Source of the DNA: a bacterium
GTDB lineage: Bacteria; Bacillota; Clostridia; Lachnospirales; Lachnospiraceae
Reading direction: 5' to 3'
DNA: 64,000 nucleotides
Assembly (NCBI GenBank): GCA_030535455.1
Contig: JAUNJY010000002.1
Coordinates: forward strand, 124,001 to 188,000
Positions 1 to 64,000 of the stretch are shown piece by piece (position 1 is the first letter of the stretch; every line of letters begins with the position of its first letter). Below the pieces are notes generated by a model. It searched no databases and had not been told where the DNA came from. It worked only from the letters and a program-made list of their open reading frames with translations. The position numbers and the translations under genes are program-made.

Positions 1-890
1 TTCCAACCTAATTCTGTTTCTAATTTTGTTGGGTCAATTGCATAACGCATATCGTGTCCTGGACGATCTGTTACATAACGAATTAAACTTTCTGGCTTAT
101 TAAGCGCTTGAAGGATTGTCTTAACTACTTCTAAATTAGTTCTTTCATTATGTCCACCAACATTATATACTTCACCAACTTTTCCTTTATGAAGGATTAA
201 ATCAATTGCTGTACAGTGATCATATACATGTAACCAATCTCTCACATTTTCCCCATTCCCATATACAGGAAGTTCTTCATCACCTAATGCTCTAGAAATC
301 ATTAATGGAATTAATTTTTCTGGAAAATGATAAGGTCCGTAGTTATTGGAACATCTAGAAATTGTCACTGGTAAGCCAAATGTTCTAAAATAAGACATTA
401 CAAATAAATCTGCACTTGCCTTACTTGACGAATAAGGACTGGAGGTATGAAGTGGAGTTTCTTCTGTAAAGAATAAGTCCGGACGGTCTAAAGGAAGATC
501 ACCATATACTTCATCTGTAGATACTTGATGATAACGCGTAATTCCATATTTTCTACAAGCATTTAACAAAGTAACTGTTCCTAATACATTTGTTTGAACA
601 AAAATTCCTGGATCTGAAATAGAACGATCCACATGACTTTCCGCCGCAAAGTTTACAACCATATCAAACTTTTCATCTGCAAATAACTTCATAATAAAAG
701 TTTCATCTGCAATATCACCCTTTACAAACTTGTAATTTGGCTTGTCCTCTACTGGCTTTAATGTTTCTAAATTTCCTGCATATGTAAGTAAATCTAAATT
801 TACTATTTCATAATCAGAGTGTTTATTCACCATATGATGGACGAAATTTCCACCGATAAATCCTGCTCCACCTGTTACTAAAATCTTCAT
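1..890 (-). CDS. rfbB: dTDP-glucose 4,6-dehydratase RmlB (partial, runs off the window)
   Basis: Second enzyme of dTDP-L-rhamnose synthesis; it converts dTDP-glucose to dTDP-4-keto-6-deoxyglucose in the cytoplasm. Translation from ATG at 890 gives MKILVTGGAGFIG, the NAD-binding glycine motif of extended SDR enzymes, and further on STDEVYG and SPYSSSK, which contains the catalytic YxxxK. About 296 codons are visible. The family is usually near 340 residues, so the C-terminal end lies outside the window. It starts 18 bp after the rmlA stop codon, so the two genes are probably cotranscribed from the promoter at 1827-1857. No stop codon or frameshift is seen. The family assignment is firm. Confidence 0.95.
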   Translation of the reverse strand, partial: MKILVTGGAGFIGGNFVHHMVNKHSDYEIVNLDLLTYAGNLETLKPVEDKPNYKFVKGDIADETFIMKLFADEKFDMVVNFAAESHVDRSISDPGIFVQTNVLGTVTLLNACRKYGITRYHQVSTDEVYGDLPLDRPDLFFTEETPLHTSSPYSSSKASADLFVMSYFRTFGLPVTISRCSNNYGPYHFPEKLIPLMISRALGDEELPVYGNGENVRDWLHVYDHCTAIDLILHKGKVGEVYNVGGHNERTNLEVVKTILQALNKPESLIRYVTDRPGHDMRYAIDPTKLETELGW

Positions 891-908
891 TTTGTTGCTC
901 CCATTCTC

Positions 909-1793
909 TTATAGTTTGTCAATATATTTACCATCTAGTACATCTTTTAAGTATGCACCATATTGATTTTTTTTCATTAGTTCATATGTTCCCAATAACT
1001 GATCACGAGTAATCCAATGATTATTATATGCAATCTCCTCTAAACATGCTATCTTTCTATGCTGATGAGTTTCTACGGTCTTAACAAAGCTTGTTGCTTC
1101 CACAAGCGATTCATGAGTGCCTGTGTCTAGCCATGTAAAGCCCTGTCCAAGTAACATTACATCTAATTGTCCTTTTTCTAAATAGATACGATTTATATCC
1201 GTAATCTCAAGCTCACCTCTTGCAGAAGGCTTTAAGTTTTTCGCATACTCTACAACCTTGTTATCATAGAAATATAATCCTGTTACACAGTAATTAGACT
1301 TTGGCTTTTCTGGCTTTTCTTCAATAGAAACAGCTTTTCCATCTTCGTTAAATTCCACAATTCCAAAACGTTCTGGATCATCAACATAATAACCAAATAC
1401 TGTAGCACCATTTGCTTTGTTTGCTGCCTGACGAAGACGTTTTGTTAATCCATGTCCATGGAATATATTATCTCCAAGAATCATTGCTACAGAATCTTCT
1501 CCAATAAAATCTTCGGCAATAATAAATGCCTGTGCTAACCCATCTGGACTTTCTTGAACTGCATAAGATAAAGAAATCCCAAATTGATTTCCATCTCCTA
1601 ATAAGGATTGAAACCTTGGTGTATCATCTGGTGTAGAAATTATTAAAATTTCACGAATTCCTGCATTCATCAGTACCGATAATGGATAATAAATCATCGG
1701 CTTATCATAGATTGGTAACAATTGTTTTGATGTTACCATTGTTAATGGATATAGGCGTGTTCCTGAACCGCCTGCTAGTATTATTCCCTTCAT
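909..1793 (-). CDS. rfbA: Glucose-1-phosphate thymidylyltransferase RmlA
   Basis: Makes dTDP-glucose from glucose-1-phosphate and dTTP, the first step towards dTDP-rhamnose. The 294 residues match the family length. The nucleotide-binding loop GGSGTRLYP lies at about residues 8-16, followed by [12 protein letters not shown] and, near residue 106, LGDNIFHG with the metal-binding Asp. A GGAG box sits 11 nt before the ATG. It is the first gene after the 19-bp-spacer promoter at 1827-1857 and is followed by rmlB. It is separated from the rest of the polysaccharide operon by the MerR-methyltransferase gene, so rhamnose supply may be controlled on its own. Confidence 0.97.
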
Positions 1794-1826
1794 TTATGTA
1801 GCTACTCCTTTTATGTTCGTATAATG

Positions 1827-1857
1827 ATTATAAAGGGTGACGTTACGTCACTGTCAA
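1827..1857 (-). promoter_or_regulatory. MerR-type promoter with palindromic 19-bp spacer, upstream of rmlA
   Basis: On the minus strand TTGACA (1857-1852) and TATAAT (1832-1827) are separated by 19 bp instead of 17. The spacer contains a perfect 15-bp palindrome, GTGACGTAACGTCAC, at 1837-1851. Over-long spacers with a dyad between the two hexamers are the classic arrangement of promoters that MerR-family proteins activate by untwisting DNA. The gene immediately upstream (1868-3058) encodes a MerR-type HTH. The promoter is seen directly; the regulator-target link is inferred. Confidence 0.8.
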
Positions 1858-1867
1858 GTCGAAAAAT

Positions 1868-3058
1868 CTATTTTTTACAAATAAACAGTCCCGCTTCTTT
1901 AGTAATATGAATTGTACCTTGTTCCTCTATCTTTTTCTGTAAAAAATCTTTAAAATCATCCTGTCTTCTATATAAAATATCATTTTGGTTTCCATGGCAT
2001 GATAAAATATACATCATTAATGGTTCCGCTTCCTTTACTAAAAGTTCATCTTCATACATTCTTAGCTCAACATGAGAAAACTCTTCAGATAAAATCCTCA
2101 TTCCATTTTCTATTCCAAAACGTTCATATAACGGGGTGTCAGATAACACAATTTTAGGATCAAATTCCTTTACTAACATTGTAATCTCTATCATATGATT
2201 CTTCCCATAAGTACTACAATAAAAAATTGCATTTTTCTTCATTACATTCTGTATTTTACTAAGTGCATGCGAAATATTTTCCACATAAAATAACATATGG
2301 TTTGCAATTACCATGTCAAAAGAGTTTTTGGAATACGGAATATTCATACAATCTACTTTTTCAAAAATAAAATTTGTTGAATACTTATTATGTATCCCCT
2401 CAATATAATTGGATGCATCTTTTATCATTCCTTCTGAACGATCAGTCAAATATATCTTCATATTTTTATATTTATTCATTTTTAAATTTGACCATAGTCT
2501 AGCATTTCCACAGCCTAGTTCTAAAATATCAGTATTACTTTTTAAATTAAATTGATTAAAAATCCATGAAAACCATCCTTGTTTATTGGTTGAACATTTT
2601 TCATGAAAGGAGATTCGAATATCTAAATTTGTCTCATCCTTATACTGTTCAACCAGACTTTTTTCAGTACTACACATATGAATTAGCTTTAATATTTCAT
2701 TCCAATCAAGCTCTTCAGAATGTTTAAATAATTCCATTGTTTGATGAAGCGCTAATTCCATTACTTGCATCTGCTCTAATCTTCGTTTTAACAGAAAATA
2801 TTGGGTAGATAAAGTTGTTTTTAAATCATTAGAATCATCCTTTAAATTTATAACAGAAATCTCTTGTAATGAAAATCCTAATGATTTTAAAGATAAAATC
2901 TTTAGTAACTTTCCAAAATCCTGATCAGTATATAAACGATATCTTCCCTCAGTTACTAGACTTGGTTTTAAAATTCCTATTCGATCATAGTAACGTATAG
3001 TTCTAATAGTTACTTTTGCTTTTTGTGCAAATTCACCTGTTGTATAATAAGCTTGCAT
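1868..3058 (-). CDS. MerR-family HTH regulator fused to a SAM-dependent methyltransferase
   Basis: A 396-residue two-domain protein. Residues about 5-72 form a MerR winged helix (TTGEFAQKAKVTIRTIRYYD, then GRYRLYTDQD), followed by a helical linker at about 80-130 of the kind that makes the MerR dimer coiled coil. From about residue 175 a class I methyltransferase begins with the SAM loop ILELGCGNAR (178-187), followed by an acidic strand end (YLTDRSEGM) and ANHMLFYV. The methyltransferase may work as an enzyme or as a SAM/ligand-sensing effector domain. It lies upstream of, and in the same direction as, the rmlA promoter whose 19-bp spacer fits a MerR protein. AAGGAG lies close before the ATG. 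The substrate is unknown. Confidence 0.85.
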   Translation of the reverse strand: MQAYYTTGEFAQKAKVTIRTIRYYDRIGILKPSLVTEGRYRLYTDQDFGKLLKILSLKSLGFSLQEISVINLKDDSNDLKTTLSTQYFLLKRRLEQMQVMELALHQTMELFKHSEELDWNEILKLIHMCSTEKSLVEQYKDETNLDIRISFHEKCSTNKQGWFSWIFNQFNLKSNTDILELGCGNARLWSNLKMNKYKNMKIYLTDRSEGMIKDASNYIEGIHNKYSTNFIFEKVDCMNIPYSKNSFDMVIANHMLFYVENISHALSKIQNVMKKNAIFYCSTYGKNHMIEITMLVKEFDPKIVLSDTPLYERFGIENGMRILSEEFSHVELRMYEDELLVKEAEPLMMYILSCHGNQNDILYRRQDDFKDFLQKKIEEQGTIHITKEAGLFICKK

Positions 3059-3088
3059 AGAAATACTCCTTGTATAAATATATATTTA

Positions 3089-3097
3089 ATTATAGCA
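3089..3097 (-). promoter_or_regulatory. Extended -10 promoter element for the MerR-methyltransferase gene
   Basis: The minus strand reads TGCTATAAT, an extended -10 (TGn plus a perfect TATAAT), about 30 nt before the ATG at 3058. No good -35 is visible, which fits an extended -10 promoter. The rest of 3059-3362 is very AT-rich and holds only this element, the plus-strand promoter at 3261-3289 and an imperfect dyad near 3298-3325 (GCAGTGCAAAACTGTGC) that could be an operator. Confidence 0.5.
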
Positions 3098-3260
3098 AAT
3101 ACACAATAAACATTATATAAATAGTTAAGATTTCTATTGTACTTATTTATAATTATTAAAAAAAATATATGTTAACTTATATAGCATATATTTTCCCACC
3201 CAAAAGTCCAAAATTTTGTTATTTATAACATCGTGGCAATATACATATTCCCAATTTTTA

Positions 3261-3289
3261 TTGCTATATATCCTTGCTTTTGCTATTAT
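3261..3289 (+). promoter_or_regulatory. Promoter of the HTH-UDP-glucose dehydrogenase gene
   Basis: TTGCTA, a 17-bp spacer ending in TGC (extended -10), then TATTAT. An imperfect inverted repeat (CAGTGCAAAACTG) lies just downstream, between the promoter and the gene, and could be bound by the HTH domain of the gene product itself. A GAAAGGAAC ribosome binding site follows, 9 nt before the ATG at 3363. Confidence 0.5.
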
Positions 3290-3362
3290 TATTATAAAAG
3301 CAGTGCAAAACTGTGCTGTTTTAAAAAACAAATGATAAAGATTACTGAAAGGAACATTTTAT

Positions 3363-4847
3363 ATGAAAAAGTTATCACTATCTCTATTAGCAAAACATGT
3401 TATATCCGGTAGAAAAAGAAAGAACATTACCCAACAACAATTAGCTGATCTTACTGGTATTAACCGTGCTATGATTAGTCGACTTGAATCACTCGATTAT
3501 ATTCCATCTATACCTCAGTTAGAAAAATTAGGCGAAGTTCTAGATTTTGAACCAATTTCTTTATTTGTAAATGAAAAATCAACTGATACTCTTGAAAAAT
3601 GCTCTCCTCTTAATATTGCCGTTGCTGGTACAGGTTATGTTGGATTATCTATTGCAACTCTACTTGCACAAAATAATCATGTAACCGCCGTTGATATTAT
3701 CCCAGAAAAAGTAGATTTGATTAATAACAAAAAATCTCCTATCCAAGATGAGTATATTGAAACATATTTATCAGAAAAAGAATTAGACCTTATTGCAACT
3801 CTTGATGGAGAGGCTGCATATAAAGATGCTGATTATGTTATTATTGCTGCTCCAACTAACTACGATAGTAATAAAAACTTTTTTGATACTTCGGCAGTTG
3901 AAGCCGTTATTGAATTAGTAACAAAAGTTAATCCAAATGCTATTATGGTTATTAAATCCACAATTCCTGTAGGGTATACTGCAAGTATATGTAAAAAGTA
4001 CAATACAAAAAACATCATCTTTAGTCCTGAGTTTCTAAGAGAATCTAAAGCATTGTATGATAACTTGTATCCAAGCCGTATCATTGTATCAACCGATAAA
4101 TCCGACGAAAAGTTGGTAAATGCATCTCATACCTTTGCTTCTCTTCTTCAGGAAGGCGCATTAAAAGATAATATAGATACTCTGTTTATGGGTTCTACAG
4201 AAGCAGAAGCCGTTAAACTATTTGCCAATACATACTTAGCATTACGTGTTTCTTATTTCAATGAGTTAGACAATTATGCTGAAATGAAAGAACTAGACAC
4301 CAGGGCTATCATTGACGGTGTATGTCTAGATCCACGCATCGGTGCACACTATAATAATCCAAGTTTTGGATATGGCGGTTACTGCCTTCCTAAAGACACC
4401 AAGCAACTACTTGCCAACTATGATGCTGTCCCACAAAATATGATGAGTGCTATTGTTGAAAGTAATCGTACTAGAAAAGACTTTATTGCAGATCGAGTTC
4501 TAAAACTTGCTGGATATTATGATTACTATAACCATGGTGATTATTCTGCTGAGCAAGAAAAAGAATGTGTAATTGGTATTTATCGATTAACCATGAAAAG
4601 CAATTCTGACAACTTTCGTCAAAGCAGTATTCAGGGTGTTATGAAACGTTTAAAAGCCAAAGGTGCTACTGTCATCGTATATGAACCAACTTTACAGAAT
4701 GGAAGTACTTTCTTTGGAAGTAAAATCGTGAATACTTTAGCTGATTTTAAAAAGTCCTCACAGGCAATTATCGCAAATCGATATGATAGCTGCCTTGATG
4801 ATGTTATAGAAAAAGTATATACAAGAGATTTATTCAGACGTGACTAA
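3363..4847 (+). CDS. ugd: XRE-type HTH fused to UDP-glucose 6-dehydrogenase
   Basis: A 494-residue fusion. Residues about 8-66 are a Cro/XRE helix-turn-helix ([20 protein letters not shown]). From about residue 84 a nucleotide-sugar dehydrogenase follows, with the NAD loop AGTGYVGLS (88-96), [20 protein letters not shown] and the catalytic-Cys motif [11 protein letters not shown] (Cys341). The enzyme part resembles short bacterial Ugd, which oxidises UDP-glucose to UDP-glucuronate. UDP-ManNAc dehydrogenase activity is a weaker alternative, given the neighbouring WecB. It is the only plus-strand gene inside the minus-strand polysaccharide locus and has its own promoter. The HTH is in frame and covered by one ribosome binding site, so the fusion is real in this sequence. 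The HTH presumably links DNA binding to substrate or NAD state. Confidence 0.92.
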
Positions 4848-4947
4848 AAAAGAACAAACTATGTTGTTCACATATTGAAAAATAACTATAAATAAGCCTA
4901 TAAGTAAATAAAAAATCAATTCTAATAAACTAGAAGACGTCAAATTA

Positions 4948-4993
4948 GGGCAGTACCCAAGAAAAAGAACTTGGACACTGCCCCTTATTTTTA
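4948..4993 (+). terminator. Terminator-like hairpin after ugd
   Basis: GGGCAGT (4948-4954) pairs with ACTGCCC (4977-4983) and an inner CCAAG pairs with CTTGG, followed by TTATTTTTA. A smaller hairpin, GAACAA/TTGTTC, occurs at about 4852-4869. The remaining bases up to 5156 show no gene. Confidence 0.65.
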
Positions 4994-5156
4994 TCCTCAA
5001 AATTATACTAATTCTGTACAATGTAGATCTAAATTAATTTCAGTATAAATTCAGTCGTTATAGAACACAATAGTATTTCCATTTTCCCAAACTCCACAAT
5101 ACAATAGTTAATATATTTTTACTATTCATAGATAATTCAAATCATCCCAACGTTAA

Positions 5157-6263
5157 TTACTTTGATACTCCATTCTCTTCTAATATATCCGCAATTCGCT
5201 TACAAGCAAAACCATCACCATACGGATTACTTGCTTGCGACATTGCGTCGTACACTATTTTATTTTCTAGGAGTTCTTTAAAATTCTGATAAATCACTTC
5301 CTCATCAGTACCTACAAGTTTCAAAGTTCCCGCAGCAATACCTTCAGGACGTTCAGTTGTATCACGCATAACTAAAACAGGCTTTCCGAGACTTGGTGCT
5401 TCTTCTTGAATTCCACCACTATCAGTAAGAATCATAAAACTTCTCGAAAGGAAATTATGAAAATCCAGGACATCAAGTGGCTCAATAATATGGATTCTAT
5501 TGCATCCACCTAATTCCTCATCTGCGATTAATCTTACCGCAGGATTCATATGTATTGGATAGATTGCCTTAACATCCTCGTGCTCATCCATAATTCTACG
5601 AATAGCACGAAACATATGACGCATTGGCTCTCCAAGGTTTTCTCTTCTATGAGCAGTAATCATAATTAACCTGCTTCCTTCTGCCCAATCTAATTCAGTA
5701 TGAGAATAATTGTCTCGAACTGTAGTCTTTAGTGCATCTATAGCAGTATTTCCTGTCACATAAATAGTTTTTTTCTCTTTCCCTTCACGAATCAAATTCT
5801 CTCTAGATATATTAGTTGGTGCAAAATTATACTGAGAAATAATTCCGACTGCTTGGCGATTAAACTCTTCGGGATAAGGCGAATATATATTGTATGATCG
5901 CAAGCCAGCCTCTACATGACCAACTGGAATTTGCAAATAGAAACAAGCAAGCGCTGTCACAAATGTCGTAGATGTATCTCCATGTACTAAAACAATATCT
6001 GGTTTCACCTCTAGCAGAACTTCTTTAATACGTTCCATAATATTAATAGTAACATCAAATAACGTCTGGCGATCCTTCATAATGGAAAGGTCATAGTCTG
6101 GTGTAACTGAAAATGCTTCCAATACCTGTTTCAACATTTCTTTATGCTGACCTGTCACACATACAATCGTCTGTACAGTTTTTCGAGTCTTAAGTTCATT
6201 TACAAGTGGACACATTTTTATAGCTTCCGGCCTAGTACCAAAGACTAGCATAACTTTTTTCAT
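5157..6263 (-). CDS. wecB: UDP-N-acetylglucosamine 2-epimerase (non-hydrolysing)
   Basis: Interconverts UDP-GlcNAc and UDP-ManNAc in the cytoplasm, supplying ManNAc units for the polysaccharide. Its 368 residues are the normal length. Landmarks are FGTRPEAIKM near the start, VHGDTSTTF, GHVEAGLRS with the substrate-binding residues, TAHRRENLG and LTDSGGIQEEAPSLGKPVL, all diagnostic of this GT-B-fold epimerase. A GAGG box precedes the ATG. It lies 11 bp downstream of the flippase gene, at the distal end of the long minus-strand operon. Confidence 0.97.
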   Translation of the reverse strand: MKKVMLVFGTRPEAIKMCPLVNELKTRKTVQTIVCVTGQHKEMLKQVLEAFSVTPDYDLSIMKDRQTLFDVTINIMERIKEVLLEVKPDIVLVHGDTSTTFVTALACFYLQIPVGHVEAGLRSYNIYSPYPEEFNRQAVGIISQYNFAPTNISRENLIREGKEKKTIYVTGNTAIDALKTTVRDNYSHTELDWAEGSRLIMITAHRRENLGEPMRHMFRAIRRIMDEHEDVKAIYPIHMNPAVRLIADEELGGCNRIHIIEPLDVLDFHNFLSRSFMILTDSGGIQEEAPSLGKPVLVMRDTTERPEGIAAGTLKLVGTDEEVIYQNFKELLENKIVYDAMSQASNPYGDGFACKRIADILEENGVSK

Positions 6264-6274
6264 TGTACTTTACC

Positions 6275-7747
6275 TCAATTTCTTTTTTGTTTATTTTTTA
6301 TTATTTCTTCTGCTTTTCTAAGGAGTATATATATATATGGGTTTTTCAAAATAATCAATAAAAATATATAGCTTATTAATGAACATACAACAATAATAAC
6401 ACACAGTAGAAACTCACTTTTTACTAAAGGGTACATTATAAAATACAATACTATTATAAATGTGCTTTCTAGTATTGCATGGACACTGTTTCTAAATACA
6501 ATATTCCAATCAAAGACTGTTTTTAATCGTTGATTAGATAGTAAGCAAATTACAACAACAGAAATCTCTGCCAATACAGTTGTTATAGCCGCTCCATTTT
6601 GTTTCATTATAGGAATCATGAAAAAATTAAGACTAACATTTAATATAGCTGCAATTATCGTTGCTCTCAAATTAATTTTTTCCTTCCCCATTGGAATATT
6701 CGCACAGTTTGTGAATATTCCACCAACAATAGCAAAAACTAATGCTACACTTAATATTCTTAAAGTAAGTATTGCATCCTGATAGCCACTTCCTCCCAAA
6801 AACATAATTATTGGTTTCGCTAAAACAATTAATCCTGTCATTGCAGGGAGTAAAACTAAAATTAAACATGATAAAATAGAATTAAGCAGCGTTCTAAAGT
6901 TAGTTTGATCATTATTACCATAGTAAAATGAAAGTCTTGGAATACAAACAGCAAATACTGATGCTAATAACGTTTTTAATATAGTATAAACTTTTACAGC
7001 TACGGAATAAATTCCTACGCAATAATCTGATACAAGCCAACCTATCATGGTAGAATCAGCATAACAATATATCGTAACCGCTAAATTATTAGAAAAAAAT
7101 ATAAGAAGTGGTTTAATATGTTTTAAAAATTTACACTGTATTATCACTCGAACTTTTATATACTTTCTACAATAAAAGAAATTCCATATGCAAATAATAA
7201 TTTGAGAAAATACAGTCAGAAAAGCATATATATAGTAATCTCTCTCATTCTTCACAAATATAAAAAGTAAGACCAAATTAAGCACTTGAATACATATGCT
7301 TCTTATTGTAATCACAAAATAATCTTCAAATATTACATTTAACCAATCAACTCCGATAGTGGTAAACAATATAGATGAAGAAAGAAGCAAAATAAGTTTT
7401 GAATATTGGGAAAGATCCTTCACTATTAACAATAAAATAGCCAAAAGTATATATGCACCTATTGTTGTGATTATGTTTATAGTAAATACTTCATTGGCAA
7501 ATTGTTGTAATTGATATTTGTTTTCTCGTATCTTCGCACCTTCTCTAACAGCATAAGTACTAATTCCAAGTGCTGCAATTAATGCAAAATACGATACAAT
7601 TGATTGGGCATAAGTTACTTTTCCAAGATAATTTGCCTGCAATATTCTTGCTACATATGGAAATGTAATCAGAGGAAATATTACACCCATTAAGGTTTTA
7701 ATAAAATTTAAAATAACATTAACTTTTATAGACTTCATTTTTAACAT
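6275..7747 (-). CDS. Wzx-type polysaccharide repeat-unit flippase
   Basis: A 490-residue integral membrane protein of the polysaccharide transport (PST/MOP) family, with about 12-14 hydrophobic segments and short loops. It begins with FPLITFPYVARILQANYLGK, a typical N-terminal pattern of O-antigen and capsule flippases. It would move lipid-linked repeat units across the membrane. Wzy (11109-12362) and Wzz/CpsC (20783-21523) in the same locus complete a Wzx/Wzy system. The cargo specificity cannot be read from sequence. Confidence 0.9.
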   Translation of the reverse strand: MLKMKSIKVNVILNFIKTLMGVIFPLITFPYVARILQANYLGKVTYAQSIVSYFALIAALGISTYAVREGAKIRENKYQLQQFANEVFTINIITTIGAYILLAILLLIVKDLSQYSKLILLLSSSILFTTIGVDWLNVIFEDYFVITIRSICIQVLNLVLLFIFVKNERDYYIYAFLTVFSQIIICIWNFFYCRKYIKVRVIIQCKFLKHIKPLLIFFSNNLAVTIYCYADSTMIGWLVSDYCVGIYSVAVKVYTILKTLLASVFAVCIPRLSFYYGNNDQTNFRTLLNSILSCLILVLLPAMTGLIVLAKPIIMFLGGSGYQDAILTLRILSVALVFAIVGGIFTNCANIPMGKEKINLRATIIAAILNVSLNFFMIPIMKQNGAAITTVLAEISVVVICLLSNQRLKTVFDWNIVFRNSVHAILESTFIIVLYFIMYPLVKSEFLLCVIIVVCSLISYIFLLIILKNPYIYILLRKAEEIIKNKQKRN

Positions 7748-7791
7748 TAGTTACCTACTTTACTTATATTAATACTACTTTTTTATAAGTA

Positions 7792-8691
7792 TTATTTTCT
7801 ACCCTTATTCTTCTTTGTATTTTTCTTTATTTGGCCAAGCAAGAACGTCTCACATAAAGCAATACCTGCAATAAGATAATTAAACATACCTATTAATAAA
7901 TTATTTGGATAGTAATTATTTAAAACATATAGTCTGCTTTTCCACATTAGTACAACTTGTCTCATTTTACTTTTTATACTCTTATTAATACTGACAGAAT
8001 GATGATGAACAAATCTTTCTTTTAACAATAAAGCACTATAAAAACCTGCATTATGCATTTTAATTCCAAGCACTGTTTCCTCGCAATATAAAAAAATGTT
8101 CTCATCATACATTCCTGCTGTAACCATTTTTTGTGCATCGACCATAAGCAATGATCCTGCTACGCATCCTACTTTAACAGCCTGATTGTCTTTATCAAAT
8201 GAATCAATTGAATAGTACATTCCTTGAAAAAATCTTCCCATTAACGTTAATGAAAAAAATAAATACTCCCAATATGTAGGCTTTTTCCAGACACATCTTT
8301 TGTTTAGTGTCATATCATGATTAAGCATTACTGGAGAAACAACCGCACATTCTTTATATTGCATCAGATAGTCCAAACATTTTTTTATTGTGATTTCTTC
8401 CACTTCCACATCAGGGTTACTAATTAAGATATGTTGTGCACCATATTTCTCTATACAATAATTAACTCCATAATTGTTTCCATATCCATATCCACCATTT
8501 CTTTTTGTCCTAATGACATCGACTACATCTTCATGATTCTTATAAATAGTAGCTAGCTTTTCATATGAACTATCTGGAGAGCAATTATCTACAATTACTA
8601 TATGATCAATAATTTCATAATTAATAACTGAATTCACAAACTCTATCGTGGTCTTATAGTCACTATAATTTAAAACAACAACACATAACAT
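7792..8691 (-). CDS. Family 2 glycosyltransferase (rhamnosyltransferase-like)
   Basis: A 299-residue GT-A-fold enzyme. It starts with the nucleotide-sugar-binding strand VVLNYSDYKTT, then IVDNCSPDSS, RNGGYGYGNNYG and ISNPDVEVEE, where the NPD replaces a DxD metal site as in WcaA/RfbF-type rhamnosyltransferases. A hydrophobic stretch near the C-terminus (LLIGMFNYLIAGIAL) suggests membrane association. No good ribosome binding site is at the ATG; an AAGGAG box lies about 27 nt upstream. It sits between the flippase and the F420-dehydrogenase-like gene. Donor and acceptor are unknown; dTDP-rhamnose is plausible because rmlA/rmlB are nearby. Confidence 0.88.
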   Translation of the reverse strand: MLCVVVLNYSDYKTTIEFVNSVINYEIIDHIVIVDNCSPDSSYEKLATIYKNHEDVVDVIRTKRNGGYGYGNNYGVNYCIEKYGAQHILISNPDVEVEEITIKKCLDYLMQYKECAVVSPVMLNHDMTLNKRCVWKKPTYWEYLFFSLTLMGRFFQGMYYSIDSFDKDNQAVKVGCVAGSLLMVDAQKMVTAGMYDENIFLYCEETVLGIKMHNAGFYSALLLKERFVHHHSVSINKSIKSKMRQVVLMWKSRLYVLNNYYPNNLLIGMFNYLIAGIALCETFLLGQIKKNTKKNKGRK

Positions 8692-8733
8692 ATTTTTATG
8701 ACGAAATTAATAATCGTCTCTCCTTTTTATATT

Positions 8734-9891
8734 CTATAATAAATTTCTGTAATTTTTTCCATAACGAAAAATTCTATACGGAGTCATAATGACATCTCTG
8801 ATTTTATTCCTTGCTATTCTATTTTCAACAGCTGTTTCTTTTAGTCCATTCATAAAACCACCATTTATATATCCTCTATTAAAATCATCCTTCAATTTTG
8901 GCCTCATAGAAGTACTATGTAGGTTCCAGTTGCCCTTTACTGCATCCTCAATCAACATCTCTTCAGAATAGCATTCTTCTTTGACGGAAGAAAATAACGT
9001 TTCCCCTTTTAATGTATTTATAAGAACACAGGATACATGTTCTGGCATTGATAACCTTGTATCCAGTTTTTTTATTCCCCAGAAGTCACCCAAGGTGATA
9101 TCTGAGACTCTTTTTACATTTGCATATTTACAACTATAACAATTCTCCCTAAATATTTCATTATTCATAAAACTCAAAAAGTAAGGATCTCGATTATATC
9201 TTTGATGATATATACAACTACCTTCCTGATAAATGCTTAACCAATATTTTTTTTCTCTAAAAGCCACCTTAGTATCTTTTCCATTACTAGGAACCATTGA
9301 TGTAATATATTCTTTTAAATATTCCCTTGGAGGGGTTCCATGACAAACTAAGTCCACAGTTATTAACTTCTCGTTCTCTCCATAAACAGCTTCTATCCCA
9401 GCAATCTGACAAGGAGTTCCTATAAATAATACCATTCTTCCTTCTTCAAGATCCTGTTTTATTAATTTATAACATTGAACAATCGTTGATTGGACATATT
9501 TTGAACCTTTTATCTTATCTAATTCTTTTTCATTTTCAATCCTAATATGTGTTACATCTTGTGTAGGCAAATATGCTGCACCATATACAACCCCGCCCAT
9601 TTTAATAATCCTTCGACATAATAATGTTGCAATTCCACCTGAAGAAGTTGTGTGATAATCATATTGATTTTTAGTCCAAGAAGCGAAACAAGTCGAAGGT
9701 CTTATCCCTTTAACATCAGATTCTTGTGGGCATTTCTTTTTACATAACCCACACCCAATACATTTATCTTGATCAATCACTGCTACTTCTTCACCCAAGT
9801 TATTTAGGACAAGTCTTACAGCTCCATGCCTGCATAGGCTAATGCAAGCTCCACATCCCGAACAGTTATTGCTTATTTTTTCCATATACAT
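8734..9891 (-). CDS. Ferredoxin / F420 hydrogenase-dehydrogenase beta-subunit-like protein
   Basis: A 385-residue protein. Two 4Fe-4S motifs open it (CSGCGACISLCR at about 10-21 and CIGCGLCKKKCP at about 43-54). They are followed by the F420H2-dehydrogenase beta-subunit N and C domains: GTPCQIAGIEAVYG, VCHGTPP, NCYSCKYANVKRVSDITLGDFWG. Such proteins recur in polysaccharide clusters beside pyruvyl transferases, as here (9971-11080). Their reaction there is not established; a redox step on the sugar or on the transferred group is only a guess. No transmembrane segment is seen. Confidence 0.88.
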   Translation of the reverse strand: MYMEKISNNCSGCGACISLCRHGAVRLVLNNLGEEVAVIDQDKCIGCGLCKKKCPQESDVKGIRPSTCFASWTKNQYDYHTTSSGGIATLLCRRIIKMGGVVYGAAYLPTQDVTHIRIENEKELDKIKGSKYVQSTIVQCYKLIKQDLEEGRMVLFIGTPCQIAGIEAVYGENEKLITVDLVCHGTPPREYLKEYITSMVPSNGKDTKVAFREKKYWLSIYQEGSCIYHQRYNRDPYFLSFMNNEIFRENCYSCKYANVKRVSDITLGDFWGIKKLDTRLSMPEHVSCVLINTLKGETLFSSVKEECYSEEMLIEDAVKGNWNLHSTSMRPKLKDDFNRGYINGGFMNGLKETAVENRIARNKIRDVIMTPYRIFRYGKNYRNLL

Positions 9892-9970
9892 TTAGTCAAT
9901 AAATAAAAAGGACTCTCTTCTTCTCTATCGACATACTCCATTCTTCCCTTGTATTCATTAAGATATAAAA

Positions 9971-11080
9971 TTATTTTTGATATTTCACCCAGGTATCAAT
10001 ATAATCTTTGGACTTTTTCTCCATTTTCTTAATAATTACATCTACCTGATCTGAGTATTTTATATCATCAAAAAATATTTTCTCTGTATTTTCTACTAAT
10101 CGGTTTTCTAAATTTGTAAGTCGTAAAATACTATCAAGTCTGTTATTATATTTATTTCTTTTAATTGCTACAAACTGCTTTCTAAATCTGAGTGAAAATG
10201 CAACTCCATGAAATGAGTTTGTTACAACATATTCTGCATTCGCAAGTAATGATAAAAACTGGAACGGACTTCTTAATCTTAAATAATAATCAACTCTAGT
10301 ATTTCGGCTCCAAATGTGACCATATGAAATCATTACAACCTTTAAATGTCTTTCCTTTGCAATTTTAACAGCGATATCAACTGCTCGCTCATCATCACCT
10401 TCCAAAGCATATATAAAGATATATGGCTCTGGAATTTCACATTCAGGCAATATCTTTTTCCATTCGTTTTCGGACAATAAGAAAATAGGATCTAACACTT
10501 GTGTTGTTTTATCAAATCCATTCTTTCTTAATGCTTCTGTTGTAACATCTTCCCTTATTGATAACCCATCAAATTGTTTCCACAATGAAATACACTTCTC
10601 TAATTCATTCTCATCAAACCAATCCTTCCCACAACTTGCTGCATATGAAATTCTCACAGTGTCTGTTCCACCAAAAGAAAGGTAATATAGCGGATCCACG
10701 CCTCCATTATAATCGGTATTCCAAACCTGGTCACTTCCTGTTATGAGTAAATCGTATTCTGAATATTTTTTTTCTACCTCAGTATAATTAAAAACTTTTT
10801 TCCCCAACGGTACGTTTTTCTTTAAAAATCTATCAAATAATACCTGATATCTAAATCTATTAGGTGCTGAAAACACTAAATACATTATTTTTTTTAATAT
10901 ATTTTTATCTTTATATGAGCCTAAATATCTATTCTTAGGTCTATATCTTTCCGGAATGTAATTAATTACTGATATACTACTATCCGGGTATGTTGTATCA
11001 AGATACTTTGATAAAGCAAAACATTGTAACGCTGAACCATAATTTATTCCATAATGGATTGTAATTATTCCTATTTCCAT
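9971..11080 (-). CDS. Polysaccharide pyruvyl transferase family protein
   Basis: 369 residues from the ATG at 11080, chosen because AAGGAAAAATC lies directly before it; a longer reading to 11194 would run into the polymerase gene. The start MEIGIITIHYGINYGSALQ, the internal ITGSDQVWNTDY and the C-terminal VTNSFHGVAFSL are the recognisable motifs of the pyruvyl transferase family (CsaB/WcaK-like). These enzymes put a ketal-linked pyruvate on a sugar using phosphoenolpyruvate, giving the polymer a negative charge. It lies between the Wzy gene and the iron-sulfur protein gene. The family is confident; the acceptor sugar is unknown. Confidence 0.9.
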   Translation of the reverse strand: MEIGIITIHYGINYGSALQCFALSKYLDTTYPDSSISVINYIPERYRPKNRYLGSYKDKNILKKIMYLVFSAPNRFRYQVLFDRFLKKNVPLGKKVFNYTEVEKKYSEYDLLITGSDQVWNTDYNGGVDPLYYLSFGGTDTVRISYAASCGKDWFDENELEKCISLWKQFDGLSIREDVTTEALRKNGFDKTTQVLDPIFLLSENEWKKILPECEIPEPYIFIYALEGDDERAVDIAVKIAKERHLKVVMISYGHIWSRNTRVDYYLRLRSPFQFLSLLANAEYVVTNSFHGVAFSLRFRKQFVAIKRNKYNNRLDSILRLTNLENRLVENTEKIFFDDIKYSDQVDVIIKKMEKKSKDYIDTWVKYQK

Positions 11081-11108
11081 GATTTTTCCTTTTTCTGTAT
11101 ATATTTTT

Positions 11109-12362
11109 CTATTCACTTTTAAGATATTTATTGTTGCCCAATATAAGTAGTATAAATATATAGTAAAATGTTGAATCAAACATATCACTGCCAAACATAA
11201 CCGTGAGTAGGCAAATGATTATACTCTTTGTTAATTGAGTTCCCTTTTTGTAACTACTTACAATAAATCCAATGAATATTCCAACTCCAATTATTCCAAA
11301 ACTACATAATATAGTAGATATACCATTCATATATGATACTTGAAAACCCGTATCACCAATTATGTAAATTCCATTTTTATAATAATATGATGTCAAATTT
11401 CCATATCCTGTACCGAATATTTGAGAAATGAAATCCATTTGCTTATAATAGGAGATTCCTCTTGTTAATCTCATAGATGTTGATGATGCTGTAGACATAT
11501 TTGCCAAAGAAGCTAACTTAATATTTATACTTGTTAGTACTCCACCTTGTTGAATTAAGAAGTACCCGGTTAATGGTATTATAGCACTAACCAACAGAAT
11601 CATTTTATTCCAACTCTTTTTCCACAAATCCTTCCTAAAAAGTAAAAAAGTAATCCAACAAATAGCACATCCTACTAATGCCAAACTTGAAGTTGTTAGA
11701 ATTGAACAAATTGTAAAAAATATGCTTAAAACAATATCTTTCCTACTGATTTTTTCAGTAAATAAAGTTATTACTATTCCTGGAATAGAGAAAATAGCAT
11801 AATGAGCAGGTTCTAGGAATACTGATGAAGGTCGAAAATAGTATCCTGCAGTTATTGCGTGTAAATTATTTCTTATAAGTACACTACTATTCATACCATC
11901 GTTATAATTCAATGTTAAATTAGGTATAATTGCATATAATGGTTTCCCCATAAAATAATATAATATTAGCTGAATAACAAGTATAAGCGAGACTATATAC
12001 AAAACATACTTATATATTTTACGTATCAATTCTATATCAAATAAAATCTGAGTAGATATAGACAAAATAAATACAGTTACTATTGTAAATTTAATAAATC
12101 TCATCAAAGCTGAACTAAAACCTAAATCTACATATCTTAATGAAAAAATTAATGAGAACATAAGAATATATATACTAAAAAAACCATATGCTCTATTCGC
12201 AATTTTTAGCTTTTGTCCTCTATTTTTTATTAATCCATAAAATACAACTAATGTTGAAAACATTTCAAAGAATGTTAATTGGAACACTTGATATTGGTTT
12301 AATATGGGCATTAATACCATTAAAATTATTAATAACGTCTGCATTCGACTTTGTTTAGCCAT
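11109..12362 (-). CDS. Wzy-type polysaccharide polymerase
   Basis: A 417-residue hydrophobic protein with about ten or more membrane segments and one larger extracytoplasmic loop in the second half, the usual layout of O-antigen/capsule polymerases. In that loop FRPSSVFLEPAHYAIF is the type of Arg/Pro/Glu/His cluster that recurs in Wzy-like proteins. It would join repeat units at the outer face of the membrane, with chain length set by the CpsC-type protein at 20783-21523. AGAGGTAG precedes the ATG. Wzy proteins diverge strongly, so the assignment rests on topology and context. Confidence 0.82.
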   Translation of the reverse strand: MAKQSRMQTLLIILMVLMPILNQYQVFQLTFFEMFSTLVVFYGLIKNRGQKLKIANRAYGFFSIYILMFSLIFSLRYVDLGFSSALMRFIKFTIVTVFILSISTQILFDIELIRKIYKYVLYIVSLILVIQLILYYFMGKPLYAIIPNLTLNYNDGMNSSVLIRNNLHAITAGYYFRPSSVFLEPAHYAIFSIPGIVITLFTEKISRKDIVLSIFFTICSILTTSSLALVGCAICWITFLLFRKDLWKKSWNKMILLVSAIIPLTGYFLIQQGGVLTSINIKLASLANMSTASSTSMRLTRGISYYKQMDFISQIFGTGYGNLTSYYYKNGIYIIGDTGFQVSYMNGISTILCSFGIIGVGIFIGFIVSSYKKGTQLTKSIIICLLTVMFGSDMFDSTFYYIFILLILGNNKYLKSE

Positions 12363-12385
12363 ATATTTCTACCTCTTTAAGTACG

Positions 12386-13531
12386 TTAGTCTTTTTTCTT
12401 TAATACGCATTTTATTATATGACTAATTCTTTTATTAATATCTAGTGAATTGAAATATTCCTTAGATGCATTTGAGTACGTATCATAGTTTTCGTCAATA
12501 TTAATAATTGCTTCTTTTATCTCATTTTCTTCAAATTCTTCAAAGCATACACCATTACTATACTTTTCAAATTGGTTTCTAAGTGCAGGTAAGTCATTAC
12601 TTATCACTGGAACAGAGAACATGGAATATTCCCATATTTTATTAGGCGCACAATATAAAGTATTTAAAATAGAATAATCATTTTTTATTGGAGTATATGT
12701 TAAAATTCCAATATATGCATGACTTGTTATTTCTAAGTGATATGGCGGTATTACAAATGGAATATGATAATATTGATTTCCTTTATATGAAGGAAATGGA
12801 TTCTCTCCATTTATCATTGCAACAAAAACATATGGATCTCCCAACGCTTCTACTGCTTTTAAAAATGGTTCTAATGGACGTTCCTTGCTAATATTTCCTT
12901 GATAAAGTATTACTTTTTTATTTTCTAGTGATTTCATTAAGGTTGCTATCTTCTCATTATTAGTAATTGATGAATAACGATCGATTGTTGTTGCTTTATA
13001 TGGTTTATTTGGTAATACAAAAGGCAATTCATCTAATTCCCACCAAGCCTTAGTTATATGAGCACGATTATATTCACATTCCACTATAGCAGACGCTCTC
13101 TTTGCAAATTGTCTGCTTATTTTAAATTTGTGTTTACTCTCCAAATAATACAAATCTTCGGTTAGTTCTAACAGATGAAGAATATATTTATTACATAATA
13201 ATTCTTTTCCAAGGAACTTAACTGTACCTCCGGCAACTACCCATATTAAGGAATCGTTATCTTTTTCTTCATTAATATAAGACCAAATCCTCTTTCTTAT
13301 GGTAAACATGTCTGTAAACTTCTCAAATACACTCATTTCCTTATTATATTTATTAGCAACAAACTTAAACTCTACGTTATTTCTATTAGCGAATGTGTCC
13401 ACTGTTTCACTTACATCAAATTTATTGGTGCAAACCTTTACTTCATAATTTAAATCACTTAATGTTTGAATGACTGTCATTGCTGGAGGACAATGAAATA
13501 TATCTCCGATATATACCACAAATACCTTCAA
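12386..13531 (-). CDS. Family 1/4-like GT-B glycosyltransferase
   Basis: A 381-residue enzyme with two Rossmann-like halves. The C-terminal half carries KKVILYQGNISKERPLE and, near residue 305, KIWEYSMFSVPVISNDLPAL, the nucleotide-sugar-binding region typical of GT4 enzymes. The N-terminal half is divergent. The first codon is TTG, preceded by GGTG 6 nt upstream; no ATG fits better. It probably adds one internal sugar to the repeat unit on the cytoplasmic face. It follows the GT2 gene (13584-14393) and precedes wzy. Donor and acceptor cannot be told. Confidence 0.8.
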   Translation of the reverse strand: MKVFVVYIGDIFHCPPAMTVIQTLSDLNYEVKVCTNKFDVSETVDTFANRNNVEFKFVANKYNKEMSVFEKFTDMFTIRKRIWSYINEEKDNDSLIWVVAGGTVKFLGKELLCNKYILHLLELTEDLYYLESKHKFKISRQFAKRASAIVECEYNRAHITKAWWELDELPFVLPNKPYKATTIDRYSSITNNEKIATLMKSLENKKVILYQGNISKERPLEPFLKAVEALGDPYVFVAMINGENPFPSYKGNQYYHIPFVIPPYHLEITSHAYIGILTYTPIKNDYSILNTLYCAPNKIWEYSMFSVPVISNDLPALRNQFEKYSNGVCFEEFEENEIKEAIINIDENYDTYSNASKEYFNSLDINKRISHIIKCVLKKKD

Positions 13532-13583
13532 TTTTTCACCACTTTCTAATTTTTTGAGTATAAATATATAATAATTTAGTTTT

Positions 13584-14393
13584 CTATCTTTGATTCAAAC
13601 CTAGCTTTTCATAATAATAAATGACTGATTTTCTTAATTCATCATCTTCATTGATTTTACTAATTTTTACAGAGCCATCTTCTTTATGACGAATTACTAT
13701 TTCTTTTGTTAAAATAGTATCGATATTGTTACTTTCTAAAATATGAGCAACATACGCTTCCTCTGCAAATAAAAACATTTCTTCATCATATAGTTTCCCT
13801 AACGTCTCAAAAATTGATTTTGGAAAAATGCAAAAACTACCGTGTGCAGCATATACCTTCATTTCATTCTTTTGACTTTTTAAAAATAGTTTTAGTCCAA
13901 TCTCTCTGAATAATTTGTTAATTGCATATCCCGAATATAATAACAAACGTTTTTTTTCTTTTTGACCACGATATATTAAATTTTCTGCTAAAACATTTTT
14001 TTTGATCCAATATGGATTTTGGGGCTTTCCTGAAATATTATTAATAATTGGTGCAATAACACTTTGATTAAACTGTTTCAATAAAAGGTCATCAAACTTT
14101 TCTATAATAATATCGGGATTTGATACTACTATGTAGTCAAATGAATAATGTTCTATAGCAAATTGGATTCCCATATTATTTCCATATCCATAACCTCTAT
14201 TTTCTACATTTAAAAAATCACAATTATTTGTTTTGGCTATATTTCTAAATTCATGCATACTTTCATCATCATAATAGCTATTCACAATAAGGATTTTGTA
14301 ATCTTTTACATTCTCTTTTATACTCTCTATACATTCCAAAATATCCTGTGTATTTCGATAAACAAGAATGCAAAAAACATAATTATAGTGCAT
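13584..14393 (-). CDS. Family 2 glycosyltransferase
   Basis: 269 residues from the ATG at 14393. I chose this start because AGGAG (14403-14407) lies 9 nt before it; a start 27 bp further upstream has no such site. Landmarks are VFCILVYRNTQDILECI, the strand ILIVNSYYD, RGYGYGNNMG and VVSNPDIII, the same NPD variant of the metal site as in the 7792-8691 protein. The C-terminal part has EEMFLFAEEAYVAHIL, matching the EE(T/A) helix of rhamnosyltransferase-like GT2 enzymes. It is likely one of the repeat-unit assembly enzymes. Confidence 0.85.
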   Translation of the reverse strand: MHYNYVFCILVYRNTQDILECIESIKENVKDYKILIVNSYYDDESMHEFRNIAKTNNCDFLNVENRGYGYGNNMGIQFAIEHYSFDYIVVSNPDIIIEKFDDLLLKQFNQSVIAPIINNISGKPQNPYWIKKNVLAENLIYRGQKEKKRLLLYSGYAINKLFREIGLKLFLKSQKNEMKVYAAHGSFCIFPKSIFETLGKLYDEEMFLFAEEAYVAHILESNNIDTILTKEIVIRHKEDGSVKISKINEDDELRKSVIYYYEKLGLNQR

Positions 14394-14425
14394 TTTATAT
14401 TTCTCCTGTCCAGGTTTCATAAATT

Positions 14426-15220
14426 TTATCTTGTCTTATACCTTACTTTTTTAACAAAACCAAATATAAGATTTCGTCCAGTATTAAAACACGCAAAAGG
14501 CATATTATTACCTTCTGCTTCTCTAAACAATCTATAATGCCATTTAATTAACTCACTATACCTATGATTACTAATGCTTCCAGCTCTCTTTCGATATCTT
14601 GCCATGACCTCAGGATATAAATAACACTCTGCTTTTTTACATACTTTCAGCCACATGGCATAGTCATTATTTTTCTTTATATCTAAAATCTGAATTTCTC
14701 CTACCACACTACGATCATACATTACTGTAAGGCAACCTGGCCAACAATAATTATACATTCCTGTTCTAGTAATTTTTTCAGGACCTCCAACAGTCACTCC
14801 AAGTAATCTTCCACTTTCATCAATTTCTTCATATTTTGTATAGGAAAAAGAATATTGATTTTTGATCATAAAATAAAGCTGTGTTTTTAACTTATCCGGA
14901 AGCCATAAATCATCACTATCAAGAAAAGCTATCCATTTCCCTTTTGCCTCTTTTAATGCTTTATTTCTTGATAACGCAGCACCTAAATTTCCATTATTTT
15001 TTATATAACGTACCCTCGTATCCCCTAAATATGATTCTATGACTTCATCTGTATTATCTGTAGAACAATCATCCACAATAATTAATTCCCAAAAAGGATA
15101 TGTCTGTGATTGAACACTCTCTATTGTCTTAGAAATATATTTAGCCGTATTATAAGATGGCATTATTATTGAAACTAATTCTCTCATACCATAATTCTCG
15201 CTTTCATTCTCATAACTCAC
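14426..15220 (-). CDS. Family 2 glycosyltransferase (TeichuronicTuaG-like)
   Basis: A 264-residue GT-A enzyme with SIIMPSYNTAKYISKTIESV, then LIIVDDCSTDNT, NGNLGAALSRNKAL and FLDSDDLWLPDKL, where DSDD is the metal/nucleotide site. The pattern is that of TuaG/EpsE-like GT2 enzymes. The first codon is GTG at 15220; an ATG 33 bp downstream (15187) is an alternative, and neither has a strong ribosome binding site. It follows the acyltransferase-like gene by 26 bp in the same transcript. Confidence 0.87.
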   Translation of the reverse strand: MSYENESENYGMRELVSIIMPSYNTAKYISKTIESVQSQTYPFWELIIVDDCSTDNTDEVIESYLGDTRVRYIKNNGNLGAALSRNKALKEAKGKWIAFLDSDDLWLPDKLKTQLYFMIKNQYSFSYTKYEEIDESGRLLGVTVGGPEKITRTGMYNYCWPGCLTVMYDRSVVGEIQILDIKKNNDYAMWLKVCKKAECYLYPEVMARYRKRAGSISNHRYSELIKWHYRLFREAEGNNMPFACFNTGRNLIFGFVKKVRYKTR

Positions 15221-15246
15221 TATATATCTTCTAAATCTATTATGGA

Positions 15247-16092
15247 TTATTCACAACATCTCCGTATACTCTCCATTTTTAGGATAGATATAATATTATG
15301 AATTATCTTATTATCGTCTAACTTTGTAAGCAATCCTCTGAATGGATATAAAATATTCACACTAAATCTGACAACATTTCTATATCGTATTTCAAGTTTT
15401 CCATATGCTTTCCTAAATTCAAAATACTTTTCCAAATAATCTTGAAAGCTTGTTTCATGTGATATACTTCTAGATCCATCACAAATATAAAATCCATCTT
15501 TTAATCTATTATTATAATCTAGTAAAATTTTATAAATAATTGCAGCATTAATAGCTTTCTTTTCAGATTCTGGTTTAGTTTTCAACACATTAAAATCAAC
15601 ATAAGACGTATTTTCGGTCAATAATGCATAACCACACATCTCATCACTCTCATTGTCAAAAGCACCATATACAATTTTATTTTTCCAATGCTTTAATATA
15701 TCCTTAATAAAGATATCATGATCTACAGTTGGACGATACTTCTCAGGATAAGCTGAAAATGCTTTAATCTGTATATCAAAAATCTCTTCTACAAATCTAG
15801 CAGGATCAATTATCTTAACCTCAAAATTCTTATTGCCTTTATTTATTTCATATCTTCTCTTTGATTTTATTGATGCTAAATTAAATGGGGTATCTTTTAT
15901 AACATACCACCACTCTGTGCTATATCCACAATCGAAATTACTTGTCCATCGAGCTAAAAGGGGAGTCCCCCCCTCTCTTTTTCTCCATATTTGTCCACTA
16001 TTTAATTCCTGTAGACTTATTTCTTCATGTGGTGCCGTAATAGGTATCAATGCATGATTATAGTATCTCCAACCATTTCCTCCTAACTGCAT
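15247..16092 (-). CDS. Acyltransferase-like protein (GNAT/FemAB-like fold suspected)
   Basis: A 281-residue protein that I do not recognise firmly. The middle (about 70-220: YVIKDTPFNLASIKSKRRYE, then VYGAFDNESDEMCGYALL and AAIIYKILLDYN) looks like the strand-helix order of GNAT or FemAB acyltransferases. There is no left-handed-helix hexapeptide repeat such as PglD has. GGAGGATG precedes the ATG, and the start overlaps the stop of the initiating-transferase gene by 10 bp, showing tight translational coupling. By position it could acylate the amino group made by the aminotransferase at 16826-18106. That role is inferred from context only. Confidence 0.55.
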   Translation of the reverse strand: MQLGGNGWRYYNHALIPITAPHEEISLQELNSGQIWRKREGGTPLLARWTSNFDCGYSTEWWYVIKDTPFNLASIKSKRRYEINKGNKNFEVKIIDPARFVEEIFDIQIKAFSAYPEKYRPTVDHDIFIKDILKHWKNKIVYGAFDNESDEMCGYALLTENTSYVDFNVLKTKPESEKKAINAAIIYKILLDYNNRLKDGFYICDGSRSISHETSFQDYLEKYFEFRKAYGKLEIRYRNVVRFSVNILYPFRGLLTKLDDNKIIHNIISILKMESIRRCCE

Positions 16093-16817
16093 AGTGCATC
16101 CTCCATTAATTTCTTTGCTTCTTGCTGTAACTCCTCATACTTGTCTTCTCGAACTTTTTTAGTTCTAAGCAAATAATCTCCAAAGTCCTCAGCTGTTGCC
16201 ATGTCTTTCTCATTTATTCCTTCTTGCTTTACAAAAGCTTTTATTATTGTCTGAATACAAATTAAAAAATCTTTTGTAAAAGTAATATCGCTTATATATT
16301 CTAAATCATAATGAAGTTTATCTTCCCAGCTAATTCCATTCCGCCCATTCACCTGTGCTAATCCACTCAACCCTGGTCGAACGCGATGACGTTTACGCTG
16401 TTCATTTGTCATGAAAACCATATCTCGAACAAGCTGAGGACGAGGACCTATTATACTCATATCTCCACGTAATATGTTAAAGGCCTCTGGTAATTCATCT
16501 AAACTAGTATTACGAAGCCACTTACCAAAAGATGTTAATCTCACCTCATCCGGAAGCAATATACCATTTTCATCTACCTCATTAGTCATTGTTCGAAATT
16601 TGTACATATTAAATATTTTTTCATTCTTCCCAGGTCTAGCTTGTTTAAAAAGAATAGGAGACCCTAATTTAATGCGTACTAAAATTGCTATAATAAAATA
16701 TAGCCAACCAAATACAATCATTGCAATAACTGAACAAGTAATATCCAATACTCGTTTTACAAGCATCTCATATATCTTAATCTTAGGAGTTTTCAAACAA
16801 TACTTTTTTTTCTTCAT
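16083..16817 (-). CDS. Initiating undecaprenyl-phosphate sugar-1-phosphate transferase
   Basis: 244 residues, a monotopic PglC/WcaJ-family transferase. It has one N-terminal hydrophobic segment (about 22-50), then FKQARPGKNEKIFNMYKFRT, SLDELPEAFNILRGDMS, IGPRPQL and RPGLSGLAQVNGRN, the conserved catalytic block with the Asp-Glu pair. It transfers a sugar-1-phosphate to undecaprenyl phosphate and so starts repeat-unit synthesis. The neighbours PglF/CapD-like and PglE-like suggest that this sugar is an amino-deoxysugar of the bacillosamine type. The extra C-terminal tail of about 40 residues is charged. Confidence 0.93.
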   Translation of the reverse strand: MKKKKYCLKTPKIKIYEMLVKRVLDITCSVIAMIVFGWLYFIIAILVRIKLGSPILFKQARPGKNEKIFNMYKFRTMTNEVDENGILLPDEVRLTSFGKWLRNTSLDELPEAFNILRGDMSIIGPRPQLVRDMVFMTNEQRKRHRVRPGLSGLAQVNGRNGISWEDKLHYDLEYISDITFTKDFLICIQTIIKAFVKQEGINEKDMATAEDFGDYLLRTKKVREDKYEELQQEAKKLMEDALCS

Positions 16818-16825
16818 AAATCCAC

Positions 16826-18106
16826 CTATTCAAAACAAGCTCTAATCACTTCAATAATTCGATCTTGCTGTTCTTCTGTCATCTTATTGTCACTTGGCAG
16901 ACATAATCCTCTATGGAAGATATCCATTCCGATGTCTAATGGCTTACCATCTGCTCCAACTGCACCACCTGAAATATATGCATTTGATTTGGCTCTTCCG
17001 TTTCCTTCTCTGGTCACAAATCCATTCATACGATAAATTGGCTGCATATGCATTGGTTTCCAGATTGGTCTTCCTTCAGCATTAATGCTTGCAATTGCAT
17101 CTAGAATTTCCATAGGACAGCTCTTTCCCTGTTCTCCAACGTAAAGAATTTCTTGTTCTCCTCGAACCTGTTTACACATCGCCTCAGGATTAATAATCAA
17201 ACAAGATAACCAGTAATTTGGCACACTGTTTTCCTCATCAAATGGATTCATGGACACTGGCAAATCCTTTAAACCTTCTTTATATCTTTCATAAATTGCT
17301 TTCTTTTGTTCAATATGTTCATCCAGATAAGGTAGCTGGCCTCTCACTACACCTGCAATTACATTACTCATTCGATAGTTGTATCCAAGTTCTTCATGCT
17401 GATACCAAGGAGCATTTTCTCTAGACTGCGTGGACCACTTACGAACTTTGTTGGCATCCTCAGGATTATTAGTCAAGAACATTCCTCCTGATGAACCTGT
17501 AATAATCTTATTTCCATTAAATGAAATTGCATTATAAGTTCCAAAAGTACCTGTCTGTATTCCTTTATATGTAGCACCAAAGGATTCCGCGGCATCTTCG
17601 ATAATTTCTGCACCATACTTATCACAAATCTTTTTTATTTCATCCATCTTTGCAGGTGTACCATATAAATGCACAACTACGACTAACTTAACATCTGGAT
17701 AAATTTCAAATGCTTTTTCTAATGCGACTGGATCCATATTCCAAGTATCATATTCAGTATCAATAAAGATTGGTTCTCCACCTTCATATAAAACTGGATT
17801 AACTGTTGCACTAAATGTCATATCCGAACAAAAAACCTTATCTCCAGGTTTTACACCTGCAAGTTTTACGGCCATATGAAGTGCTGCCGTTCCTGCAGAT
17901 AGTGCCACTGCATCTTTACAACCCACTTTTTCACAAGTAAGTCGTTCTATTTCATTTATATTTGCCCCAACTGTAGACATCCAGTTAGTCTCATATGCTT
18001 CTTTTACAAACTCGATTTCTTCTCCATGCATCGTTGGTGAACTTAGCCAGACTTTGCTAGCAAATGGCACAAACTGCATTTCCTCGCTTTTCAGCACTGC
18101 ATTCAT
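16826..18106 (-). CDS. DegT/DnrJ/EryC1-family sugar aminotransferase (PglE-like)
   Basis: A 426-residue PLP enzyme that transaminates a UDP-4-keto-6-deoxy sugar. Visible features are GANINEIERL, ALSAGTAALHMAVKLAGV, IEDAAESFGATYKG with the PLP-stacking Asp (near 171) and SFNGNKIITG with the PLP lysine (Lys200). It lies directly downstream of the 4,6-dehydratase (18134-19996), the order found in bacillosamine pathways (PglF then PglE). AAGGAG precedes the ATG. The exact sugar (4-amino-GlcNAc type versus others) is inferred from the neighbours. Confidence 0.93.
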   Translation of the reverse strand: MNAVLKSEEMQFVPFASKVWLSSPTMHGEEIEFVKEAYETNWMSTVGANINEIERLTCEKVGCKDAVALSAGTAALHMAVKLAGVKPGDKVFCSDMTFSATVNPVLYEGGEPIFIDTEYDTWNMDPVALEKAFEIYPDVKLVVVVHLYGTPAKMDEIKKICDKYGAEIIEDAAESFGATYKGIQTGTFGTYNAISFNGNKIITGSSGGMFLTNNPEDANKVRKWSTQSRENAPWYQHEELGYNYRMSNVIAGVVRGQLPYLDEHIEQKKAIYERYKEGLKDLPVSMNPFDEENSVPNYWLSCLIINPEAMCKQVRGEQEILYVGEQGKSCPMEILDAIASINAEGRPIWKPMHMQPIYRMNGFVTREGNGRAKSNAYISGGAVGADGKPLDIGMDIFHRGLCLPSDNKMTEEQQDRIIEVIRACFE

Positions 18107-18133
18107 ATCTTTTACTCCTTTTTTGCTTATACA

Positions 18134-19996
18134 TTACGCTTCTTTTTTCACATACGTTGGTACTACTTCAGCTACTAAATCTTTAATTTCATTACAATCT
18201 CTATAGCAAGCTTCATAAAGTCTTTCCAAGTCTTTTTCAAACTTGATTTCATCAAATTCAATCGGTCTTCCTATATGAATTAATGAATTCTCTGTATCCT
18301 TAAGCCCTTCTTCCTTCATAAGCAGCTCTTCATATAATTTCTCACCAGGTCTTAATCCTGAATATTCAATCTTCATATCCACATCAGGTGTATATCCCGA
18401 TAATCGAATTAGGTTTTTTGCAAGGTCTGCAATCTTTACAGGCTCTCCCATATCCAAAATAAAGATTTCTCCACCTTTCGCATACGCTCCTGCCTGAAGA
18501 ACTAAAGAAACCGCTTCTGGAATAGTCATAAAGTAGCGAATAATGTCCGGATGGGTTACAGTAACTGGACCGCCTGTTTCAATCTGCTTTTTAAATAGTG
18601 GGATTACACTTCCGTTGCTTCCAAGTACATTACCAAATCGTACGGCAACAAATTCTGTCTTGCTTTTCTTATTAAAGTTTTGAACAACCATTTCACATAA
18701 ACGTTTGGATGCTCCCATAACATTGGTAGGATTTACTGCCTTATCCGTTGAGATAAGTACAAATCGTTCTACGCCATATTTATCTGCTGCTGTGGCAGTC
18801 TTATAAGTACCAAATACATTATTTTTAATTGCCTCATTTGGACTATCTTCCATTAATGGCACATGTTTATGTGCTGCAGCATGATATACAATTTGTGGGC
18901 GATATTCTTCAAATATTTTATTAATTCTATGTGTATTTCTTACAGACGCAATTAACGTAACCAGATTTAACTCCGGATACTTTCTTTTTAATTCCTGCTG
19001 AATATCATAGGCATTATTTTCGTAGATATCCACTATAACTAATTGTTTTGGCTGATAAGATGCAATCTGTCTGCAAAGCTCACTTCCTATAGATCCACCG
19101 CCTCCGGTTACCATAATGGTCTTGTCTTTCACATATCCCATAATATCATCCAAATTAACATGAATTGAATCACGCCCTAACAAATCTTCTATTTGTACTT
19201 TACGTAGTTTTTCAACATTAACTTCTCCACGTATAAGCTGATAAATACCAGGTAATATCTGTACCTCACAATTAGTCAGTTGACAAATTTGAAGAATATC
19301 CCGTCTTTGTTCTACACTAGCACTTGGTAATGCTACTACTATTTTCTCAATTTCATACTTTTCAACACATTCAATTATACAGTCCCTATCACCTACAATA
19401 GGAACTCCATTTATGTATCTACCATGTTTATTATGATTGTCATCAATAACACAGCATACTTCTGCATTCAACTGCTCACTCGTTCTAAATTCCTTTATAA
19501 TTACCTGCCCTGCTCGACCTGCTCCAATTACCATAATCCGTTTTGCTGGTAATGACTTATCTTTTGTAAGCATTCGTCTTATAAATCGAAGTCCTCGATA
19601 AGCAAATCTCACACCAATAACTCCAAATAACATCAACAAATAGTCAAGGAAATAATAACTTCTTGGCATCCTTAGTCCAAGTAGTTTCATTATGATCAGA
19701 TGTGTTCCGCATCCTACTGTAACAGCTCCAGCTATATGGCTTGCTTCTTGTAAACTTGCAAATCTCCATACACTATGGTATAGCTTAAATAGTTTAAATA
19801 CTACTACAGTAATTAAGGTATACACCACACATATTTTCGAATAATTATCCAAGTACTCTTGTGGAATATGAGTAAATGCAAAATCGAATCTTACAAGTAA
19901 TGCTAAAATTGATGCAATATTTATTATCACTACATCAATAAATAGCAACAATAACGCGCGACTTCTTCTTTGCCATTCACTATTCATACACTTCAT
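18134..19996 (-). CDS. Membrane-bound NDP-sugar 4,6-dehydratase (PglF/CapD/WbpM family)
   Basis: 620 residues. About four transmembrane helices span 12-135, followed by a first Rossmann domain (IMVIGAGRAGQ at about 154-164) and the catalytic SDR domain starting at VTGGGGSIGSEL (296-307). STDKAVNPTNVMGASKR (416-432) has Met in place of the usual catalytic Tyr and keeps the Lys, which is normal for this family. It dehydrates UDP-GlcNAc to the 4-keto-6-deoxy sugar used by the following aminotransferase. Length and domain order are as in PglF and WbpM. AGGAG lies 11 nt before the ATG. Confidence 0.95.
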   Translation of the reverse strand: MKCMNSEWQRRSRALLLLFIDVVIINIASILALLVRFDFAFTHIPQEYLDNYSKICVVYTLITVVVFKLFKLYHSVWRFASLQEASHIAGAVTVGCGTHLIIMKLLGLRMPRSYYFLDYLLMLFGVIGVRFAYRGLRFIRRMLTKDKSLPAKRIMVIGAGRAGQVIIKEFRTSEQLNAEVCCVIDDNHNKHGRYINGVPIVGDRDCIIECVEKYEIEKIVVALPSASVEQRRDILQICQLTNCEVQILPGIYQLIRGEVNVEKLRKVQIEDLLGRDSIHVNLDDIMGYVKDKTIMVTGGGGSIGSELCRQIASYQPKQLVIVDIYENNAYDIQQELKRKYPELNLVTLIASVRNTHRINKIFEEYRPQIVYHAAAHKHVPLMEDSPNEAIKNNVFGTYKTATAADKYGVERFVLISTDKAVNPTNVMGASKRLCEMVVQNFNKKSKTEFVAVRFGNVLGSNGSVIPLFKKQIETGGPVTVTHPDIIRYFMTIPEAVSLVLQAGAYAKGGEIFILDMGEPVKIADLAKNLIRLSGYTPDVDMKIEYSGLRPGEKLYEELLMKEEGLKDTENSLIHIGRPIEFDEIKFEKDLERLYEACYRDCNEIKDLVAEVVPTYVKKEA

Positions 19997-20071
19997 TTTC
20001 TTCTCGCTCCTCTTACATCCATTACCTCTAAATTCATGATTTTAGTGCTAAAAAAAATTGTTTATTTCACA

Positions 20072-20779
20072 CTACTTTCCATAATACTCTTTATAGTACC
20101 CTTGATAATAACGATTATAATAACCACCAGTTCCTGGCTGTACCTTATTTAGGATCACCCCTAGGATACGAACTCCTGTCATTTCCAACTGTTTCTTTAT
20201 ATTCTGTAAAAATTTATAACTGTTTTTATTACTTTCTGCCAAAAGAATTGCTCCATCACATAATGGTGCAATAACTGCAGTGTCAATTACCGAGCCTAAT
20301 GGTGGGGAATCAACTAATACGACGTCATAGTTTTCTCTTCCGTACTTGATCATTTCTTTAAAATAATGGTTATCTAATAATTCCGTAGGACTTGGTGTGG
20401 TTCTTCCAGCAAATGCAATATGGAAGTTCTCCACGTTAGTCTCGAAGATAATCTCATGCATATCTGCCTGACCGGTAAGATAATGTGACATTCCTGGAAG
20501 GTTTTTTCCCATTCTGTCCTCATGTTTTGCATGGTGACGTCCAACTAGTACTGATTTTCTTAAATCGCAGTCAATTACTAACACCTTTTTATGATCCTCT
20601 GCCAGTGATCTTGCAAGGCCAATTACTGTACTAGACTTTCCTTCATCTGGTGTACAGCTTGTCATTACGATAACTTTTAAGTCGGGACCACAAAAACTTA
20701 AATTAGTTCGAAGAGAATTAAAGGCTTCCTTTTTTGCATAACTAAACTTCTCTAATTTTCCAAACTGAATCTTTTGCAT
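20072..20779 (-). CDS. cpsD: Bacterial tyrosine kinase CpsD/EpsB
   Basis: A 235-residue BY-kinase that phosphorylates itself and regulates chain length and export together with the CpsC-type adaptor. Walker A is CTPDEGKSS (42-50), the second Walker motif VLVIDCDLRK (66-75), and Walker B VVLVDSPP. The C-terminus holds a dense Tyr cluster (YYNRYYQGYYKEYYGK), the autophosphorylation tail. It starts 3 bp after the CpsC gene stop, and the phosphatase CpsB is the first gene of the transcript, so the usual phosphatase-adaptor-kinase triad is complete. Confidence 0.96.
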   Translation of the reverse strand: MQKIQFGKLEKFSYAKKEAFNSLRTNLSFCGPDLKVIVMTSCTPDEGKSSTVIGLARSLAEDHKKVLVIDCDLRKSVLVGRHHAKHEDRMGKNLPGMSHYLTGQADMHEIIFETNVENFHIAFAGRTTPSPTELLDNHYFKEMIKYGRENYDVVLVDSPPLGSVIDTAVIAPLCDGAILLAESNKNSYKFLQNIKKQLEMTGVRILGVILNKVQPGTGGYYNRYYQGYYKEYYGK

Positions 20780-20782
20780 CTC

Positions 20783-21523
20783 TTACACCTCTCTTCTTCT
20801 ATATATGGATTTTTTTTTGAATTTTTTATTAGCTCCATCTACTTTATTTTTATCATCTGGAATCATAGCAAGGGTATTAAGTCCAAGGTAACGTTCCACA
20901 TCTTCTGGAGTTTTTACAGTATCATCTAACACGTGGATTAAAATGATTACTCCACTTGAAAGAAATAATCCAAGTACTACAGCAATCAATACATTTTTAA
21001 CATTGTTTGGTGATACTTTTTCACCGGAGGACACTGCACTTTGCACAACGCTTGGTTTTTCTGTATTCATAATGGAGGAGATAGTTTTCTGAGCTACTTT
21101 TACAATATCGTTGGCAATTTTCTCTGCTTGATACGCATCTGTATATGTCACTGTAATATTTAAGATACGCGTATCTGTTGGATTTGTTATGGTTACCATT
21201 TTTAACAAGTCTTCATACTTCATATCTAGGTCTAAGTTAGTAATTACTTTTTCTAATACCGGACGGCTTTCAATTAATTCAATATAATCCGCAGTAAGTC
21301 CACTACCCAGATTAAGATCCGAGATACTTAGTTCGTTTTTTTCCTTGGACATCACGTAGATTATTGAAGTACTGGAGTACTTTGGTTTGATTACATAAGT
21401 CGTCAAGGCTGCCATTGCAATCCCGAATATTGCAGTCACTGCAATAATAATCGCTAGTTTACTTTTTAAAACATAAAACAATTCCCTTAAATCAATTTCC
21501 ATTTCATCGTGTTTTGGATTCAT
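20783..21523 (-). CDS. cpsC: Chain-length determinant / kinase adaptor CpsC (Wzz family)
   Basis: 246 residues with one transmembrane helix near residue 24-46 and another at about 183-205, bracketing an extracytoplasmic domain. This is the standard Wzz/CpsC topology. The short cytoplasmic tail ends in KKFKKKSIYRRREV and would contact and activate the CpsD kinase. The family has Pro-rich motifs near the second helix (here EKVSPNNVKNVLIAVVLG). The gene lies between cpsB (19 bp away) and cpsD (3 bp away). Confidence 0.94.
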   Translation of the reverse strand: MNPKHDEMEIDLRELFYVLKSKLAIIIAVTAIFGIAMAALTTYVIKPKYSSTSIIYVMSKEKNELSISDLNLGSGLTADYIELIESRPVLEKVITNLDLDMKYEDLLKMVTITNPTDTRILNITVTYTDAYQAEKIANDIVKVAQKTISSIMNTEKPSVVQSAVSSGEKVSPNNVKNVLIAVVLGLFLSSGVIILIHVLDDTVKTPEDVERYLGLNTLAMIPDDKNKVDGANKKFKKKSIYRRREV

Positions 21524-21542
21524 GTACTTTTATGCCTACTTT

Positions 21543-22274
21543 CTATAAAAATTTATTTTGTAAAAATCGTTCTTGATTATAAATCAGTACTTGATCTACA
21601 GTTTCTTTTGGTAACTTCTTATATAGTTTCTTAACGCATGCTTCCATTCTCGGCGGACGGCTTGTCAAATTGTGACAGTCGCTTCCGATAAAATGAATCA
21701 TATTTTCTTTCATTAGTGCAAGCAGCGTCTTAGATTGTTTATCAAAAAATCCTCCCATAAAGCTTCCACTATTAGCCTGCATATAACAGGACATTTCAAT
21801 TAATTCCTTCATGTGGCTCCTGGATCCAATCAGTGTTCCTACCCGCTCTACATGAGCTATTACGGGATAATATCCAGACTGAATCAACTCTGATATTCCT
21901 TCGTAGATCCGTCTATAGTGTTCATTTGGGTTAAACTCCACCAGTACATATTTGGTATCTGCCAATGGCAGTACCGTTCCGTTTTCCAATTCTTCTACAA
22001 TGCTTTCGCGATAATAGATTTCATTTCCTTGTAATACTTTCATATCTGGTGATATTTGTTTTGCTATCTCATCCACCTGTTTAACCAGATCCCGTCTTTT
22101 CTCTGGATCCTGTTTAGTTCTACCTGGATAATGATGGGACGTTGCTAGAATGGTTCGAACCCCTTCTTCGTATGCTTTCATAAGCATAGCCTTGGTCATT
22201 TCCATATCCTTTGATCCATCATCTACACCAGGCAGAATATGTGTATGAAAATCTAAATATCCATTTACCTGCAT
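21543..22274 (-). CDS. cpsB: Tyrosine-protein phosphatase CpsB/YwqE (PHP fold)
   Basis: A 243-residue metal-dependent PHP-family phosphatase that removes phosphate from the CpsD Tyr tail. Metal ligands are visible in DFHTHILPGVDDGS (residues 8-21), TSHHYPG, VIAHVER and SDCHNL. GAGAGG lies before the ATG. It is the first gene of the polysaccharide operon, about 290 nt downstream of the promoter at 22565-22593, so the transcript begins with a long leader. Confidence 0.95.
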   Translation of the reverse strand: MQVNGYLDFHTHILPGVDDGSKDMEMTKAMLMKAYEEGVRTILATSHHYPGRTKQDPEKRRDLVKQVDEIAKQISPDMKVLQGNEIYYRESIVEELENGTVLPLADTKYVLVEFNPNEHYRRIYEGISELIQSGYYPVIAHVERVGTLIGSRSHMKELIEMSCYMQANSGSFMGGFFDKQSKTLLALMKENMIHFIGSDCHNLTSRPPRMEACVKKLYKKLPKETVDQVLIYNQERFLQNKFL

Positions 22275-22358
22275 TCTACCTCTCCCCTATTTTGATATTT
22301 TTCTAATGTATCAGTTAACGGAAATATTCCCGTCACTTGGTAACTTACTTTTACGCAA

Positions 22359-22463
22359 TTAGACATCATTTGCTTTTGCAGTCACTACTACTGTCCCTGT
22401 TTTCTTACATTTAACAAAGCCTTCAGAACTGCCAAAAACATACTTGCTATATTGCTTTCTCAT
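22359..22463 (-). pseudogene. Short relic resembling the end of a bacterial Ig-like (Big_2) domain
   Basis: Within the leader of the polysaccharide operon a 34-codon frame ends in FVKCKKTGTVVVTAKANDV followed by a stop. Its spacing of KKTGTVTVTAKA-type strands resembles the last strands of group 2 Ig-like domains of surface proteins. In the same frame upstream, coding-like sequence continues (NEAAQTLVQLKTVVNG) but is broken by stops. I read this as a decayed 3' end of a surface-protein gene. It is short, so chance similarity is possible. Confidence 0.35.
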
Positions 22464-22564
22464 TAATTATGTAACTATTTCAGAGTAACCATTTACAACC
22501 GTTTTAAGTTGTACTAGCGTTTGTGCTGCCTCATTTTAGGTTACATTATTCGACAGCCTTATCC

Positions 22565-22593
22565 ATTTTATCGTAGGTACCATAGTTTGTCAA
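22565..22593 (-). promoter_or_regulatory. Consensus sigma-A promoter of the polysaccharide operon
   Basis: On the minus strand TTGACA (22593-22588), a 17-bp spacer, then TAAAAT (22570-22565). It is the only strong promoter between the HAD gene and cpsB, giving a leader of about 280 nt. An inverted repeat (GTTAAAAG/CTTTTAAC, about 22663-22700) upstream may end the HAD transcript. The leader 22275-22560 holds the relic at 22359-22463 and no clear riboswitch. Confidence 0.75.
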
Positions 22594-22745
22594 CATATGA
22601 TATTTTTCCCTTTTTTTCTACTTTTTCCCACAAAAAAGGAAGAAATAGAACTAATTAGATATGTTAAAAGATAATAAGTGTTATTGCATTCCTTTTAACA
22701 ATCTATACGTTCCATTTCTTCCATTTTTTACATTTCTTCCATTAT

Positions 22746-23540
22746 TTACATCTCTACTTTTTCTAACATTGTTTCTAGCACTTCATCTACTGTTACACAT
22801 TCATGTTTTGCATACTGTTTCATATAGTCATTAGAATGAGCCATAATATAACTGTTATCCGTTAGTGTAAGCATGGAGATATCATTTTCATGATCACCAA
22901 AAATCATCACTTCTTCTGGCGTGATGCCTAGATGCTCTAATAAATAACTTACCGCTGTTCCTTTGGAAGAACCTTTTGGTACAAAGTCCAGCCAGCCATT
23001 TCCGGAGTCTGTTGGCAACAGTACGTTTTCATATTTTTCACGAAATCTTTGATTGATTTCCTGTGGCACACGTTCATAGCCTGCCATATACATGCTGATC
23101 TTGATAAAGTCCTCTTCTACCGTATGAATATCCTCTACCAGTGTAATATCATTTTTCACAATATTGGCCATACGATTATAGAAACTTTCTGTCTTCGGCA
23201 TTAAATAAGAAGTTCTTGCTCCCGAAATCAGTGCTTCCGCACCATCAACTGCCAAAATATCCTGTATTAACTCTAGGCTTACTTGTTTTGGCATGGTCTT
23301 TTTGCAGTACTCCTGTTCATTATGTATGATAATGCTTCCATTTTCACAAATGTAATACATATCTTCTCCCACGTAGTCAAATAACCTTCTCATATTGGGA
23401 TACTGTCTTCCACTCGCTGCTGCAAATAAAATTCCTTGTCGTTTTAGCTGCTCAACTTTCTCCAATGTGGATGCATCCAACGACTGATTTCCTCTCTTCA
23501 ATAGAGTACCGTCTAAATCGGTAATAATTAATTTGATCAT
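22746..23540 (-). CDS. Cof-type HAD-superfamily phosphatase
   Basis: A 264-residue cytoplasmic sugar-phosphate-type phosphatase. Motif I is IITDLDGTLL with the two catalytic Asp (8 and 10), followed by the class IIB cap and then KGTAVSYLLEHLGI (motif III Lys) and IFGDHENDISML (motif IV). Length and motif spacing are normal for the Cof/YbiV group. The substrate is not deducible. It has its own promoter (23582-23610) and an AGAGGG ribosome binding site, and is separated from the polysaccharide operon by about 470 bp. Confidence 0.92.
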   Translation of the reverse strand: MIKLIITDLDGTLLKRGNQSLDASTLEKVEQLKRQGILFAAASGRQYPNMRRLFDYVGEDMYYICENGSIIIHNEQEYCKKTMPKQVSLELIQDILAVDGAEALISGARTSYLMPKTESFYNRMANIVKNDITLVEDIHTVEEDFIKISMYMAGYERVPQEINQRFREKYENVLLPTDSGNGWLDFVPKGSSKGTAVSYLLEHLGITPEEVMIFGDHENDISMLTLTDNSYIMAHSNDYMKQYAKHECVTVDEVLETMLEKVEM

Positions 23541-23581
23541 AGTTTATTTCCCTCTTTTGTCATATTTTATCGTACTTCAAA

Positions 23582-23610
23582 ATTATATGAAACTTTCTAA
23601 GTTCTTGCAA
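23582..23610 (-). promoter_or_regulatory. Promoter of the HAD phosphatase gene
   Basis: Minus strand TTGCAA (23610-23605), a 17-bp spacer, then a perfect TATAAT (23587-23582), 42 nt before the ATG. The rest of 23611-23889 carries no gene that I can see. Confidence 0.7.
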
Positions 23611-23889
23611 TGGAAAAGGGAACACGCACCCTGCTCCTCATCTCACTTTTCTAGTATTTTACATTTAATCCTTAAATATTATAAAAAAGTTTCCTATTTA
23701 TAGCAATCAGTTCCTATTTAGGGTAGAGCTTTTTTCCCACATCAACCTGAATTTATCCACCATTTAGCCGGAATCCGGACGGGTCCCCCCTTCGTAGTTG
23801 TTCACTTTATTTACTTTTTTCACCGTTTTTATACTGTTTTATCCACATTATCCCCCAAGTGCTTGTGACATTTTTCTTATGCATGTAAA

Positions 23890-23918
23890 TAATGCCAGAC
23901 CAATATGGTCTGGCATTA
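23890..23918 (-). terminator. Terminator of the lipoprotein gene
   Basis: A perfect 13-bp stem with a 3-nt loop, TAATGCCAGACCA against TGGTCTGGCATTA, 22 bp beyond the stop codon at 23941. On the minus strand it is followed by TTTAC, on the plus strand by CTTTTTG, so it could act in either direction. Confidence 0.8.
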
Positions 23919-23940
23919 CTTTTTGCTATTTTACCATTTT

Positions 23941-26844
23941 TTATTCATCATCGCCACCAATTGCTGCTGTCTCAATAATGAATTTTACAGTTCCATCCAT
24001 GTCATTAGTGATTCCAGAAAAACTATTATATTGCTGTCCGGCTTTTACCGTTGCAATTAATTTATCTTTGATTGTATCGAAGTTTTCGTCTACTGCATCA
24101 GAAATCTTATTAATTGCCTTGTCTTGGAACTCTTTCGTTCCATCAAAAAGATCAGAACTGCCATCTTTCAGTTTTCCTACACCATCTGTCAGATCACTTG
24201 TTCCATTCTTAAGCGTTGAGGTACCAGAGTATAATGCACTGCTTCCGTCTTTTAATGTTGTAGTTCCTGAATATAAGGTGGATGCTCCATCCTCTAATTT
24301 GTTGGTACCGGCATTTAACGTATCGATAGCAATTGCCAAAGCACTAGCCCCTCCTGCAACAGATGCTACTCCATCCGTGTAACTGATTAGTCCTGTCTTT
24401 AATGTACTGCCGCCTGCTGATAACTTGGATAATCCACTATATAACTTATCACTTCCTGTCTTTGCTGAGCTGGCACCATCTTTTAGATTTTTTGTTCCAT
24501 CTTTTAAGTCATTTGCACCTTGTTCAAGTTTTGTTAATCCACTGTTCAAAGTAGAGGTACCACTGCTAAGCTGGCTAATTCCATCTTGCACGCTTTTTGC
24601 TCCGGTTAATAGCTTATCTGTGCCATTATATAGTGTTCCCGTTCCGTCATATAATGTCTTTGTTCCTTCATAAAGGGATTGTGCTCCCGTAGACAGATCT
24701 GCCGTTCCTTTAGAAAGTGCATCGACTCCTTTGGAAAGTGTTTGTGTTCCTTTATACAGTGCCTCAGTTCCTTCATAGAGGGTTTCAGTTCCTTTCGAAA
24801 GCGCTTCTGTCCCTTTGGATTTCAATGCTGCTAATTCCTGCTCCAAGGTTAATCCATTTTCATCTTTTTTATCAAAGTTATCTAATATTTCTTGTAATGT
24901 GCTGATTGCACCATCGATCTGGCCTTCAATATTACCTTTTGCATACCCTTCAATCTGACCTTTGGCATATGTTAGCTCTGCTTTTTTCTCAAGCAGTCCC
25001 TCATATTCTTTGACAGCTTTCTCCTCTGCTAAAGTGGAAGTATCAAAACTCTTAATTTTTTCTTCAACTGCAGCTAAATTAGAAATGACCGTCTGATATT
25101 TGCTGTTATCTGCAAGTGCTGATGCTACTGTTTTCTCCATTGTTTGATCGTCAGATAATGCTTCTTTCTTTTCTGTCAATGTTTTCTTTGATGCATTCAG
25201 GCTGTCCTTTAAGCCAGATACCTTTTTTATCAAGGTATCCATGCTGTCATCCAGCTTTTTAGCGCCGTCATTTACAGCCTTAGCTCCATCATTTACTTCT
25301 TTTGCTCCATCCTCCACTGACTTTGTGCCATCTTTCACTGACTTAGTTCCCTCATTTACTGAGTTAGCCCCATCGCTTACTTCCTTTGCTCCATCTTTCG
25401 CAGACTCTGCTCCAGACTTAGCAGTCTCAACTCCGTCAACAAGAGACTTAGAACCAGCAACTGCTCCTGGATTTTTTTCCGTTCCATCCCCCTTATATCC
25501 TGCGATTAACTTGTCAGCTCCGTCTTTTGCCTCTGATAGGCCTGACTTTAAAGAGGCAGCTCCTTTATCTAATGTTTTAGCTCCGTCTGAAAGCTGATTT
25601 AATCCATTCTTTAACGTACTGCTTCCATCTTTGGCTGTCTTTAGACTCTTAATCAAGGTATCTGCTCCACTCTTTAGCTCATTTGATTTTGAATTTAAAG
25701 TCGTTGCACCGCTATTTAAAGTATCAGAACCTTTATTTAACTCTGCGGCTCCTTTATTTAGGTTCTTTGTTCCATCTAGTAATGTCTTTGCACCATTATT
25801 TAATGTACCTGATCCATCCTTTATTTTCCCCACTGCTTCCAACAAGTCCTCTACACCATTATCTAGTTTAGAACTAGCACTAAATAAAGTATCTACTCCA
25901 TCATTTAAATCACCGGAACCATCCACGATCTTTTGGAAATTGTCTTTCATCTCCGTTACCTTGTCTTTGATATCATCAAAATCATTCAAATCATCTGTAT
26001 TAATGTCATTTAATAGGTCATTTAGGACTACGGATAATGTCATATCGATCGAACAGTCTGTAACGTCTGCCTCGACCTCCACCGAATCTGGAATATCAAT
26101 ATCCTTTGTATAGTCTTCATTAATACCATCAAGCAAGCTTTCCTGAAGGCCTGGCATTGCCAGACCTGCCACGATCATCTTATCACCATCACTAAGTACC
26201 TGCCCATTATCCACCTTAACATTGATAAACTTCTCTGAGTCTAAAATCATGCCTGTCATTACTGCAAATGGAACACTTACCTCTTGCTGTTTTCCATTTA
26301 CATCAACCGTCTGCTTTTGTGTATTCTCATAATCAAAATGGATCTTTAAATGGCCACTCTTGCCTGCCAAATCTTCTGGTGCTATCTGGTTGCCATCCAG
26401 TGTATATGTAATTTTCACATTGACAGGAAGTTCCTTGGTGGTCGTTCCTTGATAATAAATATCGCTTCCGTCCGCAGACCAGTTTAAATTTGTTCCATCA
26501 CTGCTAAATTCCTCTTCTCCTTTGATATTCTTAATGTTTGAAAGGTCACTGACATCTGCAATAGATGCTGCTCCGGTTCCATTTAACAACCAATTGCTTA
26601 CTGTCACATCATTTACTTTGCCAGATGCATCTGCCTTTGCATATACTGTCTCTGTCTTCTCCTCTTTTCCATCTGAACTTCTTACAGTTTTTGTTGTTTC
26701 ATCCGTTTTATTTGTATCATCAGAGACAGCCGTCTTAGAGTCTGTAGTCTCTGATTTTGATGAATTCTGACAAGATGTCAGGCTTCCCACTGCAACTGTG
26801 GTCGCCGTACAAAGTGCAACTACTTTTTTATATTTTCTCCTCAT
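23941..26844 (-). CDS. Heptad-repeat lipoprotein partner of an MMPL transporter
   Basis: 967 residues. A lipoprotein signal (basic start, then VVALCTATTVAVGSLTSC) puts the lipidated Cys at residue 25. An acidic Ser/Thr-rich linker and a folded region to about residue 270 follow. Then come long tracts of xxxLxxG heptads (LSSGTSTLNSGLTKLEQG and the like), some forty units at about 290-540 and 680-900, split by a coiled-coil-like region (about 545-680). No C-terminal anchor is seen; it ends in GGDDE. AGGAGG precedes the ATG. The stop codon of the MMPL gene lies 12 bp upstream. Heptad proteins of the YhgE/Pip type also associate with RND/MMPL permeases. The function is not known; an extracellular scaffold is plausible. 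Confidence 0.85.
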   Translation of the reverse strand: MRRKYKKVVALCTATTVAVGSLTSCQNSSKSETTDSKTAVSDDTNKTDETTKTVRSSDGKEEKTETVYAKADASGKVNDVTVSNWLLNGTGAASIADVSDLSNIKNIKGEEEFSSDGTNLNWSADGSDIYYQGTTTKELPVNVKITYTLDGNQIAPEDLAGKSGHLKIHFDYENTQKQTVDVNGKQQEVSVPFAVMTGMILDSEKFINVKVDNGQVLSDGDKMIVAGLAMPGLQESLLDGINEDYTKDIDIPDSVEVEADVTDCSIDMTLSVVLNDLLNDINTDDLNDFDDIKDKVTEMKDNFQKIVDGSGDLNDGVDTLFSASSKLDNGVEDLLEAVGKIKDGSGTLNNGAKTLLDGTKNLNKGAAELNKGSDTLNSGATTLNSKSNELKSGADTLIKSLKTAKDGSSTLKNGLNQLSDGAKTLDKGAASLKSGLSEAKDGADKLIAGYKGDGTEKNPGAVAGSKSLVDGVETAKSGAESAKDGAKEVSDGANSVNEGTKSVKDGTKSVEDGAKEVNDGAKAVNDGAKKLDDSMDTLIKKVSGLKDSLNASKKTLTEKKEALSDDQTMEKTVASALADNSKYQTVISNLAAVEEKIKSFDTSTLAEEKAVKEYEGLLEKKAELTYAKGQIEGYAKGNIEGQIDGAISTLQEILDNFDKKDENGLTLEQELAALKSKGTEALSKGTETLYEGTEALYKGTQTLSKGVDALSKGTADLSTGAQSLYEGTKTLYDGTGTLYNGTDKLLTGAKSVQDGISQLSSGTSTLNSGLTKLEQGANDLKDGTKNLKDGASSAKTGSDKLYSGLSKLSAGGSTLKTGLISYTDGVASVAGGASALAIAIDTLNAGTNKLEDGASTLYSGTTTLKDGSSALYSGTSTLKNGTSDLTDGVGKLKDGSSDLFDGTKEFQDKAINKISDAVDENFDTIKDKLIATVKAGQQYNSFSGITNDMDGTVKFIIETAAIGGDDE

Positions 26845-26856
26845 AATTAATTCCTC

Positions 26857-28965
26857 CTAACTAACTACTTTTGGATTTACTGTATTATTGTTACGATCTT
26901 TTTTGCACTTAAACCCAAGACTCGTATTAATAATGACTTTATCAAGTAACAGGAACATGGATGGCAAGATCAAAAGTACGACAACCATACTGATCAAAGC
27001 ACCTCTTGACATCAACGTACATAACGAACTGATCATATCTACATTGGAATAAAGACCTACGCCAAATGTTGCTGCAAAGAAACTTAAAGCACTGATTACA
27101 ATTGATTTAATAGAAGCACTGTGGGCAATCAGGACTGCATCATGCTTGCTATTTCCATTATTACGTTCTTTCTTATACCTTGTTGTCATTAAGATTGCAT
27201 AATCAACTGTTGCACCAAGCTGGATCGTACCAATTACAACAGATGCGATAAATGGTATCTCCGTATTGGTGTAATAAGGAATTCCCATGTTGATAAAGAT
27301 GGCAAATTCAATTACTGCTACTAAGATGATTGGAAGGCTGATTGACTTGAAGATTATCAGGATGATTAAAAAGATTACGCCAATACTTACTGCACTTACG
27401 ACCTTAAAATCGTTATCCGTAATCTTGATCAAATCCACCGTACAAGGTGCTTCTCCTACTAGCATTGCACCACTGTCATATTTCTTAATGATTGTTCCAA
27501 TCTCATCACACTGAGCCGTCATTTCATCTGTGGCAGTCTTATATTGTGAGTTTACCATCAACATTTCCCAGTTCTCATTTTTCAGGATATCTTTAATTGA
27601 ATTTGGAATCATAGTTTCTGGAACTGCCGGACCAATGATTGATTCTAGTCCTAATGCCCATTTGACACCTTTCACATTATCTAGCTCATCAATTAGTTCA
27701 CCAATCTTATTGGTCTCCAGCTTGCTGCTTACAAGAACCATATGGGTGGCGTTCATGTTGTAATCTTCCTTCAGTTTGTCATTTGCAATAACGCTTGGAA
27801 GGTCTTTGGGCAAGGTCTCATCCAAGTTATAATACACGTCCGTATTCCTTTCACCATAAATAGCTGGGAAAAGTAATACGGCAAATATAATCAAGAATAT
27901 GTAGTAACGCTTGATTACGAACTTGGAAATACCTCCAAGCTCAGGAAGTAATGGCTTGTGGCTGGTCTTAACCAATACCTTGTCAAAGATCAGGATAAAG
28001 CTTGGTAAAATGGTTACACAGGAAATCACACCAAAGATAACCCCCTTTGCCATTACCACACCTAAATCCATGCCTAGCGTAAAGCTCATAAAACAAAGAG
28101 CGATAAAGCCGGCTACTGTCGTAATGGAGCTACCAACAACACTGACTAACGTATTGCTGATTGCATGAGACATTGCTCGTTCTTTATCGCCCTGGTATTT
28201 TTGTTTTTCCTCTTCGTAACTGTGCCATAAGAAAATGGAATAATCCATTGTGACACCTAACTGAAGTACTGCGCTTAATGCTTTTGTTATGTAAGAAACT
28301 TCTCCTAAAAAGTAGTTGCTGCCTAAGTTATACAGGATTGCCATTCCAATGCTCAATAAGAAAAAGATTGGTGCAAGAAATGAGTCCATGGTCAGGGACA
28401 GCACAATTGTAGAAAGTAATACTGCAATGAATATGTAAATTGGCTCCTCATTATTGGTCAAATTCTTCGTGTCAGTAACGATGGCTGACATACCACTTAA
28501 GAAACACTGCTTTCCTCCAATATCCCTTATCTTTGCAATGGCATCCATTGTCTCATCTGCTGATGTGGTCGTATCAAAAATAATTGCCATCAATGTGGAA
28601 TCCTCTGTGTTGAATTCTTTATAAATTTTATCTGGAAGTATACTCTTTGGAATTGATAGATCTGCAATGGTGTTATACCATACGACTTTCTCTACATGGT
28701 CGACACCTTCAATCTTTGTCTTTAGTTTGGCAACATCCTTATCTTCCATTCCCTCTACTACAAACATGGAGAATGCTCCTGTACCAAATTGATCCACCAG
28801 TATGTCCTGGCCTACCATGGTCTCAATGTCTTTGGGTAAATACGATAGGATATCATAATTGACTCTTGTAGATACCATGCCGATTACTGATGGGATCAGT
28901 AACAGGATGCTGACGATAAAAATAATCCATCTACTTTTAACGATTGCTTTCCCAAACTTAATCAT
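26857..28965 (-). CDS. MMPL/RND-family transporter
   Basis: 702 residues from the ATG at 28965, chosen for the GGGAGGAG site just before it; a start 30 bp upstream lacks one. One transmembrane helix precedes a large extracellular loop, then five to six helices; this is repeated in the second half, which is the internal duplication of RND/MMPL permeases. Helix-borne charged residues are seen in QLGVTMDYSIFLWHSYEEE and QLGATVDYAILMTTRYKKE, the proton-relay Asp pairs. It is cotranscribed with the lipoprotein gene and controlled by the TetR operators at 28998-29057. The substrate is unknown (lipid, drug or peptide). Confidence 0.93.
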   Translation of the reverse strand: MIKFGKAIVKSRWIIFIVSILLLIPSVIGMVSTRVNYDILSYLPKDIETMVGQDILVDQFGTGAFSMFVVEGMEDKDVAKLKTKIEGVDHVEKVVWYNTIADLSIPKSILPDKIYKEFNTEDSTLMAIIFDTTTSADETMDAIAKIRDIGGKQCFLSGMSAIVTDTKNLTNNEEPIYIFIAVLLSTIVLSLTMDSFLAPIFFLLSIGMAILYNLGSNYFLGEVSYITKALSAVLQLGVTMDYSIFLWHSYEEEKQKYQGDKERAMSHAISNTLVSVVGSSITTVAGFIALCFMSFTLGMDLGVVMAKGVIFGVISCVTILPSFILIFDKVLVKTSHKPLLPELGGISKFVIKRYYIFLIIFAVLLFPAIYGERNTDVYYNLDETLPKDLPSVIANDKLKEDYNMNATHMVLVSSKLETNKIGELIDELDNVKGVKWALGLESIIGPAVPETMIPNSIKDILKNENWEMLMVNSQYKTATDEMTAQCDEIGTIIKKYDSGAMLVGEAPCTVDLIKITDNDFKVVSAVSIGVIFLIILIIFKSISLPIILVAVIEFAIFINMGIPYYTNTEIPFIASVVIGTIQLGATVDYAILMTTRYKKERNNGNSKHDAVLIAHSASIKSIVISALSFFAATFGVGLYSNVDMISSLCTLMSRGALISMVVVLLILPSMFLLLDKVIINTSLGFKCKKDRNNNTVNPKVVS

Positions 28966-28997
28966 TTTCTCTCCTCCCTTAAATGTACAATTCATAA

Positions 28998-29057
28998 TTG
29001 ACCAACAGTCATTTTATATGATATGATTGTTATAACATAAAAGTGACTAGTGGTCAA
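28998..29057. promoter_or_regulatory. TetR operators with two face-to-face overlapping promoters
   Basis: Two inverted copies of a 14-bp operator: TTGACCAACAGTCA (28998-29011) and TGACTAGTGGTCAA (29044-29057), 12 of 14 positions matching. Each contains a TGAC-5-GTCA dyad, and each supplies the -35 of one promoter. Plus strand: TTGACC, 18 bp, TATGAT (29022-29027), for the TetR gene. Minus strand: TTGACC, 17 bp, TATAAC (29034-29029), for the transporter. The promoters point at each other and overlap. TetR binding would shut both. Confidence 0.8.
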
Positions 29058-29177
29058 TTAATTTAAAAAAATTTAAGATTTTCGTAAATTATTCCATCTA
29101 TTTACATTCATAAAAACTACTTCGAAATTATATTTTTGTCAAGTGCAAGATAAGTTTCGAAAAAAGGGGGAACATCT

Positions 29178-29780
29178 ATGGGAAAATTGGACACCAACAA
29201 AAAACTGAAACATGACTCTTTGCTAAACACCGCGTTTGACCTATTTATCACAAAGGGAATTAACAAGACATCGATTTCTGAGATTGTTGACTCCGCGGGA
29301 GTTGGAAAAGGAACCTTTTACCTATATTTCAAGGATAAATACGACCTTCGTAACAAGCTTGTCTCACACAAGTCCAGCGAACTTTTCCACGCTGCCAATC
29401 AAGCCCTTATTAAATCTGGCGTCACAGACTTTGAGGAATCCATTATCTTTATCATCAACCATATTATCGATGATCTGGATAAGGACCAGTCGCTCTTAAC
29501 CTTTATTTCAAAAAACTTAAGCTGGGGAATTTTCAAAAATGCATTGATTACACCAAGCGAAAATGATATTGATTTTTATACGGTCTATCTCCAAATGCTA
29601 AAAGATTCTCCACATACCTTTAAAAATCCTGAAATTATGATCTTTATGATTGTGGAACTGGTAAGCTCTACCGTATACAGTGCAATCCTTTATAGCGAGC
29701 CCGTCTCCCTGGAGGAACTAAAGCCATATTTATACGAAACCATTAGACAGTTAATACGACAACAAATGACAGATGATTAA
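29178..29780 (+). CDS. TetR-family transcriptional repressor
   Basis: 200 residues with an N-terminal TetR helix-turn-helix (ITKGINKTSISEIVDSAGVG, KGTFYLYFKDKYDL) and an all-helical ligand domain. It is transcribed away from the MMPL/lipoprotein pair and very likely represses both directions through the twin operators at 28998-29057. GGGGGAAC precedes the ATG. The ligand is probably the transported or a related toxic compound; this is inferred from the usual logic of such loci. Confidence 0.93.
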   Translation: MGKLDTNKKLKHDSLLNTAFDLFITKGINKTSISEIVDSAGVGKGTFYLYFKDKYDLRNKLVSHKSSELFHAANQALIKSGVTDFEESIIFIINHIIDDLDKDQSLLTFISKNLSWGIFKNALITPSENDIDFYTVYLQMLKDSPHTFKNPEIMIFMIVELVSSTVYSAILYSEPVSLEELKPYLYETIRQLIRQQMTDD

Positions 29781-29807
29781 TTTATATTTACTTAGAAAGG
29801 ATTATAA

Positions 29808-30401
29808 ATGGAACATATATTGAATATACAGACCGAAGAAATACAAAAAGATGGGAAAGATACGTACTATAATCACCGATATGAACCAACTCCATATGAG
29901 CTTCTGGATCAGTTCTTCGATGAATATCCGTTGAAGAAAGAAGATTATTTTGTCGACTATGGATGCGGTCCTGGTCGATTACTGTTCTATATCCACCACC
30001 GTTTTCACTGTGAGGTAACTGGAGTCGAATATAATGAAGATTATTATAAAAAATGCTTAGATAATATAGTTTCTTATAAAGGAACCCATAAAGAAAAGAT
30101 CCATGTCTTTCACTGTGGAGCACAAGATTACGTAGTGGATGACAGACAGACCATATTCTATTTCTTTAATCCTTTTTCCATAGAGATCTTTATGCATACA
30201 CTTTCTCAAATACAGGACTCCTTGTTCCGTGCTCCAAGGAAAATAAAACTAATTATGTACTATCCTGATAGCGAATATATTTATTATTTAGAAAATTATA
30301 CAGAATTTACTCTTAGTCAATCGATTTCTGTCGGGACTGCTTCAAAAAAAGACAGTCGCGAAAGTTTTCTTATCTGGGATGGCGGGGCTGCCGCACTATA
30401 G
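29808..30401 (+). CDS. SAM-dependent methyltransferase
   Basis: A 197-residue class I methyltransferase. The SAM loop is FVDYGCGPGRLLF (48-60), with the acidic end of strand 2 in VTGVEYNEDYY and a YFFNPF motif in the catalytic region, resembling small RNA/amine methyltransferase-like proteins. It starts 27 bp after the TetR gene with AGAAAGGA before the ATG and may share its transcript. The end, DGGAAAL, is encoded by sequence that forms part of an inverted repeat (30386-30442), so the C-terminus may have been altered by that element. Substrate unknown. Confidence 0.8.
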   Translation: MEHILNIQTEEIQKDGKDTYYNHRYEPTPYELLDQFFDEYPLKKEDYFVDYGCGPGRLLFYIHHRFHCEVTGVEYNEDYYKKCLDNIVSYKGTHKEKIHVFHCGAQDYVVDDRQTIFYFFNPFSIEIFMHTLSQIQDSLFRAPRKIKLIMYYPDSEYIYYLENYTEFTLSQSISVGTASKKDSRESFLIWDGGAAAL

Positions 30402-30442
30402 TGTTGATGAAAAACCTTGATTTAGGTCGCATAACGGCAGCC
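30386..30442. repeat. Possible minimal remnant of the palindromic element family
   Basis: GGCTGCCG (30386-30393) and CGGCAGCC (30435-30442) form a perfect 8-bp inverted repeat enclosing GATGAAAAACCTT, which resembles the inner end sequence AATGAAAAACCTT of the copy at 60316-60480. It overlaps the last codons of the methyltransferase gene. The similarity is short and the call is tentative. No other feature is seen up to 30473. Confidence 0.35.
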
Positions 30443-30473
30443 GCATTATCCAGTAGTAAATTGTAAAAATGAA

Positions 30474-31094
30474 TTATGATTTTTTTAGTCGTGAACGGAC
30501 TTTTTTGAGGAATTGAGAGATGGTGCGTTTTTCCTCTTCTGGGTTGGCATTGGTACGACCCATTCGGTCGCACCAGCCAAGCAATGCAACATCTTCAAGC
30601 TCTGCTTCTTTTAGCATTTGCTCCACTTTTGCAAAAGGTAAATCTTTTGTTACATATAAAATATGCATATGATAATGGACAAGGGCGCAAATCATATCTA
30701 TTTTCTTTCGATCAGACATAAATACGGTCAGAAATTCTCTGGCAGTTTTCTCTCCCACATCATCATGGCCATACGAAGTAATCCTTCCATGACGGATTGC
30801 CGTTGTCTCAGGCTTTCCGATATCATGAAGAAAGCTTGCCCACATAAAGCAGTATGGATCTGAACTCTTTTCCTTCACCTTTGCAGCCTCGTCTACCACC
30901 ATCAGCGTATGCACCCAAGCATTCCCTTCGGGATGATATTTGGGCGACTGCTCCGTCTTTGATAGCAAATAAAGGGGGCGAAACGGCTCCATTTGAAATA
31001 TTTCATTTTGCAGCAATGTATCCAAAAACTCACTAGGCTTGTGATCTCTTAACAAATGTTCCTCAATCTGTGTAAAGATTTCCTGTTTCGTCAT
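30474..31094 (-). CDS. HD-domain protein (CCA-enzyme-like phosphohydrolase domain)
   Basis: 206 residues with an HD metal site: NAWVHTLMVVDEA (His62), FLHDIGKPETT (His90-Asp91), and later LVHYHMHILYV. The order of motifs resembles the HD domain found after CCA-adding enzymes, but the nucleotidyltransferase part is absent. It probably hydrolyses a phosphoester. It is in the same transcript as the GH2 gene, whose stop codon lies 15 bp upstream, but no functional link between them is obvious. The substrate is unknown. Confidence 0.82.
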   Translation of the reverse strand: MTKQEIFTQIEEHLLRDHKPSEFLDTLLQNEIFQMEPFRPLYLLSKTEQSPKYHPEGNAWVHTLMVVDEAAKVKEKSSDPYCFMWASFLHDIGKPETTAIRHGRITSYGHDDVGEKTAREFLTVFMSDRKKIDMICALVHYHMHILYVTKDLPFAKVEQMLKEAELEDVALLGWCDRMGRTNANPEEEKRTISQFLKKVRSRLKKS

Positions 31095-31109
31095 TTTACT
31101 TCGTTTCTC

Positions 31110-32951
31110 CTACTTCTCTAGTTTCTTAAGCTTCTTATACTTTCGATCATAGGTTAATAAACCATTTACTTCCTCTTCCACATCGCTGAGCTGAGTGTAT
31201 ACAGTCGCACAAAGTCCCTTTTTCTTTAATGGTTCTACTTTCTTTTCGTATAATTTATGATAAGCCTTTGTGAATTCAATCCTGCTTGCAAACATCCTAT
31301 ATCCAAATGTATTCTCCGAATAGCTATGACCACAGATATGGCAGACAAATCCGCCAAACTCAGATAAAATAAATGGCCTTCTATCATGTTTAACCTTTAA
31401 TCGACGGAAATAATTATGCTCACTTTTCACATCTCCTGTTTTTTGATCAAACCACCCACTGGCATGGTCCACTATCCTTGTCTTATCAATCTTTTTAATG
31501 ATCTTATATAACTCCGCACTGTCAAACTGCCCCCATCCTTCATTAAATAATACCCACATTACAATACTTGGCACATTTTGAAGATGTTTTACTGTTTGAA
31601 TACACTCATTTTTCCATTCTTTTCGCCCTGCTTTTGCTTTTCGACTAAAATACCAATAGCGATTATCTTTCACCTTTGTTCCAAGGTGAGGAGCCAATCC
31701 TGCCAAATAACATACCCGCATCAGACTGTAACTGTCACCGCCATTGACCATATCCTGCCATACAAGCATTCCCAGCCTGTCACAATGATAATACCAGCGC
31801 AATGGCTCAATCTTGATATGTTTTCGTATCATATTGTAGCCTAATTCCTTCATAGACACGATATCATATAAAAATGCAGCATCACTTGGAGGAGTGTACA
31901 GGCCCTCCGGCCAATAGCCTTGGTCTAAAATACCTTTCTGATAATAAGGACGATTGTTTAATAAGATCGTTGGATGTCCTTTTCTGTCCTTTCCAATACT
32001 AATCTTTCGCATGGCAAAATAACTTTCCACTGTATCATCACCAATGGTCACCTCTAATTCATATAGGATTGGATGCTCCGGACTCCAGCTTTCCATATTT
32101 CCTTTGGCTGACTTCACAGATAACACTACGCCTTTGGCCTTTCCTTTATAGACAAGAATATCCTTACCTCTCTTTGATATGACAATCTTCATATCTGGCA
32201 ATTCATCCAAGGTTGCTTTTTCACCAATCCCTTTTAAAACTGGCTTAATTGCTACTGCTTGCTTATCATATTTTGGAGTTATCCTTAACTCCTCCATATA
32301 CACCTCTGGTACCCATTCATACCAAACTGTCTGCCAAATTCCGCTTTGTGGTGTATAGAACATACCACCATGGATCAATTTCTGCTTGCCTCTTGCATGA
32401 TAACAGGTGTCCGTATCATCCGTTACTCGGACCATCAGCTCATTTTTGCCTACCTCCACCATATCGGTGATATCAAAGGTAAATGGCAAATAACCGCCTG
32501 TATGTTTTCCAGCCTTATAACCATTTACATAAACCGTTGCCCGCTGATCTACTGCTCCAAAATGAAGTAGTAATCGCTTTTCTTTTGGCTTCTCAAATAT
32601 GGTGATAAACCTTCGATACCATAAATTTTCCCTTGGAAGGAGCAGTCTTTTCACAGTGGACAATTCACACTCTGGAGAAAATGGCACCAGAATTTTACCT
32701 TCGAATTTCTCTGGAATTCCCTTTTCTTTCTGAATGGCATAATCCCAAAATCCATTTAATATTTCATATTGGCTACGCTTTAGCTGTGGCCTTGGATATT
32801 CATCCAAAGGACAAAGTTCATCATAATTTGAGGTACGAACTGCTTCTTCAATCTGTGCCTTTAATTCCTCACCCCAGACTGTATACAAACTATTCTTTTC
32901 TTCCTGGTTTTTACGCCTCTGCAACGAATGCACCGCGCGAATTATATTCAT
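31110..32951 (-). CDS. Glycoside hydrolase family 2 enzyme
   Basis: 613 residues with the GH2 order: a jelly-roll sugar-binding domain (RFITIFEKPKEKRLLLHFGA, VYVNGYKAGKHTGGYLPF), an Ig-like domain, then a TIM barrel with the acid/base Glu in LFNEGWGQFD and the nucleophile Glu in LSEFGGF. No signal peptide is seen, so it probably acts on imported oligosaccharides. Substrate (beta-galactoside, glucuronide or mannoside) cannot be decided by eye. AAGGTGAT precedes the ATG. It stands after the repeat element at 33133-33348 and before the HD-domain gene. Confidence 0.9.
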   Translation of the reverse strand: MNIIRAVHSLQRRKNQEEKNSLYTVWGEELKAQIEEAVRTSNYDELCPLDEYPRPQLKRSQYEILNGFWDYAIQKEKGIPEKFEGKILVPFSPECELSTVKRLLLPRENLWYRRFITIFEKPKEKRLLLHFGAVDQRATVYVNGYKAGKHTGGYLPFTFDITDMVEVGKNELMVRVTDDTDTCYHARGKQKLIHGGMFYTPQSGIWQTVWYEWVPEVYMEELRITPKYDKQAVAIKPVLKGIGEKATLDELPDMKIVISKRGKDILVYKGKAKGVVLSVKSAKGNMESWSPEHPILYELEVTIGDDTVESYFAMRKISIGKDRKGHPTILLNNRPYYQKGILDQGYWPEGLYTPPSDAAFLYDIVSMKELGYNMIRKHIKIEPLRWYYHCDRLGMLVWQDMVNGGDSYSLMRVCYLAGLAPHLGTKVKDNRYWYFSRKAKAGRKEWKNECIQTVKHLQNVPSIVMWVLFNEGWGQFDSAELYKIIKKIDKTRIVDHASGWFDQKTGDVKSEHNYFRRLKVKHDRRPFILSEFGGFVCHICGHSYSENTFGYRMFASRIEFTKAYHKLYEKKVEPLKKKGLCATVYTQLSDVEEEVNGLLTYDRKYKKLKKLEK

Positions 32952-33132
32952 CGGATCACCTTCTTTATCTCAAAATAACATTTATTCCATATTATATGAT
33001 TCTGTTTGACATATTATTATTGCTAATCCATATTTCTATTCTTATGTACAATTAAACGTGTCTTTCAAGACGCTCGTCTTTCAGGAAACTAGTCTTTTGG
33101 TCCTGTACAATCTTCACCGTACAGGACATAAC

Positions 33133-33348
33133 GGCTTGTGCATCACAGTATAAAGCAAGGCTTACCATTAAAATATCACAACCTACATAAAGAAAAAGGA
33201 GTTCCTAACAATCCTAACTTGTACTTCCTCTGCAGCTGTAGAGGCAGCGGAAGTACAATAGGACTGTTACGGAAGCTCCTTTTTCTTTTTCGTAAATCTA
33301 CAATATTTTAATGCTAAGCCTTTTCAGCACCCAAAAAGTGCGCCAGCC
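33133..33348. repeat. Palindromic dispersed element, copy A
   Basis: Outer ends GGCTTGTGC (33133) and GCGCCAGCC (ending 33348) are roughly inverted. Inside, AAGGCTTACCATTAAAATAT and its mirror ATATTTTAATGCTAAGCCTT (33157-33322) bracket a long imperfect hairpin with CCTAACAATCCTAACTTGTA and a GTACTTCC/GGAAGTAC stem. A separate hairpin, GTCCTGTAC/GTACAGGAC (about 33101-33126), lies just left. The same layout recurs at 52813-53101 and 60316-60480. It fills the gap between the GH2 gene and the serS stop; the remaining bases 32952-33100 are AT-rich and show nothing. Confidence 0.8.
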
Positions 33349-33354
33349 CAACAA

Positions 33355-34638
33355 TTATTTTTTAGTAATGAACTCTTTTCCACCCATGTATGGACGTAAA
33401 GCTTCTGGAATTCTTACAGAACCATCTGCTTGTAAGTTATTTTCAAGGAATGCGATTAACATTCTAGGTGGTGCAGCAACTGTGTTGTTTAATGTATGAG
33501 CGAAGTATTTTCCATCTTCACCAGCAACACGGATCTTAAGACGACGAGCTTGAGCGTCACCTAAGTTAGAACAGCTACCAACTTCGAAGTATTTCTTTTG
33601 TCTTGGAGACCAAGCTTCAACGTCAACAGATTTTACTTTAAGATCTGCAAGGTCACCAGAACAGCATTCAAGTGTTCTTACTGGGATATCTAAGCTACGG
33701 AATAAATCAACTGTGTTTCTCCATAATTTATCATACCATTCCATGCTTTCTTCTGGTTTACATACAACGATCATTTCTTGTTTTTCGAATTGGTGGATAC
33801 GGTAAACACCACGTTCTTCAATACCGTGAGCACCTTTTTCTTTTCTGAAGCATGGAGAGTAAGATGTTAATGTATGAGGAAGAGTATCTTCTTTTACGAT
33901 TGTATCGATGTATTTACCGATCATGGAGTGTTCACTTGTACCGATTAAGTATAAGTCTTCTCCTTCGATTTTGTACATCATGGAATCCATTTCTGCAAAA
34001 CTCATAACGCCTGTAACAACGTCGGAACGGATCATGAAAGGTGGTACACAGTAAGTGAAGCCTCTGTCGATCATGAAATCTCTAGCATAAGAAATTACAG
34101 CAGAGTGAAGTCTTGCAATGTCTCCCATTAAGTAGTAGAAACCATTACCTGCTACTTTACGAGCAGAGTCAAGGTCTAAGCCGTCAAAGCTTTCCATGAT
34201 TTCTGCATGGTAAGGGATATCGAAGTCAGGAACCACTGGTTCACCGAATTTTTCAACTTCAACATTTTCAGAATCATCTTTACCGATTGGTACAGATGGA
34301 TCGATGATGTTAGGAATGATCATCATTCTGTTTTTAACTTCTTCTTGTAATTCTCTTTCTTTTGCTTCTAATTCAGCAAGACGATCAGCTTGTGCATTTA
34401 CTTTTGCTTTGATTTCTTCTGCTTCTTCTTTTTTACCTTGTCCCATTAATGCACCGATTTGTTTACTTAAGGATTTACGGTCAGCTCTTAATTGATCTGC
34501 TTCTCCTTTTACTTTACGGCTTTCAGCATCTAATTCAATTACTTCGTCTACTAAAGGAAGTTTTTTATCTTGGAATTTGTTGCGGATATTTTGTTTTACG
34601 ATTTCAGGATTTTCTCTGACAAATTTTAAATCTAACAT
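33355..34638 (-). CDS. serS: Seryl-tRNA synthetase
   Basis: 427 residues from the ATG at 34638, chosen because GGAGG lies 8 nt before it and MLDLKFVRENPE is the family's standard start. An N-terminal helical arm (about 30-100) binds the long variable arm of tRNA-Ser. The class II catalytic core follows with IGTSEHSM, YSPCFRKEKGAHG (motif 2) and VGSCSNLGDAQARRLKIR (motif 3). It charges tRNA-Ser (and tRNA-Sec). Expression is set by the T-box leader at 34758-35000 from the promoter at 35028-35056. Confidence 0.98.
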   Translation of the reverse strand: MLDLKFVRENPEIVKQNIRNKFQDKKLPLVDEVIELDAESRKVKGEADQLRADRKSLSKQIGALMGQGKKEEAEEIKAKVNAQADRLAELEAKERELQEEVKNRMMIIPNIIDPSVPIGKDDSENVEVEKFGEPVVPDFDIPYHAEIMESFDGLDLDSARKVAGNGFYYLMGDIARLHSAVISYARDFMIDRGFTYCVPPFMIRSDVVTGVMSFAEMDSMMYKIEGEDLYLIGTSEHSMIGKYIDTIVKEDTLPHTLTSYSPCFRKEKGAHGIEERGVYRIHQFEKQEMIVVCKPEESMEWYDKLWRNTVDLFRSLDIPVRTLECCSGDLADLKVKSVDVEAWSPRQKKYFEVGSCSNLGDAQARRLKIRVAGEDGKYFAHTLNNTVAAPPRMLIAFLENNLQADGSVRIPEALRPYMGGKEFITKK

Positions 34639-34757
34639 AGTTGTTTCCTCCAATTACAATACAATCTATTTATGAGTTCAAAAAAGCAATAATACTCCAA
34701 AATATCTTATGAATCTTGGCACACTTTATTTTTCCCAACAAGATACTTTGTTAGGAC

Positions 34758-35000
34758 AAAAAAAGTGGCAACGTGGAAATTCGTTTTTCCACGCACTAAA
34801 AACTAGTGCATGGGACGAATGTTTCCGCGTTGCCACCCAAATTGTCTGCTAAAAGCAAACCTCTTTAAAAGTACGTTAAAGGGTACTAACCTTCTGATTT
34901 ATCACCAGCAGCTAAAAAAGTGGAACGATTTTAATAAGTACCGATTTACACCAACCATCGGCTCTCTGAGACTCTTTCAAATCATAGCTTTTCTCATTGC
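34758..35000 (-). promoter_or_regulatory. T-box leader controlling serS
   Basis: On the minus strand the antiterminator box GGGTGGCAACGCGG lies at 34838-34825. A long terminator follows in which GTGGCAACGCGGAAA pairs with TTTCCACGTTGCCAC, ending in seven T (34764-34758). Upstream is a stem I region with AGAGAGCCGATGGTTGGTG. A UCC serine codon at 34924-34922 is the best specifier candidate; an AGC slightly downstream is a second possibility. Uncharged tRNA-Ser would stabilise the antiterminator. Confidence 0.92.
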
Positions 35001-35027
35001 TTATTTCTCATATTTACATTTTCACTC

Positions 35028-35056
35028 ATTATATAACCTTTTATTTCATTTTGCAA
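35028..35056 (-). promoter_or_regulatory. Promoter of the serS T-box transcript
   Basis: Minus strand TTGCAA (35056-35051), a 17-bp spacer, and a perfect TATAAT (35033-35028). It overlaps the last codons of the upstream GH13 gene and puts the start of transcription just ahead of stem I of the T-box. Confidence 0.75.
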
Positions 35057-36366
35057 GCAGAAAGTTTAAATAACATCACGTCGTATGGTTCCATCGTGAT
35101 TTCATCCTCTAATACTGCCACCTCTTTGGTTAAAAGATTGGTTGCTTCACCCTTAATTTCTCCAAGACTTACGTTTTTTTGCTTATTTTCTGCATTAAGC
35201 AATACCAGGATACTTTCTCCCTTATATTCCCTCTTAAAGACTAACTGCTTATTGGAAATCATGATTGTGTCATAATCTCCGTACTGAAGGGCTTTCTCTT
35301 GCTTATAAATGCTGATCAAAAGCTGATGAAAGATAAAATACTGATTTTTCACAGGTGCCTTAAACTTAGGACGCAGCTTATTGTCTCCATCTTTCTTATC
35401 CCCTTTTTCACCCCATTCACTGCCATAATAAATACATGGAACACCTGGCATGGTAAACAGGAGAGTATACGCTAATGGCAATTCTTCCTTATCATTCAAT
35501 ATGCTTGCAATTCTGGATACATCATGATTATCGACAAAATTAAGCAAGCTTAAACGCTGATAAATTCCATTTTGTCGTCTGCTGAACTGTCTGTTTAGTG
35601 AGTAGTTGATTTCGAATAAGTTCAGATCGTTCAAGCTGGAATGTATTCCCTTATAACATTCATAGTTGGTACAGGAATGAAGCATCTGGTCATTTACAAA
35701 GATATTATAATCTCCAAATAGGACTTCGCCAGTCAAGATAAAGTCTTCCTTCAGCGATGCTGTAAATGTACGAAGCCTTTTAAGAAAATGCTTATTGATA
35801 CAATAGGCAACATCGATGCGAAGTCCATCCAGATTAAACTCCTGAACCCATTGTCTGATTGCTGAAAATAAATATTCCACTACCTCTTCATTTTCAAGGT
35901 TAAGTTTTACCAGATCATAATGACCTTCCCATCCCACATAACCAAGTCCATCCCGATAAGGGCTGTCCTCTTCAAAACGAATGTAAAACCAATCTTTATA
36001 TCTTGAATCCTCACGATTTTTCAACACATCCTGAAATGCAAAAAAGCCTCTTCCAACATGGTTGAATACACCATCGAGCATCACTCGTATTCCGTTTTTA
36101 TGTAATTCTTCAGAAACATACTTGAAATCCTCATTATTCCCCAATCGAACATCCACTTTCCGATATTCCTTTGTATCATATCCATGGATTTCTGACTCAA
36201 AAATAGGATTAAACAAGATTACATCTATTCCTAATTCTTTGTAATATGGGATCCAATCCACTACTTTCCGAATTCGTGGAACCAGTTTTCCATTATTCTT
36301 CTTGGGAGCTCCACAAAACCCCAAAGGGTAAATCTGATAGATTACGCTTTCCTCATACCAACTCAT
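35041..36366 (-). CDS. Alpha-amylase family (GH13) glycosidase
   Basis: A 441-residue TIM-barrel enzyme with all four GH13 regions: LDGVFNHVG (I), GLRIDVAYC with the nucleophile Asp (II), LTGEVL with the acid/base Glu (III) and FVDNHDVSR with the transition-state Asp (IV). It lacks a signal peptide and the N-terminal extra domain of neopullulanases, so it is probably a cytoplasmic maltodextrin-degrading enzyme. AGGAGG lies 6 nt before the ATG. It ends inside the serS promoter. Exact specificity is open. Confidence 0.92.
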   Translation of the reverse strand: MSWYEESVIYQIYPLGFCGAPKKNNGKLVPRIRKVVDWIPYYKELGIDVILFNPIFESEIHGYDTKEYRKVDVRLGNNEDFKYVSEELHKNGIRVMLDGVFNHVGRGFFAFQDVLKNREDSRYKDWFYIRFEEDSPYRDGLGYVGWEGHYDLVKLNLENEEVVEYLFSAIRQWVQEFNLDGLRIDVAYCINKHFLKRLRTFTASLKEDFILTGEVLFGDYNIFVNDQMLHSCTNYECYKGIHSSLNDLNLFEINYSLNRQFSRRQNGIYQRLSLLNFVDNHDVSRIASILNDKEELPLAYTLLFTMPGVPCIYYGSEWGEKGDKKDGDNKLRPKFKAPVKNQYFIFHQLLISIYKQEKALQYGDYDTIMISNKQLVFKREYKGESILVLLNAENKQKNVSLGEIKGEATNLLTKEVAVLEDEITMEPYDVMLFKLSACKMK

Positions 36367-36462
36367 ATCATCCCTCCTACATACCTTTTATTATACACCC
36401 TAAAACAAAGGCTTTCAAACAAATATTGGCAATTTGGAGGCTATTCTAGCTAAAATCGTTCA

Positions 36463-38295
36463 CTATAAAATCTCTGACTTTTTCAATTCATCCATAATGT
36501 ATTCTACGCACTCTTCAATCGTCTTTTCAGAGGTATCCACTGTAATATAAGGTGCACTTGGTTCCTCATAAGGACTAGAAACACCTGTAAAATGAGGAAT
36601 TTCTCCATTGCATGCTTTTTTATACAAACCTTTTACATCCCTTTTCTCACACTCTTTTAAAGGAGTGCTTACATGGACTTCCAAATAGTTTTCTTCTCCA
36701 ATGATCTCTTTGGCATTTTGGCGATCACGTTCATATGGAGAGATAAAGGACGTGGTCACAATAAGGCCGGCATCATTCATAAGCTTAGAAACTTCTGCAA
36801 TACGACGAATATTTTCAATGCGGTCCTGCTCCTTAAATCCCAAGTTACGGTTTAGACCAAAACGAATGTTGTCTCCATCTAACGACATGGTATGTTTTCC
36901 CATGACTACCAGACGTTTCTCGATTTCATTGGCAAGTGTTGACTTTCCAGAGCCTGATAATCCGGTAAACCAAAGGGTAAATGGCTTTTGATTTTTTTGT
37001 TTTGCACGGATTTCCCTTGTTATATCCATCTGCTGCCATTTAATATTTCCATCTCTCTTAAGAGGCTGCTCGATGACGCCACAGGCTGCCGTCATATTAG
37101 AAACACGGTCAATCAAGATAAAGGAACCAAGTTCTCGATTATTCTTAAATAAATCATAGGCAATTTTATTTCCAACTGAAATTTCACATTCTGCGATTTC
37201 ATTTTTATACAGATATTCCGCCTGCTTATGGGTTCCCTCATTAACGTCTACACGATACTTTATATTCATGACGATTGCAGGCACACGCATAGTTCCAAGC
37301 TTCAGCAAATAATTTTTTCCAGGGACTAGCCTTACATCATCCATCCATAATAAAGATGCAGAAAACATGGTACCCACATGAAGCTCGTTCTTTGTCTGCA
37401 ATACGCATCCTCTTGAAACATCCACTTCCTTGTCTAACTGGATTGTGACTGCCTGGCCGCAAAATGCCTGATTTTCCTCACGATCCGTTACTAGGATGCT
37501 TTTGACATTTGCTTTTTCCTGACTTGGCAGAACTGTTACTTCTTGTCCTACTTCTACTGATCCGGATGCAATCTGTCCCTGGAAGCCACGGAATGTATAA
37601 TCTGGTCGACTTACACGCTGTACCGGCATAACAAATCCTTCTCCATCTTCTTTCTCATGAACGTCCACTGTCTCTAAATAATTTAATAAGGAGATACCTT
37701 TATACCATGGCATGCGGTCGGAATAGCTGGTAATATTATCACCTTCCGTTGCAGATACAGGAATGGTGTAGATACTGTCGAATTCAAACTCTGCACAAAG
37801 AAGTCTAAGTTCCTTCTCAATATGAGCGAATTCATTTGGATTATAATCAATTAAATCCATTTTATTAATGGCAAATACAATATGTTTGATGCCCATTAAT
37901 GCGCAAATTCTTGTGTGACGTTTTGTCTGAAGGAGAACGCCTTGAGACGCATCTACTAGAATTACTGCCAAGTCTGCAAAAGAAGCCCCTACTGCCATAT
38001 TTCTTGTATACTCTTCATGGCCCGGAGTATCGGCAACAATAAAGCTTCGTTTCTCTGTAGTAAAATAACGATATGCAACGTCAATGGTAATGCCCTGTTC
38101 CCGTTCTGCCATTAAACCATCTAATAAAAGAGAATAGTCGATATCTCCATTTCGGCTTCCTACCTTGCTATCAAGCTCTAATGCCTTTTCCTGATCCGCA
38201 AAGATTAATTTTGCATCATAAAGCATATGGCCAATCAACGTAGATTTTCCATCGTCCACACTGCCGCATGTAATAAACTTAAGTAAACTCAACAT
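36463..38295 (-). CDS. cysN: Bifunctional sulfate adenylyltransferase GTPase subunit / APS kinase (CysNC)
   Basis: 610 residues from the ATG at 38295, 1 bp after the cysD stop codon; a TTG-initiated version reaching 38352 would overlap cysD and lacks a ribosome binding site. The N-terminal two thirds are an EF-Tu-like GTPase (CGSVDDGKST, DTPGHEEY, AINKMDLI) that drives ATP sulfurylase with CysD. The C-terminal third is APS kinase (FTGLSGSGKSTLANEI, LDGDNIRFGLNRNLGF), which makes PAPS. The fusion is common in bacteria. The operon lacks APS/PAPS reductase genes and is led by an arylsulfotransferase gene. Confidence 0.96.
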   Translation of the reverse strand: MLSLLKFITCGSVDDGKSTLIGHMLYDAKLIFADQEKALELDSKVGSRNGDIDYSLLLDGLMAEREQGITIDVAYRYFTTEKRSFIVADTPGHEEYTRNMAVGASFADLAVILVDASQGVLLQTKRHTRICALMGIKHIVFAINKMDLIDYNPNEFAHIEKELRLLCAEFEFDSIYTIPVSATEGDNITSYSDRMPWYKGISLLNYLETVDVHEKEDGEGFVMPVQRVSRPDYTFRGFQGQIASGSVEVGQEVTVLPSQEKANVKSILVTDREENQAFCGQAVTIQLDKEVDVSRGCVLQTKNELHVGTMFSASLLWMDDVRLVPGKNYLLKLGTMRVPAIVMNIKYRVDVNEGTHKQAEYLYKNEIAECEISVGNKIAYDLFKNNRELGSFILIDRVSNMTAACGVIEQPLKRDGNIKWQQMDITREIRAKQKNQKPFTLWFTGLSGSGKSTLANEIEKRLVVMGKHTMSLDGDNIRFGLNRNLGFKEQDRIENIRRIAEVSKLMNDAGLIVTTSFISPYERDRQNAKEIIGEENYLEVHVSTPLKECEKRDVKGLYKKACNGEIPHFTGVSSPYEEPSAPYITVDTSEKTIEECVEYIMDELKKSEIL

Positions 38296-38296
38296 C

Positions 38297-39196
38297 CTAG
38301 AAATACCCCTCTCTCTTTCTTCGTTCCATACTTCCTGCTGCTTCATGGTCAATGACTCTTGACGTACGTTCTGAGGAAACTGCGCTTAATGTCTCTTCGA
38401 TAATTGCATCCAATGTATCTGCATCTGATTCCATACCGCCTGTCAACGGATAACATCCTAGGGTACGGAAACGGATTTTTTTATATTCAATCTTTTCTCC
38501 AGGTTCTAGGCGCATACGGTCATCATCCACCATGATGATATTATCATCATGACATACCACAGGACGTTCCTTTGCATAATACAATGGGACGATTTCAATA
38601 TTTTCTCTCTGGATATATTGCCAGATATCCTTTTCTGTCCAGTTAGACAATGGGAATACTCGCATGCTTTCTCCACTAAAGATCTGAGTATTGTAAAGCT
38701 TCCACATTTCCGGTCTTTGATTTTTTGGTTCCCATGCCTGGGCCTTATTACGGAAGGAGAAAATTCTCTCCTTTGCACGAGATTTTTCTTCATCCCTGCG
38801 TCCGCCACCAAATGCTGCTGTGAACTGATATTTATCTAAGGCCTCTTTTAGGGCTTGTGTCTTCATAATGTCGGTATAAGCTGAACCATGGTCAAATGGA
38901 TTAATGCCATCCTCCACACCCTTTTGATTGGTGTAGACAAGCATGTCCAGTCCGTATTTCTCAGCTACCATGTCACGGAACTCAATCATCTCTTTGAACT
39001 TCCATGTGGTATCAATATGTAAAAATGGGAATGGTGGTTTCTCTGGATAAAATGCTTTTAGTGCAAGATGCAGCATAACAGAACTATCTTTTCCTATGGA
39101 ATATAACATAACCGGTTTTTCACATTCTGCTGCTACTTCACGCATGATATAGATTGCTTCTGCCTCAAGGGCATCTAAATGCGATAATTTATTCAT
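38297..39196 (-). CDS. cysD: Sulfate adenylyltransferase subunit CysD
   Basis: The 299-residue catalytic half of ATP sulfurylase, which joins sulfate to AMP to give APS. The PP-loop is [12 protein letters not shown] (about residues 31-42); [20 protein letters not shown] and the C-terminal [10 protein letters not shown] are the family's signatures. It overlaps the upstream arylsulfotransferase gene by 8 bp and abuts cysNC, so the three are translationally coupled. Confidence 0.97.
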
Positions 39197-41168
39197 GGTC
39201 TTCTCCTTTATTCACTTTAATTTGGTAGTCCGTACTGTAATTACTTCCCTTAGATTGAATTACAAGATCATATTGGTCCGGCACCAAGTCTTTTATAGGA
39301 ATCATTACATAATACTTACGATCTTTATGGAACTTATTTGTCTGATGAGTATCAGTATAATCTTTTTCATAACAATGGCTGTTGCCTATAAAGATTACTT
39401 TTTCAATGCTATGGTCCACCGCCTTGATGTATAGGTATTCTTCACGAATCTCTATATTTAAGATAATTTTATCTTCTGGTTTCAATCCAACTGTGGAGAC
39501 TTTGCTTTTCATCTCCTTTAACTGGCTAAGTTGTCCAATCATATAATCCTTTTTATACTCCAATGGCTTCATTAGCGGTTCATAGACTGGAATAAATGGA
39601 TGCGCGCTGAAGAAATCTTTTTTTATGGCACACGAGTTAATGACTTCTTTCGTCTTATAGTCGATTTCTAAAACACGCCCTCTCACCTCAGTAAATGTTC
39701 GTTTGAGACATCCCTCCATGGCAAATACGTGATTGCTCTTTGAGTCATAATATGCATTGGAGCGGATAAGGGACAGAGGTATTTCAAATTGTCTAAACAA
39801 AGAAACTGTCTTATCCTGTTCATTTACTTCAAAAATATTAATATAAGAAAATCCGGTAGGATTAAACTGCTCACTTTTACGACGGTTTACTTGATGGTTG
39901 TCGAATACCATGTAATAGCGCATTCCTTCTCTTGCATCCTGTAAATCCTTAACTTCATGGGCTGCATGAGCCTGATAGTTCCACTTTATATCACCAACCG
40001 GCTTCAATACCTTGTCCTCAAGCTTCTTCCCTTTCCAAAATTCTGGAATGGATAATACCCAGAGAACTTCCAGTGTAGACCATCGGATCTTCATTACAGA
40101 ATGCACGTTACGCATGCAGATCAGCAAGGAGTCCTCTTTCTCATTATACTGAAGGGCATTTGGATGAACCCAGTCTACCATGTCTCGATATTCATCCCCT
40201 ACCAGCATCCTCATGTCGATCTCTCTTATCACTTTTCCTGTACTACGGTCAATTTCAATCAGTTTATCTTCTGTACATCCATCTAATGTATTACTGATAC
40301 AGATCAGGTTTCCATTTGGAAGTTCCACTGCAAAATGATGAACGCCTTTTTCCACAAGCAATGTCCTATGAATTCGACCTAATATATCAATCTCATGAAG
40401 CTGGCAAGTATGGGCATTTGCAAATGTTGGTACGCCAATTTCCCTTTCGCCCCATAAATATCTGCCGTTTTTTAGTGGAAAGACTCCATAACTGGAGGTA
40501 CTGGTTTTAAAATAATGTCGGATTTGCAGTTCATTATCAAATACAAATGGATACATTTCTCCTCCAGTAATCTGAATAAGAGGTACGCCTGATGGACTAT
40601 TATATTGTTTCTCCTGAATGATGCCCTGTAAGCTTTCTGGTAGTCTTTCTGTCTGGATATACAATGTCTTTTGTACGACAGATGTTTTTCCTTCTTCAAT
40701 CACTTCAAGGACCACCTTATTGTTCTTATTTGGATATAGACCATAAATTGGAACCTTATGATTTTTCGTATACCCGGTCTCATCCGATATATCGTATTTC
40801 TCTTGGGTTCCCTTTACTGTAAAACGAACCTTGCATGGATTTTCAGTATGAAAGATTACGATTGCTGTGAGTGGTGCATTTCCATATGGATTTACAATCA
40901 CCCTTGGGCATTTCAATATGTATGTTGCTGATTTTGAGATCTGGTCAATCCAGGCATCTCTTGCGTAGGACAGCACTGCTTTTTGATCTTTGATATGTAT
41001 ATTTGTTTCATAGTTTATCGGCAACTTTCGCATAACTGCATCTTTGTGTTTCCGATCCAATGCTCTCATTTCCCTTGGTGTAAGTACTAAATACTGCCCT
41101 TTGGACTTTATAAGGCGTGCTGCTTTTCCTGTATAATAGGATAATTGACTTATTGGTTTTTTTATCAT
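39189..41168 (-). CDS. Arylsulfate sulfotransferase-like protein (ASST)
   Basis: 659 residues from the ATG at 41168, taken because AAGGATG lies before it and the 33 extra residues upstream would begin inside the promoter region. An Ig-like N domain (about 70-190) precedes a beta-propeller catalytic domain with [26 protein letters not shown] and AHAAHEVKD, carrying conserved His residues; one of them should form the sulfo-histidine intermediate. No signal peptide is visible, unlike periplasmic AssT, so it is probably cytoplasmic. Linkage to cysD/cysNC suggests that the sulfo donor may derive from PAPS. Donor and acceptor are not known. Confidence 0.85.
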
Positions 41169-41202
41169 CTTTATTTCATCCTTAAATTCTATATTAAGAT
41201 AA

Positions 41203-41236
41203 ATTATAGCTATAAGACGCATATTAATCGTGTCAA
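41203..41236 (-). promoter_or_regulatory. Candidate promoter of the sulfotransferase-cysD-cysNC operon
   Basis: Minus strand TTGACA (41236-41231) is followed after 16 bp by TATAGC (41214-41209), directly next to a perfect TATAAT (41208-41203), which would be 22 bp away. Either hexamer could serve. Both lie 35-45 nt before the ATG at 41168. Confidence 0.5.
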
Positions 41237-41413
41237 AATTGTGTTTATTTTCGTATTTTTTGTTCACAAATTGCCCCTATAGGAATAATTATATCTATAT
41301 TTCTCTCCTTGTTATTCTTTATTGTACAAACTAATTTCTTTTGTGTTATCATATTTTTTAGACATAAACCAAATTAAAAGGATATATTTCTCCACTAGAA
41401 AGGACATTATGCC

Positions 41414-42640
41414 ATGCAATGTAAGACATTTGATTTAGAAGAATTAAGACAATACGGCTATAAATATGTTGTAATCTTATCCGAATATAAAGGGAAATTA
41501 CTGCTTAGCAGACATAAAGAGCGTTCTACCTGGGAACCCCAGGGAGGAAAGATTGAGCCAAATGAAACTCCGCTTCAGGCTGCCAAACGTGAGCTTTATG
41601 AAGAGTCCGGGGCTATCAATTTTTCCATCCAGCCCCTTTGTGACTATTGGGCCGGAACCGGAATGGTCGGTGACCACCATACTGGTGCATGCGGCGTAGT
41701 ATTTACAGCTCAGATTGAATCAATTGGAAACATGCCTGACACTGAGATGGCCGAAGTTGCCTCCTTTGACCTGCTTCCAAAGAACCTTACTTACCCAGCA
41801 ATCACACCCGTACTTCTTGCTAGACAGACCCTTTATGTATCAGACTTGGATGGCACCCTGCTAAGGAGCAGTCAGACCACTTCCGACTATACCAATGCAG
41901 TCATTAATCAGCTGGTGGAACGAGGCATGCATTTCTCCTATGCCACTGCTCGCTCCTCGGCTACTTCCACAATCGTGGCAGGAGGCATCCGTGCGGAAAT
42001 TCCAATTATCGTTTACAATGGCTCCTTCATTATAGATAACGTTACCGGAGAACATTTGCTAGAACAATATTTTGAACCAGAAGATACCCTATCTATCCTT
42101 AACCTCCTTAATGATCATAAAATCCATCCGCTTGTCTATTCCTTCTTAGATGGCAAAGAACGATACTGTTATGAAGAAAGTAAAATCAATGACTGTACCA
42201 AAGACTTTATTGGAACAAGGGATGATCATCGAAAGACACCGGTGGCCTCCTTTATGGAACTTTTCAATGGAAAACACTTTCATTTTTCCTGCATTGATGA
42301 AGAACAAGTATTACGTCCTGCCTATGAAAAGCTAAAAGAGTCCTTTTACTGCACCATTGGAAATGATATCTACAGTGGTGACTGCTGGCTGGAAATCATG
42401 CCAAAAGAGGCTACCAAGGCCAATGCCATCCATAAATTGAAAAAGATGCTTGGATGCCGACGTGTGGTTGTCTTTGGCGATGGAATCAATGATGTTCCTA
42501 TGTTTGAACAGGCAGATGAATGCTATGCGGTTGCCAATGCAGAAGAAGTATTAAAAGAAATTGCAACCGAGGTCATTCTTTCAAATAATGAAGACGGTGT
42601 GGCGAAATGGCTAGAGGAGAATGTTCCGCTTAAGCTATAA
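41414..42640 (+). CDS. Nudix hydrolase fused to a Cof-type HAD phosphatase
   Basis: A 408-residue two-enzyme fusion. Residues about 1-135 form a Nudix domain whose box reads GGKIEPNETPLQAAKRELYE followed by ESG (44-66), with all catalytic Glu present. From about 140 a HAD phosphatase starts with YVSDLDGTLL (catalytic Asp144 and Asp146) and ends with VFGDGINDVPMF. A Nudix enzyme releasing a phosphorylated product that the HAD half then dephosphorylates is an attractive reading but is inferred. AAAGGAC lies before the ATG. It is a single-gene unit between two terminators or promoters, facing the SEC-C gene. Confidence 0.9.
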   Translation: MQCKTFDLEELRQYGYKYVVILSEYKGKLLLSRHKERSTWEPQGGKIEPNETPLQAAKRELYEESGAINFSIQPLCDYWAGTGMVGDHHTGACGVVFTAQIESIGNMPDTEMAEVASFDLLPKNLTYPAITPVLLARQTLYVSDLDGTLLRSSQTTSDYTNAVINQLVERGMHFSYATARSSATSTIVAGGIRAEIPIIVYNGSFIIDNVTGEHLLEQYFEPEDTLSILNLLNDHKIHPLVYSFLDGKERYCYEESKINDCTKDFIGTRDDHRKTPVASFMELFNGKHFHFSCIDEEQVLRPAYEKLKESFYCTIGNDIYSGDCWLEIMPKEATKANAIHKLKKMLGCRRVVVFGDGINDVPMFEQADECYAVANAEEVLKEIATEVILSNNEDGVAKWLEENVPLKL

Positions 42641-42689
42641 CTTATAGGGGATGAGTCAGTATTTTGACTCCCCCCCTTTCTTTGCTACT

Positions 42690-42747
42690 AAAAAAGGCAG
42701 CTAGCAAGTAACGGCACATTTTACCGTCACTTACTAACTGCCTTTTT
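42690..42747. terminator. Bidirectional terminator between the Nudix-HAD and SEC-C genes
   Basis: AAAAAAGGCAG pairs with CTGCCTTTTT, with inner ACGG/CCGT pairing. T-runs follow on both strands, fitting two convergent genes. A second hairpin (GAGTCA/TGACTC with flanking G and C runs, about 42648-42675) lies just after the Nudix-HAD stop codon. Confidence 0.85.
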
Positions 42748-42770
42748 ATTATAACTGTCTTGATGGGTAA

Positions 42771-43853
42771 CTATTTACCACAACAGAATTTATATTTCTT
42801 TCCGCTTCCACAAGGACATTTATCATTTCTACCAACTTTTTTTGCTTTTTCAATGGTATTGTTTGCACTGATACCAACTGCAGCATCTACGTTTTCAATT
42901 GCATTCATTTCTACTGGGGAGAAACCTCTGTTTTCCCAGAAACGAGAGTTATTGTAAACGTTTACTAATAAGTCAATTACGATCTTTAACTGATCTTCTT
43001 CCATCTCGATACCGTAATCTTCTAATACAGTGATTCCTTGTTGTAATTCTTCACCGAAGCAATATAAGTATTGGATTTCAGTACAGATTTTTTCTGTTAA
43101 GATATCATCTTCGATTACGTTGTGTTCAAGGAACGCAACTAAAGCTTCGAATGCCATACTTCTTTCAAAGTATTCTTCTCTTGCATAGTTGATTAAGATT
43201 TCTTTAGATGGCACATAGTAAGGTTTGTTTCCTTGCTTGCCAGCTAAGATTGACATTCCGTTTTCTTCTAATACAGCTTCATGAACAAATTGACCATCTA
43301 CTAATTTGTAGAAGATTTGTTTTACGCCGCTGATTAAGTTGTAAACTTTAAGAACTTCTTCTCCGTTTGTTTGCGTTTTATTTTGTTCATTAAACGTTTT
43401 CACTACTTGTTCTACTGGAACCATACCGTACATATTTGCATTTGCTACGATGTAGTCAGCTACAAGTTGGAAACGATCTCTTTTTGATTTAAATTCTTTT
43501 GTGAATACTTTTTCGTATAAAGCTTTGATATCATCTGGAATTAAGAATTCATTTTCATCTGGATTCTCTTCATTCATGAAGTAGAATAAGCTTTTATACA
43601 TATATAGATAACTGATGATGTCATCTTCCACAAAAGGAACGTTCTCAGTAAGCTTTCTTTCAAATAAGGCAAGCTCTCTATTATTTGCAAAAAATACAAC
43701 TTTTTGTACATATTCTTCATTAATAATTGCCTCTTCGATTAAGCTAGTAAGATCGTCTTTTTTTAATTTACTGTACCCTTTTAAGCCACTTGCTTTTGCG
43801 ATTTCTCTTAGGTCAGTTACTTTCTTTTTCGCTAATAATTCACGTATTAACAT
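42771..43853 (-). CDS. SEC-C zinc-motif protein with a Rho-N/SAP-like start
   Basis: A 360-residue cytoplasmic protein. The first 40 residues (LREIAKASGLKGYSKLKKDD) resemble a Rho N-terminal or SAP-like nucleic-acid-binding domain. The end, RNDKCPCGSGKKYKFCCGK, is a SEC-C zinc-binding motif as in the SecA tail. The long helical middle is not recognised. A role near the ribosome or SecA is possible from the motif, but nothing in the context supports a specific job. AAAGGAG precedes the ATG; the gene is monocistronic. Confidence 0.75.
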   Translation of the reverse strand: MLIRELLAKKKVTDLREIAKASGLKGYSKLKKDDLTSLIEEAIINEEYVQKVVFFANNRELALFERKLTENVPFVEDDIISYLYMYKSLFYFMNEENPDENEFLIPDDIKALYEKVFTKEFKSKRDRFQLVADYIVANANMYGMVPVEQVVKTFNEQNKTQTNGEEVLKVYNLISGVKQIFYKLVDGQFVHEAVLEENGMSILAGKQGNKPYYVPSKEILINYAREEYFERSMAFEALVAFLEHNVIEDDILTEKICTEIQYLYCFGEELQQGITVLEDYGIEMEEDQLKIVIDLLVNVYNNSRFWENRGFSPVEMNAIENVDAAVGISANNTIEKAKKVGRNDKCPCGSGKKYKFCCGK

Positions 43854-43964
43854 CTCTTACTCCTTTAGACAAAAAAATTCATTAGTTACAATTATACCTT
43901 AATTTAAGTGATTATACAACTGGAAATGAGTTAGCAATCTCCATCTTGTCTATCAGATTGTCCA

Positions 43965-43994
43965 TTGAGTAGGATTCCAATGACAAGTTATGAT
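43965..43994 (+). promoter_or_regulatory. Promoter of the GH3 gene
   Basis: TTGAGT (43965-43970), an 18-bp spacer, then TATGAT (43989-43994). Its -10 covers a possible upstream ATG at 43990, which supports the start at 44029 preceded by AAAGGAG. Confidence 0.6.
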
Positions 43995-44028
43995 ACATTT
44001 ATCACATTTATTTAAAGGAGACGATCGG

Positions 44029-46863
44029 ATGAGCAACTATAAAAATACACCTTTATGGGACAATACAAGACCTATAGAAGAGCGGGTGGATTATGTTATA
44101 AATGAATTGACCTTAGAGGAAAAGATGAGATGTATGACACCTGGAAATATTGCCATCAAACGGCTTGGCATACGACCTTTTAACTTTGGCGGAGAAGCTG
44201 CCCATGGCATTGAAGCAAGGCATGATATGGCCTATAGTCCTGGCACTCCTATTCCTACTACAAGCTTTACCCAACCAATTGGGCTAAGTTGCACATGGGA
44301 CACCGAACTACTTGAACAGGTAGGCCAGGTGGTTGGAACTGAAGGACGGATTGTATTTCAAAAAGAACAAAATGGAGGGCTTAGCCGCTGGGCCCCTACT
44401 ATCGATATGGCCAGAGATCCTCGTTGGGGACGTACAGAAGAATGTTATGGCGAGGATCCTTATCTTGCCGGAACCCTTGCTTCCTCTTATATTACTGGCT
44501 TGCAAGGCCGTGATCCATTCTATCTTAGAGTTGGCGCCACATTAAAACATTTCTATGCTAATAATAAGGAACAGGACCGTATCTTTACAAGCTCATCTAT
44601 CGATCCACGAAACAAACATGAATACTATCTGGAGCCATTTCGTCTGGCCGTCACAAAAGGTCATGCCGAATCTCTTATGACTGCCTATAACGAAATTAAT
44701 GGCATTCCTGCCATGCTAAATAAAGAAGTCCAGTCTATCGTTAAAGATACCTGGGGACTTCGCGGCCATGTGGTGACAGATGGCCTGGATGTAAACCAGA
44801 CTGTAAACGACCATCATTATTTCACTTCACATGCGGATACCATTAAATCAGGTTTAGAGGCCGGCATTGACTGTTTCACCGACGAAGCAGACTATATATA
44901 CGACTCCGTAAAGTCTGCCTTTGACCAAGGGCTTATTACTGAGAAAGACTTAGACCGTGCCTTAACAAGACAATTTACCACCCGCATCCGCTTTGGCTTA
45001 TATGACAAAGATCCATCCAAAAATCCATATTCTTATATTGATGAAAGCCTGCTCTTATCAGACAAACATAAAGCGGTTGCATTACAGGCTGCAGAAAGCT
45101 CCTTAGTCCTATTAAAAAATGAAGATGGACTTCTTCCTTTCACCAAAGAAGCATGTTTAAAAAAGATTGCTGTAATTGGGCCATTGTCAGACGTTTGGAA
45201 CCAAGACTGGTACGGTGGGCTTCCTTTAGAGAAAGTGACCATCCTAGACGGTTTAAAAGAACAGATTAGCGAAGAAAACATTAGACATGAAAATGCGCTG
45301 AACCATGTTCGTCTGAAAGTAAACACCAAGTATGTCGGCATTACATCCGATGGAACTGCTATCCTTACCGACCGTGCTCATTCCGAAGTCTTTCTCCATA
45401 ATGACTGGGGAAACAATGCCCATACATTTGTCTCACTAACAACCGGTAATTATCTTAAAGCCCCTGTTCATCAAGGTGAGCTTACTGCTCTTAAAGATCA
45501 GGCATTTGGCTGGTATATTACAGAAACCTTTCATTTGGAAACTAAGGATGCTTCAACCCTGCTTACTTCGTGGAACTCACTTCCTGTCATTATAGGCCAG
45601 GATAATATACTGCAGACTGGCGAGACAGCTGATGCACCGATTGCTGTTTCCTTGGAATTAGAGAAAGATGGGGTAACTGCTGCCGTTCAGCTTGCAAAAG
45701 CTTCTGACCTGGTAATCCTCTGCCTTGGATGCCATCCAATGATCAATGGCAAAGAAGAGGTAGACCGTCCGGACATTTGCCTTCCTAAAATGCAGCAAAC
45801 CTTATTACAGAACGTTTACGAGGCAAACGCAAACGTAGTCTTGGTACTGACTTCTAATTATCCTTACAGCATTAACTGGGCAAATGAACACATCCCTGCC
45901 ATCCTACTGACCGCTACCGGCTCCCAATGCTTAGGACGTGCCATTGCAAATGCAATTACAGGTAAGTGCTGTCCTGCTGGCCGCCTGAGCATGACTTGGT
46001 ATAAGGACGGCGACTTGCTTCCTTCTATGGATGAATACGACATAATCAACGCCAAACGAACCTACCAATACTATGATCAGGAAGTACTCTATCCTTTTGG
46101 ATATGGCAGCTCCTATGGCGCATTTGCATATGACCAGTTTTCAGTAAGCCAGACAGATGATCAAATCCAGATACAATTTACCGTTACAAGGATTGACACA
46201 CTATCGCTAGACCTGGCCTGCGATGAAGTCGTACAGCTTTATATAAGACAGCAAAACTCAAGAGTTAAACGTCCTATCAAGCAGCTAAAAGGCTTTAAAA
46301 GGATTTCCTTATTGCCTCATCAGTCACAAACAGTAACGTTTACTCTCTCCATAAATGAGCTTCGTTACTATAGCACCATATTAGAACGAATGTATCTGGA
46401 AACTGGAAATTACTCCATCATGGTAGGAAGTTCAAGTGAAGACATTCATCTAAAGAAGACTATTTTTATTGATGGTGAACAGCCTTGCTGGCGTAATCCT
46501 TATTCCTATACACTTGCTACTCATTATGACCAGTATAAAAACTGCATCCTGACTCGAGGATATGACGACTTTGAAGCTGTCAGTCCAAAAGACAGTACCA
46601 GACACTGTGAGCTAGTTTACGAGGACTATTCCTATACGACACCGCCCGATATGCTTGTCATGGAGGCCCATATTAAGACAACCTCTTTTATTACCATTAC
46701 GCTTGCCGATCAAATTGTTGCCACCCAGATCCTTCCGCCGACGATAGGTTTTGAATGCTGTCCAATTCGCTTTACCCATTCTGGCCTGCAGATAAATCAA
46801 AAAGGAAACTTAAAGCTTTCTATCAATGGGGATTTCTCCTGTATACGATTTAAATTCAAATAG
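44029..46863 (+). CDS. Glycoside hydrolase family 3 beta-glycosidase
   Basis: 944 residues from the ATG at 44029. The N-terminal barrel has DMARDPRWGRTEECYGEDPY and the nucleophile Asp in HVVTDGLDVNQT. The alpha/beta sandwich (from about 365: AAESSLVLLKNEDGLLPF) and a C-terminal fibronectin-III-like domain (about 700-790) complete the family. Between the two halves of the sandwich, about residues 430-520 (HNDWGNNAHTFVSLTTGNYL), is an inserted beta-rich, fascin-like domain, and about 140 residues follow the FnIII domain. There is no signal peptide. Beta-glucosidase or beta-xylosidase activity is likely; the exact substrate is open. An AraC gene follows on the same strand. Confidence 0.92.
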   Translation: MSNYKNTPLWDNTRPIEERVDYVINELTLEEKMRCMTPGNIAIKRLGIRPFNFGGEAAHGIEARHDMAYSPGTPIPTTSFTQPIGLSCTWDTELLEQVGQVVGTEGRIVFQKEQNGGLSRWAPTIDMARDPRWGRTEECYGEDPYLAGTLASSYITGLQGRDPFYLRVGATLKHFYANNKEQDRIFTSSSIDPRNKHEYYLEPFRLAVTKGHAESLMTAYNEINGIPAMLNKEVQSIVKDTWGLRGHVVTDGLDVNQTVNDHHYFTSHADTIKSGLEAGIDCFTDEADYIYDSVKSAFDQGLITEKDLDRALTRQFTTRIRFGLYDKDPSKNPYSYIDESLLLSDKHKAVALQAAESSLVLLKNEDGLLPFTKEACLKKIAVIGPLSDVWNQDWYGGLPLEKVTILDGLKEQISEENIRHENALNHVRLKVNTKYVGITSDGTAILTDRAHSEVFLHNDWGNNAHTFVSLTTGNYLKAPVHQGELTALKDQAFGWYITETFHLETKDASTLLTSWNSLPVIIGQDNILQTGETADAPIAVSLELEKDGVTAAVQLAKASDLVILCLGCHPMINGKEEVDRPDICLPKMQQTLLQNVYEANANVVLVLTSNYPYSINWANEHIPAILLTATGSQCLGRAIANAITGKCCPAGRLSMTWYKDGDLLPSMDEYDIINAKRTYQYYDQEVLYPFGYGSSYGAFAYDQFSVSQTDDQIQIQFTVTRIDTLSLDLACDEVVQLYIRQQNSRVKRPIKQLKGFKRISLLPHQSQTVTFTLSINELRYYSTILERMYLETGNYSIMVGSSSEDIHLKKTIFIDGEQPCWRNPYSYTLATHYDQYKNCILTRGYDDFEAVSPKDSTRHCELVYEDYSYTTPPDMLVMEAHIKTTSFITITLADQIVATQILPPTIGFECCPIRFTHSGLQINQKGNLKLSINGDFSCIRFKFK

Positions 46864-46966
46864 ATAAGGAGTTTACAAATTCCATCATTTTCCTATACAA
46901 AACCATAAGAGATATGGTTATAATTAGGAATATCTATATTTTTACAGGCATTTAGGAGATCACCAT

Positions 46967-47764
46967 ATGAAGCACCAAAATTCTACACCGCATGATTTTG
47001 CAATGTTTTATCATAATTATACAAAACTAAATCATAAACATTCTGCTTACTTATTTACGGATTTAGAGGCTCCTGCTATTTCTCCACAGTCCTTTAACAA
47101 AGCTGAATTTTATTCTGCAATTGGAAAAGGAAACATTGATGATGTAAATCGTATCTTATCAGAAAATTTCATATACATAATTTACAATCTGGACCAAAGT
47201 TCCTTACGAACACATAAGAAAAGGATTTATAATTCCATTGAGATGATGATTTTATTTCAAATTCAAAATGGTATGCCTGACGAAGTTGCCAACTACATTC
47301 GCACTCACTATATGGAAACCCTACGTGAAACGACGACAGAACAAGATGCAAACTTACTTCATTATGTGGCAATTTATGAAATGACCTCTCTTTCCCCATA
47401 TATCAAGAAGTTACTTTCCTTATCCGAGCCGCTCAGACTTTGCATTACCTATATGTATCATTTAGATATGGAAAAAATCAAACTGACAACGCTTGCTGAG
47501 AAGTTCCGTATCAACGAGCGAATTTTATCCCAATGCTTTTACAATGAGTTCGGCATGTCATTTTCCATGTTCTTTCATAAGCAGCGCATTCAAGTGAGTA
47601 AATACTTACTTGTGTTCACTCGATTTAGTCCGGTAACAATTGCAGAAATTCTGCATTACACTTCGGACACCTACTATTGCAAGCTGTTTAAGGACATAAC
47701 AGGAGTATCGCCTACCGACTTTCGAAAACAGTTCCAGGGGGAAAAATATATCCTGTCCGTATAA
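46967..47764 (+). CDS. AraC-family transcriptional regulator
   Basis: 265 residues. The last 100 residues are a double helix-turn-helix: KLTTLAEKFRINERILSQCF, then FSPVTIAEILHYTSDTYYCK and FKDITGVSPTDFRKQF. The N-terminal 165 residues are helical and not a cupin, so the effector is unclear. A dyad, AACCAT/ATGGTT (about 46904-46922), with a TATAAT-like element overlapping its right arm, lies in the 100-bp gap after the GH3 gene and may be its operator. Control of the GH3 gene is likely from adjacency. Confidence 0.88.
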   Translation: MKHQNSTPHDFAMFYHNYTKLNHKHSAYLFTDLEAPAISPQSFNKAEFYSAIGKGNIDDVNRILSENFIYIIYNLDQSSLRTHKKRIYNSIEMMILFQIQNGMPDEVANYIRTHYMETLRETTTEQDANLLHYVAIYEMTSLSPYIKKLLSLSEPLRLCITYMYHLDMEKIKLTTLAEKFRINERILSQCFYNEFGMSFSMFFHKQRIQVSKYLLVFTRFSPVTIAEILHYTSDTYYCKLFKDITGVSPTDFRKQFQGEKYILSV

Positions 47765-47769
47765 ATAAT

Positions 47770-47803
47770 AAAAGGGAAGTACTCTTTCGGGTACTTCCCT
47801 TTT
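47770..47803 (+). terminator. Terminator of the AraC gene
   Basis: AAAAGGGAAGTAC pairs perfectly with GTACTTCCCTTTT around a TCTTTCGG loop, 6 bp after the stop codon. Confidence 0.9.
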
Positions 47804-47807
47804 AAAC

Positions 47808-47843
47808 AAACAAGAGACTGTAAAAAACAACAGTCTCTTGTTT
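47808..47843 (-). terminator. Terminator of the alcohol dehydrogenase gene
   Basis: AAACAAGAGACTGT pairs with ACAGTCTCTTGTTT. It lies 33 bp beyond the stop codon at 47876; on the minus strand GTTTAAAAG follows. Confidence 0.75.
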
Positions 47844-47875
47844 AACTTTAAGCATCTTAGCGCTCAAAGCATAAA

Positions 47876-49024
47876 TTATATTAAACTTTCATATAAAGCT
47901 GTAATATCTGCTACACTGGTTTCCTTTGGATTGCCAGGTCTACATGCATCATCAAATGCAGATTGAGCTAAGAATGGAATATCTTCCTTCTTAACGATAT
48001 CCTTTAAGTCTGCTGGAATTCCAACTTCCTGTCCTAATGTTCTTACTGCTTCTACTGCAGCTTTTCTGTATTCTTCCTGAGTCATGGAGTCAGTACCTTC
48101 TACACCCATTGCTTTTGCAATTTCTCTGTATTTTTCACCTGTAGCATCTGCATTATAAGCCATTACTGTAGGCAAGATAATTGCATTAGCAACGCCATGA
48201 GGAGTATCATAAAGTGCTCCTAAAGGATGTGCCATAGAGTGAACGATGCCAAGACCTACGTTTGAAAATCCCATTCCAGCTATGTATTGGCCTAATGCCA
48301 TACCTTCTCTGCCTTCTTTTGTATTTTCAACAGCACCTCTTAAATTCTTGCTGATAATTTCAATTGCTTTTAAATGGAACATGTCAGATAATTCCCAAGC
48401 TCCTGCTGTAATATAACCTTCAATTGCATGAGTAAGAGCATCCATACCAGTTGCAGCTGTTAAGCCTTTTGGCATAGAAGACATCATGTCTGGGTCTACA
48501 AATGCAACTACTGGAATATCATGTGGATCTACACAAACCATTTTACGATCCTTTTCTGCATCTGTAATAACATAATTGATTGTTACTTCTGCTGCTGTAC
48601 CTGCAGTTGTTGGAACAGCAAAGATTGGTACACATTTATTTTTAGTGTCTGCCACACCTTCTAAACTTCTAACATCTTCAAACTCTGGATTATTAATGAT
48701 GATACCGATTGCTTTTGCAGTATCCATAGAAGAGCCACCGCCGATTGCAATTAAATAATCTACACCAGCTTCTTTAAATGCGTTAACACCGTGTTGAACA
48801 TTTTCAATTGTTGGATTTGGCTTAATATCGGAATATAACTCATATGCTAATCCACTCTTTTCTAAAACATCTAATACTTTCTTTGTAACACCAAATTTCA
48901 CTAAATCTGGATCTGAACATACAAATGCTTTTTTAAATCCTCTTCCTTTTGCTTCATCTGCAATACTTTCAATTGCTCCTGCTCCGTGATAAGAAGTTTC
49001 ATTTAAGATAAATCTGTTTGCCAT
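47876..49024 (-). CDS. fucO: Iron-containing alcohol dehydrogenase, lactaldehyde reductase (FucO)-like
   Basis: 382 residues from the ATG at 49024 (AAAGGAG 9 nt upstream), the same length as FucO, and MANRFILNETSYHGAGAI matches its start closely. NAD-binding GGGSSMDTAKAI and the metal site DALTHAIEGYI with HSMAHPLGALYDTPHGVAN are intact. It reduces lactaldehyde to 1,2-propanediol during deoxysugar (fucose/rhamnose) fermentation; 1,3-propanediol dehydrogenase is the alternative within the family. No fucose or rhamnose catabolic gene lies beside it. The MarR gene upstream may control it. Confidence 0.88.
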   Translation of the reverse strand: MANRFILNETSYHGAGAIESIADEAKGRGFKKAFVCSDPDLVKFGVTKKVLDVLEKSGLAYELYSDIKPNPTIENVQHGVNAFKEAGVDYLIAIGGGSSMDTAKAIGIIINNPEFEDVRSLEGVADTKNKCVPIFAVPTTAGTAAEVTINYVITDAEKDRKMVCVDPHDIPVVAFVDPDMMSSMPKGLTAATGMDALTHAIEGYITAGAWELSDMFHLKAIEIISKNLRGAVENTKEGREGMALGQYIAGMGFSNVGLGIVHSMAHPLGALYDTPHGVANAIILPTVMAYNADATGEKYREIAKAMGVEGTDSMTQEEYRKAAVEAVRTLGQEVGIPADLKDIVKKEDIPFLAQSAFDDACRPGNPKETSVADITALYESLI

Positions 49025-49054
49025 GATACGTTCTCCTTTCAAATTCCTATGTAA

Positions 49055-49071
49055 AGTTTATTTAGTAAACT
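49055..49071. promoter_or_regulatory. Candidate MarR operator before the alcohol dehydrogenase gene
   Basis: AGTTTATTTAGTAAACT is an inverted repeat (AGTTTA/TAAACT) 30 nt before the ATG, next to a TATACTATATATAG stretch that could hold the -10. Its place between the MarR and dehydrogenase genes suggests regulation by MarR; this is not shown. Confidence 0.4.
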
Positions 49072-49155
49072 ATATATAGTATAAATAAGATTGAAAGAGA
49101 ATAATACCCTTAAAAATGTATCAGAAAACAGTATTTTTTACATATCTAGATAAAA

Positions 49156-49593
49156 CTACTTGCTCTTTGTCTTAATTCGCTGTGCCAACTGTTGAATTGT
49201 CGTTTGAATAACCGATAATTCTTCTTCATTTCTTACAATTGATTTTATATCCAAAGATAAATTATTATAAAGATCACGATCACCTTTCATTAATTGTTTT
49301 CCTTTTTCCGTAAGCTCAACATAAATTACGCGTCGGTCTTCTTCACTTTTCTCTTTTTCCACCAAGCCCATTGACAATAACTTTCGTATCATAACTGATA
49401 CGGCAGGCTTGCTGATCTGCAATGCATCTGCAATCATAGTAAAATTAGGCCTTCCCAATTCTTGTATGGTGGATAAATAAAAATAATCATTGCTGCAGAA
49501 TTTGATTAATTCCTGTTCGGAAAGGATTGTATTTAAATTCTTCATGGTTTCTTTCCACAAATAATTTACCAATATTGAAAAGTCTTCTTCCAT
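49156..49593 (-). CDS. MarR-family transcriptional regulator
   Basis: 145 residues with the winged helix of MarR: FTMIADALQISKPAVSVMIR (recognition helix) and EKEKSEEDRRVIYVELTEKG (wing). It likely acts as a repressor of the alcohol dehydrogenase gene 131 bp downstream in the same direction, and of itself. No second transported or degraded substrate gene is nearby, so the ligand is unknown. Confidence 0.9.
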   Translation of the reverse strand: MEEDFSILVNYLWKETMKNLNTILSEQELIKFCSNDYFYLSTIQELGRPNFTMIADALQISKPAVSVMIRKLLSMGLVEKEKSEEDRRVIYVELTEKGKQLMKGDRDLYNNLSLDIKSIVRNEEELSVIQTTIQQLAQRIKTKSK

Positions 49594-49914
49594 TTATGAT
49601 ATTCCTCCAAAATAAGTCGTTTTATAAGTTATATTAATATTTAATGTAATACAAGTCTGACCAAATAACAATATGAAACCATCTAAATTTATATTATATT
49701 ATTGATATATTTTTAAGATTTTTGATATATCCCATCTAGTCGTGAAATGCTATTATAATATTTGTAAAGGAAAAACGCCTACTAGATGCGTTCCTTTCAT
49801 AAATCAAGTTAATCTCCCTCTAAGCTACTTTTTCTCCCTGGATTAAGTAGTGGTATATTGTTAGTGAATTTATTTATCTCACCTTTAAGGTATTGTGGCA
49901 TCCATCCCTGTATG
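49594..49914. other. Gene-free stretch between the MarR and GNAT genes
   Basis: AT-rich. It contains one imperfect hairpin (AAAGGAAAAACGC against GCGTTCCTTT, 49766-49797) that could end the GNAT transcript, and an isolated TATAAT-like element near 49753 without a matching -35. I see no gene here. Confidence 0.4.
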
Positions 49915-50286
49915 CTACAGTACCTTTTTCCCGTATTTATGGAGCAAAAGCTCATATGTTATGTTCTGCCTGGAATCCTTACACTCTCTGATTTGCTGGA
50001 ATTCCATTTTCTCATACAATGCCTTTGCAATATCATTCTGGCTCTCCACAGCCAGTGTCACTTCTAATATTCCTTGCCTTTGATACCATTCCAATACAAA
50101 TGCCAGAAGCTCGCTTCCATATCCTCTTCGTCGAAAAGACTTGTGTACAGAAAAATTCTGAATATAGACACGTTCTCCCTTTACAACACGATTTCGATTG
50201 GCTCCATCTTCTATGACTCGAAGCGAACCAACCGTCTCACCATTTACAACCGCCACAAACAGCCCCTGATTAACCAGTACATCCAC
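49915..50286 (-). CDS. Short GNAT-family N-acetyltransferase
   Basis: 123 residues. The GNAT core is clear: IQNFSVHKSFRRRGYGSELL (acetyl-CoA loop RRGYG) and VTLAVESQNDIAKALYEKMEF. It starts with GTG (AGGG 9 nt upstream) directly at LFVAVVNGETVGSLRV, so the usual first strand and helices (about 30-40 residues) are missing. An in-frame stop lies 11 codons upstream. It may be a natural short form or an N-terminally eroded gene. The substrate cannot be told. Confidence 0.72.
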   Translation of the reverse strand: MDVLVNQGLFVAVVNGETVGSLRVIEDGANRNRVVKGERVYIQNFSVHKSFRRRGYGSELLAFVLEWYQRQGILEVTLAVESQNDIAKALYEKMEFQQIRECKDSRQNITYELLLHKYGKKVL

Positions 50287-50380
50287 TCTAATTTCCCTAC
50301 ACTTTCTCCATTTTTATTTATTGATTATACCACACCATGCTCCTTTTATCCCAATCACCACATATTTTCCTATTTATAAA

Positions 50381-50683
50381 CAAAGTGTATGTTCCACACA
50401 CTTTCAGACTGTGATAAATGAAATCTTGCATTCACTCCAGCGCACTGCTTAGAGGAAAGTTTGAAAACCATAGGTTTTCATTGGAATCGATATCCGGAAA
50501 CCGCGCTTTTCGGATATCGGATTAGTGCGAATAGGTCCTGTTTTAGAAGGACTTGCACGAGTGAGCACTAATCATTTCCCTCGGCACTGGATGAAATCCT
50601 GATTTCATCCAAAGCTTGTCGACTTTGTCGACAAGCTGAAAGTGAGTGCGCATCCTACGCCCTGTCTTCTAAGGGCGTTTTTT
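50381..50683 (+). ncRNA. Candidate large structured RNA with its own terminator
   Basis: A gene-free region with nested pairings: CACTTTCAG (50399-50407) with CTGAAAGTG (50636-50644), or alternatively GCATTCACT (50428-50436) with AGTGAGTGC (50641-50649). Further in, GAGGAAA (50452) pairs with TTTCCCTC (50575), GATTAGTGC (50520) with GCACTAATC (50565), and AGGTCCT with AGGACTT inside it. Closed hairpins are CGATATCCG/CGGATATCG, GGATGAAATC/GATTTCATCC and AGCTTGTCGAC/GTCGACAAGCT. It ends in a strong terminator (ACGCCCT/AGGGCGT plus six T, 50657-50683), which sets the strand. I cannot assign it to a known class, and no clear promoter is visible. Confidence 0.6.
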
Positions 50684-50694
50684 GAATTAAGGGG

Positions 50695-50800
50695 TGGCTG
50701 CTCAAAGAGCAAACTCCCCTTAATTCAAAAAAGGTGTTCCCTAACAATCTTATTGTTATAGGAACACCTTTTATTATATTCATGGCAGGCTAGTTAGCCA
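50695..50800. repeat. Probable decayed copy D of the palindromic element
   Basis: GTGGCT (50695) and AGCCAC (ending 50800) form inverted ends around GGTGTTCCCTAACAATCTTA, which resembles the core CCTAACAATnCTAA of copies A-C. The left part also pairs as GAATTAAGGGG/CCCCTTAATTC (50684-50726). The identity is weaker than for the other three copies. Confidence 0.45.
50733..50768 (-). terminator. Terminator of the AGCS symporter gene
   Basis: GGTGTTCC/GGAACACC with an inner TAACAAT/ATTGTTA stem. On the minus strand six T follow (50732 downwards), and on the plus strand TTTT follows, so it may work both ways. Confidence 0.85.
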
Positions 50801-50812
50801 CTCTAAATCCTC

Positions 50813-52204
50813 TTACCAGCATTCTGCATTGTCAATGCCAATATTAGCTGCTTTAAATATAGGATCCTTGCCTTCTTTTTTCTGTTTCTTATAATCATCT
50901 AATGCCTTCACAGCAATTGGATATAATAAGAGAATTGCAATGATATTCACGATTGCCATAAAGCCCATTAATACATCTGCTAAGTTCCATACCGTATCAA
51001 AGTTTGCAATAGAACCTAATACGATTGCACCTAGACAGAATAATCTAAACACAAGTAATACTACTTTATTGTCTTTGATAAATCTTAAATTGGACTCTGC
51101 ATAGCAGTAGTTACCAACCATGGAACTAAATGCAAAGAAGATAATGGAAACGATGATGAAATGAATACCAATTTCGCCAACTTGGGATTTTACCGCTTGT
51201 TGAACTAAAGGAATTCCCTTTTCTCCATTTCCTACCCCATATACTAAGATCATCATTGCTGTTGTCGTACAGATAACCAATGTATCAATATATACAGAGA
51301 TCATTTGAACAAGACCTTGTTTTACCGGATGGCTAACATCTGCTGTAGCTGCCGCATTTGGAGCAGACCCCATACCTGCTTCATTACTGAATAAGCCTCG
51401 TTTGATACCATACATAACACAGGATCCCATAAAACCACCGGAAATAGCTTTGATATCAAATGCTTGTTTAAATACTTCTGAAAAAATAGCTGGAAGCGCT
51501 GTAATATTTGTTAGTGTAATAAATAAACCAAGGCAGATATATAAAATCGCCATGATTGGTACTATTACAGATGTAATGATACCGATTCGGTGTACACCAC
51601 CAAAAATCGTATAAGCCGTAGCAATCATTAAGATAAATCCAATTACCAGGCCAAGAATTTTCTTAGCTTCTGCTCCAGATACATAATACTCTACTGCTGA
51701 ACTTACGTTATATGCCTGAAGAGCATTAAATCCAAATGCAAAACAAAGAATAAGTAAGATGGCAAAAATAATGCCTAACCAACGTTTTCCTAATGCTTTT
51801 TGAATATAGTAAGCAGGACCCCCACGAAATGCTTTTCCGTCCTTTTCTTTATAAATCTGTGCCAATGTACTTTCTACAAATGCAGAAGCACTACCGATAA
51901 CCCCAAGAAGCCACATCCAAAAGATTGCACCCGGTCCGCCTGAAGCCAATGCTGATGCAACACCTGCGATATTACCAGTTCCTACTCTTGATGCAGTCGA
52001 TATCATTAATGCTTGAAAGGAAGATACCCCTTTCTCGTTTGATTTCTTTTCTGTCAGTGTGCGAAATGCCTCCGGAATCATTGTTATTTGCACAAATTTT
52101 GTCTTGATCGTAAAATAAATTCCCGCAAGAACAAGCAAGGCAATTAAAATATATCCATAGAGGAAGTCATTTGCGTTGTTAAGTAATTCGTTAATAAATG
52201 TCAT
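50813..52204 (-). CDS. Sodium:alanine/glycine symporter (AGCS family)
   Basis: 463 residues from the ATG at 52204, preceded by AGGAGGAG; a longer reading to 52234 has no such site. Some ten to eleven membrane helices carry the family's signatures STASRVGTGNIAGVASA, GGPGAIFWMW, RGLFSNEAGMGSAPNAAATA and VGNYCYAESN. It imports alanine or glycine with sodium. The gene is monocistronic with a strong terminator. I see no glycine riboswitch in the 52205-52463 gap. Confidence 0.95.
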   Translation of the reverse strand: MTFINELLNNANDFLYGYILIALLVLAGIYFTIKTKFVQITMIPEAFRTLTEKKSNEKGVSSFQALMISTASRVGTGNIAGVASALASGGPGAIFWMWLLGVIGSASAFVESTLAQIYKEKDGKAFRGGPAYYIQKALGKRWLGIIFAILLILCFAFGFNALQAYNVSSAVEYYVSGAEAKKILGLVIGFILMIATAYTIFGGVHRIGIITSVIVPIMAILYICLGLFITLTNITALPAIFSEVFKQAFDIKAISGGFMGSCVMYGIKRGLFSNEAGMGSAPNAAATADVSHPVKQGLVQMISVYIDTLVICTTTAMMILVYGVGNGEKGIPLVQQAVKSQVGEIGIHFIIVSIIFFAFSSMVGNYCYAESNLRFIKDNKVVLLVFRLFCLGAIVLGSIANFDTVWNLADVLMGFMAIVNIIAILLLYPIAVKALDDYKKQKKEGKDPIFKAANIGIDNAECW

Positions 52205-52388
52205 CCTTTGAACTCCTCCTGTTTTTAGTATCAATAGATTACTATATTATTTCACACAATTCAAGTTAATGTAGGCCTTACCGTATATAATTAAGGAGAT
52301 TTAACAAATCACTTAATTTTATTAGGAATTTTCCTGGTATTTTGTGGTTTATTAGTAAATTATTGTATTTCTTCTACATTTTAAACAA

Positions 52389-52417
52389 TTGCGTTTTGTC
52401 GGGTTTCTTAGTAAGAT
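52389..52417 (+). promoter_or_regulatory. Promoter of the 115-residue protein gene
   Basis: TTGCGT (52389-52394), a 17-bp spacer, then TAAGAT (52412-52417), about 46 nt before the ATG at 52464. Confidence 0.5.
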
Positions 52418-52463
52418 AGAAGCAAAATAAAAGCAACAAATAGATAAAAATGAGGATAACTAT

Positions 52464-52811
52464 ATGGATACTATATTAGATATGGATGTACTTCAGTTAA
52501 AACTTGAAGTGTCACGTAATAACTTCAAAAAATTGGTTCAAAAGATTTATGACAAGGAAATGCAAGAGGAATCGAAAGAAGCAGTCCTTTCCCTTCTTCT
52601 AAATGGAAAAGAAGAATTCACTTCCCTTATGGAGGAAGCGCATTCCTTTCCAACTGTTACGGATGAATTAAAAGATGTGCAGTTTGCTATCTTTGATCAT
52701 CTTTTACTTGCTAACGATCTGTATACCTTCTATAAAGAAGATTTATTTGACCGTTTCCGATTACGTTTCGAAAACTATAATCAGCGTCAGCGTGTAAACA
52801 GCCTTTTGTAG
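52464..52811 (+). CDS. Small helical hypothetical protein
   Basis: A 115-residue soluble protein that I do not recognise. It is acidic and almost entirely helical (LKLEVSRNNFKKLVQKIYDK and similar), without membrane segments, Cys pairs or a signal peptide. It is a real gene by its GAGGA site 9 nt before the ATG, its own promoter and codon use like the neighbours. The stop codon is 1 bp from the left end of the palindromic element at 52813-53101, so that element may serve as its 3' end. Confidence 0.7.
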   Translation: MDTILDMDVLQLKLEVSRNNFKKLVQKIYDKEMQEESKEAVLSLLLNGKEEFTSLMEEAHSFPTVTDELKDVQFAIFDHLLLANDLYTFYKEDLFDRFRLRFENYNQRQRVNSLL

Positions 52812-52812
52812 G

Positions 52813-53101
52813 GGCTGGCGCTCGATATCCTTACTAAAAGATTTTTCATTAAAATATCGAAGTTTTACGAAAAAGAGATAGGCGTTACAGTAACAGTGCT
52901 ATTGTCTTTCCGCTGCCTCTACAGTAATCTCCAAATATCCACTGCTGTCAGACACCTTTGGTGTTTGCCCTCAGTGGATATTTTGTCATTACTGTAACGG
53001 TAGAGGAAAGACAATTTAGCATTGTTAGGAACGCATATCTCTTTGTTGTAGGTTGAGATATTTTAATGAAAAATCTTACTTCAGTCTATGGTGCGCCAGC
53101 C
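52813..53101. repeat. Palindromic dispersed element, copy B (longest)
   Basis: Ends GGCTGGCGC (52813-52821) and GCGCCAGCC (53093-53101) are exact inverted repeats. Next come AAGATTTTTCATTAAAATAT and its mirror ATATTTTAATGAAAAATCTT (52838-53077). The interior contains GTAGAGGAAAGACAATTTAG, CATTGTTAGGAACG and, in the middle, an extra hairpin (ATATCCACTG/CAGTGGATAT, about 52936-52983). Its core runs in the opposite direction to copy A. A GTCAGGTA/TACCTGAC hairpin followed by AAAAA abuts it at 53107-53134, as in copy C. Confidence 0.85.
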
Positions 53102-53152
53102 ACTAGGTCAGGTATGAGAAACTACCTGACAAAAAGATGAGTTTCATAAAAG

Positions 53153-53196
53153 AGGAGACACACTAACGTTTCTATCGTTAATGTGCCTCCTTTTTT
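53153..53196 (+). terminator. Strong terminator hairpin before the purine permease stop
   Basis: AGGAG, CAC and TAACG pair with CGTTA, GTG and CTCCT, and six T follow. It is read best on the plus strand; an A-rich start (ATAAAAG) gives some T on the minus strand too, where it could end the permease transcript. Confidence 0.75.
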
Positions 53197-53240
53197 CTAT
53201 ATTATATATATTTAACTTTTTCGCTTTCGTTAAATGTTTA

Positions 53241-54542
53241 TTAGATGACAAAATAGAGAAGGAAGAGGGCTCCTAGGCCGTAGATTACGGGATGGAGGTC
53301 TTTTACTCTGCCTTTGGCGATCATTAGGATGATGTAGATTAGGAAACCGCCTGCAATTCCTTCTCCAATGCTGTATGTCAGTGGCATTAAGATAATTGTT
53401 AAGAAGGCAGAAATCGCGATTACAGGATCATCCCAATCGATTTCACGTAAGGATACGCATAATAAGGATCCTACGATAATTAATGCTGGTGCAGAGATGC
53501 TGCTTGTTACTACAGTTAATAATGGTGAGAAGAATAAACTTACAAGGAACATACCGCTTACTACTACACTTGAGAAACCTGTTCTTGCGCCACTGGCAAT
53601 ACCAGATAAGGATTCCATGCAGCTTGTTGTATTTGTAGTACCACATACAGCACCTACGCAAGTTGCTACAGAGTCTGCTAGTAATGCTTTCGAACCATTA
53701 GTTACACTTCCATCTTCTTTGATTAAGCCAACTTTAGAGCCGATTGCCACTAGTGTTCCTGCTGTATCAAAGAAATCCATAAACAATAACGTGAAGACAA
53801 CAAGTAACATGTCTACATTAAATACATCTTTTAAGTGAGTGATTGCTGCACCAAATGTTGGAGCCATGCTTGGTGGCATGCTTACTATTGCAGTTGGTAA
53901 TGGAACTACGTTTGTTGCCATACCTGCAATTACAGTAACAACTAAGCCAATAAAGATGGCAGATGTTACGCCACGAACCATTAAGATGGCCATTACAAGA
54001 AGGCCGAAAATTGTTACAAGGACAGGTAGTGATTTTACATCGCCAAGCGCTACATAAGTAGAAGCACTTCCTACAATGATACCTGCATTTTTTAATCCGA
54101 TAAATGCAATAAATAAACCGATGCCGGCACTTACTGCAAATTTAATGTCATTTGGAATTACTTTAATGATCAATTCACGAAGACCTGTTGCTGAAATTAC
54201 AACAAAAATCGCACCTGATACAAATACGCCTGCAAATGCTGTCTGCCATGGAATTCCCATCCCATCTACAACACTGTATGCAAAAAATGCGTTAAGCCCC
54301 ATGCCTGGTGCCAATGCCATTGGGAATTTTGCGAATGCACCCATAATAAAGGTTCCGATTGCTGCTGAAATTGCAGTTGCAACAAATACGCTTTCTTTTG
54401 GCACTCCTACGGATCCTAAGATATCTGGAATGACAAATAATAAATATGCAATTGTTAAAAATGTGGTCAATCCCCCGAGGATTTCTTTTTTGAATGTGGT
54501 ATTATTTTTTTCGAATTCAAAATAATTAGAAATAAATTTCAT
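53241..54542 (-). CDS. Guanine/hypoxanthine permease (AzgA/PbuG family)
   Basis: A 433-residue permease with 12-14 membrane segments. It has FEFEKNNTTFKKEILGGLTT at the start, MALAPGMGLNAFFAYSV, LLFMDFFDTAGTLVAIGSKV and CVGAVCGTTNTTSCMESLSG, all diagnostic of AzgA-type purine:proton symporters. The riboswitch at 54671-54734 in its leader has the C that reads guanine or hypoxanthine, in agreement with such a substrate. It is monocistronic. Confidence 0.95.
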   Translation of the reverse strand: MKFISNYFEFEKNNTTFKKEILGGLTTFLTIAYLLFVIPDILGSVGVPKESVFVATAISAAIGTFIMGAFAKFPMALAPGMGLNAFFAYSVVDGMGIPWQTAFAGVFVSGAIFVVISATGLRELIIKVIPNDIKFAVSAGIGLFIAFIGLKNAGIIVGSASTYVALGDVKSLPVLVTIFGLLVMAILMVRGVTSAIFIGLVVTVIAGMATNVVPLPTAIVSMPPSMAPTFGAAITHLKDVFNVDMLLVVFTLLFMDFFDTAGTLVAIGSKVGLIKEDGSVTNGSKALLADSVATCVGAVCGTTNTTSCMESLSGIASGARTGFSSVVVSGMFLVSLFFSPLLTVVTSSISAPALIIVGSLLCVSLREIDWDDPVIAISAFLTIILMPLTYSIGEGIAGGFLIYIILMIAKGRVKDLHPVIYGLGALFLLYFVI

Positions 54543-54670
54543 GACTTTCTCCCTTTAGTTCTTCACTATCATAAAGGTGGAATCAGAAATGTTTTGACTG
54601 CGCAAAAACGCTACATAGATATGGCAAAGCAAATTAGAAAAATTACTTTACTAACATATTAGCACTGCAC

Positions 54671-54734
54671 ATCGTAGTCAAATCATAGGTGATTTGGTAG
54701 AAACTATTGATCCATTATATCAACTTTATACGAT
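54671..54734 (-). promoter_or_regulatory. Purine (guanine-type) riboswitch aptamer
   Basis: On the minus strand P1 is ATCGTA/TACGAT, P2 TTGAT/ATCAA with loop ATAATGG, P3 CAAATC/GATTTG with loop ACCTAT, and the joining segment TAGTTTCTACC. The 3' joining strand reads GACTACG; the C before TA is the base that selects guanine over adenine. L3 is 6 nt rather than the common 7. It lies 129 nt before the permease ATG. I see a weak hairpin (GTAAAG/CTTTGC) in between but no clear terminator with a T-run. Confidence 0.85.
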
Positions 54735-54877
54735 AGCTTTGTTTGGTTATTTATATTAGGTCATATGGTATCACAGCTATATTTCACATTTCTACATGTA
54801 AATTATGGATATGAGTATTTCCGACTAATTTAACCATACTAAGCATTGTATATTATTGATAAAGGAGTCTGAATATT

Positions 54878-56212
54878 ATGAGCAAAATAGTCGTTGTCGG
54901 TGTCAATCATGCCGGAACAGCTTGTATTAATACCATTTTAGATAACTATTCCAATGAAAGTGTTGTTGCATTTGACGGAAACTCAAATATCAGTTTTTTA
55001 GGGTGCGGCATGGCACTTTGGATTGGGCGTCAAATCAAAGGTCCCGAGGGACTCTTTTATTCTTCCAAAGAAAAATTGGAGGAAAAAGGTGCCACGATCC
55101 ATATGGAATGTGCTGTCAGCCATATTGATTTTGAACAGAAGAAAGTATTTGCAAAAGATGCTCAGGGAAAGGAATATGAAGAATGTTATGATAAATTAAT
55201 TCTTGCTTCCGGCTCTCTTCCTATCATTCCTGACCTTCCGGGAAAAGACTTAGAAAACGTTCAGCAAGTAAAATTATTTCAAAATGCAAAAGAAGTAATT
55301 GAGAAGCTGGAGCATGAGGCAATTCAAGATATCGTCGTAGTTGGCGCCGGATATATTGGGGTGGAGCTGGCAGAAGCATTTAAGCGAGTAGACAAAAATG
55401 TAACTCTGATTGACATTGCAGACACAACCCTTTCTGGATATTACGATCCTGATTTCACCTGTCTAATGGATAAGACAATCGAGGAACATGGTATTAAACT
55501 GGCACTTAATCAAAAAGTGGTAGAGATCAAGGGCACTACAAAGTGCGAAGCAGTCGTTACCGATCAGGCTACCTATAAGGCAGACATGGTGATTTTGGCC
55601 ATTGGATTTAGACCAAATACCAGTCTTGGAGCAGACCATCTGAACTTATTTAGAAATGGTGCTTATGAAGTGGATGAACATCAACAGACAAGCATCCCGG
55701 ATGTCTATGCCATTGGCGATTGTGCTACTGTCTATGATAATGCTTCTGACTCAAAAAGCTACATTGCCCTAGCCACAAATGCCGTACGTTCGGGTATTGT
55801 TGCTGCACATAATGCCTGTGGCACACCGCTTGCATCCATCGGGGTACAGGGCTCCAATGCCATCAGCGTATTTGGTCTCAACCTGGTTTCCACCGGAATG
55901 AGTTTAAAGAAAGCTCTGGCACTTGGATTTGATGCTACGTTTACAGAATATGAAGATTATCAAAAAGCTTCCTTTATTGAGTCTGACAATGAAAAAGTTC
56001 GAATTAAAATCGTGTATGATAACAAATCAAGGGTCATCCTTGGTGCACAGCTTGCCTCACGTTATGATATCAGCCTGGGCATCCATATGTTTAGCTTGGC
56101 TATCCAGGAAAAGGTCACGATTGACAAGCTGAAACTTCTTGACACTTTCTTCCTGCCTCACTTTAACCAGCCTTATAACTATATTACAATGGCCGCACTT
56201 AATGCCAAATAA
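54878..56212 (+). CDS. nox: NADH oxidase / CoA-disulfide-reductase-like flavoprotein
   Basis: 444 residues with the FAD fold start [14 protein letters not shown] (His11), the redox Cys in FLGCGMAL (Cys43), the NAD loop [13 protein letters not shown] (about 153-165) and the second FAD motif VYAIGDCA. A single active Cys, with no CxxxxC pair, points to a water-forming NADH oxidase or a CoA-disulfide reductase. It would remove oxygen and recycle NADH in an anaerobe. Its stop codon abuts the stop of the convergent 101-residue gene. AAAGGAG lies 11 nt before the ATG. Confidence 0.9.
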
Positions 56213-56518
56213 TTATTTTCCTTTTACGGCATGATAAAATGTATCATTAGCCATAGCCTTGTCCCAATCAGCCTTACGAGCCTCGTAGCGTTCATTGAGC
56301 CAGTCTATGGCTTTATCTCTGCCCTCTGTGGTTAATGGGAATTCCTTGCTTTCCTTTTGCTCCTCTGGGGTCTTCTCAAAACAAAATGGTTCTGGCCAGA
56401 TTGTCGTTTTAAATTGAGCCTCTCCTTGCTTTTGCATTATGTACCGCATACCATGATATCCCCCGGTGAGATCTTCTTTTTTTATAAAATTAATGGATTT
56501 ATTATCTGTCGTAATCAT
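56213..56518 (-). CDS. Small conserved-looking hypothetical protein
   Basis: A 101-residue soluble protein with many charged and aromatic residues (GYHGMRYIMQKQGE, TIWPEPFCFEKTPEEQKE). It ends with a helical segment (AIDWLNERYEARKADWDKA). I do not recognise a domain. A GGAGGAAT site precedes the ATG and the reading frame fills the gap between two genes exactly, sharing no bases with the NADH oxidase. It is probably real; the function is unknown. Confidence 0.65.
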   Translation of the reverse strand: MITTDNKSINFIKKEDLTGGYHGMRYIMQKQGEAQFKTTIWPEPFCFEKTPEEQKESKEFPLTTEGRDKAIDWLNERYEARKADWDKAMANDTFYHAVKGK

Positions 56519-56715
56519 GCTGTATTCCTCCTTTATTTTACCAATTCACAAGATATGTACTTAATTTTTGGAACATTCTTATTATACATTGTTTTTCAAA
56601 AAAATCATGTAATATTTACCATTGTTTTTATGTGGATTATTTCTTGCATTCCTTGTCCATATCGAATACTATGAGTAGACGTAAAAAAATCAAATCTAGT
56701 TTAAGGAGACCGTAC

Positions 56716-57138
56716 ATGAATTATTTCTTATCATTACTAACTGGTGCGCTCATCAGCTTCATGGTATTTCTAAATGGCACGCTCAGTTCGGCTACTGGAA
56801 ATTACGCTTCCACTGTAATTATCCATTTCGTTGGACTGCTTGGCATCATCGTTGTCATGTTCTTTACAAAATCTAAGTTAACCAATTTAAAAGGAGTTCC
56901 TTTTTATCTTTATTTCGGCGGCTTCGTCGGCATCCTTACTGTCCTGTTCAACAACGTTGGATACACTCACCTTGGTGCTTCATTAACACTTGCACTCAGT
57001 CTGTTTGGCCAGTCTGTTTCTTCTATCATAATCGATCATTTTGGCCTGTTTGGTCTTCCTGTTATTCGATTCAACCATAAGAAAACTGTTGGACTTTTAA
57101 TTATCTCTATCGGCATTTTCTTAATGACTTTATCCTAA
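56716..57138 (+). CDS. Half-size DMT transporter (YdcZ/DUF606), first of a pair
   Basis: 140 residues from the ATG at 56716, preceded by AAGGAG; the reading frame extends further upstream but without a usable site. Five hydrophobic helices are seen, starting SLLTGALISFMVFLNGTLSS and including VGYTHLGASLTLALSLFGQS. Five-helix DUF606 proteins are thought to form antiparallel dimers. The second half-size gene follows after 10 bp. The substrate is unknown. Confidence 0.85.
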   Translation: MNYFLSLLTGALISFMVFLNGTLSSATGNYASTVIIHFVGLLGIIVVMFFTKSKLTNLKGVPFYLYFGGFVGILTVLFNNVGYTHLGASLTLALSLFGQSVSSIIIDHFGLFGLPVIRFNHKKTVGLLIISIGIFLMTLS

Positions 57139-57148
57139 GGAGGCATCT

Positions 57149-57586
57149 ATGTTATTTATCATTTTATCCATTCTATCTGGTGTTACTTGTGTTTTATCTC
57201 GTGTAATCAATTTTGCACTATCAGAAAAAACAGGTTCCTACCAAAGTACATTTTTCAACTTTTTAACGGGACTTCTTGGTTCCATCGTTTTATTTATCTT
57301 TGCCAATGAGACATTTCATTTCTTTGATGTAAGTGCTTATAGCGGTGCGTGGTGGATTTATACTGGGGGACTAGTTGGTGTAATCGCAGTTACGCTTCAA
57401 ATTGTTTTATCCGGAAAGATTTCATCCTTCTACCTTACTTTATTTTTATTTATCGGACAGTTATTTGCCGGTATGATCATTGACTATATCGTGGCACATA
57501 GCATCTCTATTTATCAATTAGTCGGTGGAGTACTTGTGTTAGCAGGACTTGGATACAACCTTTGGATTGACCAAATGGAAGCATAG
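57149..57586 (+). CDS. Half-size DMT transporter (YdcZ/DUF606), second of a pair
   Basis: 145 residues, five predicted helices (LFIILSILSGVTCVLSRVIN, LYLTLFLFIGQLFAGMIIDY type segments). It is translated from its own AAGGAGG site 10 bp after the first half. The two proteins have the same fold but differ in sequence, so they probably form a heterodimer in opposite topologies. Hairpins AGGAGG/CCTCCT (about 57625-57645) and AATCGC/GCGATT (about 57662-57681) follow and may end the transcript. Confidence 0.85.
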   Translation: MLFIILSILSGVTCVLSRVINFALSEKTGSYQSTFFNFLTGLLGSIVLFIFANETFHFFDVSAYSGAWWIYTGGLVGVIAVTLQIVLSGKISSFYLTLFLFIGQLFAGMIIDYIVAHSISIYQLVGGVLVLAGLGYNLWIDQMEA

Positions 57587-57753
57587 GCTTTTACGCTTTA
57601 TATTGGCTTTTAAGAAAATCACTAGGAGGACAAACCTCCTACTGCTGATCTTCCTTATATAAAATCGCTTTTTTAGGCGATTAGCCAACCATACATATGT
57701 AATATTTTTTATTTGTAATGCGACATCTTTCGCTTTCTGTTTTTTAGAAATCC

Positions 57754-57805
57754 TTTTTACACTATAGGAAAGGGCTCGTAAAAGAACTTTCCTATAGTGT
57801 AAAAA
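57754..57805. repeat. Perfect 19-bp inverted repeat upstream of the PIG-V-like gene
   Basis: TTTTTACACTATAGGAAAG (57754-57772) and its exact complement (57787-57805) are separated by 14 nt. The 3' arm ends in A on both strands, so it does not look like a normal terminator. It ends 8 bp before the promoter at 57813, which suggests an operator, a processing site or a small mobile palindrome. Confidence 0.75.
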
Positions 57806-57812
57806 AGCCGTG

Positions 57813-57841
57813 TTGAAAGTATATTGGGCCTATTGTATAAT
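57813..57841 (+). promoter_or_regulatory. Promoter of the PIG-V-like gene
   Basis: TTGAAA (57813-57818), a 17-bp spacer, then TATAAT (57836-57841). Because the promoter covers an upstream ATG at 57810, translation must begin later, at 57885, where TAGGAG lies 5 nt before the ATG. Confidence 0.8.
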
Positions 57842-57884
57842 TATGACTATAGTTTGGTCTGGCAAACAGACAGATAGGAGTCGT

Positions 57885-59183
57885 ATGATTAATTTACTGA
57901 TTTCTTTGGCACTTATTTATGTAATCTTTGTTGCTGCCTATCGCATGCTTGTATTAGCTGGCGCTCCATTGCATTCAAAAAATGCCAAAGTAAATTTATT
58001 TTTTGGAAATACGAAGGAACTTAGTGAAACACCTACCACAAGAGAATATATTCTGGTTGCGGTAGAGGCGTTTGCATTTCGTATTATTGTATATTTCGCT
58101 TCTGCATTTGCACTTGCCTTATTTGCTGCAAATGGGGAGTCGTTAACCATATCAGGCTTTGTAGATAGCTGGCATCAATGGGATGCTTCCAATTATATTC
58201 GAATTGCCACTGGTGGATACAACTTCTGGCTTGAAAACGGAGAGCCTACCACTTTGGTGTTCTTTCCTCTTTATGCCTGGGTGATTAAGATCTTCTATTT
58301 CTTTATCCGCGATTATGATATTAGTGCATTATTCGTGTCTACCATCTGCTATGTGGGGGGCATCGTGTATATGTATGGATTTGTTTCCTTAGACTACGGA
58401 AAGAGTGTTGCAAAGAAAGCTGTCATCTACCTGTCCATCTTTCCATTTGGATTTTTCTTTGGTGCAATGATGCCGGAGAGTATCTTCTTATTCACGGCTT
58501 CTGCCTTTTTCTATTATCTGAAAAAGCATAACTGGACCATGGTTGCACTGTTTGGCATGGCCAGCTCCTTATCGAGAATGCAGGGAATCCTTTTAATCAT
58601 TCCTGCGGGAATTGAATGGTTAGAAGTGTACAAGCCAGTTAAAAATCTGATGGAACGAAAAATAAAGGACTTTTTTTGTTCCATGCTAGTACTTATTCCA
58701 GTATTATTTACGGCAGCTGGTACCCTTATTTATCTGTTGATTAATTACCTTGTTGCGGGCAACTGCTTTAAGTTCCTAGAACTACAGGAAAGTGTCTGGG
58801 GACACCATTATGAGTATATCGGCAAAGCTGTTACTACTATTTTTAATTATTTATTGGGCGATCATTATTCGGCCAATATGAAGGCCGCTCTTTGGTTTCC
58901 ACAGGCAGGGATTATCATTCTTACCATTGGATTACTAATTTATGCCGCAAATAAGCATAAACCTCAATATATTCTTTATCTGACAGCATATACGATCATC
59001 AGTTTTTCCGCTTCCTTTATCTTAAGCGGAGGCAGATATATGTCGGTGGCACTTCCACTGTTTATCATTCTTGCCAAACTGCTTGATTGCCATGAAAGAG
59101 GCCATCGTGCCTTTGTTGCAATCAGCCTGCTTCTTATGGCGCTCTATACTGCGGGATATGTCTTTGGCAAACAAATTATGTAA
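57885..59183 (+). CDS. Membrane mannosyltransferase-like protein (PIG-V/GT-C fold)
   Basis: 432 residues with about ten membrane helices. The first extracytoplasmic loop carries DSWHQWDASNYIRIATGGYN, with the acidic WD pair seen in PIG-V-type GT-C enzymes, followed by VFFPLYAWVIK. Such enzymes take sugars from polyprenyl-phosphate donors on the outer face. No lipid-linked-sugar synthase lies next to it. The AIM24 gene follows after 29 bp and may share the transcript. Assignment to a sugar is not possible. Confidence 0.8.
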   Translation: MINLLISLALIYVIFVAAYRMLVLAGAPLHSKNAKVNLFFGNTKELSETPTTREYILVAVEAFAFRIIVYFASAFALALFAANGESLTISGFVDSWHQWDASNYIRIATGGYNFWLENGEPTTLVFFPLYAWVIKIFYFFIRDYDISALFVSTICYVGGIVYMYGFVSLDYGKSVAKKAVIYLSIFPFGFFFGAMMPESIFLFTASAFFYYLKKHNWTMVALFGMASSLSRMQGILLIIPAGIEWLEVYKPVKNLMERKIKDFFCSMLVLIPVLFTAAGTLIYLLINYLVAGNCFKFLELQESVWGHHYEYIGKAVTTIFNYLLGDHYSANMKAALWFPQAGIIILTIGLLIYAANKHKPQYILYLTAYTIISFSASFILSGGRYMSVALPLFIILAKLLDCHERGHRAFVAISLLLMALYTAGYVFGKQIM

Positions 59184-59212
59184 TACTAACGATCTAAGGG
59201 AGGATACAATTA

Positions 59213-59962
59213 ATGTTTCAAGTGAACTTAGCGGATACAAAAAACCGTAAATTAATCGATCAGGTTGGACCTTATGCAATCTTTGAATATGACAGGGATT
59301 TAAGCGTAGACCCAACAAGCGCAATTCAAGCATACTATGCTGCAGAAATGAATGTACGAAAGAGACAAGTATTTGTTTCTTTAAATGGTACCGGATGTAT
59401 CATCCAGGCTGGAGCTATGCAATGGATGGCCGGAAATATTCAGGCACAGACCAATGTTCGCGGTGCTGGAGATTTCTTAAAGAAATTTGCAGGAGCAAGA
59501 GCTACCGGAGAATCCACAGTAAAACCTTTATACCAAGGATATGGACAGCTTGTTTTAGAACCAACTTACAAGCATCTTTTAGTAGAAAAGGTAGAGGACT
59601 GGAATGGCTTAGTAATCGAAGACGGTCTTTTCCTTGCTTGTGATGCTTCCGTCAATATGCAAGTAGTTGCAAGAAGTACATTCTCTTCTGCACTTGCAGG
59701 TGGCGAAGGATTATTCAACACTTGCCTAAGCGGACAAGGGCTTGTTGTCTTAGAATCCACTTATCCTAGAGAGGAATTAATTGAAATCGTTCTTGATAAC
59801 GATGAATTAAAGATCGATGGAAGTTATGCCATTGCCTGGAGTCAAAGCCTTAACTTTACAGTAGAACGTTCTACTAAGAGCTTGATCGGTTCTGCCGCTT
59901 CTGGCGAAGGTCTTGTAAATGTATATCGTGGATCAGGACGCGTTCTTATGGCGCCACTTTAG
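59213..59962 (+). CDS. AIM24-family protein
   Basis: A 249-residue soluble beta-rich protein of the AIM24/TIGR00266 family. It is recognised by GCIIQAGAMQWMAGNIQAQT, GQGLVVLES and GSGRVLMAP, with Gly-rich turns spaced for a double-stranded beta-roll. Its molecular role is not established in bacteria. GGGAGG precedes the ATG. The stop codon overlaps the first of three hairpins at 59961-60065 that end the transcript. Confidence 0.88.
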   Translation: MFQVNLADTKNRKLIDQVGPYAIFEYDRDLSVDPTSAIQAYYAAEMNVRKRQVFVSLNGTGCIIQAGAMQWMAGNIQAQTNVRGAGDFLKKFAGARATGESTVKPLYQGYGQLVLEPTYKHLLVEKVEDWNGLVIEDGLFLACDASVNMQVVARSTFSSALAGGEGLFNTCLSGQGLVVLESTYPREELIEIVLDNDELKIDGSYAIAWSQSLNFTVERSTKSLIGSAASGEGLVNVYRGSGRVLMAPL

Positions 59963-60065
59963 GCACCGAGGACGGTGCCTTCCGATGAAATCAGGCTTTC
60001 ATCGGGTGCTGGAAGTAATGAAAGAGGTAGTAATGCATTCTGCATTACTACCTCTTTCCGTTTTT
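59961..60065 (+). terminator. Triple-hairpin terminator of the AIM24 gene
   Basis: Three perfect hairpins in a row: AGGCACCG/CGGTGCCT (59961-59980), CCGATGAAA/TTTCATCGG (59982-60005), and an 18-bp stem (60020-60037 with 60041-60058), followed by CGTTTTT. The last has the form of a strong intrinsic terminator. Confidence 0.75.
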
Positions 60066-60088
60066 GCGGGAGTAAATCCCGCGAAAAC

Positions 60089-60283
60089 GATTCTAATCGG
60101 ACACGATGTTTCCGATGCCCTTCCCCTAGTAAGACGTTGTAAGCGATAGTAGTCCACCCTGGGTCGTCTTAAAGATCGGGTTGCACCCGGACCTGCTAAC
60201 TGGCTGTCTACGGAACGCAGTGCGCCAGACAAAGGATGAACCTTTTCTGGCATCTAAGTCCTTTTGTCCTTGTGAAGCTCTTT
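60089..60283. ncRNA. Second candidate structured RNA region
   Basis: A gene-free stretch that is visibly richer in G+C than its surroundings and can fold throughout. Pairs are ATCGGA/TCCGAT (about 60096-60116), AAGACG/CGTCTT (about 60131-60170) around ACCC/GGGT, CGGGT/ACCCG (60177-60189), CTGGC/GCCAG (about 60200-60228), and GCCAGA-AAAGG/CCTTT-TCTGGC (about 60224-60251). TTTTTT at 60281-60286 could end a plus-strand transcript, but the hairpin before it is weak, so the strand is open. A GCGGGA/TCCCGC hairpin (60066-60082) lies at the left edge. An 84-codon frame on the minus strand here has no ribosome binding site and is judged spurious. Confidence 0.5.
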
Positions 60284-60315
60284 TTTGTCAGGTAATCCTT
60301 CCTACCTGACACAGT

Positions 60316-60480
60316 GGCTGTCGCCTACTTAACCTACATAAGGTCTTTCATTAAAATATGACAACCTCAATCAAAGAAACTAGGTGGCCTAACAATACTA
60401 ACTTGTGCCACCTAGTTCCTTTATCGAAAACCTATAATATTTTAATGAAAAACCTTTTCATACACTAAATAGCCACAGCC
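60316..60480. repeat. Palindromic dispersed element, copy C (shortest)
   Basis: GGCTGTCGC (60316) and GCCACAGCC (ending 60480) are the outer inverted ends. AAGGTCTTTCATTAAAATAT and ATATTTTAATGAAAAACCTT (60340-60456) are the inner ones. The core GGTGGCCTAACAATACTAAC sits inside AACTAGGTGGC/GCCACCTAGTT. A GTCAGGTA/TACCTGAC hairpin preceded by TTTTTT (60281-60310) lies just left, mirroring the arrangement right of copy B. Same orientation as copy A. Confidence 0.85.
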
Positions 60481-60487
60481 TATCTCC

Positions 60488-60826
60488 CTATTTTTTACAT
60501 TTTGTATTGGAGTAATACATTTCAACTGCAATATCAATTACGATTAACACTGTAAATACCATTGCAATGGGCCCCATTGTATCTTCCTTAATGGTTCCTG
60601 CTTCCACAAATCCAGTCAGGACTGTCAAAATAATCATCAGCAAAGTTACAATTCCCATACATACACCCATAGATTTACAAAGTTTGACCTTATCATACTT
60701 CTCTTGTTCTTCCTTGGATGACGTATTATATCCGGCAATCAGCATACTTCCCTTTCCCTGCAATAGCACGATTGTAATTACTAGTAAAATCAAATCCATT
60801 ACTAGTAATAAAATAATTCCTCCCAT
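60488..60826 (-). CDS. DUF3784-type small membrane protein
   Basis: 112 residues with three hydrophobic helices. The motif GKGSMLIAGYNTSSKEEQEK followed by YDKVKLCKSMG after the first helix is the hallmark of DUF3784 proteins, common in Clostridia and of unknown function. It is 15 bp downstream of the ABC-2-like permease gene, so it is probably cotranscribed with it. An AGGAGG box precedes the ATG. Confidence 0.85.
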   Translation of the reverse strand: MGGIILLLVMDLILLVITIVLLQGKGSMLIAGYNTSSKEEQEKYDKVKLCKSMGVCMGIVTLLMIILTVLTGFVEAGTIKEDTMGPIAMVFTVLIVIDIAVEMYYSNTKCKK

Positions 60827-60841
60827 TTTTCTTTCCTCCTC

Positions 60842-61726
60842 TTATCTCTCCTGGCTTCTTCTTAAACTAATAAGTATGCCTCCCAATACCAGGAGCACCT
60901 CAACCAGAAGAAGCGCATATTGTTCTTGTCTCATTATCATCCTTTTTGAAGTTAGATCTTTCAGGTAAATTCCAAAGGATGTTTTAAAACTCTCTAATTG
61001 TCTGATACTTAATTTCGGCCTAATTCCAGCCAATGTATCGGTTAAAAATAACTGCCTGATAATACTGGTCGTCTGGGTTGACGGAAGTAAAAACAACAGC
61101 TTCTTAAGCCATTTCGCATAAAAGAAATAAGGAAGATAGGCCCCTGTAAGAAATCCAAAAATGATTCCATATAGGCTGGCAAAGCTAAAAAATTCTGCTC
61201 TCGTCCTAATCCGTGCAGTAAGGACATAAAGAGTCACTGCATTTATAAAAGAAGCAAACAGTATTGTCAAAAGAACAATAACCGCTGTTTCACTGGTAAG
61301 TTCACTGCCATATCTATAATAAAAATAGAATTCATAAGTAATAAAGGTAAGCATGGTATAACTTGCACTAATTGCAGTGACAGAAAACAGATTACCGAGT
61401 GTGATGGTTTCTATGGATATAGGAAGTGTTAGATTTTCACTTGCTTCGGATACTTCCTTTTCCTTAATCTGCAAATGAATTCCTCCAAAACAGGTTACGG
61501 TGCTCACAACCATTAGCAGGCCACTAACCATAAGGCGATCACTTATAAGACCACGCATGGTTCGGCTTATTCCCTTGTCTTCTACCATTTGGAACATGAA
61601 ATCTCGTAAAAAGATAAAATACATGCTCATAATGGTGATAATTGCAAGACATGAAAACGCCAGATATATTTTATTTTCCAGATATAAAGTAAGATTACGC
61701 CCCACCACAAACCTAAAATTTTTCAT
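60842..61726 (-). CDS. ABC-2-like permease without a neighbouring ATPase
   Basis: A 294-residue membrane protein with about six helices. The first lies at about 22-42, after a basic start (MKNFRFVVGRNLTLYLENKI), and the extracytoplasmic loop follows it. The layout fits an ABC-2-type export permease of the CcmB/NatB sort. No ATP-binding subunit gene is in the window next to it. A DUF3784 gene follows. No clear ribosome binding site lies in the few bases before the ATG. The family call is moderate. Confidence 0.6.
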   Translation of the reverse strand: MKNFRFVVGRNLTLYLENKIYLAFSCLAIITIMSMYFIFLRDFMFQMVEDKGISRTMRGLISDRLMVSGLLMVVSTVTCFGGIHLQIKEKEVSEASENLTLPISIETITLGNLFSVTAISASYTMLTFITYEFYFYYRYGSELTSETAVIVLLTILFASFINAVTLYVLTARIRTRAEFFSFASLYGIIFGFLTGAYLPYFFYAKWLKKLLFLLPSTQTTSIIRQLFLTDTLAGIRPKLSIRQLESFKTSFGIYLKDLTSKRMIMRQEQYALLLVEVLLVLGGILISLRRSQER

Positions 61727-61773
61727 GACTCGCCTTTTATTCTTGTTTCCTTATACTTTATGAAAAATAGCCT

Positions 61774-62412
61774 TTATTTATCACTCATTGCTTGGATAAG
61801 TTGGTCCACGCCTTCTCCTTTTACAGCTGTACACTCAATGATCGTACAATTTGGATTAAGCTTATGTACATCTTCACTGAATTTTTCCTTATCAAAGTTG
61901 GTAAAAGGTGCAAGATCCATCTTATTTAGTACAAGCAGATCCGTGGTCTGGAACATCAGTGGATATTTTAGTGGCTTATCATTTCCCTCTGTCACGCTGG
62001 ATACAGTAATTCGTATATCCTCACCAATCTTGAATTCCGCGGTGCATACAAGATTACCGATATTATCAATGATAATCGTCTCAACTCCGATCAAATCAAG
62101 CTCTTGTACCGCTTCTTCGATCATTTGTGCTTCTAAATGACATGCTCCTTTTGTATTTAACTGTACCGTACGCACTCCAAGGCTTTCTATTCGCTTGGCA
62201 TCCTGGTCTGTATATAGGTCACCTTCGATTACGGCAATTTTTGTCTTATCCATCTTTGCAATCAGTTGTTCTAGAAGCGTTGTCTTCCCTGAGCCCGGTG
62301 TTCCAAGTAGATTAAATACTTTTATTTTCTTACTATGTAGATAGTCATTTACTTGCTGCGCTTTTTCATCGTTTCTCTTATAAATTCCTGTTTTTACATC
62401 GATTGTCTTCAT
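61774..62412 (-). CDS. hypB: Nickel-insertion GTPase HypB
   Basis: A 212-residue SIMIBI GTPase that drives nickel delivery to NiFe hydrogenase (or another nickel enzyme). The P-loop is [13 protein letters not shown] (36-48), [13 protein letters not shown] follows, and the metal-binding Cys-His of the GTPase domain is at residues 90-91 (KGACHLEAQ). The N-terminal CxxCGC or His-rich stretch of longer HypB proteins is absent. The gene starts 1 bp after the hypA stop codon. Confidence 0.95.
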
Positions 62413-62413
62413 G

Positions 62414-62755
62414 CTAATCTCCTTCTATCTCTTTTACATTGGCCTCTGTCCCTGTTAAGAAATCAGTGCTGACCTGTCCACAGCCAGGACAGACTTTATC
62501 CGTAAAGGTAATCGGAAATATTGTGCCACATTTTTCACATCTGGCCGTTGCCTTTACCATCTCATACTCTAATATAGCCTTCTCCATTATGCTTCCTTCA
62601 GCAATCATTTGAAATGCAAAAGTAAGCATTTGCTGCTGAATGCAAGAGAATTCTCCCACCTCAATTACAACCTTGTCTACTCTGACCAGTGCATTGTCTA
62701 TTGCCACTTGATTTACAATATCAAAGATTTCCTTTGCTACACTTGACTCATGCAT
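62414..62755 (-). CDS. hypA: Nickel metallochaperone HypA
   Basis: 113 residues. The nickel-binding start is [11 protein letters not shown] (His2, Glu3), and the zinc site has two Cys pairs (CEKC at 73-76 and CPGC at 89-92). It hands nickel over together with HypB. It directly follows the ferredoxin-like gene (stop at 62756) with no gap, so the three genes are one transcript. No nickel enzyme is encoded in the window. Confidence 0.96.
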
Positions 62756-63949
62756 TTATTTCAACCCCGCATAATTCTTTACGCGAATTTCTTTCTTGGA
62801 CAAACTCTTTATATAGACGCTTCGTTCTCCATATTCCATAACTCGCACGCCTTTTTTACATTTGCTTACGCACTGGCCACATCCAACACAAGAGTCGACG
62901 TTCATATATAACTTTCCAGTCTTTTTGTCAAACCCGGTCGCATTGGTTGGACAGAAATGGTTACAAATATTACATCCGTTACACTTATCTTCCTCAACAA
63001 CCACTGCTTTTGCATGAGCCTTTACATAAATATTGGAAATACCGCCAGCATTATAGCTTCCAAATAAACAACAGCAATCCCAGCAACAATTACATATACA
63101 TATTTCCGGTCTGCTAGAATCAGTTCCATAGTGGAATACCGTATGTATGCCTCCCTTTTTCTGACACTCTTCAACTACCTTCAACGCCTCTTCAAAAGAA
63201 ATGTATTTTCCTACGTGATAATTTACCATCTGTTCTGCAAAGTTTCCAACTGCAAGACAAGCCTCTAATGGCATATGAAACTGGCAGTCATGGCCCTTTA
63301 TCTTACTGATCTTGCGGCAGAAACAGTCAACTAAGGCAATCTTATTCTGCTTTCCGTACTTTTCGAGTAAGGAGTAAACCTCACCCGTTGGAAGTATTTG
63401 ATTAGTTCCACTTTCAAGTTTTTTAGCTACGGCAATCTTTTTTGATGACGCTTTTGTATTTGTCACTACAGACATATTTGGTGGACAATTTGCTTCGATT
63501 TTCTTTTGCTTATGGCGATTCCAGTACATACGCACCGGACCAATATTCACTTTTTCTTCAAGCTCCAATAATTCACACATCTTGTTAACAAGCTGCATTT
63601 TCTGTGGTGTAAGGTCTTTTGAAAATAAGTTTACCTCCAGCCAGCCTGGAAAGATTGGTGCCAATTCGACGATATCCGCTGTTTCATCTTCTGTAATCCA
63701 TAATAGTCCCTTATGAAATATGGTATGTATAAATGTCTCGTATTCCTTGTCAGAGCATTTGGCATATTGCCGTAATTCTTCTTTTTTTAATTTCTTATCG
63801 CCTATAGCAAGGAGAAAGTTGGTTTCTTCTTCTGTAATCATTATCTCAAAACAGTCTAAGACTTTCGCAATGATTGGTACATGCAGCAAGGATTTTTCAT
63901 TCATCATCGTCGCCAGCTTAGTATATTTTTCTTTCATTATCTTATCCAT
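62756..63949 (-). CDS. Ferredoxin-like 4Fe-4S protein upstream of hypA-hypB
   Basis: 397 residues. The N-terminal third has a winged-helix-like character (LKKEELRQYAKCSDKEYETF). The middle has scattered Cys (ALVDCFCRKISKIKGHDC and ICICNCCWDCCCLFGSYN). The C-terminal third carries two classic 4Fe-4S motifs, CNGCNICNHFCPTN and CVGCGQCVSKCKKG. It is probably an electron-transfer or redox-sensing protein. Its gene is the first of the transcript with hypA and hypB. The partner is not in the window. A weak AAGGA site lies before the ATG. Confidence 0.8.
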   Translation of the reverse strand: MDKIMKEKYTKLATMMNEKSLLHVPIIAKVLDCFEIMITEEETNFLLAIGDKKLKKEELRQYAKCSDKEYETFIHTIFHKGLLWITEDETADIVELAPIFPGWLEVNLFSKDLTPQKMQLVNKMCELLELEEKVNIGPVRMYWNRHKQKKIEANCPPNMSVVTNTKASSKKIAVAKKLESGTNQILPTGEVYSLLEKYGKQNKIALVDCFCRKISKIKGHDCQFHMPLEACLAVGNFAEQMVNYHVGKYISFEEALKVVEECQKKGGIHTVFHYGTDSSRPEICICNCCWDCCCLFGSYNAGGISNIYVKAHAKAVVVEEDKCNGCNICNHFCPTNATGFDKKTGKLYMNVDSCVGCGQCVSKCKKGVRVMEYGERSVYIKSLSKKEIRVKNYAGLK

Positions 63950-64000
63950 TATCCGATTCCTATCCTTATTTTCTTCTAATCACTAATTATAGCGTAGAAT

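Follow-up and report, generated by a model that had tools for sequence, protein, structure and literature searches.

IS1272, a staphylococcal element of the IS1182 family, is described in PMC5678879 as targeting stem-loops and replacing them without duplication. The same paper sets out an alternative route, pathway (b), in which joining occurs at the 5′ feet and the whole stem-loop would be duplicated. According to PMC4923244, TnSha1 and IS1272 insert in hairpins, several of which are terminators confirmed by RNA-seq, and the target is partly deleted. For the targeting of palindromes by some IS1182 members, both refer to a review by Siguier and colleagues. The locus analysed here carries a copy of a short, gene-less element with IS1182-type ends, most copies of which are flanked by two complete copies of a hairpin.

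The window, a 64,000 nt stretch of contig JAUNJY010000002.1 (positions 124,001 to 188,000, forward strand), belongs to a Lachnospiraceae genome (GCA_030535455.1, hereafter G000; 4.35 Mb in 126 contigs, completeness 93.56, contamination 7.74). Positions 50381–50683 of the window were originally predicted to encode one large structured RNA of about 300 nt, gene-free and ending in a plus-strand terminator, with mutually exclusive outer stems. Gene-free and densely paired this region proved to be: no ORF of at least 50 aa is listed in 50380–50812, and the plus strand folds at −116.9 kcal/mol (z −7.76), a value equalled by none of 100 shuffles. Because the minus strand is nearly equal in stability (−112.6, z −7.62), the strand is not chosen by the fold alone. 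Sequence comparison gave high confidence that two repeats are combined in the 303 nt, an element named M here having landed in a copy of a second repeat, S. The features are as follows.

50379..50403, plus strand: first hairpin of S, the AAAGTGT/ACACTTT hairpin of the original prediction; M is inserted beside it, and 20–23 of its 25 bases match in six of nine tested S loci.
50404..50639, plus strand: M, a MITE with IS1182-type ends; at least 40 genome copies, defined from the ends and flanks of 70 copies.
50404..50418, plus strand: left terminal inverted repeat of M, here the degenerate TCAGACTGTGATAAA; usual form TCAGACTGTAGACAA.
50462..50480, plus strand: hairpin A of M; 3 of 8 pairs changed on both sides between copies.
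50488..50519, plus strand: hairpin B of M, loop ACCGCGC; 4 of 12 pairs changed on both sides.
50520..50573, plus strand: hairpin C of M, a two-part stem with a 3′ internal loop; 9 of 17 pairs in two helices changed on both sides.
50589..50610, plus strand: hairpin D of M; 8 of 9 pairs never vary and one changed on both sides.
50613..50637, plus strand: hairpin E of M, which holds the right terminal inverted repeat; placed by copy alignment, end pattern and consensus fold.
50640..50683, plus strand: 3′ part of S with the terminator stem-loop 50657–50678; matches elsewhere in the genome.
50678..50732, no strand assigned: last hairpin of S, with a T-run/A-run stem; the A-run lies against the convergent gene's terminator.
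50731..50773, minus strand: hairpin resembling the terminator of the convergent gene 50813–52234, placed by sequence and ORF.

A DNA search of G000 with M gave 46 matches, 40 of them long, and hence at least 40 copies; this is a lower bound, with 40 of 148 candidates scored. Alignment of 41 copies with their flanks placed the ends of M at 50404 and 50639, where TCAGACTGTAGACAA... and ...TTTGTCGACAAGCTGA form an imperfect inverted repeat. Allowing one mismatch, the end pattern occurs 119 times in G000 and the reversed pattern 11 times. The element is 236 bp long and contains no ORF of at least 50 aa. It was also found in two further genomes of the genus, at about 86–92% identity in G001 and, over part of its length, at about 70–74% in G003. 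Internally shortened copies of 20–189 bp are many; among relatives of this kind measuring 20–147 bp (L080, L082, L085, L055, L062, L067 and L084), some retain a duplicated hairpin.

The flanks of 70 copies (41 from G000, 10 from G001 and 19 from G003) were compared, both flanks reaching at least 40 nt in 68 of them. A duplication was called when an ungapped direct repeat scored 12 or more, and 200 reshuffled pairings of left and right flanks served as control. A whole hairpin was found directly duplicated at both ends of M in 50 of the 68 copies, against a control mean of 0.69 and maximum of 4; by genome the counts were 28/41, 6/10 and 16/19 for G000, G001 and G003. The duplicated sequence differs from locus to locus but is a hairpin, 15–36 bp long (median 26), and the duplication has exactly the length of the hairpin in 39 of the 50 copies and is within 2 of it in 49. 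An A-rich stretch precedes the left hairpin copy in all 50 and a T-rich one follows the right copy in 43; as intrinsic terminators are A-rich on the 5′ side and T-rich on the 3′ side, the duplicated hairpins are read as intrinsic terminators. No duplication was called in the other 18 copies, and the ungapped test misses duplications that bear indels, e.g. at L011, L025 and L044. We hold the pattern, insertion with duplication of a hairpin, with high confidence.

At two loci (L018 and L026) the right hairpin copy is immediately followed by another M-type end, which suggests tandem or repeated insertion. At five others (L048, L049, L052, L054 and L057) a lone M-type end adjoins a terminator hairpin, with no second end nearby by the pattern used; such ends are either remnants or a motif reused by terminators. 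The solo ends at L048, L049 and L052 were considered as autonomous elements and rejected. The neighbouring ORFs, which we take to be a subtilisin-like protease, a formate-tetrahydrofolate ligase and a protein to which we could put no name, read as host genes, and the ends are therefore lone ends.

The ends of M match those of autonomous IS1182-family elements within the same order. The end motif was found by pattern scan in 185 of 392 genomes of the order. At locus L119 (genome G119), the sequence between inward-facing ends 1.6 kb apart encodes a transposase of the IS1182 family (NF033551 at 470 bits, E 7.8e-141, cut-off 270; DDE_Tnp_1_6 and DUF772 in Pfam). Ends of the form TCAG..TGT.GACAA are common to M and the IS1182 elements L119, L140, L141, L142 and L144. 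Searching for the family itself gave matches in 182 of the 392 genomes, 52 of them over the cut-off. Six of 30 fetched IS1182 loci (L140, L141, L142, L144, L150 and L156) have a perfectly duplicated flanking hairpin of 20–33 bp; others have matching ends, but with differing hairpins on the two sides (L146 and L148, for instance) or a contig end. In four autonomous elements (L141, L142, L144 and L148) a hairpin followed by a T-run lies just inside the terminal repeat at each end, and these hairpins could stop transcription entering the element. Thirty of the 392 genomes, read by hand, have five or more end motifs; 17 of them have any IS1182 match, 9 are over the cut-off and 13 have none, while the other 362 include 165 with any match and 43 over the cut-off. 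With 9/30 against 43/362 over the cut-off (p 0.01), the link between end motif and IS1182 across genomes is modest. We have high confidence that M is an IS1182-type mobile element.

No IS1182 transposase was found in the G000 assembly with either Pfam PF13751 or NF033551, nor was one found in G001. Several G000 contigs stop about 50 bp inside one of two further related end types, each of which has a subterminal hairpin like those in autonomous elements. Two pairs of G000 contig ends (C71/C34 and C57/C20) carry the same target hairpin. As this is what an unassembled autonomous copy would be expected to leave, the contig ends suggest that G000 has one. In G002, a sister genome, an IS1182 fragment (E 2.3e-50) adjoins the second end type.

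On these data, an IS1182-family transposase would mobilise the non-autonomous M in trans, recognising the TCAG..TGT.GACAA ends and taking as its target a DNA hairpin, usually an intrinsic terminator. Joining of the element would take place at each foot of the stem-loop, the two joints lying on opposite strands; repair would then leave a full hairpin on each side, and the terminator would survive. The M copies fit pathway (b) of PMC5678879, and our confidence in this strand-transfer geometry is moderate. The copy in the window has a degenerate left end and no detectable duplication. Here M landed beside the first hairpin of S, and the right hairpin copy, together with the S core, would later have been lost, probably by deletion at a shared AGTG; the observed junction reads AAGTG/AGTGCGC. 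No empty or intact allele was found.

Repeat S is represented in the window by 50379–50403 and 50640–50732, with its core missing and M in its place, and the core model found no intact S in the window. Searching with 50640–50735 gave at least 28 matches in G000, where the query itself counts and 40 of 52 candidates were scored; G001 had 14, G002 seven and G003 none. An intact S consists, in order, of a first hairpin, the core, a terminator and a long hairpin with a paired T-run and A-run. The core, of the form CGCGCCGAAC...TTCCTTTC..GTGAGTGCGCATC, is preceded in several copies by the first hairpin, which often reads ACAAAGTGTGTG...CACACTTTG. In the six of nine tested loci that passed the matching cut, the gap between the two S halves is 44–46 nt in four and 79 and 87 nt in two; the four loci with a gap of about 44 nt have a short first hairpin. 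At least 11 pairs form in the hairpin below the core at 65 of 73 loci (20 of 72 control stretches), and at least 9 pairs in the first hairpin at 54 of 73 (27 of 73 controls).

At E ≤0.001 the core model gave at least 147 matches in G000 (150 of 960 candidates scored), 68 in G001, 47 in G003 and one in G002, whose genome is incomplete. S occurs in 36 of the 392 genomes of the order, many with several copies and some with at least 14. S-like sequence was also found in database records including Lachnoclostridium sp. UBA7482, an uncultured Lachnospiraceae bacterium and an uncultured Roseburia; of 19 stretches matched, 9 were taken as S-like and the other 10 looked like chance. Tandem arrays of two to three S units about 100–190 bp apart were seen in G000 (L197, L199, L200 and L207; contigs C47, C49 and C97). 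Among 58 loci examined, the next ORF 3′ of S runs in the opposite direction in 49 of 56, so that the end of S faces the terminator of a convergent gene. With a simple ORF caller, 18 of the 58 cores overlap an ORF of at least 80 codons.

Two alignments were used for the S core. The first, A1, has 26 rows, made up of 20 of 26 extracted cores (L037, L188, L193, the second L197 copy, L206 and L207 were left out) and six of the nine S-like matches from named records; its covariation score is 0.375, with slid partners at 0.089 or less. The second, A2, holds 75 matches, 55 of them distinct, that were aligned by the model and thus lean towards its structure; here covariation is 0.400 (slid at most 0.096), and 11 of 14 pairs in the three core helices changed on both sides. 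G-U cells exceed A-C cells by 37 to 12 in A2 (p 0.0005) and by 15 to 7 in A1. A terminator lies 3′ of the core in most S copies inspected. In the window the terminator-like site at 50657–50678 is the single one found in the scanned 1.4 kb, where 0.8 are expected by chance, so the count proves nothing alone; the site is supported because it recurs in other S copies. The plus-strand terminator of the original prediction is thus upheld, as a property of S and not of M.

The inner fold of M was analysed in two alignments, A3 and A4, of 34 and 25 copies chosen from the 70 and from further fetched loci. The end patterns miss two of the 12 loci taken from G001 (L172 and L178), and L172 is nonetheless part of A3. 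The consensus fold of the 34 copies (9 from G000, 9 from G001 and 16 from G003) has 57 pairs, of which 21 changed on both sides. For hairpins A–C in the 25 copies (37 pairs), 99.2% of cells are paired and 16 pairs changed on both sides; the covariation score is 0.387, against 0.071 or less for slid partners, and none of 500 shuffles scored as high. Further pair types in A–C do not exceed the shuffles (28 against 29.3; 487 of 500 shuffles equalled or exceeded the observed count), because the changes for the most part set just two lineages apart. Plus-strand cells hold 78 G-U and 3 A-C; four pairs have G-U in at least two rows and none has A-C in two. This excess points to an RNA of the plus strand. 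In hairpin C, CTTGCACGA covers the inner 3′ arm and the loop. The covariation check proposed with the original prediction thus gave compensatory changes in hairpins A–C across copies; the partner of the predicted outer stem is missing elsewhere.

A model of hairpins A–C run on 32 sources matched related cores in other families of the order, at L126 (E 1.9e-7), L092 (7e-7), L131 (7e-5), L125 (3e-4) and L123 (5e-4), and weakly L122 (0.053) and L143 (0.68). Among the same 32 sources, L124, L134, L138, L121 and L129 were unmatched despite having the ends, and folds of L121 and L129 lack the architecture by eye. In the 392 genomes, with stricter filters and at most nine places scored per genome, the model matched at least ten, including G000, the other nine being in one family; the loop region of hairpin B is kept in matches from other families. 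No IS1182-type end was found within 110–130 nt on each side of the core in G052, G286, G301 and G347, whose genome-wide counts of exact end motifs are 0, 0, 1 and 0. The core may therefore exist on its own, apart from the mobile element. In G301, G347 and G286, three genomes of one genus, M-like cores (L293, L301 and L295) lie at apparently the same locus; the other strand beside them is T-box-like, an assignment that we made by eye and take as presumptive.

Against Rfam (release 15), neither M nor S gave anything at gathering score, also when searched with loose E-values, and nothing at gathering score fell on 50381–50683, in line with the original prediction, which assigned the region to no known class. 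The sub-threshold matches on M and S were mostly to microRNA hairpin models. On S loci there were a sub-gathering T-box match as well as rRNA and tRNA matches, all in the flanks, and the nine M-core loci of other families had no match. Membership of M or S in a known Rfam class is accordingly rejected, as no gathering score was reached. Within the window, Rfam found at gathering score only a T-box leader (34808–35006, minus strand, 107.5 bits) and a purine riboswitch (54655–54753, minus strand, 64.1 bits, ahead of a 433-aa ORF at 53241–54542), both outside 50381–50683. A foldback of nested inverted repeats, about 300 bp long, lies at 52809–53105 (arms 52809–52827/53087–53105, 52838–52858/53057–53077, 52866–52886/53030–53050 and 52901–52956/52960–53015) and is possibly another small mobile element. 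A plasmid or phage origin of 50300–50700 was rejected on the outcome of blastn, which returned just two plasmid records with matches of 30–33 bp and no phage match.

That the region is one large trans-acting RNA with switching outer stems, ending at 50678, has next to no probability left. The strong fold and the terminator-like site speak for it, but the region joins two repeats: 50404–50639 is a dispersed mobile repeat, and 50379–50403 and 50640–50732 are the ends of another. The outer stem that uses the right flank has one arm within M (50439–50446) and its partner past 50639, and with one mismatch allowed this partner occurs in one of the 70 M copies, the window's own, and is missing from the other 69. 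Since the hairpin 50382–50403 and the terminator belong to S, the mutually exclusive stems are an accident of the locus, and the single switching RNA is rejected. The preference for a trans-acting RNA over a riboswitch falls for the 300 nt taken as one molecule. The next ORF past the region (50813–52234) is on the other strand, like 49 of 56 ORFs downstream of S, and a riboswitch is likewise rejected. A trans-acting role for M or S separately is possible. The sense of a large structured RNA outside the known classes was thus sound in part, and its boundaries and switch were not. It is also very improbable that M belongs to a hairpin-replacing, IS1272-like system and that the flanking hairpin copies arose otherwise. 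IS1272 is of the same family and replaces or deletes its target without duplication (PMC5678879 and PMC4923244), and 18 of the 68 M copies have no called duplication; some of these 18 are, however, the indel-bearing duplications mentioned above. In the 50 of 68 copies with a duplication the target hairpin is not lost and duplication length tracks hairpin length, which refutes such a system for most copies.

More weight, though clearly short of an even chance, goes to the explanation that the M hairpins matter as DNA only, as palindromes for transposition or leftovers of nested insertion, the RNA fold having no role. IS1182 relatives do target hairpins (PMC5678879 and PMC4923244), autonomous elements have hairpins just inside their ends, both strands of the region fold almost equally and many copies are internally shortened. 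Against this, compensatory changes maintain specific stems, the two-part hairpin C included, the 78 to 3 excess of G-U over A-C is unexpected for DNA palindromes, and the core is present in four genomes without ends close by. For S, a mobile DNA repeat with no RNA function is a comparably serious candidate that we still consider the weaker one: the number of core matches in one genome, the tandem copies and, in G377 and G200, the identity of cores from separate loci favour it, whereas the covariation of the three core helices, the G-U excess and the terminator after most inspected cores oppose it. Whether M and S act as RNA we judge, from sequence comparison, to be about evenly balanced. For the composite region as a whole we consider it very probable that an IS1182-mobilised M inserted beside the first hairpin of S, that a deletion followed and that the M fold was kept; hairpins A–E have been maintained by compensatory changes and would most likely act in a plus-strand RNA.

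A broader interpretation, which we put forward tentatively and rate a little below even, is that each of M and S is a family of structured RNA not described before. M would be an RNA gene riding in an IS1182-type element, selected for its fold and with a core that also occurs apart; S would be an RNA with a terminator at its end, occurring about 150 times in one genome and placed, throughout the order, beside the terminators of convergent genes; and insertion would follow the pathway that duplicates whole stem-loops, otherwise unseen in the open-access literature searched. That literature, which lacks most subscription journals, did not contain the combination described here. Should the M fold function as RNA, dozens of gene ends here would have received a structured RNA from a transposon, a matter of direct relevance to the origin of new small RNAs and 3′ ends. 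The duplicated terminator hairpins provide evidence, natural and open to counting, for a transposase guided by the shape of DNA and not by its sequence, and for an insertion route by which the terminator stays functional. S, which covaries strongly and has at least 147 core matches in a single genome, is a sizeable component of these genomes still in need of explanation.

In comparison with known systems, M and S resemble the large structured RNAs of Rfam, such as raiA and the riboswitch classes, in size and stem density. M is MITE-like in being short and gene-less, with terminal inverted repeats, a direct duplication of its target and a high copy number. Unlike gene-less mobile repeats of that kind, it has an internal fold kept by compensatory changes and an M-like core in other families, in four genomes with no ends seen nearby. 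With IS1272 and TnSha1 (PMC5678879 and PMC4923244) M shares the IS family and a stem-loop target chosen regardless of sequence and often a terminator; there, however, the hairpin is replaced or partly deleted, whereas M and its autonomous relatives here duplicate it. The IS1182-family insertion sequences of the same order have the same terminal repeats, insert like M at the foot of a terminator hairpin and in six of 30 loci duplicate the whole hairpin; M differs from them in being 236 bp long without an ORF of 50 aa or more, and in carrying a conserved multi-hairpin fold in place of the transposase gene.
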